This document shows positions 1 through 24,465 of a DNA stretch of 24,465 nucleotides, one piece after another. Source of the stretch: a virus. The notes beneath the pieces are model-generated. The model searched no databases and had not been told where the DNA came from. It saw only the letters and a program-made list of their open reading frames with translations. The position numbers were made by a program, and so were the translations under genes. The DNA lies in IMG/VR virus record IMGVR_UViG_3300010885_004277, positions 1 to 24,465 of that record; one strand, 5' to 3'. Each line of letters begins with the position of its first letter. Position 1 is the first letter of the stretch.

Positions 1-342
1 GAAAGCAAGAACCTTTATCTGACTTAGTGGTGTTAGAGGTTCTTTGGTCTTCTCTTCATCAACTAAAGAGATTAATCCCCACTCTACCAAGAGATTGATG
101 ATGGTATTTCTTCGACCTTCATCGTTCTCTGAAAAGTCTGTCGGCTTGCCGTCCAGTGCAAATAGTTCTTTGAAGTGTACGATGTAGTACTTCTTCTGCT
201 TGTGAAGAATGTGACACGACTGATAGAGAGTTTGATCTTTTTTAGAGGCTACACCGATACGTGTTAGAGTCTCTTTCACTTTCAAAAAGTCATCAGGCTC
301 TTTCAACTGTACTTCTACTAAAGAGTCTATAGAGAGTCTCAT
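1..342 (-). CDS. regA: RegA translational repressor (3' part cut by window edge)
   Basis: RegA is the T4-family RNA-binding protein that represses translation of early mRNAs, including its own and those of the clamp genes, by covering their start sites. The 114 visible residues begin MRLSIDSLVEVQLKEPDDFL and closely match T4 RegA: the stretches DFLKVKETLTR, LYQSCHILHKQ, YYIVHFKEL and WGLI are recognisable. The C-terminal end lies beyond base 1. The start ATG overlaps the gp62 stop (ATGA), so the gene is probably translated by coupling. Its position directly after gp44-gp62 is the classical T4 order, which would continue into DNA polymerase gp43 outside the window. Identification is by recalled family sequence and synteny. 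Confidence 0.96.
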   Translation of the reverse strand, partial: MRLSIDSLVEVQLKEPDDFLKVKETLTRIGVASKKDQTLYQSCHILHKQKKYYIVHFKELFALDGKPTDFSENDEGRRNTIINLLVEWGLISLVDEEKTKEPLTPLSQIKVLAF

Positions 343-827
343 TTCTTTAGTCCACCTTTTCTTGTTCTTTTTCTCAGTTCTTCTAGTTGTTCGGTGGACA
401 ACAATGATAGTGCTACTTCAGCCTTACGTTGAGAGTAACCATAGACTTCTTTCAGTACTTCAATGTCCCCACTCTTGTCTTTCTTCACCCACTGTGAAAA
501 CCTCTTCCTAGGTCTAACAATATTTATTAAATACCGATACTGTAGTACATTATCTAGTTGATAGTTTGTATTCATCTCATTTGCCTGAAGAACAGTATCT
601 TCAAAATAAGACAAAGCTTTATTGATCAACCAAGGGTTGTAGTTAGCTTCGGCAACTTTAGGATCATCTGCGGTCGAGATAAGATCCTTCTTGTTAGTAT
701 TTATACTGTTGACAAAATCAAACGGATTGATGTTCGCCACTGTATACTTAGCATCTTCGTCGATGTAATCTTTAGTTTCTTCTTTTGGCTTATCCTTACC
801 ACTGTAGAAATCAAATAGGTTATTCAT
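339..827 (-). CDS. 62: Sliding clamp loader small subunit gp62
   Basis: Gp62 is the single non-ATPase subunit that completes the gp44/62 clamp loader, which opens gp45 and places it on primed DNA. The product is 162 aa, against about 187 in T4. It has little obvious motif content, so the call rests mainly on position between gp44 and regA plus size; the segment YLINIVRPRKRFSQWVKK and the basic C-terminus (RKRTRKGGLKK) fit. Three ATG codons follow one another at 833, 830 and 827. GGAG at 837-834 abuts the first, so the third (827) has the best ribosome-binding spacing. The Shine-Dalgarno region overlaps the gp44 stop codon, and the gene end overlaps the regA start by four bases. Confidence 0.88.
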   Translation of the reverse strand: MNNLFDFYSGKDKPKEETKDYIDEDAKYTVANINPFDFVNSINTNKKDLISTADDPKVAEANYNPWLINKALSYFEDTVLQANEMNTNYQLDNVLQYRYLINIVRPRKRFSQWVKKDKSGDIEVLKEVYGYSQRKAEVALSLLSTEQLEELRKRTRKGGLKK

Positions 828-836
828 CATCATCTC

Positions 837-1781
837 CTACTTGAAGTCGCAATCAGCCATAACCTCTAACAGAAAGGCAATGGTATTGATCTCTTGGTCT
901 GCAACAAATGCAGCCTTGTACTGATAGTTAGCGATATGCATAACTAGCTGAGGAATAGAGTTATCCTCCATAAGTTCAGAGGCTTGATCAAAGATAGTAC
1001 GGAATAGTGTTGCACTATCAAGATCTGTAGACTCTCCTACCCACTTACGCATAGCCTTGAAGTCTTTGTTCTTTAGAGCTTCTGTAAGATTCTTGTAAGA
1101 ACCTTCAGACATGTTCTTTAGAATACCGACATCAATCTTACCGCCGATAGAATAACGCTGTAGCTCATTAAGAACTCGACGCCAATCAGGGAAGTACTTG
1201 GTGATAAGTTCACCAACAACTTCTTTATCAAAAGTAATGTTCTCAGTCTTAAGAATGCCAGTAACACGCTTCATAAATTGAAGAGCGAGTGCTGGCTTAT
1301 CCTTCTTATCAATCTTGAACTCTACGACAGAGCACCGAGAATGAAGAGGAGCGATAAGACGATTCTTAAAGTTACAGGTTAGAATGAATCCGCAGTTCTT
1401 TGAAAATTCTTCCATAAAGTTACGGAAGGCTGGCTGAACCTTATCTGCGGATAGATAGTCAGCCTCGTCGATGATAACGTACTTGCGACCACCCTTGAAA
1501 GAAACGGTAGATGCAAAGTTAGTAATGTCGTTACGCAGAACATCAATACCCGCATTAAGCGAACCATTGATGATGATATAATCACACTCTAGTTGTTCCA
1601 ACATTGCTCGGGCAACAGTTGTCTTACCAACACCTGGACCGCCTGTTAGAAGTAGGTTTGGAATATTCTTTTGATCAACAAATTGTTGAAAGACCCTCTT
1701 AAGACTATCGGGAAGAATGCACTCATCGATGGTCTTAGGACGATACTTTTCAACAAAGAGAAACTGTTCAACATCACTCAT
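837..1781 (-). CDS. 44: Sliding clamp loader ATPase subunit gp44 (AAA+)
   Basis: This is the ATPase subunit of the phage clamp loader, which uses ATP to load the gp45 clamp for the replicative polymerase and late transcription. The 314-aa product (T4: 319) has an N-terminal FVEKYRPKTIDE box, Walker A GGPGVGKTT at residues 47-55, Walker B VIIDEAD around 102-108, a sensor-1 like TCN at 135-137, and the clamp-loader signature SRC at 148-150 with the arginine finger. A C-terminal helical collar domain follows. The start is preceded by AGGA in an 84-base leader that also holds a terminator hairpin, so expression is probably separated from gp45. The leader is a plausible RegA target, as in T4, but no site can be assigned with certainty. 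Confidence 0.97.
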   Translation of the reverse strand: MSDVEQFLFVEKYRPKTIDECILPDSLKRVFQQFVDQKNIPNLLLTGGPGVGKTTVARAMLEQLECDYIIINGSLNAGIDVLRNDITNFASTVSFKGGRKYVIIDEADYLSADKVQPAFRNFMEEFSKNCGFILTCNFKNRLIAPLHSRCSVVEFKIDKKDKPALALQFMKRVTGILKTENITFDKEVVGELITKYFPDWRRVLNELQRYSIGGKIDVGILKNMSEGSYKNLTEALKNKDFKAMRKWVGESTDLDSATLFRTIFDQASELMEDNSIPQLVMHIANYQYKAAFVADQEINTIAFLLEVMADCDFK

Positions 1782-1791
1782 AATGTATAAT

Positions 1792-1820
1792 CCTATGTGC
1801 TAGGGCAGACTCATATTATA
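1792..1820 (-). promoter_or_regulatory. gp44 leader with a possible -10 element (TATAAT)
   Basis: Between the terminator hairpin and gp44 the minus strand has TATAAT at 1820-1815, about 35 bases before the gp44 ATG. No good -35 lies 16-18 bases upstream (TTTCCT at best), and no T4 middle-type MotA box sits at the right distance. It may be a weak or activator-dependent promoter that restarts transcription after the hairpin. Confidence 0.3.
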
Positions 1821-1836
1821 ACTTACTAAGAGCAGA

Positions 1837-1859
1837 AAGGAAAGGGGGATTTCTCCCCC
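1837..1859 (-). terminator. Hairpin between gp45 and gp44, terminator-like
   Basis: Read on the minus strand, GGGGGA (1859-1854) pairs with TCCCCC (1849-1844) around a GAAA tetraloop, giving a very stable six-base-pair stem. It is followed by TTTCCTTTC, a pyrimidine run but not a clean U-tract. It sits just after the gp45 stop, so it may be a partial terminator that lets gp45 be made in excess over the loader, or an RNA-stabilising 3' end. Confidence 0.6.
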
Positions 1860-1865
1860 GTCCCA

Positions 1866-2525
1866 TTAATCTCCGAACTTTGAGCTAGCTTCAGTAGCTA
1901 CCCAATACGTTAACTTGCTGACATCAAACTTAGCGATGCCCTTAGAAGTGATTGACACGTCGTAGTCGTTCTGAATCATCTTCAGATTTTCACTACGGAA
2001 GATAGCATTGAACGTGCGATCAGTCTCGCCAACCTCAATACTGAATGCATCAGCGGTTGGATTCTTTGCGTCTACTGCCTTAAGATAGATGGTGCTACCG
2101 TCGCCAGTAACAGAAATTTCTGGTAGACCCATAACGTGACCAGCACGCTGAACCTTCAGAAAGTCTGCGCTCTTCATGTTGAACATAACTTCCGGAACTG
2201 GAAAGTTGATGTCCTTGTTTGGAGCAACGGTGATAGTCGCTGCATCAGCATAAGCATATACTAGCTTCTGCTTACCAGACTTGATCACCGCCGAAACATC
2301 ACCAAAGTCGACCTCTGGGTTCTCAAACAGAGAAAGTGCACCCAAGAACCGAGGAAGTTCAAAGATTGCGAAATCTTTTTCCATTGTTTCATCAATCTCA
2401 GCCTTGGCCATGATTGTCTTTTGAGGAGAAACTGTCCTCAGAGTATTACCCTGACGAAACAGAATGCCACCATTGATAGATGAGAAGTTCTTTAGAACTC
2501 CAAGAGTCTTTTCACTGAAAATCAT
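1866..2525 (-). CDS. 45: DNA polymerase sliding clamp gp45
   Basis: Gp45 is the trimeric ring that tethers the phage DNA polymerase to DNA and, in T4, also binds late sigma gp55 and co-activator gp33 to activate late promoters. The product is 219 aa (T4: 228). It has the clamp-like N-terminus MIFSEKTLGVLKNFSSING and alternating beta segments with many acidic residues. The call is supported by size, composition and its position directly before gp44-gp62-regA. The ribosome site AAGGAG lies about ten bases before the ATG. The clamp matters for the accessory block upstream, because two proteins there end in clamp-binding-like peptides. Confidence 0.95.
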   Translation of the reverse strand: MIFSEKTLGVLKNFSSINGGILFRQGNTLRTVSPQKTIMAKAEIDETMEKDFAIFELPRFLGALSLFENPEVDFGDVSAVIKSGKQKLVYAYADAATITVAPNKDINFPVPEVMFNMKSADFLKVQRAGHVMGLPEISVTGDGSTIYLKAVDAKNPTADAFSIEVGETDRTFNAIFRSENLKMIQNDYDVSITSKGIAKFDVSKLTYWVATEASSKFGD

Positions 2526-2539
2526 AATATGTTATCTCC

Positions 2540-3502
2540 TTACTTCTTTGAACCAAGCTTAGATGGATCTGCCGTAGCAGATGCACCAACCATTGCAAGA
2601 TCAGCTAGTGTGCCACCAAAGATATAGGTGCCCACATGCTGTAGACCGATCCAAGGACATAGCCAGACCTTTAGACCGATATTTCTCGCCCACTGACAGA
2701 ACATATAATCCTCTGACAAATAGCGATTAGAATACTCGACGCCATCAGCGGACTTACGAGTATCATCAATAAATTCTAGAACTTGTTCCTGTGTTGCATT
2801 AGGATTAAGCTCAAAGAACCTACGGATGTCCTTACGGATGTGTGCATACTTATTATCGATAAGTGCATCAAACAGAGCCATGATCTCACGAGAGCCATCA
2901 AAGGCTGCTGTGCGAACGTGGTCAGGGCGATATACTAGTTCAGGATAGGCTGAACCCATCTTCTCTAGAGCGGACTTACGAATCATCATGAAGCCTGTGC
3001 CAGCCTCTAGAACCTCTGCAGGTTCACCGAGAGGAATCTCAGTCTTACCGCCAGCAGGATTGAATACATAGTCACCAACAAACTTCTCTAGAGCATTAGC
3101 GTCTTGATCTGCGATACCCTTGTCTACTGCTAGCTTGATCTTCTCCCAGCTAATGCACTTCTTTGGGTATGGTGCGCATAGAACATCATACTCACTCTCA
3201 TCAGACTGCAGAGCTAGCATCGTTAGGATGTCGTTAGCGTTGAAGCCGATATCAGAGTCGATAAAGAGCATATGCGTGCAGTCTGAACGCATGAATTCGT
3301 CTACGCAGTAGTTACGTGCACGAGTAATTAGACTCTCGTTAAAAAGATAATAGAAACGAACTTCGATTCCGTAATGAACTGCTAGTGCTGATAGATCATT
3401 AGTAGAACGTGTGTACATACCAGCACACATACCGCCGTACATTGGCGTAGCAACAAAGAGTTTGCGCTTTCTAATTTCTTCAATAGGTACCTTAATTTCC
3501 AT
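2540..3502 (-). CDS. GT-A fold glycosyltransferase, possibly DNA-base modifying
   Basis: The product is a 320-aa cytoplasmic sugar transferase. Visible elements are an N-terminal KLFVATPMYGG strand, NESLITRARN at about 55-64, the metal/nucleotide-sugar DxD motif in MLFIDSDIGF (Asp82 and Asp84), GTGFMMIRKSAL near 168-180, the likely catalytic acidic pair in YLSEDYMFCQWA (about 261-272), and a late metal-ligand candidate in GLQHVG (His289). This order fits GT-A enzymes of the type widespread in T4-like marine phages. There is no signal peptide or membrane segment. A longer reading starts at 3520, but GGAG sits about seven bases before the ATG at 3502. The gene overlaps the DUF3310 gene by 11 bases. 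As the last gene of the TET block it may add a sugar to a hydroxymethylated base; acting on cell-surface sugars is the alternative. Confidence 0.82.
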   Translation of the reverse strand: MEIKVPIEEIRKRKLFVATPMYGGMCAGMYTRSTNDLSALAVHYGIEVRFYYLFNESLITRARNYCVDEFMRSDCTHMLFIDSDIGFNANDILTMLALQSDESEYDVLCAPYPKKCISWEKIKLAVDKGIADQDANALEKFVGDYVFNPAGGKTEIPLGEPAEVLEAGTGFMMIRKSALEKMGSAYPELVYRPDHVRTAAFDGSREIMALFDALIDNKYAHIRKDIRRFFELNPNATQEQVLEFIDDTRKSADGVEYSNRYLSEDYMFCQWARNIGLKVWLCPWIGLQHVGTYIFGGTLADLAMVGASATADPSKLGSKK

Positions 3503-3782
3503 TCTTATTCTCCAATTCATGTACGTGTAATTGTATAATAGCGTAGTGAATAACCTTCAGAAGATCTTTTCGCCAATCTTCCGGAGTACCCTTACGCCCA
3601 TAACGTTGTGCATACTTTAAAACATTTCCGATGCAGAACCCTGTTCCGTGTCCTGAGTCGATAACAAACTCGGTAGCCTGATATTTATTCTTAGAATAAT
3701 GCTCTCCGTAAGTAGAGTCAATATACTTAAGGAGTTCATCAAGATACTTATCTTCGTTGTACTTATACGAATGATTCTTCAT
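3492..3782 (-). CDS. DUF3310 / SaV-like small phage protein
   Basis: This 96-aa protein carries the compact conserved pattern YLDELLKYIDSTYGEHY, FVIDSGHGTGFCIGNVLKYA and DWRKDLLKVIHYAII. That is the DUF3310 domain found in many phages; in T7 gp1.7 the same domain occurs in a nucleotide kinase. No P-loop is present here, so a kinase function cannot be claimed for this protein alone. It lies between the P-loop kinase and the glycosyltransferase and overlaps the latter by 11 bases, so the three are very likely co-expressed. A link to nucleotide metabolism or to base modification is inferred from the neighbours only. Confidence 0.85.
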   Translation of the reverse strand: MKNHSYKYNEDKYLDELLKYIDSTYGEHYSKNKYQATEFVIDSGHGTGFCIGNVLKYAQRYGRKGTPEDWRKDLLKVIHYAIIQLHVHELENKNGN

Positions 3783-3791
3783 GATATACCC

Positions 3792-3820
3792 ACTCTAAAC
3801 TAATTTTACAATAAAGTCAA
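3792..3820 (-). promoter_or_regulatory. Possible sigma70-like promoter before the DUF3310 gene
   Basis: On the minus strand TTGACT (3820-3815) is followed after 17 bases by TAGAGT (3797-3792), only ten bases before the DUF3310 start. The -35 matches the TTGACT used at the clearer plus-strand promoters of this phage, and the -10 matches the consensus at four of six positions. The initiation point would fall inside or just before the start codon, which argues against it. Low confidence. Confidence 0.22.
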
Positions 3821-4325
3821 CAGCCTTCTTCTGTTCTTCCAAAGTATTATGCGGTAACTTTTCAAACAGAAACATAAGATCAAAGTTAGTCATGATGTTG
3901 GCAATCTTAGATTCCCGACCAGCTAGCCAAGTTTCGTTCTGATTGCTACCACGCTCGGCGTATCGTTCTTTACGAGTAGCCTTCTCTGTCTGAAGATAAA
4001 CAATCTTGGTATCATACTTCTCTGCGCAGTTCTCTAGAAAAGAAGCTGTAAACAGACGGTCGCCTTCGAATAGTACTACAGAATCTTCTGGTAGTGTAGC
4101 TAGAAACTTAATAGCTTCGGGCTGAACTGCCATGCTCATACGGTCAGTACCAGAGAACACTTCGCCTTCTTCGTACTTACCAAGAATATAGATATTATCC
4201 TTTTGAAGATAGGGTACTAACTTGACCTCATTATACTTAGGCTCAACCTCAAAAACTTCAATAAGCTTCTTCATCAATGTTGACTTACCAGAACCTGGTT
4301 CGCCGCCGATAGCAATCACTTTCAT
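3795..4325 (-). CDS. P-loop kinase, candidate hydroxymethyl-base kinase
   Basis: The product is a 176-aa single-domain P-loop NTPase: Walker A GEPGSGKST at 8-16, then YILGKYEEG near 46-54, GTDRMSMAVQP at 59-69, a Walker B-like strand VVLFEGDRLF at 83-92, and an arginine-rich lid region (TRKERYAERGSNQNETWLAGRE). The layout strand-GKY-GTDR-EGDR resembles small nucleotide kinases and, as far as I can recall, the phage 5-hydroxymethyldeoxyuridine DNA kinases that activate the hydroxymethyl group for substitution. The start is the ATG at 4325, which shares one base with the upstream stop (TGATG). Directly following the TET and helical-transferase genes, it could phosphorylate a hydroxymethyl base in DNA. 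An ordinary deoxynucleotide kinase is the main alternative. Confidence 0.7.
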   Translation of the reverse strand: MKVIAIGGEPGSGKSTLMKKLIEVFEVEPKYNEVKLVPYLQKDNIYILGKYEEGEVFSGTDRMSMAVQPEAIKFLATLPEDSVVLFEGDRLFTASFLENCAEKYDTKIVYLQTEKATRKERYAERGSNQNETWLAGRESKIANIMTNFDLMFLFEKLPHNTLEEQKKAVDFIVKLV

Positions 4326-5398
4326 CAAAAAAACCTTTCAATATTATTTTTCGACACCAAAGAGTTTTTATAGAACGGCATGTCTTTTAGAGGGACCCAC
4401 AATTGCTGCTCGTCATTGAAAAATGATTCGATCCTAGGGATTCTTCCGTGATCCTTCAAAGCATGAACCCAATCTTTACAATATGCTTCTTTTGAGTTAG
4501 AACTGTTATTCTCAAACAGCAAGCTGTGCGGAATAACCGCTTGCCTACCCTCGAGATACTTATCCCAAAGCCATTCGTACTCTGGCCAATCTTTTTTCAT
4601 AAGCATAGTTTCAGTGTGCTGTTCATCAATATAACAACCACCGTACCTAGAACCCTTATGCTGCCTCTTATAGTTACAGCAAGCAGTTTCTAAGGTGAAA
4701 AAATTAGCTCTGGGAAAAGTTTTGTCTGAAATATATTCTGCTGCGGTTCTTTCAAGCATTTCGCAGTCAGATTTTGAAATGGTGTCGCCGGTCAAATCGT
4801 CTCTGCCGATGCAAAATGCCCATCCAGACCTATGACTTTTACCCTCATCAAACTCCATAGTAGGAGCCATAATGGGGGCGTCAATGAATCTTTCCAAAGC
4901 TTCTGAAAAACACCAGTGACCCATACGCCCCCAGTGAAACCATTCAGTTTGGCATTTGTTTTTGAGCTTGGTGTAGTTTTTGAACTTATCGTCGCTATCA
5001 AAGCAAGAAGAAATAAAGTTACCCAGCGTTCCATACGGCTTAACACTGTCAGCCACCGACTGTAAAAATTTGTCAAATACAATTTTTCTATATTTGCAAT
5101 CTGGTGAGAATAGCAGCCTTTTCTTTTCTTTAAAGAAAAACTCTATTTGAGCTGAAGCATCACTAGTGAATACTGGAAACTTGTCTGCGAACATAGATTC
5201 ACAAGGACCTGCATAGGTCGCCCCGTGGAAAAGTGCCATAACACAGCGTTTTTCAAAAGAGAAATCCAAATCATCAGCAATCCACTTTTCTACAGCAATA
5301 TCCGGCGAACAGTCGTTCGTTAGACAATGAAATTCATAAAACTTATCAAACCCAGCTTGACGATGCTCTGGGTCGCGGTAATCTATATTTGTATCCAT
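4325..5398 (-). CDS. Helical hypermodification enzyme (pyrophosphorylase / amino acid:DNA transferase-like)
   Basis: The product is a 357-aa mostly helical protein. Conserved-looking blocks are WFHWGRMGHW (153-162), GKSHRSGWAFCIGRDDL (186-202), LETACCNYK (236-244) followed by an Arg-Tyr-Gly and CYID (to about 258), and WPEYEWLWDKYLEGR (271-285). Combinations of this kind occur in the families predicted and partly shown to replace an activated (pyro)phosphoryl group on a hydroxymethyl thymine with an amine or amino acid (alpha-glutamyl/putrescinyl thymine pyrophosphorylases and amino acid:DNA transferases). I cannot say which clade this belongs to. The gene is fused by TGATG overlaps to the TET gene before it and the P-loop kinase after it, matching a pathway order. 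The C-terminus KNNIERFF resembles a clamp-binding peptide. Confidence 0.68.
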   Translation of the reverse strand: MDTNIDYRDPEHRQAGFDKFYEFHCLTNDCSPDIAVEKWIADDLDFSFEKRCVMALFHGATYAGPCESMFADKFPVFTSDASAQIEFFFKEKKRLLFSPDCKYRKIVFDKFLQSVADSVKPYGTLGNFISSCFDSDDKFKNYTKLKNKCQTEWFHWGRMGHWCFSEALERFIDAPIMAPTMEFDEGKSHRSGWAFCIGRDDLTGDTISKSDCEMLERTAAEYISDKTFPRANFFTLETACCNYKRQHKGSRYGGCYIDEQHTETMLMKKDWPEYEWLWDKYLEGRQAVIPHSLLFENNSSNSKEAYCKDWVHALKDHGRIPRIESFFNDEQQLWVPLKDMPFYKNSLVSKNNIERFF

Positions 5399-6696
5399 CA
5401 AAAAAAGTCTTCCAAAGATGCGTTGACTTGCTTCTTATATGGGTTTTCGATGTTATGCGAATCAAGGTAATCAAACCATTCTTGATCGTCCCACATAGCA
5501 GGAGAAACACCATTCCAAAGCGGACGCCAATACTTATGGTTTGTATTGAAACGACGTTCGTCAACAAACTGCTTACGTAGCTGTTCGTACTCCCAACCTT
5601 TAGTCTCTAGCATATCTTCACGAAAGTAAGCTACGATGGTCATACGGTCAGGGTTCTCGCCCCCAAGAGGAGAGTTACCGTGAATGGCAGTATGATTGGC
5701 GACCAGAAGTAGATCTCCTGGCTCTAGCTTTACAGCAGTACGATACTCTGGAAGAATAAGTTCTGCACCCTCCCAGCCCTTACCTAGTGCGGATAGGTTT
5801 GAGAAGCCTGAAGCCAAGTCGCCAGCGTCCAAATGAGCAGCAGTTCTAAAGTTATGGTTAACAGTAAGAGTTGTAAATACAGTCTCATCGATGAGAAACC
5901 TTGAATCTAGCTTATCAGCGGCAGCACGTTGAGCCGCCCAACGAGTGGGAAGCAGTTCACGAAAACAATGGTTGAGTTTGTTTAGAAACGGAAAAGATTT
6001 GGCAAAATCTTCTGGATGCTTCTCGGTAAAGGCTGTTGCTCGACCATAAGGAATGCGGGGATATCGAGAGTAGTAGCCAGCAACACCAGACATAACAGTC
6101 TGAGCATAGTTAGTTACAGAGATATAGTTGTCCCGAACGTGGATAGCGGCATTACGCTGCTCTTCACGAGAGTAGTTACCAAGACCCTCAAGCCAACGAT
6201 CGAACCAACCATAGTACGGATCGTGATCTTCTTGAACCTTAGAACGCATCCAAACATAACCACGGGTATCTTCAGACTCCGACTTACCCGTAAACCTCTT
6301 CTTAATATCTTCAATAGTCTCTTCATCAAGACTATCGTGAGAACGAGTAAGATACTCTAGTACGGCAACCTGATATGGTGTTACCCACTCACGACCGCCA
6401 CGATTGGTGGAGGAAAGAATGTTACCACGAGGACCAGCAGCCATACCACGGTTCTGAGATTCAGTAGCAGCACCGATAAGACCTTCGTAGCATAGATCCT
6501 GTTCTTCTTTGGTAAACACTCCCTTACGAAACTTAACCAGACAGTTTTCTTCGTTCATCTTCCCGTCGATAGAGGGACCATAAACGTCGGTATCTTCTGT
6601 AATAAGAGTATCGTAATTCTCTTTGTCTACAAACTTACCAATTAGATGGTCAGAGTTATACTTCTTGTCTGCGTAGATAACCTTAACTTCACTCAT
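5398..6696 (-). CDS. TET/JBP-family 2-oxoglutarate/Fe(II) DNA dioxygenase
   Basis: TET/JBP enzymes hydroxylate the methyl group of 5-methylcytosine or thymine in DNA using iron and 2-oxoglutarate. The 432-aa product has the family core: TVNHNFRTAAHLDAGDL with iron ligands His288 and Asp290, then GFSNLSALGKGWEGAELILP, a GDLLLVANHTAIHGNSPL segment giving the distal iron ligand (His339), and RMTIVAYFRE with Arg351 for 2-oxoglutarate. The roughly 270-residue N-terminal part, ending in a tryptophan- and arginine-rich stretch, probably supports DNA binding. The C-terminus NASLEDFF looks like a sliding-clamp-binding peptide. GAGGTGAAAG precedes the ATG, and a CATAAATA late-type promoter lies 38 bases upstream. 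All key residues are present. Whether the substrate is methylcytosine or thymine cannot be read from the sequence. Confidence 0.92.
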   Translation of the reverse strand: MSEVKVIYADKKYNSDHLIGKFVDKENYDTLITEDTDVYGPSIDGKMNEENCLVKFRKGVFTKEEQDLCYEGLIGAATESQNRGMAAGPRGNILSSTNRGGREWVTPYQVAVLEYLTRSHDSLDEETIEDIKKRFTGKSESEDTRGYVWMRSKVQEDHDPYYGWFDRWLEGLGNYSREEQRNAAIHVRDNYISVTNYAQTVMSGVAGYYSRYPRIPYGRATAFTEKHPEDFAKSFPFLNKLNHCFRELLPTRWAAQRAAADKLDSRFLIDETVFTTLTVNHNFRTAAHLDAGDLASGFSNLSALGKGWEGAELILPEYRTAVKLEPGDLLLVANHTAIHGNSPLGGENPDRMTIVAYFREDMLETKGWEYEQLRKQFVDERRFNTNHKYWRPLWNGVSPAMWDDQEWFDYLDSHNIENPYKKQVNASLEDFF

Positions 6697-6726
6697 ACTT
6701 TCACCTCTGTTAGAGAAATACGCAAG

Positions 6727-6734
6727 TATTTATG
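6727..6734 (-). promoter_or_regulatory. Late-type promoter of the TET gene (CATAAATA)
   Basis: The minus strand reads CATAAATA, one mismatch from the T4 late consensus TATAAATA, in the short deformylase-TET gap; it overlaps the deformylase stop codon. The distance to the TET ATG (38 bases from the 5' end of the element) equals that at gp23 (37), and the same variant occurs before the tail-tube-like gene at 14445. Confidence 0.6.
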
Positions 6735-7215
6735 GAAGACGTTTAACCCTCTTCAACGCTTTCTCTCTATGATATGGATGCGCACGACTCAAATGTACTA
6801 CACCGTTTAGGTGGTCTAGCTCATGTAAGAAACAGCGAGCAGTAATACCATCAAACTTCTTAGTAACAGTCTCGCCGTTAGGCATAGTAAATCTTACTCT
6901 AATCAATCTAGGACGCTTAATCTTAACTGCGACTCCAGGATAGCTAAGACAACCTTCTTCAAGATAAACTGTTTCTGAAGAGGAGTCAACTATTTTCGGA
7001 TTGAAGCACGCAAAAATTTGTTCTCCCGTAAGAACAAATACTCTGTACGGTAAACCAATCTGGTTAGCAGCTAAACCGAGACCATTGTTGCTAATCATGG
7101 TCTCGGCTAGATCTTTTGCTAACTGAATAGGATCAGTTGGTGGATTAGAGAAATCGAATGGTTCTAGTTCTCTCTTGAGAATAGGATCAGACTTATCTAC
7201 GAGAGTGTGGATCAT
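6730..7215 (-). CDS. def: Peptide deformylase
   Basis: The enzyme removes the formyl group from N-terminal methionine of new proteins. The 161-aa product has all three family motifs: GLGLAANQIG (45-54), EEGCLSYPG (86-94, metal ligand Cys89) and HELDH (131-135, two metal-binding histidines and the catalytic glutamate). It is slightly shorter at the C-terminus than bacterial enzymes, as usual for phage versions. The ATG shares one base with the MazG stop codon (TGATG), so the two are coupled. Phage deformylases are known from cyanophages, where they are thought to support translation of host or phage proteins during infection. The role here would be the same, but nothing in the window shows a specific target. 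Confidence 0.95.
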   Translation of the reverse strand: MIHTLVDKSDPILKRELEPFDFSNPPTDPIQLAKDLAETMISNNGLGLAANQIGLPYRVFVLTGEQIFACFNPKIVDSSSETVYLEEGCLSYPGVAVKIKRPRLIRVRFTMPNGETVTKKFDGITARCFLHELDHLNGVVHLSRAHPYHREKALKRVKRLP

Positions 7216-7583
7216 CAGAAGGACTTCCCACCTGCCTTCTCACGGTTAGCAAGTTGGTGATCTGCTCTTGTCCGATTGTACTCATGCTTGTCAGCAATGG
7301 CTCCTGCCACATCAAGCCCAAGCGAACCAGCAATATCAAGGATGCGGATAACGCAATCAGCAAGCTCAACTTCAAGCATCTTTCGATCAGTGAGATGATC
7401 ATCCATCAGATCCTTTCTGGCACCTTCGAGAGCTTCCGATAGCTCGCTGTGACAAAGTGCAATCAGTGTACCAAGTTCTCGTGGCTTGTTATGCCAGCCC
7501 ATCTCCTTTGCCTGACCATGTAGCTTATGCTGGATCATTCGGAGGTTATCAACTTCTGTAGGTTCAATACTATACTTGCTCAT
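7215..7583 (-). CDS. mazG: MazG-like nucleotide pyrophosphohydrolase
   Basis: The product is a 122-aa all-helical NTP pyrophosphohydrolase, hydrolysing (d)NTPs or related nucleotides to monophosphates with Mg2+. The metal-binding pattern is visible: HSELSEALEG with Glu47 and Glu50, then EVELADCVIRILD with Glu73 and Asp76, and KHEYNRTR with Asn103. It is a single MazG domain, about half the length of E. coli MazG, as in many phages. It lies between a SLOG-domain gene and peptide deformylase and shares one base with the latter. Suggested roles in phages include shaping nucleotide pools, removing non-canonical dNTPs, or affecting alarmone levels; the sequence does not decide between them. Confidence 0.9.
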   Translation of the reverse strand: MSKYSIEPTEVDNLRMIQHKLHGQAKEMGWHNKPRELGTLIALCHSELSEALEGARKDLMDDHLTDRKMLEVELADCVIRILDIAGSLGLDVAGAIADKHEYNRTRADHQLANREKAGGKSF

Positions 7584-7593
7584 TTCAATTCCT

Positions 7594-7983
7594 TTAGATA
7601 TCTAGGGTTGCTACTTTTTCTTCAATACCTTCTACGATCTCCATAACATAGAACTTGTTTACCTTGTTCATCTCGGTAGCCATGTTCTTAGATCCTGGAG
7701 ACTTACCATCCCAAAGAATGATAGCCCAATCACAATATTCAGCCATCTTCTTATTACGGATCATACCTGCAGTTTTACCGTATTTACTCCAATCTGCTGG
7801 CATCTGTTTTACAGGAACATTAATCATAGACGCATAGCTCTCTCCGATCTTGTCCACACCAACAGCACAACCAGAAACAATTTCTGTTATTGGCTTATTC
7901 ATGAAAGTGATAAGTTCGTGGAGCAGCTTGCGAATCTTTGGCTCGTTATTAAGGGAACGAGAACCTGCGATCAATAGTTTCAT
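7594..7983 (-). CDS. SLOG/YspA-like (DUF2493-type) nucleotide-binding protein
   Basis: This 129-aa protein has a Rossmann-like SLOG domain: KLLIAGSRSL at the N-terminus, SGCAVGVDKIGESYA in the middle, then RNKKMAEYCDWAIILWDGKSPGSKNM. The order GSR, G-x-x-x-G-x-D, RN-x-x-M-A and WDG-x-S-x-G is typical of the YspA/DUF2493 branch related to DprA and lysine decarboxylase-like proteins, which bind nucleotides or nucleotide-derived ligands. The exact reaction is unknown for phage members. It starts the accessory block downstream of gp46 and is ten bases from MazG. A part in nucleotide sensing, salvage or counter-defence is possible but inferred only from family and neighbours. Confidence 0.83.
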   Translation of the reverse strand: MKLLIAGSRSLNNEPKIRKLLHELITFMNKPITEIVSGCAVGVDKIGESYASMINVPVKQMPADWSKYGKTAGMIRNKKMAEYCDWAIILWDGKSPGSKNMATEMNKVNKFYVMEIVEGIEEKVATLDI

Positions 7984-8024
7984 AATTTATCCATTCTAAA
8001 CTACTTCCTGGTAGAAGTAAAGTG

Positions 8025-9740
8025 TTATTCTGAGATTCTACTGAAATTTTTCTGCTTCTCAAATTTAATTATATTACTAAACTTGTCGGCAAGAGCATCT
8101 CCTTTGTGAGAGATAATGAATACGTTAGTATCCGATGCTACTCCACTTAGAATCTTAAAGAACTCTTCAGTACCACTCGTATCTAGAGAGCTATCAAACA
8201 CTTCATCCATAATAAGAAGATTGGTAGATGCGCTGTTACGTAGCTTAGATACTGCTCTCCAAGTAAATAGTAGAGCTAGATCGATTCGCATCTTCTCGCC
8301 TTCTGAGAACGAACCGTAGCTAAACTCGTCTCTAAACCTAGATCTTAACTTCTCATTAAAGTTCTCGTCTAACTCAAACTGTACAAAGAAGTCCATCGAA
8401 GCTAGATACTTATTGATAAGCTTATTAATGATAGGTACATACTGCTTGATGATCTTAGTCTTGATGCCACCATCTTTTAGAAGCTGAGCAGCGACATTTA
8501 GTAGAGACCTTGTATGGATCAGCTCTTCTTTAAGCTTCTCTTTTTCTTCTAACTCATGAACGAAAGAAGTCTCGTCGTTAGCCTCGGTATCGATCTTCTC
8601 ACTCTTGGTTTCTAACTCTACCTTTTCTGCTAGAAGATCTACAACCTGCTTCTGATAGATGTCTATCTTCAGAGCTGTACCACTGATGCTCTGATTAATG
8701 CTTTCTATTTCTTCTTTGATAACTCTGATACCATCTAACTTAACTTCTAACTCTTTGATGTCAACACTTAGCTTGTTTATAGCTTCGTTTATCTCAGAGA
8801 TGGTCTGGTTATTTTTATTAGAAAAATTATCCTTGAAGTCTGTAGAGATATCCTGAGTACACGTAGGACAATTATCATGTTCCTTGAAGAACTCTAAATG
8901 CTCTACGATGTTGTTACTCTTAGACTGAAGATCACTCTTAATTTGAACTAACTTCTTCTTCCTAGCTGCCAGGTTAATTCCTTCACTCGCAGCCCATCGC
9001 TTGGTCATTTGAGAAGCTTCTAACTTACCAAGCTCTTTATCCAACTCCTCGATCATAGAGTTGTTATAGTTAATTTTATCCATTTTCTGAGCAATCAGAG
9101 ACTGATTATTTTGTCGCATAGACTCTATATGCTTCTTGCTCAATTCAATCTTCTGCTGTAGCATATCTATAGAGTGATTGACTTCAACAATCTCACTCTT
9201 GTTCTTCTGTACTTTCTCTTTCAAAAGAACATTCATGGTAGTAAAGATCTGAATGTCTAGGAGATCTTCAATAAACTCTCGTCGTTGCTGTGCTGGTAGC
9301 TGCATAAACGGAATGAAGGTAGATGTACCTAGAGTAATGATCTGTGAGAAAGACTTATGCGTTAGCTTCAGAATATTCTTCTCTAGCATCTCTTGATAGT
9401 CTTTGGCAGCAGCTTCTTGATTGATCATGTTGCCGTCGATAAAGATCTGAAATACTACAGGATTAATTCCTCTGCGTACAAGATACTCCTTAGAACCGAT
9501 GCTAAACTCTATCTCAGCGACCAAATTCTTCTTGTTGATAGAGTTTACTAGCTGTGGCTTATTGATCTTACGGAATGGTTTACCGTATAGAGCAAAAGAA
9601 ATCGCCTCGATGAAAGTAGACTTACCACTCCCATTTTCCCCAACGATTAGCGTTGATGGTGAATCACAAAGATTGATTTCAGTAAAGGCATTACCTGTAC
9701 TTAGTAGGTTCTGCCATCTGACCTTTTTAAAAATTATCAC
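8025..9740 (-). CDS. 46: Recombination endonuclease subunit gp46 (Rad50/SbcC-like ATPase)
   Basis: Gp46 is the ATPase and coiled-coil subunit of the gp46/47 nuclease, which resects DNA ends for recombination-dependent replication and helps degrade host DNA. The 571-aa product (T4: 560) shows Walker A GENGSGKST at 34-42, a long coiled coil interrupted by the zinc hook CPTC (Cys291, Cys294), the ABC signature GSFSEGEKMRIDLALLF and the Walker B segment LLIMDEVFDSSLD near the C-terminus, followed by a VFIISHKGD switch. The start is a GTG at 9740; GTGA overlaps the gp47 stop by four bases, so translation is coupled. After its stop a 41-base gap precedes the accessory block. Confidence 0.97.
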   Translation of the reverse strand: MIIFKKVRWQNLLSTGNAFTEINLCDSPSTLIVGENGSGKSTFIEAISFALYGKPFRKINKPQLVNSINKKNLVAEIEFSIGSKEYLVRRGINPVVFQIFIDGNMINQEAAAKDYQEMLEKNILKLTHKSFSQIITLGTSTFIPFMQLPAQQRREFIEDLLDIQIFTTMNVLLKEKVQKNKSEIVEVNHSIDMLQQKIELSKKHIESMRQNNQSLIAQKMDKINYNNSMIEELDKELGKLEASQMTKRWAASEGINLAARKKKLVQIKSDLQSKSNNIVEHLEFFKEHDNCPTCTQDISTDFKDNFSNKNNQTISEINEAINKLSVDIKELEVKLDGIRVIKEEIESINQSISGTALKIDIYQKQVVDLLAEKVELETKSEKIDTEANDETSFVHELEEKEKLKEELIHTRSLLNVAAQLLKDGGIKTKIIKQYVPIINKLINKYLASMDFFVQFELDENFNEKLRSRFRDEFSYGSFSEGEKMRIDLALLFTWRAVSKLRNSASTNLLIMDEVFDSSLDTSGTEEFFKILSGVASDTNVFIISHKGDALADKFSNIIKFEKQKNFSRISE

Positions 9741-10807
9741 TCTACGTCCATAGCCTCCTCATATAAAGACTGCATCAAAGACTGAAGCTTGACTTGATCG
9801 TTACCCTGGACCAAACCTGATACCTCTACATACTTGCGTACGATAGTTAAAGTATCTTCTGCTTCGTCAATAATCTCGTCATCATTTTCTAAATTAAGAT
9901 TCAAATTATCATCCACTACTTGAATAGAAACTACTCCAAGCTTCTCTAGCTGATCAATATACATATCAAACCAGTACGGATTAGTTTTCTTCTTGACGAC
10001 AACCTTTACGTTAGTATTGACTATCTCAGAAGGAAACATATTCTGCTTTAGGTCTGTTAATGTAAATGTAGTATCATCGTAGAAAAGCTTGTAGAACATT
10101 CTAAACGGGTTCGGGATAAAAGTCAACTCTCTTGTTTCTGTGTCAAATACGTGGAACCCTTTCTGGTCCTCAAAGTCTGACCATGTCATCTCATATGGGC
10201 AACCGAGATAGTTGATGTTACCACGAGTAGACTTATGATGAAAGTGACCAGAGGCTACTAGGTCAAACTTTGAAAAGACAGAGGCACTCATACCGTCTTC
10301 TTGCACCATCCCCTTATGCATCTCGAACCCACTAAGCTCTAGGTGTCCGAATGCAATCTGAGCTGTTGTGCTCTCTATAAGATCCATCGTCTGCTTATAG
10401 TTATCATCACAAATCCACGGCACCAATAGAATATCGCACCCATCGAAATTTAGTTCAGTGGGTTCAGCGATAGTAGTATTGTTGTCATACTCTCTTAAGA
10501 GAAGATCAGGAGAGTTAACTGAAAGTGTATTTCTGTAGGGGATGCAGTGATTCCCAACGATTGTATAAAGCTCAATACTTCTTGCGTACAGCTGATCATA
10601 ATAGTACTCCTTTGCTCTACTTAAAGAGTAAAAATTGACATATTTACGACGATCAAACGTATCACCTAGATCAATAACTGTTGTGATGTTATTCTCATCT
10701 AGATAAGGAATAAAGACATCTCTATAAAACTTTTCAAAATAGTCGTGGAACACAGAACTATCGTTGCGTGCCCCAAAGTGTTGATCTGTTACTAATGCTA
10801 TCTTCAT
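9737..10807 (-). CDS. 47: Recombination endonuclease subunit gp47 (Mre11/SbcD-like)
   Basis: This is the metallophosphoesterase partner of gp46. The 356-aa product (T4: 339) has the five-motif phosphoesterase core: DQHFG with Asp8 and His10, DLGDTFDRR with Asp46 and Asp49, GNHC with Asn86 and His87, AFGHLE with His155, and SGHFHHKS with His188 and His190. These coordinate two metal ions for exo- and endonuclease activity. It overlaps the small gene upstream and gp46 downstream by four bases each (ATGA and GTGA), so subunits are probably made together. A TTGACT-17-TAGAAT arrangement lies inside the gene and could give extra gp46 transcription, but it may be chance. Confidence 0.96.
   Translation of the reverse strand: MKIALVTDQHFGARNDSSVFHDYFEKFYRDVFIPYLDENNITTVIDLGDTFDRRKYVNFYSLSRAKEYYYDQLYARSIELYTIVGNHCIPYRNTLSVNSPDLLLREYDNNTTIAEPTELNFDGCDILLVPWICDDNYKQTMDLIESTTAQIAFGHLELSGFEMHKGMVQEDGMSASVFSKFDLVASGHFHHKSTRGNINYLGCPYEMTWSDFEDQKGFHVFDTETRELTFIPNPFRMFYKLFYDDTTFTLTDLKQNMFPSEIVNTNVKVVVKKKTNPYWFDMYIDQLEKLGVVSIQVVDDNLNLNLENDDEIIDEAEDTLTIVRKYVEVSGLVQGNDQVKLQSLMQSLYEEAMDVE
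10098..10126 (-). promoter_or_regulatory. Possible internal sigma70-like promoter inside gp47
   Basis: On the minus strand TTGACT (10126-10121) and TAGAAT (10103-10098) are separated by exactly 17 bases. Each box matches the consensus at five of six positions. It lies within the gp47 reading frame, so part of the match is dictated by codons. If active it would transcribe the last third of gp47 and then gp46. Confidence 0.28.
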
Positions 10808-11007
10808 GCTGACTTCTTTTTCTTTACATTTCTATTAGCTTCTTCTTTGATAGCTTGAGCATCGAACTTTTCGATAACATCATTACAAAAGTTTCGAACA
10901 TTCATAAGACTACCACGATAGTTTTCTCTAATATAGATGTTAAGCTTCTTATCAAAAAGATTTCTAGCCCAATCTAGGATTAGAGCAGGTATTACATTCT
11001 CATTCAT
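10804..11007 (-). CDS. Small conserved-position protein between gp55 and gp47
   Basis: I do not recognise this 67-aa protein. It begins MNENVIPALILDWARNLF, looks helical, and ends in a strongly basic tail (NRNVKKKKSA), which could contact nucleic acid. It has no cysteine pair, P-loop or membrane segment. It overlaps the gp55 stop by eight bases and the gp47 start by four, so it is clearly translated as part of the gp55-gp47-gp46 run. It has no resemblance that I can see to late co-activator gp33, which would be the tempting guess beside gp55. Confidence 0.75.
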   Translation of the reverse strand: MNENVIPALILDWARNLFDKKLNIYIRENYRGSLMNVRNFCNDVIEKFDAQAIKEEANRNVKKKKSA

Positions 11008-11545
11008 TACTGTCCCCTTCTACAAAAATATCAAGACCTATCTTCTTAGGTGGTTTCTTTATCTTAAGCTTCTTCTCATATTCACGAACGAAATCATTCA
11101 TGTTATCATTAAAGCTTACGTTGACCGAGATAGGATCGTCGCTATTAGACTGAGTGCTTAGCTCGTCCATAACGCTTGAGTGTTCGAACGACTTATACTT
11201 AATGTACGTTTGTTTCTTTTCTTTTTGTATCCGAAGGACAAAGGCATTCCAAATAATCTTTGTGAAGTATGCGAATGGGTTCTGATATCTATCGGGATCG
11301 AAATTGTTTATGTAGTTAACGCAATTCTCGATACCATCAGAAACCATTTCTTCTCTATAAGAGTAATTGATAAAGTTGCCTTTTAGAGAGAGCTTATTTG
11401 CGATGTGAAAAATACACTCGCCGATATAGTTTGGAATCTGAGGTAGAGGCTTCTCTTGTTCTACTGCCTCTTTGTATATCTTCTTATACTCCACCATAGC
11501 CTGATATAGTGTTTTGTTATTTACGTAATGGTTACTCTTTTTCAT
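11000..11545 (-). CDS. 55: Late transcription sigma factor gp55
   Basis: Gp55 directs host RNA polymerase to phage late promoters and needs the gp45 clamp for activation. The 181-aa product (T4: 185) matches the T4 protein through YVNNKTLYQAM, YREEMVSDGIE, NFDPDRYQNPFAYFTKI and WNAFVLRIQKEKK. These are the sigma region 2-like core-binding and -10-reading parts; there is no region 4, as in T4. The C-terminal GLDIFVEG corresponds to the T4 clamp-binding tail SLDFLYE. GAGG lies about seven bases before the ATG. The TATAAATA-type elements before the head and tail genes in this window are its expected targets. Confidence 0.95.
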   Translation of the reverse strand: MKKSNHYVNNKTLYQAMVEYKKIYKEAVEQEKPLPQIPNYIGECIFHIANKLSLKGNFINYSYREEMVSDGIENCVNYINNFDPDRYQNPFAYFTKIIWNAFVLRIQKEKKQTYIKYKSFEHSSVMDELSTQSNSDDPISVNVSFNDNMNDFVREYEKKLKIKKPPKKIGLDIFVEGDSNE

Positions 11546-11562
11546 GACCAGCCTCTTTTCAC

Positions 11563-11590
11563 TTGACTTTTTAGACTATATCAGTATAAT
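11563..11590 (+). promoter_or_regulatory. Sigma70-like promoter on the plus strand, antisense to the operon
   Basis: TTGACT at 11563-11568, a 16-base spacer and a perfect TATAAT at 11585-11590 lie in the gap between gp55 and the 11606 gene. Transcription would run rightwards, opposite to the surrounding genes. The -35 is identical to those at 14455 and 14760. No gene on the plus strand follows closely. Confidence 0.5.
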
Positions 11591-11603
11591 CAGTAATGTA
11601 CTG
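11591..11603. repeat. Small inverted repeat in the gp55 leader
   Basis: CAGTA (11591-11595) and TACTG (11599-11603) are a perfect five-base inverted repeat with a three-base centre, immediately after the plus-strand -10 box. Together with the partly repeated TCAGTA at 11581 it could be an operator or a weak hairpin in the gp55 leader. No U-tract follows on either strand, so it is not a terminator. Confidence 0.35.
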
Positions 11604-11605
11604 TA

Positions 11606-11998
11606 TCAATTAATAGATGTGTTAGACGAGAGCTTTACTGTCTCGGCTTCTTCAATAGTACTCTCTCTAATAAGAGAGATAATATCTTTTGCCGTCACAG
11701 GCTTTGCTCTGTTAGAATACTTTGTTTTAGATTTAGTAATATGATTCTGATAATATTCTACAAACTCGGCATCTACCGTTGTAGCAAACACAATACTTTC
11801 TTTTCTGATAAAAATGTTATCAGTAGTGTTTAGAGGGTTAACAATAACCAAGTACATATACGACTGCTGGTACATAGCATTGTACGTATAATTAACATAC
11901 GTAGGCATCTCTAAACGATACCCATACTCATCTTCAGAAACAACTTTAGACAGAAGTGTCTCTCCTGTCACCAACTTAATCGTAAGATACTTTTCCAT
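11606..11998 (-). CDS. Conserved hypothetical beta-rich protein, possibly Sm/Hfq-like
   Basis: No firm family name is given for this 130-aa protein. The N-terminal 85 residues read as a run of short strands: YLTIKLVTGETLLSKVVSEDEY, then YRLEMPTYV, YMYLVIVNP and IFIRKESIVFATTV. Small Sm/Hfq-like beta barrels show this pattern, and proteins of similar size and layout occur in T4-like marine phages. The C-terminal third is polar and probably flexible. It follows UvsW by three bases and is the last gene before the gap to gp55, so it is likely co-transcribed with UvsW and UvsY. RNA binding is a possibility, not a finding. Confidence 0.7.
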   Translation of the reverse strand: MEKYLTIKLVTGETLLSKVVSEDEYGYRLEMPTYVNYTYNAMYQQSYMYLVIVNPLNTTDNIFIRKESIVFATTVDAEFVEYYQNHITKSKTKYSNRAKPVTAKDIISLIRESTIEEAETVKLSSNTSIN

Positions 11999-12001
11999 AA
12001 T

Positions 12002-13447
12002 CTATCCCTTCAGCTGTATGTTATAGATCTTGTAATCAAACCCTTCTTCAGAATAGATCTTGATTCTCTCTTTGAAGTGTTCTATCGTATAATTCTTTCT
12101 AGTTTTCCAAGACAGATCATCAGCTATATCATATAACGTGACCGAGTCTTTGGTCTCTGACTTGCGTAAACCTCTACCGATAGACTGAAGATTCTTGATC
12201 TTAGACTTGCTTGGAGAGGCGAATATAATATTGTGTAGGTTCTTTATATTTACACCAGTAGAGAACGTACCACTAGAAGCTATGATGATAGCGTTGGTTT
12301 CATCTTCTACAAGCTTACGTATTCTTTCTCTCTCATCACCGCTAACGCCACCATGGATAAAGAATACTTTCCTATCCGGAGCGTTAATCATATCGTATAG
12401 TTCTTTACCATGTTTATCAACGTACTGGAATAATAATAATATATTTCCGGACAAAGATAAAGCTAAATTTTTGATAAACTTGTTACGTGGTTGATATCTA
12501 ACGATAAAATCCATTTCAGCCTGATAGTCTAATTTCTTTAGCTGTTTACGAATTTCTTCGGGATACTTGAGTACAAGTGCTTTGATCTTTAGGTCTGCAA
12601 GGTGCTTCTGGTCAATGAGGTCTGCTGTAGAGACGGCTCTATGCACTTTACCGAACAACCCCTCAAGAACTAACTTGTTCGTCTCGGTGCCGTCTAGAGT
12701 GCCCGTAAAGCCAAATCTATATTTACAGTGCGTTAGCTTCGTCATGATAGACGTTAGAGACTTAGCCTTGAACAAATGCGCCTCGTCTCCTATTACCAGA
12801 TCAAAAGGTCTGAAGTACGCCGCAGGAAGTTTGTATATCGACTGCCACGTTGATATGATGATCTTTGAATCCGACTGTGGGCTTGATCCGCCAGATACGC
12901 AGTGCACTGTGCTGTCCACATCAAGACCATAGCTGGCAAAATCAGAAGCAAGTTGAAGAACCAGAGAAACAGTAGGGACAATAATGAGAGTTCTCGCATT
13001 GTAATACCTCGTCAATAGATAAATGATTAAAGATTTTCCCGATGCTGTCGGGGACAGAACCATGCCTCTGCTTTTTCTAACGGCATGGGTGAAAGATTCT
13101 ATTTGATAGTCTCTAGCGGAGAATGGTAGACCGAGAGTTTCTGAGAACTCTTTACCTTCAGCTAGTGAGAACTCAACATCATCAAACTCGCTCAAGAACT
13201 CGACGTCGTACTCTCTAGCTCTAGCAAACGAAAGAACCTCATGTAACAATCCAGCATACAGTTGCTTCGTCATTACATTGAACAGACGAATTTTACCATC
13301 CCAAACTTTGTTCTTGACAAGTGGGTGGAACTTTGCGTCTGGTACCATAAACGTAAACTTGTCTGCAAGCTCGAAGGCTACTCCTGGCTCGCAGTCTACG
13401 TGTATATATACTTCATTCAATTTTGAGATTCTTAGTGTGTCGCTCAT
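12002..13447 (-). CDS. uvsW: UvsW-type DNA/RNA helicase
   Basis: UvsW is a superfamily 2 helicase that unwinds R-loops and branched DNA, switching T4 from origin-dependent to recombination-dependent replication. The 481-aa product (T4: 503) has an N-terminal DNA-binding region, a Q-like RDYQIESFTHA element (112-122), Walker A SPTASGKS at 132-139, motif Ia IIVPTVSL, DEAH at 221-224, motif III GFTGT at 246-250, and motifs V/VI in SSGTFSTGVNIK and QSIGRGLRKSE. It overlaps uvsY by four bases (ATGA), an arrangement that mirrors their joint role in recombination. No catalytic residue is missing. Confidence 0.96.
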   Translation of the reverse strand: MSDTLRISKLNEVYIHVDCEPGVAFELADKFTFMVPDAKFHPLVKNKVWDGKIRLFNVMTKQLYAGLLHEVLSFARAREYDVEFLSEFDDVEFSLAEGKEFSETLGLPFSARDYQIESFTHAVRKSRGMVLSPTASGKSLIIYLLTRYYNARTLIIVPTVSLVLQLASDFASYGLDVDSTVHCVSGGSSPQSDSKIIISTWQSIYKLPAAYFRPFDLVIGDEAHLFKAKSLTSIMTKLTHCKYRFGFTGTLDGTETNKLVLEGLFGKVHRAVSTADLIDQKHLADLKIKALVLKYPEEIRKQLKKLDYQAEMDFIVRYQPRNKFIKNLALSLSGNILLLFQYVDKHGKELYDMINAPDRKVFFIHGGVSGDERERIRKLVEDETNAIIIASSGTFSTGVNIKNLHNIIFASPSKSKIKNLQSIGRGLRKSETKDSVTLYDIADDLSWKTRKNYTIEHFKERIKIYSEEGFDYKIYNIQLKG

Positions 13448-13881
13448 GATAATCCATTAGTAAACTTCTGCCAGTTAATAGCATTGCTGATCATATACCC
13501 TCTATCAGAAATGTTCTTGATGATCGATTCTAGTAGAGTAATTTTTTCTTTTTGATAAGAGATCTTAAGAGTAAGATTTATGATATCTTGGTCTGAGTCT
13601 ATATGCATAGGGATATCAGACTTGAGAATATTTCTCGGATTCTGCTTCCAGTTATTCTCTTCTAAAGTCTCTTTGTCAAGAACACCGAGAAGCCAATCGT
13701 ACTTTAGATGGTATAGCTTCTTATAATCAGTCTCTAGTTTCTTTAGACCGAGTCTTTCCTGACTGAACACTCTGTAATATTTATTGTGAAGCTTCGGTAT
13801 CTTTAGAGCTTCGGCGTCTAGTTGTGTTGGGTTGATCGTAGTATCTTCATCCCACATAGCGAAAATTTCATCAAGCTTCAT
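13444..13881 (-). CDS. uvsY: Recombination mediator UvsY
   Basis: UvsY loads the UvsX recombinase onto single-stranded DNA covered by gp32. The 145-aa product (T4: 137) is charged and helical, begins MKLDEIFAMWDEDTTINPTQLDAEALKIPKLHNKY and ends with IKNISDRGYMISNAI, which parallels the T4 ending AIKSRGFAIKHI. The similarity is low but spans the length, and the gene directly precedes uvsW with a four-base overlap. AAGG lies eight bases before the ATG. The tail-tube-like gene ends ten bases upstream, so uvsY may be read from the late-type promoter at 14445 as well as from earlier transcripts. Confidence 0.86.
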   Translation of the reverse strand: MKLDEIFAMWDEDTTINPTQLDAEALKIPKLHNKYYRVFSQERLGLKKLETDYKKLYHLKYDWLLGVLDKETLEENNWKQNPRNILKSDIPMHIDSDQDIINLTLKISYQKEKITLLESIIKNISDRGYMISNAINWQKFTNGLS

Positions 13882-13890
13882 TTCATAACC

Positions 13891-14412
13891 TTATAATTTG
13901 TTGATGGTATACTCCCTGTACTTGAATGTCGCAGTAGCAGTTAAGTATCTAACATCTTCTATGGTAGAGTCAAATTCGAATCCTGATATACTTACTGGTA
14001 AAACATCAATAAATGTTATCTTGATATTCGGACGCATGGCGCTATTTAATATAACAAGGTCTGCGTCTACCAGTACACCTTTACCGCTAGTTAAGCTATT
14101 ACTAGCTATAGACTTGTACTGGTCAAAGCTATCAGGGAAACCTACTGAAATTATCCAGTTGTATAGTTCTATATACGAGGTCATATCCTCGTCTATTTTA
14201 AACGTTACGGTAAAATTCTCAAAGGACAAATGGTCCCCTGGGATAATAATTTTGTTGAATGGAGTCTGCACATCATTCGTTGCGTTGAGTGACAGCCTTG
14301 GCACATCTATCGATTGCACAAAGTACTCAAGGTTGGGAAGTTTATTGATGGTAAACTTGAAACCAAGAGGAGAGAGATAGTTGATGTTCGTTGGCTGAGT
14401 CTGTGTGCTCAT
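13891..14412 (-). CDS. Tail-tube-fold structural protein
   Basis: This 173-aa protein shares the fold pattern of T4 tail-tube and tube-initiator proteins (gp19, gp54): an early FKFTINKLPNLEYFVQSIDVP strand set, a central GDHLSFENFTVTFKIDEDM followed by YIELYNWIISVGFPDSF, and a C-terminal FEFDSTIEDVRYLTATATFKY. The last part parallels gp54 (ITTFNVTFAYR). It is much shorter than T4 gp54 (320 aa) and distinct from the true tube protein encoded at 22647. Similar proteins next to uvsY are present in T4-like marine phages and are annotated as virion components. A GTG at 14442 would extend it, but GAGG before the ATG at 14412 and the late element upstream favour the shorter form. Baseplate, neck or tube-cap position cannot be told apart here. 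Confidence 0.75.
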   Translation of the reverse strand: MSTQTQPTNINYLSPLGFKFTINKLPNLEYFVQSIDVPRLSLNATNDVQTPFNKIIIPGDHLSFENFTVTFKIDEDMTSYIELYNWIISVGFPDSFDQYKSIASNSLTSGKGVLVDADLVILNSAMRPNIKITFIDVLPVSISGFEFDSTIEDVRYLTATATFKYREYTINKL

Positions 14413-14444
14413 AGCGACCTCAAAATTATTTTTGCTGAACACTA

Positions 14445-14452
14445 TATTTATG
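14445..14452 (-). promoter_or_regulatory. Late-type promoter of the tail-tube-like gene (CATAAATA)
   Basis: On the minus strand CATAAATA ends 33 bases before the ATG at 14412, the normal distance for a T4 late promoter. The same variant precedes the TET gene. It sits only two bases from the -35 of the divergent plus-strand promoter. Confidence 0.65.
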
Positions 14453-14454
14453 GC

Positions 14455-14483
14455 TTGACTTTATCGATAACCTACCGTATAAT
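14455..14483 (+). promoter_or_regulatory. Sigma70-like promoter of the plus-strand cluster
   Basis: TTGACT (14455-14460), a 17-base spacer and a perfect TATAAT (14478-14483). The spacer begins with the ten-base perfect palindrome TTATCGATAA (14461-14470), a possible operator. A late-like TATAAATT follows at 14489-14496. This is the strongest host-type promoter in the window. Confidence 0.85.
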
Positions 14484-14513
14484 GAGTATATAAATTTAAT
14501 ACAGGAGATGAAC

Positions 14514-14750
14514 ATGACTGAAGCTAATCTGGTGAATCAGTTTCTCGCTAACGGCGGGAAGATTATTCGAGTTAAGGCTGGCACCCCCAAGGATCTGAAG
14601 CGCATGATCCGTGGTTACGGTCTGTTTGGCGGCAAGCGTCGCTACGTTGCTAACATTGCTCAGCGTCAGGACATGGGTACAGGCGAACTCTTTACGGGTA
14701 TCGTTGCCAAACCCACGACTGGTGCTCGCAATCTTAAGTACGTTTTCTAA
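14514..14750 (+). CDS. Small unknown protein, first gene of the plus-strand cluster
   Basis: I do not recognise this 78-aa basic protein. It begins MTEANLVNQFLANGGKIIRV and is rich in Lys, Arg and Gly (DLKRMIRGYGLFGGKRRYV), so nucleic-acid contact is possible. An upstream in-frame ATG at 14508 directly touches the AGGAG, so the ATG at 14514, seven bases further, is the better start. It lies behind the strong TTGACT-TATAAT promoter, which suggests expression early in infection, when only host sigma is available. Confidence 0.72.
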   Translation: MTEANLVNQFLANGGKIIRVKAGTPKDLKRMIRGYGLFGGKRRYVANIAQRQDMGTGELFTGIVAKPTTGARNLKYVF

Positions 14751-14759
14751 AAATAACAC

Positions 14760-14788
14760 TTGACTTCTTTCCGGAAGTGGGTTATCTT
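14760..14788 (+). promoter_or_regulatory. Second sigma70-like promoter (TTGACT-17-TATCTT)
   Basis: TTGACT (14760-14765) and TATCTT (14783-14788) are 17 bases apart. The spacer holds the perfect palindrome TTCCGGAA (14769-14776), and ACTTC/GAAGT (14763-14767 and 14774-14778) form a small inverted repeat over the -35. It begins ten bases after the preceding gene and would drive the small genes and tRNAs. Confidence 0.7.
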
Positions 14789-14803
14789 TAGAATATTGGT
14801 TGT

Positions 14804-14816
14804 GGGGCGAGACCCC
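14804..14816 (+). promoter_or_regulatory. Leader hairpin before the 61-aa gene
   Basis: GGGG (14804-14807), loop CGAGA, CCCC (14813-14816) forms a short strong hairpin ending two bases before AAGGAG. Since no U-tract follows it is more likely to protect the 5' end of the transcript or shape ribosome entry than to terminate. Confidence 0.45.
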
Positions 14817-14818
14817 GA

Positions 14819-15038
14819 AGGAGATAGCGATGAACAAGCAAGAAGCGATGATCGAGGTCACCCGCATCAACCCTAACTGCATCGCTATCGCCGCAACCAA
14901 CGGCGACGGCACCAAACCTTGGGTCAACACCGAGTTCAAGGTCTTTTACGAAGGCTGTCCGAAACCTCGCCGATACGAACTTCGGCAAGATGGGCTTCTC
15001 TGGCTTCAACCCTAATAACTTAGGAGATAGCGATGAAC
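14819..15038 (+). repeat. Two copies of a 17-base ribosome-binding/start sequence
   Basis: AGGAGATAGCGATGAAC occurs identically at 14819-14835 and 15022-15038, covering the Shine-Dalgarno, spacer, start codon and second codon of two adjacent small genes. The coding parts that follow are not alike, so it is the translation signal that is repeated. Confidence 0.8.
14830..15015 (+). CDS. Small unknown protein (61 aa)
   Basis: This is an unrecognised 61-aa protein, MNKQEAMIEVTRINPNCIAI to RYELRQDGLLWLQP, with a probable short beta-sheet pattern and no cysteine motif or membrane segment. AAGGAG lies about seven bases before the ATG. Its codons end in C or G more often than those of neighbouring genes (for example ACCCGCATCAACCC and GGCGACGGCACC), which may point to a separate origin. 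It stands behind the second sigma70-like promoter and is probably expressed early. Confidence 0.68.
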   Translation: MNKQEAMIEVTRINPNCIAIAATNGDGTKPWVNTEFKVFYEGCPKPRRYELRQDGLLWLQP

Positions 15039-15221
15039 GTTTTCCGTGACATTATCGACAGGTTTGACGTAGAAGATGAAGATGCTCGCAACATTCTGCG
15101 CACTATGGAGTACTACTTCGAGTATGATCTTTCTGAGATGAGCATCGAAGAATACGATCGCCTTCTAAAGAACGCTTTTATCAAGTATCTTAATGATCCT
15201 CACTTGGCTGAGGCACTATAA
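15033..15221 (+). CDS. Small acidic unknown protein (62 aa)
   Basis: This unrecognised 62-aa protein is strongly acidic and tyrosine-containing: MNVFRDIIDRFDVEDEDARN followed by YYFEYDLSEMSIEEYDRLL. It looks helical. The ribosome-binding region is identical to that of the gene before it. Small acidic early phage proteins often bind and block host proteins or mimic DNA charge, but nothing here identifies a target. Its stop codon overlaps the TATAAATA element that precedes the next gene. Confidence 0.68.
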   Translation: MNVFRDIIDRFDVEDEDARNILRTMEYYFEYDLSEMSIEEYDRLLKNAFIKYLNDPHLAEAL

Positions 15222-15224
15222 ATA
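15217..15224 (+). promoter_or_regulatory. Perfect late promoter element on the plus strand (TATAAATA)
   Basis: TATAAATA matches the T4 late consensus exactly. It ends 25 bases before the ATG at 15250 and overlaps the stop of the preceding gene. It would make the rest of the plus-strand cluster, including the tRNAs and ClpP, available late as well as early. Confidence 0.6.
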
Positions 15225-15249
15225 GAGAACCAGTTGAATGGAGGTACCG

Positions 15250-15423
15250 ATGTTAATGGTTAAGACATATAACTTTCCTACCCCAGACGAGGGTCGGTTT
15301 GCCGTAGAGCAGAAGCGAAATGAACTTGCACGTATGTATCGATCTGGTTGTAGGCTAGATGCAGAAGAAATGGATTGGCTAGATTGGGCTGATAATGTTC
15401 TTACTGCAATTCAGTCAGACTGA
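15250..15423 (+). CDS. Small unknown protein (57 aa)
   Basis: This unrecognised 57-aa protein, MLMVKTYNFPTPDEGRFAVE to WADNVLTAIQSD, appears helical with a tryptophan-acid cluster (EEMDWLDWAD). An upstream ATG at 15238 is in frame, but GGAGG at 15240-15244 lies five bases before 15250, which fixes the later start. It follows an exact late promoter element. The stop codon shares its last base with the next start (TGATG). Confidence 0.66.
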   Translation: MLMVKTYNFPTPDEGRFAVEQKRNELARMYRSGCRLDAEEMDWLDWADNVLTAIQSD

Positions 15424-15581
15424 TGGCTGCTTACGAGAAGAAGGTTATGACGTATACCGCAGCATTCTTTACTCAAGGTGGAGCACTGCCTATGTATCGT
15501 AGCTTAACTGCTCAAGGTATCGAGTACACTTATGAACAGGATCCTAAGACCAAAGAATGGATCTTAACCTGGAAACAGTAA
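15423..15581 (+). CDS. Very small unknown protein (52 aa)
   Basis: The open reading frame gives MAAYEKKVMTYTAAFFTQGG to KEWILTWKQ, 52 residues. It begins in TGATG overlap with the preceding gene and has no independent Shine-Dalgarno, so it would be translated by coupling; an internal ATG at 15447 behind AAGG is an alternative start. Strand-like C-terminal residues (GIEYTYEQDPKTKEWILTW) resemble small phage proteins with a beta hairpin, but no family is recognised. The stop is two bases before the first tRNA. Confidence 0.58.
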   Translation: MAAYEKKVMTYTAAFFTQGGALPMYRSLTAQGIEYTYEQDPKTKEWILTWKQ

Positions 15582-15583
15582 TT

Positions 15584-15660
15584 GGTCCCTTAGCTCAGTT
15601 GGATAGAGCAACAGCCTTCTAAGCTGTGGGTCAGAGGTTCGAGTCCTCTAGGGATCGCCA
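15584..15660 (+). tRNA. tRNA-Arg (anticodon UCU)
   Basis: The full cloverleaf can be folded: acceptor GGTCCCT with AGGGATC, D arm GCTC/GAGC with AGTTGGATA loop, anticodon stem ACAGC/GCTGT with loop CTTCTAA (anticodon TCT), and T arm AGAGG/CCTCT with TTCGAGT loop. CCA is encoded. It reads AGA and AGG, codons rare in many hosts; T4 also carries a tRNA-Arg of this type. Confidence 0.95.
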
Positions 15661-15664
15661 TTAT

Positions 15665-15740
15665 GACTCCATCGACTAATGGTTCAGGTCATCACCCTTT
15701 CAAGGTGGAGATACGGGTTCGACTCCCGTTGGAGTTACCA
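15665..15740 (+). tRNA. tRNA-Glu (anticodon UUC)
   Basis: The cloverleaf folds with acceptor GACTCCA/TGGAGTT (first pair G-U), D arm GACT/GGTC, anticodon stem TCACC/GGTGG with loop CTTTCAA (anticodon TTC), and T arm ACGGG/CCCGT with TTCGACT loop. CCA is encoded. It follows the Arg tRNA by four bases and is probably processed from the same transcript. The G-U at the acceptor end is unusual but tolerable. Confidence 0.92.
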
Positions 15741-15742
15741 AG

Positions 15743-15771
15743 TTAGTTGCGTACCTTGTAATGTCTATATT
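15743..15771 (+). promoter_or_regulatory. Weak possible promoter after the tRNAs
   Basis: TTAGTT (15743-15748), a 17-base spacer and TATATT (15766-15771) lie between the tRNAs and the helix-turn-helix gene. Matches are only partial, so readthrough from the upstream promoters is the simpler explanation. Confidence 0.25.
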
Positions 15772-15791
15772 ATCAACCTGGAGAAATGAAA

Positions 15792-16016
15792 ATGAATACC
15801 AATCTTACTCTCACTGCACGTTTCGTACGCTCACTATCTCGTGGTAAGGCTCTTACCGCCAAGCAGGCACGGAATCTTTTCGGGTTCTCAACCACTAATT
15901 CGGTTCGTGCTACTGTTTCTAATCTTCGCCGTAACGGTATGAAGATCGATACTGTCGCTCGTACGAATAGCAAGGGTCGCACTCGTAATCGTTACACTAT
16001 GACCAGTGCGGTCTGA
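15792..16016 (+). CDS. Small helix-turn-helix-like DNA-binding protein
   Basis: This 74-aa, very basic protein has the pattern LTAKQARNLFGFSTTNSVRATVSNLRRNGMKI, matching a winged helix-turn-helix with recognition helix around SVRATVSNLRR, followed by a wing-like TNSKGRTRNRYTM. Comparable small proteins are frequent in T4-like marine phages. GGAG lies eight bases before this ATG; an in-frame ATG at 15786 is too close to the ribosome site. The stop overlaps the clpP start by one base. It could regulate this cluster, and the palindromes in the two promoters upstream are candidate sites, but that is inference. Confidence 0.75.
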   Translation: MNTNLTLTARFVRSLSRGKALTAKQARNLFGFSTTNSVRATVSNLRRNGMKIDTVARTNSKGRTRNRYTMTSAV

Positions 16017-16618
16017 TGAGTAAAACGAATGGGGAGAGCTCAGGCTCTCCCTTTATTCTCAATTTTGAAGACAAAGATCCTCTGATTCCTAGTCTAGAAT
16101 CAAATCACTACTATTATCTAAACAAAGATATTGATCCTAGCACTACTGGGGATGTCATCCGGTTCATCCTAGAACGTAATCTAATGCCAAAGGAGAAACC
16201 GAAACAGATTAAGTTGCTTGTAAATTCTTATGGCGGAGACACAGCAGCGGCATTTGCCTTAATCGATATAATGAAGGGTTCTAAGATCCATGTTCATACA
16301 TATGGGTTAGGTTGTATTGCTAGTTCTGGTCTTTTGATCTTCATGTCTGGTAAAAAGGGTAAGAGATTTATTTCTCCTAACACAAGTATCCTTAGTCACC
16401 AGTTTACTTGGGGATCATTCGGTAAAGAGCACGAGCTATTTGCTCAGGCTCGAGAGATAAATCTAACAGGGTCTCGTATCTTAGACCACTACAAAAAGTG
16501 TACAGGTCTTCCAGAAAAGAAGATCAAGGAGTTTCTACTTCCACCAGAGGATCGGTGGTTGTCTCCTAAAGAGGCTATCGAGTATGGACTAGCCGATGAG
16601 ATTGTAGAGTACTATTGA
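16016..16618 (+). CDS. clpP: ClpP-like serine protease
   Basis: The product is a 200-aa ClpP-family peptidase with a complete predicted triad: Ser103 in GCIASSGLL, His128 in SILSHQF and Asp179 in PPEDRWLSPKEAIEYGLADEI. The oxyanion segment LLVNSYGGD (67-75) is also present. Bacterial ClpP forms a barrel served by Clp ATPases; no ATPase is encoded here, so it would act alone or with a host ClpX/ClpA. The T4-type prohead protease gp21 is encoded separately at 19167, so ClpP is probably not the head-maturation enzyme. The gene starts in TGATG overlap with the helix-turn-helix gene and ends two bases before the A-tract of the shared terminator. Confidence 0.92.
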   Translation: MSKTNGESSGSPFILNFEDKDPLIPSLESNHYYYLNKDIDPSTTGDVIRFILERNLMPKEKPKQIKLLVNSYGGDTAAAFALIDIMKGSKIHVHTYGLGCIASSGLLIFMSGKKGKRFISPNTSILSHQFTWGSFGKEHELFAQAREINLTGSRILDHYKKCTGLPEKKIKEFLLPPEDRWLSPKEAIEYGLADEIVEYY

Positions 16619-16619
16619 C

Positions 16620-16648
16620 AAAAAAAGGGAGAGGCGAAAGCCCCTCCC
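16620..16648 (-). terminator. Intrinsic terminator after gp23
   Basis: On the minus strand a nine-pair stem (16648-16640 with 16635-16627, one G-U pair) closes on a TTTC loop and is followed by seven T (16626-16620). This is a classical terminator for the gp23 transcript. On the plus strand the same stem has a GAAA loop and one A-C mismatch, with only a weak AATTTG after it, so it may also slow transcription from clpP. Confidence 0.88.
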
Positions 16649-16676
16649 CAATTTGTATTCAGCTCTCTTATTATTA

Positions 16677-18032
16677 TTAGAGAATGTTGCTGACGAGGAA
16701 ACGACGGTAGAACACGTTTGAGTTCTGTACGAGTGAACCGTCTGAAGTCTGAGCACCCTTTGAGAATGGGTTCGCAACAACGCCATAACGTGTCTTGAAG
16801 CCAATCTTTGGCTGGAAGGTGTCCTGACCGACCGCACGGACCATCTGTAGTGGAACGTATGGGCAGTAGAATAGACCAGCGTCGAATGCTGAAGAACCCT
16901 TGTAACCAACAACTGCGTAGTTACCACCAGCATATGGGTCAACGTATACACGCATACGACCGTTAAGAACACCAGCGAAGGTGTTGCCTGTGTCGTCAAC
17001 CTGTAGGTTGTTTGAGTTAAGAGCTGGAGCGTAATCAAGAACGCCAGCCATCTGAAGAGCAGAAGCCACATCTGATGAACAGACGAGGATGTTACCCTTA
17101 CCACGACGGGTTGCCTTGGCTACGAAGTTGGCTTCACGTTCGATCTGGAACATTAGACCCTTGAACTTCTCAACTGACCAACGACCGTTTGAATCGACGT
17201 CTAGATCGAATGTACCAGCAACAGTTGCGTCAACAGCACCTGGTGAAGCTGATAGAACGATTGTACGAACGATTTCGCGGTTAATTTCAGCCATAATTTC
17301 AGCTGAAAGAAGTGTTGAAAGTTCGGTTTCTGCATCAAGACCGTGAATTGCCTTTAGGTCCTGTGCGAGTTCGATTGAGTACTCAGCCTTTAGAGCACGT
17401 GACTTTGCTGTCACTGTGACCTTTTCGATTGAGAACGCCATCTGAGCAAATTCAACGTTACTTGTTGATCCAAGCTTTTCAGCCTGTGCAGTTGACATAC
17501 CAGCAGCAAAGTTATAGAGTTCTGAGTTACCAGAAGCTACGTTTGTGTTTGATACGCCGTACACGCCACCAAGGTTGACGTTAGCGCCACCGAATGTGGT
17601 GTTGCTGGTCTGACCAACTGTTGAGAAGCCAGTGTTAGCTTCTGTGAAGAATGCTTCACCGTAAGTTGTAGCATTAGCCTGAGCGCCTAGCTGGGCGTTA
17701 TAAGCTGGACGTAGAGCGAAGATAAGTCCAGTTGGACCTGTCATTGGCTGCACGCCGCAAATATCATAGGCGATTAGGTTTGGCATTGCACGACGAACGA
17801 GTGAGATAAGCACTGGATCGTAGTTTAGCGAACCGCCTGAAACGTTGGTTGGGGCTGTACCTGTCTCGAGAAGAGACTGTGGTGAGAAGGTTGAACCTTC
17901 ACGTAGAGCCTGCTCGGTATTTTCGAGAAGCTGCGCAACAGTTGAACGCTTGTGAGCATTTTCGATCCTTGGTAGATCGGCATGCTCGAGCACTGGTGCC
18001 CACTTCTGTTGAATTTCTTCGTTTAAGAACAT
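16677..18032 (-). CDS. 23: Major capsid protein gp23
   Basis: Gp23 forms the hexamers of the head shell. The 451-aa product (T4: 521) shows T4-type capsid stretches such as PVLISLVRRAMPNLIAYDICGVQPMTGPTGLIFALR, FSIEKVTVTAKSRALKAEYSIELAQDLKAIHGLDAE and RVYVDPYAGG. The N-terminal section contains SLLE at residues 53-56, a good match to the (L/I)-x-E cleavage rule of protease gp21, so the mature protein probably starts at Thr57. GGGAG lies seven bases before the ATG, and an exact late promoter element stands 37 bases upstream. It is followed by a strong terminator, which would isolate this highly expressed gene from the plus-strand cluster. Confidence 0.98.
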   Translation of the reverse strand: MFLNEEIQQKWAPVLEHADLPRIENAHKRSTVAQLLENTEQALREGSTFSPQSLLETGTAPTNVSGGSLNYDPVLISLVRRAMPNLIAYDICGVQPMTGPTGLIFALRPAYNAQLGAQANATTYGEAFFTEANTGFSTVGQTSNTTFGGANVNLGGVYGVSNTNVASGNSELYNFAAGMSTAQAEKLGSTSNVEFAQMAFSIEKVTVTAKSRALKAEYSIELAQDLKAIHGLDAETELSTLLSAEIMAEINREIVRTIVLSASPGAVDATVAGTFDLDVDSNGRWSVEKFKGLMFQIEREANFVAKATRRGKGNILVCSSDVASALQMAGVLDYAPALNSNNLQVDDTGNTFAGVLNGRMRVYVDPYAGGNYAVVGYKGSSAFDAGLFYCPYVPLQMVRAVGQDTFQPKIGFKTRYGVVANPFSKGAQTSDGSLVQNSNVFYRRFLVSNIL

Positions 18033-18061
18033 TTAATTCTCCCTTTCCTTATGGGTTTGTT

Positions 18062-18069
18062 TATTTATA
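18062..18069 (-). promoter_or_regulatory. Late promoter of gp23 (exact TATAAATA)
   Basis: The minus strand reads TATAAATA, the exact T4 late consensus, 29 bases before the gp23 ATG. It lies in the gp22-gp23 gap, slightly overlapping the bases before the gp22 stop region. Confidence 0.88.
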
Positions 18070-18072
18070 AAA

Positions 18073-19128
18073 TTACTTTTTTGTAGTTTTAGAAATAGCA
18101 GTTACGTAGTGAGCCATTGGTCCAGATGGTGCTACAACTTCTTCAGCATCATCTTCATTGATATACTCTTCGGTTAGTGATGCTGCCTTCTTACCTGATG
18201 GGAAGTAGGTTTCCTTAATAACACTAACCTTCTTTGTGAACTCTTCAACATCGTTATATTCGATGCCTTCAACGAGTGAACGAAGCTTTTCCTGCTGTGT
18301 TAGTGGGAGTGACTCCACTGCTTCAGCAAATACACGATCAACTTCTAGTGAGTCAACATAATCATGTAGATCAATGTTCTCGCTGATTGTTGAATTAATT
18401 GCATCTTCTAGTTCTTCGATCTTTGAAGCCATTTCGGCGATGACATCGACCTTGTCATCAGGAATTTCAATATAATTCTCTTCAAACAGACCCTTAAGAC
18501 CGTGGATAAAGCCTTCTACGACTTCAGCCTTTAGCCCTGACTCGATAGCAACTTCATTATCTTCTACCCACTGTTCAACAGCATAAGAGAGATACTTATC
18601 AACATTCTCGGTAAGTTGCTCAACTTTTTCCTCAAGAGCTTCTACAAGTCTTGATTCAAATTCTTCTTCAAGACGAACTACTTCTGTAGCTAGACGTGAA
18701 TTTACTGCAGCTTCGAATACGATAACTGCCTTCTCGCGAAGTTCTTCTGATAGCTCTTCACCACCAAAGATTACATCCATATCTTCCTTGGCCATTGCTG
18801 ACGTTGGTGATAGACGAATCTGACTTGTCTCGCCGCCAGTCTGATCCTTTGGACGCTTATTCTTTGCAGAGTTATCTACAGACATACCCTTAAAGATATC
18901 TCCAATCTTTTCCTTTGGCATTCCGCTCATCATCTGAATGACAGCATTGATGGCTTCGATCTTTGTTGGGAAATCAGGAATGCTTGTCTCGCCAGCAGTC
19001 TTGTCGGCTGGACGCTTTGAGTCCTTTGTAGCAACTGGATCAGCAGTCTCGCTCTGGTCATCGGATGACTTGAACTCAACGAGATCCTGTTCCATTTCCT
19101 GATTTTCTGTTAAGTTTTTCTTTCTCAT
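18073..19128 (-). CDS. 22: Prohead core scaffolding protein gp22
   Basis: Gp22 forms the inner scaffold around which the prohead assembles and is later degraded by gp21. The 351-aa product (T4: about 270) is highly charged and acidic, with long coiled-coil stretches (about residues 125-290) and several (L/I)-x-E sites. The N-terminal region carries an internal duplication: KRPADKTAGETS at 38-49 and KRPKDQTGGETS at 91-102, which explains part of its extra length. AGGAG lies six bases before the ATG. The call rests on composition and on its place between gp21 and gp23. Confidence 0.85.
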   Translation of the reverse strand: MRKKNLTENQEMEQDLVEFKSSDDQSETADPVATKDSKRPADKTAGETSIPDFPTKIEAINAVIQMMSGMPKEKIGDIFKGMSVDNSAKNKRPKDQTGGETSQIRLSPTSAMAKEDMDVIFGGEELSEELREKAVIVFEAAVNSRLATEVVRLEEEFESRLVEALEEKVEQLTENVDKYLSYAVEQWVEDNEVAIESGLKAEVVEGFIHGLKGLFEENYIEIPDDKVDVIAEMASKIEELEDAINSTISENIDLHDYVDSLEVDRVFAEAVESLPLTQQEKLRSLVEGIEYNDVEEFTKKVSVIKETYFPSGKKAASLTEEYINEDDAEEVVAPSGPMAHYVTAISKTTKK

Positions 19129-19153
19129 ACCAGTCTCCTATGGGATATTGTTG

Positions 19154-19165
19154 TATTTATTTATT
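19154..19165 (-). promoter_or_regulatory. Late-type promoter of gp22 (AATAAATA, two overlapping copies)
   Basis: The minus strand has AATAAATA twice in overlap (19165-19158 and 19161-19154), one mismatch each from the late consensus, ending 25 bases before the gp22 ATG. Confidence 0.6.
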
Positions 19166-19166
19166 T

Positions 19167-19826
19167 CTAATCTTTAGCTAGTGAATTTAGGAATCTTTCA
19201 AACATAGCAAATTTCTGTTCGTTAATCTGATTAACAGACATACGACGCATATCTTTCTTTAAAGCTTCAGCAGCAATCCAAGACCCTGTTGCAGCTTCAT
19301 ACACCCACTCAACATTTTCCATAATACCTCTAACAAAAGCATCTGGTGCTGAAGGATCGGCAACGATATCAGCAGCAGTAGCAAGCATAAAGTCGTCTTG
19401 CACTTCCATGATACCATTCTTCTCTTTCAATGTACCCATACCTCTTGATGAAACACCAAGGTTGGCACCTTCATCGAGAAGATTCATTACAATCTTTCCC
19501 ATTGGAGTTTCAGTGATCTTTGCTTTACCAGTAAAGTTATCACCGTCCTGCTTCAATTCTTTAATGATATGAGACACACGATCCAAGTTGATGCCTGGAC
19601 CTGATGGATGACCTAGCTCACCATAGGCTCTATTTGTTTCGATAAACATCTTTGTATATCTATCGACTTCACGAGCAAGAGTTTCTGTAGGATAAGATCT
19701 ACCATTACGATTCTGGATTCTTCCCATAAGGAAAGTTCCTTCGATATAATAGTTCTTTTTCCCATCCTCTTTAGCTTCTTTGAGGACTTTGAGCTTCTCG
19801 TCTAGTGTTTCTACGATTAGTTTCAT
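19167..19826 (-). CDS. 21: Prohead core protease gp21
   Basis: Gp21 is the serine protease inside the prohead that cleaves scaffold and capsid proteins after (L/I)-x-E. The 219-aa product (T4: 212) has the family blocks GRIQNRNGRSYP, AYGELGHPSGPGINLDRVSH with probable catalytic His73, and ANLGVSSRGMGTL with the nucleophile serine at 126 or 127, followed by AADIVADPSAPDAFV. IME at 168-170 is a possible self-cleavage site. GAGGTAAG lies about nine bases before the ATG. It is seven bases from the preceding prohead gene and is likely translated from the same late mRNA. Confidence 0.95.
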   Translation of the reverse strand: MKLIVETLDEKLKVLKEAKEDGKKNYYIEGTFLMGRIQNRNGRSYPTETLAREVDRYTKMFIETNRAYGELGHPSGPGINLDRVSHIIKELKQDGDNFTGKAKITETPMGKIVMNLLDEGANLGVSSRGMGTLKEKNGIMEVQDDFMLATAADIVADPSAPDAFVRGIMENVEWVYEAATGSWIAAEALKKDMRRMSVNQINEQKFAMFERFLNSLAKD

Positions 19827-19833
19827 TTTAGTC

Positions 19834-20850
19834 TTACCTCTTAATATGTTTCCACATGGCAGCGGCAGCTACCTTTTCACCAGTTTCTTTGGATCCATAC
19901 TTTTTAGCAGCCTTTGCAGCTAGGTCTTCAAACCCCTTGCCCTCTTTGCCGATGTCTCCACCATGTCTAGCTTTCTTAGCTACTTCAGACTTTTTATTAA
20001 CGGAAAGACCAGCAGATGGAGAAGCTTCTTCCTTAGCTAGTGTGCTTTGGCCACCCTTGAATGCAGTTGGCTTTGGTGACTGGCTCTGGTCCTGATTATT
20101 ACCACCATCAGCCTGACCTTCTTCATCTTCATCATCTTCGGCACCAGCACTGTCGCTGATATGCTGATGAATAGATGTAACGAAGTTCTTAGCTAGCTCA
20201 AGCTTTTCCATAGCCCAATCTGGAATATCTGCATCACTTGGCATACCTTCATAGAGTTCGGCAGCTTCCATAGCAATAGTCTCTAGGAAATCCTTAGCTT
20301 GCTCTACGTTTAGGTTTCCCTCGTTACCGTCATTATCCTGATCGTCCATCGTGCCGTCGCCAGCATTTGGACCAGCAGTTGGAGTTGGACCACCTGGATT
20401 ATCTGATGATGCTACAGCAGGAGCCATTGGTTCACCAGCAGATTCTTCGATCTCAAATTCTTCGCCCCGCATAGCTCTCTTAGTAGCTGTAGCGTACATC
20501 ACCTTCTCGTTATCTTTACCATATCCAGTAAAGTGACCCTTCATCTTCTTAACTAGAGCTTCTCTTCTTCTCTTTTGAGCGGGAGTCATATGCTCTTCGT
20601 AAGTGAGTCCACGATCAGAAACTTTTGCTATAGCACGCTTTCTAGTGTTCTCTTTACTAGTGTCCTTATCAGTATTTTGAGCATTATACATGTCGTCTTC
20701 ATTATCGTAAGGTTCATCCAAAACTTCTACTGGATGCTTACTGACAAACTTCTTCAAACCGCTCGCATTAGGATCAGCAAAGTATTCGCTAGTTTTTGGA
20801 AGATCTATTAGCTTTTGTGCTATCTTCTTTTTATCTTCTGTTTTAGCCAT
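19834..20850 (-). CDS. Probable prohead core / head-associated protein (338 aa)
   Basis: The family is not certain. The protein is modular: a basic N-terminal part containing EEHMTPAQKRRREALVKKMK and KVMYATATKRAMRGE; a flexible Pro/Gly/Asp/Asn-rich middle (about 150-190); a helical block LETIAMEAAELYEGMPSDAD with WAMEKLELAKNF; a second acidic linker; and a C-terminal GKGFEDLAAKAAKKYGSKET plus AAAMWKHIKR. Such low-complexity acidic linkers suit a scaffold or internal head protein. T4 has the small core protein gp68 at this place, but this protein is far longer. An in-frame longer reading to 20883 exists; GAGGAC before the ATG at 20850 fixes the start. It overlaps the small gene upstream by eight bases. 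Confidence 0.72.
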   Translation of the reverse strand: MAKTEDKKKIAQKLIDLPKTSEYFADPNASGLKKFVSKHPVEVLDEPYDNEDDMYNAQNTDKDTSKENTRKRAIAKVSDRGLTYEEHMTPAQKRRREALVKKMKGHFTGYGKDNEKVMYATATKRAMRGEEFEIEESAGEPMAPAVASSDNPGGPTPTAGPNAGDGTMDDQDNDGNEGNLNVEQAKDFLETIAMEAAELYEGMPSDADIPDWAMEKLELAKNFVTSIHQHISDSAGAEDDEDEEGQADGGNNQDQSQSPKPTAFKGGQSTLAKEEASPSAGLSVNKKSEVAKKARHGGDIGKEGKGFEDLAAKAAKKYGSKETGEKVAAAAMWKHIKR

Positions 20851-21016
20851 CGTAGTCCTCTGGGTTGAAGAAGGCTTTCGCAACTTCTACTTTCTTAGCG
20901 TCTAAAAATTCTGCAACTTTAACAGCCATAACCTGACTGACCGCATCCTGTAGCTTTAGTGGGTCTTCGTCAAGAGCAAAGTTAATTATGTCTGTTGTTG
21001 TATATTCATCTGACAT
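20843..21016 (-). CDS. Small prohead core protein (gp67/gp68 position)
   Basis: This 57-aa protein, MSDEYTTTDIINFALDEDPL to KVEVAKAFFNPEDYDG, is helical and acidic. It sits where T4 has the small prohead core proteins 67 and 68, between portal gp20 and protease gp21. The segment AVKVAEFLDAKKVEVAKAFF is typical of short head proteins in this position in T4-like phages. The ATG at 21016 has GGAG seven bases upstream; the ATG at 21028 would place that GGAG inside the gene and is less likely. A perfect late promoter element lies just upstream. Confidence 0.75.
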   Translation of the reverse strand: MSDEYTTTDIINFALDEDPLKLQDAVSQVMAVKVAEFLDAKKVEVAKAFFNPEDYDG

Positions 21017-21032
21017 TCTAATCTCCATATTT

Positions 21033-21040
21033 TATTTATA
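21033..21040 (-). promoter_or_regulatory. Late promoter of the prohead core/gp21 genes (exact TATAAATA)
   Basis: Minus-strand TATAAATA lies exactly in the eight bases before the gp20 stop codon and 16 bases upstream of the start at 21016. It would start a transcript for the small core protein, the 338-aa head protein and gp21, none of which has another element of its own. Confidence 0.8.
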
Positions 21041-22624
21041 TTACTGACTTATCTGTGGCTCTTCGGGAGCAGCAGGAGCCTCACCACTTTGTTGTTGTTG
21101 ATCTTCAGGAGGAGCTAGCATAGCCATCTGCTGCTGTTGCTCAACCTGAAGTTGCATATTCTTATCTCTTTCTTCAGCTATCTGCTTATCTATCTCTTCA
21201 ATATCGTCATCAGTAAGCTGTAGAATATTCTTTTTAACCCACTCTTCAGAATAATACTTACCCACATAAGGGTCGATCATACCAAGTGTATTAACACGCT
21301 CTCTTGTAATTTCTTCTTGCTTCAATTCAGCAAAGTAGTTATCTTGCGTAAAGTTGAAGTGAATGTTGTTCTTAAAAGATTCCCACTCTTCAGCAGCAAT
21401 AACTCCAGTAAGAACTAACTGCTTCTCAAGAGCCTTCATGAGAAGATTGGTAAACTTATTTCTCAAACGAAGAATGAACTTCTGAAACTTAAGTTCATCT
21501 CTTGTAATCTCTGAAGAACGACCTAAGCTAAATCCCCCACCGTCGTTCTGAAGTCTAGAAACAGGAACATTCAGAGCCTTGTAGAGCTTCTTTTCGAAGT
21601 ACTCAACGTCTGTCATCTCGCCAAGATTTTGTCCTGACTGTAGCGTTGTAACCTGCGTTCCTTGACCGCCTTCACGTCTTGGGAACCAGTAGTCTTCGAG
21701 CATGGTCATAAACTTACGGTCGTCTCTAATGTCACCTGTAGTGGCATCATAGATTAGACGATTCTTATGCTTGACCATCATATCACGAAGATACTGCTCA
21801 GCCTTCATCTTAGGAAGATTACCTACGTCAATGTAAAATATACGACGCTCAGGAGCACGGCTAATGCGGTAAATAACTGTAGCATCTTCAAGAATACGTA
21901 GCTGGTTAAGAGGTTTAATAGCTTTGTGAAGGAAACCAAGAACAACTTTATTGTCTTTGTCCACAATACCCGATGTGACATGAATGATAGAGTCTTTCGC
22001 AATTTGCAATCCCTGGTTATCCATACCAGTTGCAGAAGCACCCTTAAAGCCTCTCTCATTATACATATAGAACTCGTTGTCCGTAACGTTGACGTATACA
22101 CCTTCTTTGCGTATACGCTTCACTGATCTAATCTTACGAATCTTACGAGGGTCGATATATCTTAATTCCTGAATGCCTTTTCTAGGATCATTGTTATCAA
22201 TCATGATGTGGTAGTAGATACGACCGTCAACATACCAGCGTCTAAAGATTTCATATGCTGAATTGTTAAAGTCTAGTAGGTCTGAAACTTTCTCCCACTC
22301 AAGTTTTATTCTCTCTTTAACAACATCAGTAACTTCTAGATCATCTAGATCTAAGTCTACGATCTTCTCTTTACCCTCTTTGACGATAGCCTCGTCCATA
22401 ATATCTTCAATAGCCTGTTCGATCTCAGGCTGAATAGACATTTCACGGTACTTAGATACAATCTCAGCTTCTGTTTTAGCAGTGCCTTCAAGGTCTAGAT
22501 AGGTGCCGTAGGTTCCTCCTGCAGAAACTACTAACGCCCCATCGTCTGTCTCTCTAGGAGCAAACGATGGAACGCTTTCGAGTTCTTCAGGCTTTTTACG
22601 TATTTCAAATCCAAATAATTCCAT
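21041..22624 (-). CDS. 20: Portal vertex protein gp20
   Basis: Gp20 forms the twelve-subunit portal through which DNA enters and leaves the head and which initiates prohead assembly. The 527-aa product (T4: 524) carries typical stretches: YREMSIQPEIEQAIEDIMDEA, EIFRRWYVDGRIYYH, LRYIDPRKIRKIR, RAPERRIFYIDVGNLPK, MLEDYWFPRREGGQGTQV and ALNVPVSRLQ. The C-terminal about 50 residues are Gln/Pro-rich and likely disordered. No strong ribosome-binding site is seen (AGAGAG). No late element lies directly upstream, so it is probably read from the gp19 promoter. Confidence 0.97.
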   Translation of the reverse strand: MELFGFEIRKKPEELESVPSFAPRETDDGALVVSAGGTYGTYLDLEGTAKTEAEIVSKYREMSIQPEIEQAIEDIMDEAIVKEGKEKIVDLDLDDLEVTDVVKERIKLEWEKVSDLLDFNNSAYEIFRRWYVDGRIYYHIMIDNNDPRKGIQELRYIDPRKIRKIRSVKRIRKEGVYVNVTDNEFYMYNERGFKGASATGMDNQGLQIAKDSIIHVTSGIVDKDNKVVLGFLHKAIKPLNQLRILEDATVIYRISRAPERRIFYIDVGNLPKMKAEQYLRDMMVKHKNRLIYDATTGDIRDDRKFMTMLEDYWFPRREGGQGTQVTTLQSGQNLGEMTDVEYFEKKLYKALNVPVSRLQNDGGGFSLGRSSEITRDELKFQKFILRLRNKFTNLLMKALEKQLVLTGVIAAEEWESFKNNIHFNFTQDNYFAELKQEEITRERVNTLGMIDPYVGKYYSEEWVKKNILQLTDDDIEEIDKQIAEERDKNMQLQVEQQQQMAMLAPPEDQQQQSGEAPAAPEEPQISQ

Positions 22625-22646
22625 TATATCTCTCTAACCTTAGTTA

Positions 22647-23198
22647 TTATGAACCACCAGCATTACCTGTTACGCCACCTGTTACATCCCAGTAGTCATA
22701 AAGGAAAGTTACTCTGAACTCTTCAATACGATCTGTTGCATCCCAGTCAAGATCGATATTAGAAACGTCTGCAGGATAAATGCCATGGAAGGTATACTCT
22801 CTAATTGGCACACCAGTCTTTGAGAACTGTGTTACCTTTGCATCTGACTTGTAAAGTAGTGGCGATGCTGAACCAAATGATCTGATGTTGCCCTGGAAAG
22901 AGTTGATGCGATTTGACCACTCTTCCATTGCATTGCGAACCAAGAAGTCTTCATCGTTGATTACTGTTACAGACCAATCAGCGAATGTTCTATCACCAGC
23001 AAGGTTGATCTTTCTGCCGAAATAGGGAACCGTAATGTTCCCTAGTCTAGCTTCTGGAATCGATGCTGCTCTTGCCATAAATGGTAGCTTTACGTTAGCA
23101 ATACTGTTCGCAGGGTTATTAAACTGTACCTGGAACAGAGACTGTCTAGCGCCACCAAATAGTAGCTGGGATTTAATTTCGTTAATATTAAATGCCAT
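22647..23198 (-). CDS. 19: Tail tube protein gp19
   Basis: Gp19 stacks as hexameric rings to form the inner tail tube. The 183-aa product (T4: 163) matches T4 gp19 best at GRKINLAGDRTFADWSVTVI with NDEDFLVRNAMEEW, and near the C-terminus at FHGIYPADVSNIDLDWDATD, where T4 has LWPTNVGELQLDWDSNN. An AGGAG lies eight bases before the ATG. The gene sits between sheath gp18 and portal gp20, in T4 order. Confidence 0.97.
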   Translation of the reverse strand: MAFNINEIKSQLLFGGARQSLFQVQFNNPANSIANVKLPFMARAASIPEARLGNITVPYFGRKINLAGDRTFADWSVTVINDEDFLVRNAMEEWSNRINSFQGNIRSFGSASPLLYKSDAKVTQFSKTGVPIREYTFHGIYPADVSNIDLDWDATDRIEEFRVTFLYDYWDVTGGVTGNAGGS

Positions 23199-23217
23199 TT
23201 CTTTTCTCCTCTATCTT

Positions 23218-23225
23218 TATTTATT
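23218..23225 (-). promoter_or_regulatory. Late-type promoter of gp19 (AATAAATA)
   Basis: Minus-strand AATAAATA, one mismatch from the late consensus, ends 19 bases before the gp19 ATG and overlaps the gp18 stop codon. It would drive gp19 and gp20. Confidence 0.6.
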
Positions 23226-24465
23226 AGAATTTTCCTACGATTTCGGAGAACTCTACGCCTGTTCTTACAGCTACGAAGTTGAGCTGAATGAAGTTGATAG
23301 AGCGTGCTGGCTTAATGTAAATGTCACCTACGAATCTATTACCGTCAATGACTTCGCCTGTATTGTTTGATTCATCGCAAACAACACGGAAGTCGTAAAT
23401 ACCACGACGACCCTGAACATCTTTTAGGAATGGAGTCACCAATGAAACGAACTGCGCTCTTGTGAAAGCATCGTTGAACTCAAAGAGTGTATACTTTGAA
23501 GCTGTGGCGATAGCCTTTTCTAGAACGATGAAGAGTCTACGAACGTTAATACGGTCGAAGGCTGATGGCTTTGTCTGTAGTGTCTTATCGCCGAATAGTA
23601 CTGTTCCCTGACCTGGGAATGTAGCTACAGGGTTAACACCAGCAGGATAAAGAACGTCACGTTCTGCCTTTGGTGGGTTATAAGCAAGCTTAACAATGTT
23701 CTTAATCTGACCACGATTAAAACCTGCTGGTGACCACCATGGATCTCTTGCAAGATCTGTAGACACGCAAAGACCTGCAATATCACCGTTTAGCGGAATG
23801 TAGCGATATAGATCGTTGTACTTGTCGTACATATACTTATAGCCAGAATCTAAGAAGGCATAAGAGGTGCTTCTGTTTAGATTATTGCGGAAGCTGATTA
23901 CAGAACTGTATTCAAAACCGACATTGTTAACAACATCAGAACGCTGTGGAGAGACGAATGCGACGCAATCTTTTCTCTTTTCTACAACGTTGTCGATTAC
24001 GTAAGTAGCAACCTGCGTACCATTTGTTCCGATAGCTTTACCGCACATTACTAGAGAGATATCTACAGTTTCAGTTGAAGTAAACTGGTCGTATGCTTTC
24101 TGAACTGCAGAAAGAAGTGCAGTAGATGTAGTCTGGAGTTCATCAACACCGTCATTGCCATTGCTGAAATCTAGTGCTAGTGGCTTGTTATTAGCAATGC
24201 TTGATGTTATGCTGGAGATAGAAACAGCATTGCTGACGTAACCAGCACCAGTTCTGTGTGAAGTAAAACGGATGTAGTTCGAAGTCTGATTGATCACATT
24301 GACGTAATAGTTGGTAGAACCGTCAGAAGTTTTAGCGTCTACTGCTCTAGAAAGACCCTGATAGGTCTCTAGAATGGTTCCTGGTACGCCAGTGAATGCG
24401 CCACGATCGTCAACAACGACAGCGTGAATTTCGTCAACTGCTGCAGTATTGCCGAAAGAAGAAAC
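23224..24465 (-). CDS. 18: Tail sheath protein gp18 (5' part outside window)
   Basis: Gp18 forms the contractile sheath around the tail tube. The frame is open to the window edge, giving 413 residues of the C-terminal part; a GTG at 24297 is internal and not the start. Recognisable sheath stretches are DEIHAVVVDDRGAFTGVPGT near the visible beginning, TVDISLVMCGKAIG, SPAGFNRGQIKNIVKLAYNP, and the conserved C-terminal AFTRAQFVSLVTPFLKDVQG with a DESNNTGEVIDGNRFVGDI segment that locks neighbouring subunits. T4 gp18 is 659 aa, so about a third or more is missing here. Confidence 0.96.
   Translation of the reverse strand, partial: VSSFGNTAAVDEIHAVVVDDRGAFTGVPGTILETYQGLSRAVDAKTSDGSTNYYVNVINQTSNYIRFTSHRTGAGYVSNAVSISSITSSIANNKPLALDFSNGNDGVDELQTTSTALLSAVQKAYDQFTSTETVDISLVMCGKAIGTNGTQVATYVIDNVVEKRKDCVAFVSPQRSDVVNNVGFEYSSVISFRNNLNRSTSYAFLDSGYKYMYDKYNDLYRYIPLNGDIAGLCVSTDLARDPWWSPAGFNRGQIKNIVKLAYNPPKAERDVLYPAGVNPVATFPGQGTVLFGDKTLQTKPSAFDRINVRRLFIVLEKAIATASKYTLFEFNDAFTRAQFVSLVTPFLKDVQGRRGIYDFRVVCDESNNTGEVIDGNRFVGDIYIKPARSINFIQLNFVAVRTGVEFSEIVGKF

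Follow-up and report, generated by a model that had tools for sequence, protein, structure and literature searches.

A candidate TET-initiated DNA hypermodification pathway with putative gp45-binding tails in a T4-type phage

We propose, at a probability of roughly two in three, that the phage represented by IMG/VR record IMGVR_UViG_3300010885_004277 encodes a pathway for post-replicative DNA hypermodification. In particular, a TET/JBP dioxygenase would act on freshly replicated phage DNA and oxidize a pyrimidine at its 5-methyl group, most likely converting thymine to 5-hydroxymethyluracil; a P-loop kinase would place a phosphate on the hydroxymethyl group, and an amino acid:DNA transferase (ADDT) would exchange that phosphate for an amino acid. 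C-terminal peptides of the form L-x-x-F-F (I-x-x-F-F in ADDT) would hold TET and ADDT on the phage sliding clamp, gp45, whereas the kinase has no such tag; with the enzymes tethered in this way, the modification would follow the replication fork. The kinase and ADDT genes form a block in an exchangeable slot between the genes for TET and a DUF3310 protein. The window analyzed here is the entire IMG/VR fragment of 24,465 bp, and because it is a fragment, the absence of a gene cannot be read from the window alone.

The five genes of the cassette named in the original prediction (TET, a helical protein, a P-loop kinase, a DUF3310 protein and a glycosyltransferase) are all present, with unchanged coordinates, and all lie on the minus strand. 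Together with the proposed clamp-binding peptides and the adjacent clamp gene, they are as follows:

5398..6696, minus strand: TET/JBP 2OG-Fe(II) dioxygenase, 432 aa (PF12851, invariant residues, AlphaFold model)
5401..5418, minus strand: TET C-terminal SLEDFF, proposed gp45-binding peptide (motif in relatives; matches gp43 tails)
4325..5398, minus strand: ADDT, 357 aa from ATG (PF18724, profile, model)
4328..4342, minus strand: ADDT C-terminal IERFF, proposed gp45-binding peptide, on a low-confidence tail (motif in window-type ADDT)
3795..4325, minus strand: P-loop kinase, 176 aa, proposed 5-hydroxymethyl pyrimidine kinase on DNA (PF18751, phrog_800, linkage)
3492..3782, minus strand: DUF3310 protein, 96 aa, a neighbor that is not pathway-specific (PF11753; occurs with every module kind)
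2540..3502, alternative start 3520, minus strand: GT-A-like glycosyltransferase (phrog_1574), a neighbor that is probably not pathway-specific (weak Pfam match and phrog_1574)
1866..2525, minus strand: gp45-type sliding clamp, to which TET and ADDT are proposed to be tethered (synteny and family shared with the DLP6 and Cr30 clamp genes)

The one-base overlaps named in the original prediction are found at two junctions, TET/ADDT and ADDT/kinase (..TGATG..), where ATG starts give proteins of 357 and 176 aa; the kinase and DUF3310 genes are separated by a 12-nt gap, and the DUF3310 and glycosyltransferase genes overlap by 11-29 nt. The surrounding gene frame is conserved in related phages, with the run from TET through DUF3310 and the glycosyltransferase to gp45 kept in 54 complete relatives (DUF3310 is uncalled in 1/54), which argues that the arrangement is not due to chance.

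The assignment of the first protein to the TET/JBP family, complete with its iron and 2-oxoglutarate residues, was borne out. The protein matches PF12851 (Tet_JBP) with an E value of 2.7e-21 (75.9 bits against a curated cut-off of 34.9), and its Fe(II) triad (H288, D290 and H339) and 2-oxoglutarate arginine (R351) are invariant across 23 relatives or sequences. Moreover, the top PDB matches of its AlphaFold model (mean pLDDT 74) are all TET/CMD1 enzymes (CcTET, NgTET1, TET2 and CMD1). We infer from these features that TET would oxidize a pyrimidine 5-methyl group in DNA.

The 357-aa helical protein had been described as resembling the pyrophosphorylases and transferases of thymine hypermodification. 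The transferase half of this description holds: the protein falls in a hypermodification family rather than an unrelated one, matching PF18724 (E 1.9e-15, 57.7 bits, cut-off 26.2), and a profile of its group matches ViI orf247 (E 9e-53). The best three PDB matches of its model are to the PaMx11 gp46 5-phosphomethyl-deoxyuridine (5-PmdU) glycinyltransferase at a probability of 1.00, with the next match at 0.04; comparison with 8z2m/8z2n gives a TM score by target of 0.61-0.66 at E 1e-3, and residues 301-358 of the model have a pLDDT below 50. By family and fold, the protein is thus an amino acid:DNA transferase with a predicted activity to match, and the pyrophosphorylase identity is ruled out. 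(Single-sequence PDB searches with TET, ADDT, the kinase and the glycosyltransferase gave no useful match. Profile A2, which contains M6 gp51, matches 8z2m, and profile A4, from which M6 gp51 was removed, gives no match; because the A2 match is partly built in, only the fold match is counted.)

The 176-aa kinase likewise belongs to a hypermodification family, as had been proposed, through its match to PF18751 (Ploopntkinase3; E 1.8e-14) and its placement in phrog_800. This PHROG also holds M6 gp54, a 5-hmdU DNA kinase by Pfam, and the profile match is weak (E 3e-5). Note that the kinase falls in PF18751 and not in the named 5-hmdU DNA kinase families PF18748 and PF18747, and that a Pfam family differing from that of the proven 5-hmdU kinases counts against the proposed role. 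On this assignment, we propose that the kinase phosphorylates a 5-hydroxymethyl pyrimidine in DNA.

Of 54 complete related loci, 33/33 that have an ADDT-like gene also encode the kinase, as against 0/21 that lack one, counts on which Fisher p-values overstate significance as the relatives are not phylogenetically independent. In 16 of the 21 loci that lack an ADDT-like gene, a TET-associated glycosyltransferase (TAGT) occupies the same slot. The slot between TET and DUF3310 is therefore exchangeable, holding the kinase and ADDT here and TAGT or other decorating enzymes in relatives; the modules found behind the same TET include amino acid, sugar, inositol-synthase, amidoligase-like and glutamine-amidotransferase types. 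These findings support a functional linkage of TET, ADDT and the kinase in one pathway with predicted activities. The original prediction had drawn all five genes into that pathway and had read gene order as chemical order (oxidize, substitute, phosphorylate, glycosylate); the single pathway stands for the first three proteins and not for DUF3310 and the glycosyltransferase, and the order is corrected to oxidize, phosphorylate, substitute.

That the window glycosyltransferase (2540-3520) carries out a last step of the pathway, adding a sugar to the hydroxymethyl base, is, in our estimation, very doubtful, even though its gene belongs to the same operon-like series and comes after TET across the whole phage group. 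Its homologues occur in Sinorhizobium phage phiM12 (51%) and Ochrobactrum phage OC (43%), in neither of which a search for TET found one, and the clamp motif was found in 0/48 glycosyltransferase homologues. Moreover, the glycosyltransferase and DUF3310 accompany every module variant, including TAGT loci, and the TET-linked glycosyltransferase is TAGT, which elsewhere replaces the kinase/ADDT pair. Because the glycosyltransferase lies beside every module and also occurs in TET-less phages, glycosylation is not supported as a pathway step, and neither neighbor is supported as a pathway member. (The DUF3310 protein matches PF11753 at E 8e-10. The GT-A identity of the glycosyltransferase receives a weak Pfam match, to Glyco_transf_21 at E 0.005, and the protein matches phrog_1574, a family with no annotated function, strongly at E 3e-60.)

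The genes that would supply a substrate were sought in long relatives, the scope within which their absence is to be read, the window being a fragment. PF00145 (C5-methyltransferase) was found in 0/15 long relatives (five of more than 100 kb, 7 with ADDT), as was PF00303 (the thymidylate synthase family, for a pool hydroxymethylase) at E 1e-3. Neither was found in DLP6, C48C1 or S-CBWM1; Cr30 has no PF00145, and its PF00303 search gives only a full-strength thymidylate synthase match. The lack of both enzymes in the long relatives argues that thymine is a likelier substrate than 5-methylcytosine, and oxidation in DNA, as originally predicted, is the most likely origin of the hydroxymethyl group rather than the nucleotide pool.

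The same three steps might instead start from 5-methylcytosine, supplied by a methyltransferase of the host or by an unrecognized one of the phage, and yield amino-acid-substituted 5hmC, a possibility to which we assign perhaps one chance in four. The solved TET relatives use 5-methylcytosine, and the window is only a fragment. In addition, Melnitz, the only one of 24 records in another set with PF00145, carries TET and a related kinase beside an HhaI-like C5-methyltransferase, and a C5-methyltransferase domain is present at one TET siphophage locus; cytosine substrates may thus exist in kin. Weighing against this alternative are the PF00145 searches in the 15 long relatives and four named phages, and the fact that solved or characterized relatives of ADDT and the kinase act on deoxyuridine (thymine-derived) bases. 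Of note, the HxDxxD motif of TET is similar to that of 5mC-specific enzymes in a comparison that contained no JBP sequence, and it was given no weight in choosing between the two substrates. Restriction data for DLP6 were not counted in support of modification, as the publication names the enzymes but gives no outcome in its text.

The original prediction had missed a C-terminal motif. TET ends in L-x-x-F-F in 80/88 distinct relatives (27/32 in a first set and 53/56 in an independent second), with L, F and F near-invariant. The motif is also carried by TAGT (4/5 and 13/14 in the two sets), by window-type ADDT (I-x-x-F-F in the window; 6/6 and 1/1 distinct sequences) and by two methyltransferases; in a second ADDT clade it is often decayed (3/9 and 4/19). 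It was found in 0/205 neighbor proteins of the first set and never ends the kinase, the glycosyltransferase, DUF3310 or gp45. The gp43 polymerases of relatives, the window phage's own lying outside the fragment, have tails similar to that of TET (TLESFFDD, TLEDFFG and TLEDFFG), and in Cr30 the gp43 tail DLSSLFD accompanies a TAGT tail of DLSKLF. In T4, the gp43 clamp peptide is SLDFLF (PMC12746103). The window clamp gene is syntenic, in position and family, with those of DLP6 and Cr30. We therefore propose that the L-x-x-F-F tails are putative gp45-binding peptides; that enzymes working on DNA end in such a tag suggests that modification takes place during replication.

It is unlikely that the tag is simply an inherited TET tail or a translational coupling signal. 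The motif-bearing relatives are homologous, the motif sits on the stop/start overlap in the window, and some unrelated baseplate proteins end in DFF, so that the motif alone is not specific. Nevertheless, it occurs in non-homologous enzymes (TET, TAGT, ADDT and the methyltransferases) and in gp43, and many copies carry additional residues beyond FF. Different codons are used for its F residues, and six for L, which indicates conservation at the protein level and rules out a DNA-level explanation of the FF tail.

A further point against such an origin comes from TET siphophages without an annotated polymerase, where Q-x-x-L-F, the bacterial clamp motif, ends 16/93 distinct ORFs near TET (decorating genes) and L-x-x-F-F ends none of the 93. 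Another candidate tail for a bacterial beta clamp is NQLEIF, on the TAGT of P12024L. Somewhat less firmly than the pathway itself, we favor the view that C-terminal clamp peptides may dock phage base-hypermodification enzymes as a class at the replication fork, the peptide in each case suiting the replisome on which the phage relies: in T4-like phages L-x-x-F-F would bind gp45, and in these siphophages Q-x-x-L-F would bind the bacterial beta clamp. In the T4-like group this would be combined with thymine oxidation in DNA that feeds a kinase and an amino acid transferase.

Several known systems share parts of this scheme. In kinetoplastid base J synthesis, JBP1/2 oxidize thymine in DNA and JGT then decorates it; here, TET/JBP oxidation would be followed by decoration through a kinase and ADDT. 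Phage TET pathways with a C5-methyltransferase and TET-associated glycosyltransferases, reportedly described by Iyer et al. in 2013 and Burke et al. in 2021, likewise oxidize DNA before a decorating enzyme acts, and TAGT fills the same slot in relatives; they differ in that here the long relatives lack a C5-methyltransferase, a kinase and ADDT replace the sugar transferase, and the tail motif is of the T4-type gp45 kind. The thymidine hypermodification systems of M6, ViI, phiW-14 and PaMx11 share the ADDT family (M6 gp51, ViI orf247), the PaMx11 gp46 fold and the kinase PHROG of M6 gp54. However, in M6, ViI and phiW-14 the 5hmdU is believed to enter DNA from the nucleotide pool (PMC6449724), and gp58 of M6 is ThyA-like, whereas the TET of this operon would make 5hmdU in DNA; glucosylated 5hmdU was unreported in phages as of the same source. 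T4 alpha-glucosyltransferase binds gp45 (PMC13216743) and is thus also a base-decorating enzyme coupled to the clamp, but here a short gp43-type C-terminal peptide lies on several unrelated enzymes, an oxygenase included. A route from TET to a kinase and ADDT, and likewise replisome-matched clamp tethering, appear to be undescribed in the literature compared here.

If correct, this proposal would explain how a phage genome could be decorated before host restriction or CRISPR acts, by enzymes that ride the replication clamp, and would predict novel bases that bear amino acids and derive from thymine within DNA, with the nucleotide pool unaltered. Isolates suited to measurement are Caulobacter phage Cr30, for the kinase/ADDT route, and DLP6, for TET; Cr30 carries TET, ADDT, the kinase and TAGT together and has C. 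crescentus as its laboratory host. The exchangeable slot would provide a set of candidate DNA-modifying enzymes, and with the clamp tag as a simple sequence handle further such enzymes may be found.

The window, which spans the whole 24,465 bp of its IMG/VR record, comes from a T4-like phage whose capsid protein is closest to those of DLP6 (69%), Cr30 and Sinorhizobium phages. (The capsid gene is adjoined by a ClpP-like protease gene at 16016-16618 on the plus strand, opposite to its neighbours; PF00574, E 1.8e-32.) A single run of minus-strand genes, followed by gp44 and gp62, has one-base overlaps (TGATG) at the TET/ADDT and ADDT/kinase junctions:

5398-6696, minus strand: TET/JBP dioxygenase
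4325-5398, minus strand: amino acid:DNA transferase (ADDT, 357 aa)
3795-4325, minus strand: P-loop kinase
3492-3782, minus strand: DUF3310 protein
2540-3502, minus strand: GT-A-like glycosyltransferase (GT, phrog_1574), starting at 3502 or 3520
1866-2525, minus strand: gp45 clamp

The iron and 2-oxoglutarate ligands that the original prediction had found complete in TET are all kept in 23 homologues, and the predicted model of TET matches CcTET, NgTET1, TET2 and CMD1. (Note that public entries wrongly label the TET genes of DLP6, Cr30, S-CBWM1 and HTVC112P as 'SNF2 DNA repair protein'.) The helical 357-aa protein, which had been likened to hypermodification-type transferases, indeed belongs by family and by matching solved fold with these enzymes; it is a predicted amino acid:DNA transferase of the same family as M6 gp51 and ViI orf247, and its all-helical model has one solved match, the PaMx11 5-phosphomethyl-deoxyuridine glycinyltransferase (probability 1.00; next unrelated entry, 0.04). 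The kinase shares a PHROG with M6 gp54, which Pfam names a 5-hmdU DNA kinase; because its own Pfam family differs from that of M6 gp54, we infer its exact substrate. Every enzyme family here is already known, and for phages TET accompanied by sugar transferases was reportedly put forward as a prediction in 2013 and put to the test in 2021. We found no published account of TET feeding a kinase/ADDT pair, or of clamp peptides on TET, ADDT or the TET-associated glycosyltransferase (TAGT), in a search that did not extend to the main earlier papers, and priority is unproven.

Scans of viral contigs gave 30, 7 and 80 loci (the 80 taken from 548 confirmed relatives), and co-occurrence was counted in the 54 distinct loci that are complete from TET as far as GT or gp45. 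The ADDT-like and kinase genes were both present in 33 and both absent in 21; among the latter, 16 carried a TAGT and 5 a protein of 336 aa next to one of 168 aa. The two proteins of those five loci had no Pfam match, and their sequences look like those of a sugar transferase and a HAD phosphatase, respectively. This joint presence or absence, with TAGT in most of the loci that lack the pair, supports the idea that phosphorylation followed by substitution is one unit, to which sugar transfer is an alternative. DUF3310 and the phrog_1574 GT lie outside the exchangeable slot, alongside every module, and Sinorhizobium and Ochrobactrum phages that lack TET have the GT as well.

Accessory genes within ADDT modules encode a glutamine amidotransferase, a GNAT acetyltransferase, an N4/N6 methyltransferase, an inositol-1-phosphate synthase and a protein without a Pfam match that we read as amidoligase-like. 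The glutamine amidotransferase, amidoligase-like and GNAT genes lie after TET and ahead of ADDT in loci L015, L019, L020, L024, L030 and others, which suggests that the amino acid, once attached, is further amidated or acetylated there. In Cr30 (L004) and loci L029, L099, L142, L144 and L156, the ADDT-like gene is accompanied by a myo-inositol-1-phosphate synthase gene, a gene of ~126 aa and the kinase gene; modules with this synthase suggest an inositol-derived base modification.

Fifteen long records with TET, of between 42 and 162 kb (ADDT in 7, TAGT in 6), contain neither a C5-methyltransferase nor a thymidylate-synthase-type hydroxymethylase, and nor do DLP6, C48C1 and S-CBWM1; the sole match in Cr30 is a full-strength thymidylate synthase, and an HhaI-like methyltransferase occurs in Melnitz alone. 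Known relatives of ADDT and the kinase act on 5hmdU-derived bases, and oxidation of thymine in DNA is the best reading; less probably, TET may oxidise 5mC made by the host.

The last residues of the window's TET are ASLEDFF, and those of its ADDT are NNIERFF. We scored the terminal motif [LIM]xx[FM][FL] in a first set of distinct proteins and in a second locus set fetched after the motif had been defined. In the first set it was present in TET (27/32), window-type ADDT (6/6), the other ADDT clade (3/9), two TAGT groups (4/5 and 1/2), a 346-aa ADDT relative (2/2) and a 258-aa methyltransferase-like protein (1/1), and in 0/205 other neighbours, among them kinase, GT, DUF3310, PDF and clamp genes. 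The second set gave 53/56 for TET, 13/14 for TAGT, 3/3 for the 346-aa protein, 2/3 for the methyltransferase-like protein, 1/1 for ADDT and 4/19 for the other ADDT clade; gp46 (1/36) and GNAT (1/8) each had a single carrier, and kinase (24), GT (32), DUF3310 (33), PDF (40) and gp45 (27) had none. Across four genomes the motif is rare, ending 14 of 735 ORFs, and its carriers include gp43 polymerase, TET and TAGT. (Phage C48C1 [L073] also has, beside gp43 at 13480-14364, a D12-class adenine DNA methyltransferase ending in STLDAFFG, the same clamp-like tag.) Because baseplate proteins bear the motif too, it is not diagnostic by itself.

The gp43 polymerases of the same phages end in TLESFFDD, TLEDFFG and TLEDFFG; in Cr30 the polymerase ends in DLSSLFD and the TAGT in DLSKLF. 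T4 gp43 binds gp45 through the peptide SLDFLF (PMC12746103), the tails of gp43, gp55 and gp33 are mutually interchangeable (PMC2988020), and gp45 binding by a T4 glucosyltransferase is already known (PMC13216743). The L, F and F of the motif are almost invariant while their codons differ, which argues at the sequence level that selection acts on the terminal peptide.

P12024L-type siphophages, by contrast, have TET and no annotated polymerase or clamp. Around their TETs, Q-x-x-L-F ends 16 of 93 distinct ORFs and L-x-x-F-F none, whereas in eight T4-like genomes (1,357 ORFs) the counts are 0 and 28. The siphophage ending matches the bacterial beta clamp consensus QL(S/D)LF (PMC9690074) and is carried by TAGTs, an N6/N4 methyltransferase, a short C5-methyltransferase, a P-loop protein and a 151-aa protein of no known function; TET itself lacks it, ending in TGYLTL or TGYLKL (L188, L189-L208). 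Only 2 of the 58 CDS of P12024L have it (TAGT and methyltransferase), against 0.1 expected. Decorating enzymes thus appear to bear the tag of whichever replisome copies the phage, a rule whose siphophage part is suggestive because that set is small and closely related.

Follow-up and report, generated by a model that had tools for sequence, protein, structure and literature searches.

Putative sliding-clamp-binding tails on the TET dioxygenase and the neighbouring ADDT of a T4-like phage

Two adjacent DNA-modifying enzymes of a T4-like phage, a TET/JBP dioxygenase and the amino acid:DNA transferase ADDT, end in short peptides, NASLEDFF and KNNIERFF, respectively. Very probably, the first of these, and probably also the second, are clamp-binding peptides of the type found on the phage polymerase gp43, carried on flexible tails that would dock both enzymes on the gp45 sliding clamp and thereby couple DNA hypermodification to replication. 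The evidence comes from sequence and is of five kinds: identity of the tail with those of polymerases, its conservation, its co-occurrence with gp45, its covariation with the replicase, and its presence on unrelated modifying enzymes. Binding to gp45, timing at the replication fork, and a substrate that is probably thymine are inferred.

The modification cassette and the TET tail

The window analysed here is the whole 24,465-base virus record. On its minus strand lie, in order, genes for a peptide deformylase, TET/JBP, ADDT, P-loop kinase 3, a DUF3310 protein, a glycosyltransferase-like protein (phrog_1574), gp45, gp44, and gp62. The features relevant to this work are the following:

339 to 833, minus strand: gp62, clamp loader small subunit (phrog_225, E 5.7e-40)
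837 to 1781, minus strand: gp44, clamp loader ATPase (phrog_168, E 1.9e-116)
1866 to 2525, minus strand: gp45 sliding clamp, the presumed partner (gp45-slide_C PF09116, E 2.6e-18; phrog_223, E 4e-70)
3795 to 4325, minus strand: P-loop nucleotide kinase 3, likely a DNA hydroxymethylpyrimidine kinase (PF18751, E 2.1e-14)
4325 to 5398, minus strand: ADDT, amino acid:DNA transferase (aGPT-PPlase2-like), 357 aa (PF18724, E 1.9e-15; phrog_3271)
4328 to 4351, minus strand: ADDT C-terminal clamp-binding-like peptide KNNIERFF, a weaker match (p = 0.008 or 2.4e-5, depending on the model; homologue tails)
5398 to 6696, minus strand: TET/JBP 2-oxoglutarate/Fe(II) DNA base dioxygenase, 432 aa (Tet_JBP PF12851, E 2.7e-21; phrog_24024)
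5401 to 5424, minus strand: TET C-terminal sliding-clamp-binding-like peptide NASLEDFF (core identical to that of gp43 tails, 22.6 bits, kept in homologues)
5416 to 5457, minus strand: variable linker (residues 414-427) that joins the folded part of TET to its terminal peptide (modelled as coil by AF2, low conservation at 421-426)
11000 to 11545, minus strand: gp55, late sigma factor (phrog_234, E 1.3e-60)

Both peptides lie exactly where the original prediction had placed them: the TET protein ends ...KKQVNASLEDFF, with its stop codon at 5398-5400, and ADDT ends ...LVSKNNIERFF, with its stop codon at 4325-4327. The clamp gene, stated to lie in the same window, is indeed there, together with both clamp loader genes, and a comparison of its product with the PDB retrieves the clamps of T4 and RB69 (E about 1e-23). 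The TET protein has the PF12851 domain, with an HxD...H motif and a 2-oxoglutarate-binding Arg (H288, D290, H339, and R351, invariant in 23 homologues), and the neighbour, at first described only as a helical enzyme, which was correct in outline, matches PF18724 with 57.7 bits against a cut-off of 26.2, over profile positions 74-229 of 232. Some public annotations of these genes are misleading: the PHROG hit by the window kinase bears the name terminase small subunit, and phage TET genes are labelled 'SNF2 DNA repair protein' in records KU682439, KF301602, and MG450654.

The two endings had been likened to PCNA-type peptides. The L-x-x-F-F spacing stands, but the Q of the PIP box does not, there being none three residues before the L or I, so that the pattern Qxx[ILM]xx[FY][FY] is matched by neither the window TET nor ADDT (N-A-S-L and N-N-I); neither contains the bacterial beta-clamp motif (QxxLF or QL[SD]LF). 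The comparison with phage polymerases fared better. The RB69 peptide, given as KASLFDMF, was nearly right, RB69 gp43 actually ending KKASLFDMFDF, and the T4 gp43 tail, KASLDFLFG, is closer to that of TET than is the RB69 one. The RB69 gp43 peptide has been co-crystallised with gp45.

A loose expression, [LIVM]xx[FL][FLMYW] close to the C-terminus, yielded an enrichment of no more than about twofold, too little to be of use; a polymerase-trained PSSM was therefore preferred. The gp43 C-termini of related phages, gathered by two independent queries (154 complete), almost all end in [AS][ST]LEDFF, LEDWF, or close variants, mostly followed by one further residue. The PSSM was built from the cores of these tails together with T4 and RB69 gp43 and T4 gp55, TET proteins being left out. 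The TET tail scores 22.6 bits, a value reached by none of 82,822 internal peptides from six related genomes (p about 1e-5), which rules out a chance origin. Among the 25 window proteins tested, TET has the top-scoring C-terminus and ADDT the second, followed by background. As the window is a fragment and carries no polymerase of its own, the within-phage comparison was made on relatives: polymerases of TET-encoding phages end TLEDFFG, TLEDFFS, TLESFFDD, SLEELFG, or TLDSFFA, the last being that of DLP_6.

Lack of conservation of the C-terminus among homologues had been set beforehand as a refuting outcome. The test did not refute the idea: of the 98 distinct TET C-termini collected, 67 carry the tail. 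Homologues that are 76 to 44% identical, from 30 viral contigs and phages DLP_6 and C48C1, keep it in forms such as SLEDFF, TLEGFFS, SLDAFF, TLENFFE, SLQDFFN, TLGDFFV, and SLEEFFV; when aligned, they show 96-100% conservation at L428, F431, and F432 but little at residues 421-426.

The tail is conserved where the clamp is present and absent where it is not, with a single exception. Where gp45 shares the locus, 28 of 29 TET proteins carry the tail; of the 31 untagged ones, 30 have no gp45 on theirs. Most loci are fragments, for which absence of gp45 alone is weak evidence, and this part of the argument is consequently carried by complete records: S-CBWM1, HTVC112P, and P12024L have no gp45 match in theirs, and none of the three TET proteins has the tail, nor do 35 close relatives of the HTVC112P protein. 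Caulobacter phage Cr30 is that exception, and no other gp45 carrier seen shares it: its TET (L033:5998-7326) is tailless and ends ...GATLF; its TAGT-like protein ends SDLSKLF, resembling the tail of its own polymerase, ADLSSLFD.

Clamp-like peptides on unrelated DNA-modifying enzymes

In six whole TET phages, a strict form of the C-terminal motif fits 10 of 1,349 ORF C-termini, against 0.2 expected, and the ten proteins are DNA polymerase (3), TET (5), TAGT (1), and a D12-class Dam methyltransferase (1). The wider contig set extends this list. TAGT proteins (PF20691) end TLEDFFN, TLDNFFD, SLESFFE, and the like, and all 19 with gp45 on their locus are tagged. NTLDNFF is the ending of a methyltransferase-like protein. 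Among 76 Dam homologues the tag is nearly universal, most ending STLEDFFG, STLDAFFG, or similar; Dam-type methyltransferases of T4-like phages with such tails were noted at L322-L401. These folds are mutually unrelated, and what they have in common is that they work on DNA. In C48C1, the gene of the Dam-type methyltransferase (L078:14980-15864) adjoins gp43.

Other proteins of the clamp's circle were also inspected. The gp33 of TET phages has the full motif only in DLP_6, the others ending in a reduced ..TLPV, and the window gp55 carries GLDIFVEGD near its C-terminus, where the clamp epitope is known to lie, a site at which homologues keep G[VIL]E.F. Within the window cassette, the kinase ends DFIVKLV and has no clamp tail (p = 0.68 under the wider tail model described below), and the other glycosyltransferase-like gene has none either. 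The T4 baseplate hub protein (PF12322; L074:6167-6868 and homologues) ends xxFF in several phages, probably for structural reasons; because of this similar ending, the motif alone is no proof of clamp binding.

In the Ackermannviridae (L479-L485 and L486-L488), the tail of the polymerase, which exists in two forms, NLLxMM and RKLW, recurs on ADDT and on both 5-hmdU DNA kinases of the same phage. In Det7, the polymerase ends VNLLSMMGKKG, ADDT VNLMTLLKR, the HMUD2 kinase VSLLGLLSKG, and the HMUDK_hel kinase KNLLNLFKK; the motif fits 5 of 239 C-termini and no internal site. Serratia phage phiMAM1 and Dickeya phage RC-2014 show a Det7-like pattern in polymerase, ADDT, and HMUD2. In Vibrio phage D533, the corresponding endings are ARKLW (polymerase), TRKLW (ADDT), TKKLW (HMUD2), and TKRLW (HMUDK_hel), and TRKLF is found on the late-transcription coactivator gp33, whose family is known to bind the clamp in T4. 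Between Det7 and D533 the peptide changes completely, and the enzymes change with the polymerase of their own phage. Two small proteins of these phages are candidates for acting at the clamp: one of D533 (L487:5591-5890), which ends TKRLW and adjoins DNA ligase, and Det7 gp120 (L480:34862-35071), which ends KINLLNMMRK.

Yet another type of ending is seen in TET/TAGT phages without a detected gp45. The bacterial beta-clamp motif takes the forms QL[SD]LF and QxxLF, and TAGT proteins of such phages end QETLFS, QQTQLF, QAKLF, or QIKLF, or QLEIF in P12024L, where a DNA methyltransferase neighbouring TAGT ends QQTLF. These endings on TAGT proteins and one DNA methyltransferase were noted at L463-L470, L473, and L056:3607-5002. 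In P12024L, no polymerase B, gp45, or beta clamp of the phage's own was matched, making the ring of the host the likely target. Among the 1,349 C-termini of the T4-like genomes, none has a QxxLF-type ending. It is likely, as a general rule, that phage enzymes acting on bases of already synthesised DNA (TET, TAGT, ADDT, 5-hmdU DNA kinases, and Dam) carry the clamp peptide of their own replicase and that this peptide is swapped together with the replicase, be it SLEDFF, VNLLSMM, RKLW, or the QxxLF of the host beta clamp.

Docking on gp45 and alternative readings

The tethering of DNA modifiers by a clamp is already known from two systems. T4 alpha-glucosyltransferase co-purifies with gp45, whereas beta-glucosyltransferase does not (PMC13216743, confirming Sommer et al., 2004), and eukaryotic DNA methyltransferase DNMT1 is tethered to PCNA by a PIP box (PMC9690074). 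The first, like the enzymes described here as predicted, is a phage DNA-modifying enzyme contacting the phage clamp, but it belongs to another family and ends FCFKEQFDIITK, with no such C-terminal peptide. The PIP box of DNMT1 contains Q. The window enzymes would resemble DNMT1 in being base modifiers tethered by a replication clamp to new DNA, and differ from it in lacking a PIP box with Q, in the clamp family, and in hypermodification taking the place of maintenance methylation. The peptides themselves have a close counterpart in T4 gp43, gp55, and gp33, whose C-termini are interchangeable gp45 ligands (PMC2988020). Tails of this type share with that of TET the C-terminal position, a hydrophobic and acidic consensus, a divergent linker, and the residues (SLEDFF against ASLDFLF and ATLEDFF); what differs is that the peptide is here predicted from sequence and sits on DNA base-modifying enzymes. 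Since these T4 tails bind gp45, and given the alpha-glucosyltransferase precedent, binding of TET and ADDT to gp45 is likely.

The families and neighbourhoods encountered here (PF12851, PF20691, PF18724, PF18747, and PF18723) are those of known phage TET/TAGT and thymidine hypermodification cassettes. The statement that no clamp tail had been reported for a phage TET holds within the searchable open literature, T4 alpha-glucosyltransferase being the precedent; the same search returned no report of such tails on TAGT, ADDT, 5-hmdU kinases, or phage Dam, or of covariation of modifier tails with the polymerase tail. Clamp tethering as such is known, and the tails and their covariation would be a new and seemingly widespread form of it.

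In the proposed mechanism, TET would dock via NASLEDFF on a gp45 ring left on, or moving with, newly made DNA and hydroxylate bases of that DNA. ADDT would dock on the same ring and act on the kinase-activated product, both enzymes using the same gp45 pocket and working on DNA threaded through the ring. Tethering would raise the local concentration of the enzymes on phage DNA and couple hypermodification to replication.

The tails may also bind gp45 for other ends, such as the scanning by orphan clamps of DNA already copied, a link to late transcription, or control of polymerase exchange, which we regard as rather unlikely. In T4, gp45 rings that remain on DNA have a role in late transcription as well (PMC2988020), and the contact of alpha-glucosyltransferase with gp45 is not the main determinant of the T4 glucosylation level (PMC13216743). 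The tagged enzymes, however, share DNA-base modification and not transcription, which makes coupling to DNA synthesis the simplest reading.

That TET alone is tethered, and that the ADDT ending is due to chance or is vestigial, is rather unlikely. Taken by itself, KNNIERFF is a marginal match to the polymerase-tail model (2.7 bits, p = 0.008), because it has R where polymerases have D, and one close homologue, the L050 ADDT, has no such tail. Under a wider model, made from TET, TAGT, Dam, and polymerase tails with ADDT left out, the score nevertheless rises to 11.8 bits (p = 2.4e-5), and a basic residue inside the motif is also found in tagged TET and TAGT proteins (STLERFFS and NSLEKFFG). Most close ADDT homologues keep a tail (SLSKFF, SISKFFE, SLTKFFE, SLTRFLN, SFEDFV, and NLESFF) while the length of the linker varies, GLEEFFE, SSLDDFF, and NTLEKFFE are the endings of more remote ADDT-like proteins from other TET phages, and the ADDTs of Ackermannviridae carry the tail form of their own polymerase. 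The AF2 model of ADDT is poor (mean pLDDT 58) and uninformative on its tail. The window ADDT thus probably ends in a clamp-binding-like peptide.

It is highly improbable that the tails are structural, packing on their own enzyme or making oligomer contacts as C-terminal elements of the fold. Hydrophobic C-terminal residues can belong to a fold, and the baseplate hub family mentioned above offers an xxFF example, but the same peptide is found after variable linkers on folds as unrelated as dioxygenase, glycosyltransferase, ADDT, Dam, and polymerase, and TET homologues of phages without gp45 keep the domain and lack the tail. In the AF2 model of TET, moreover, the last long helix stops at residue 413, residues 414-427 are coil, and 428-431 form a short low-confidence helix, with a pLDDT of 52-55 at the end; alignment and model thus agree in placing the peptide at the very C-terminus, after a divergent flexible linker.

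Finally, both window genes end exactly in TTTTTTTGATG, yet the idea that FF arises as a side effect of this DNA context at a stop/start overlap (translational coupling) can be dismissed, as homologues keep the peptide while varying codons (TTT or TTC for F, five codons for L, both families for S), stops (TGA or TAA), the residue after FF, and the start overlaps. This variation refutes a cause at the DNA level, and, because it is synonymous, the conserved unit is the peptide, at the protein level. Clamp tethering, very probably of TET and probably of ADDT, is the interpretation that the sequences support.

Substrate and implications for phage biology

No C5-cytosine methyltransferase (PF00145) was matched in six phages with a long TET (G001, G002, G003, DLP_6, C48C1, and Cr30), and TET may for this reason act on thymine and not on 5-methylcytosine. 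In five of the six, a thymidylate-synthase-type hydroxymethylase (PF00303) was not matched either. With a kinase and ADDT in the window cassette, TET more likely acts on thymine in DNA. In Melnitz phages, an HhaI-like methyltransferase adjoins a shorter TET, and these phages are probably of the 5-methylcytosine type.

Tethering of this kind would explain how a phage that modifies finished DNA, and not nucleotides, could act fast and prefer its own DNA over that of the host: its modifying enzymes would travel on the replication clamp that the phage itself supplies. Modification would then be expected to race against restriction at the fork. If the covariation seen here has this meaning, hypermodification would be clamp-tethered and replication-coupled in T4-like phages, in Ackermannviridae, and in certain small phages that rely on the replisome of the host. 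A C-terminus that matches that of the phage's own polymerase may, in addition, serve to pick out phage proteins that act on DNA and are as yet unrecognised.
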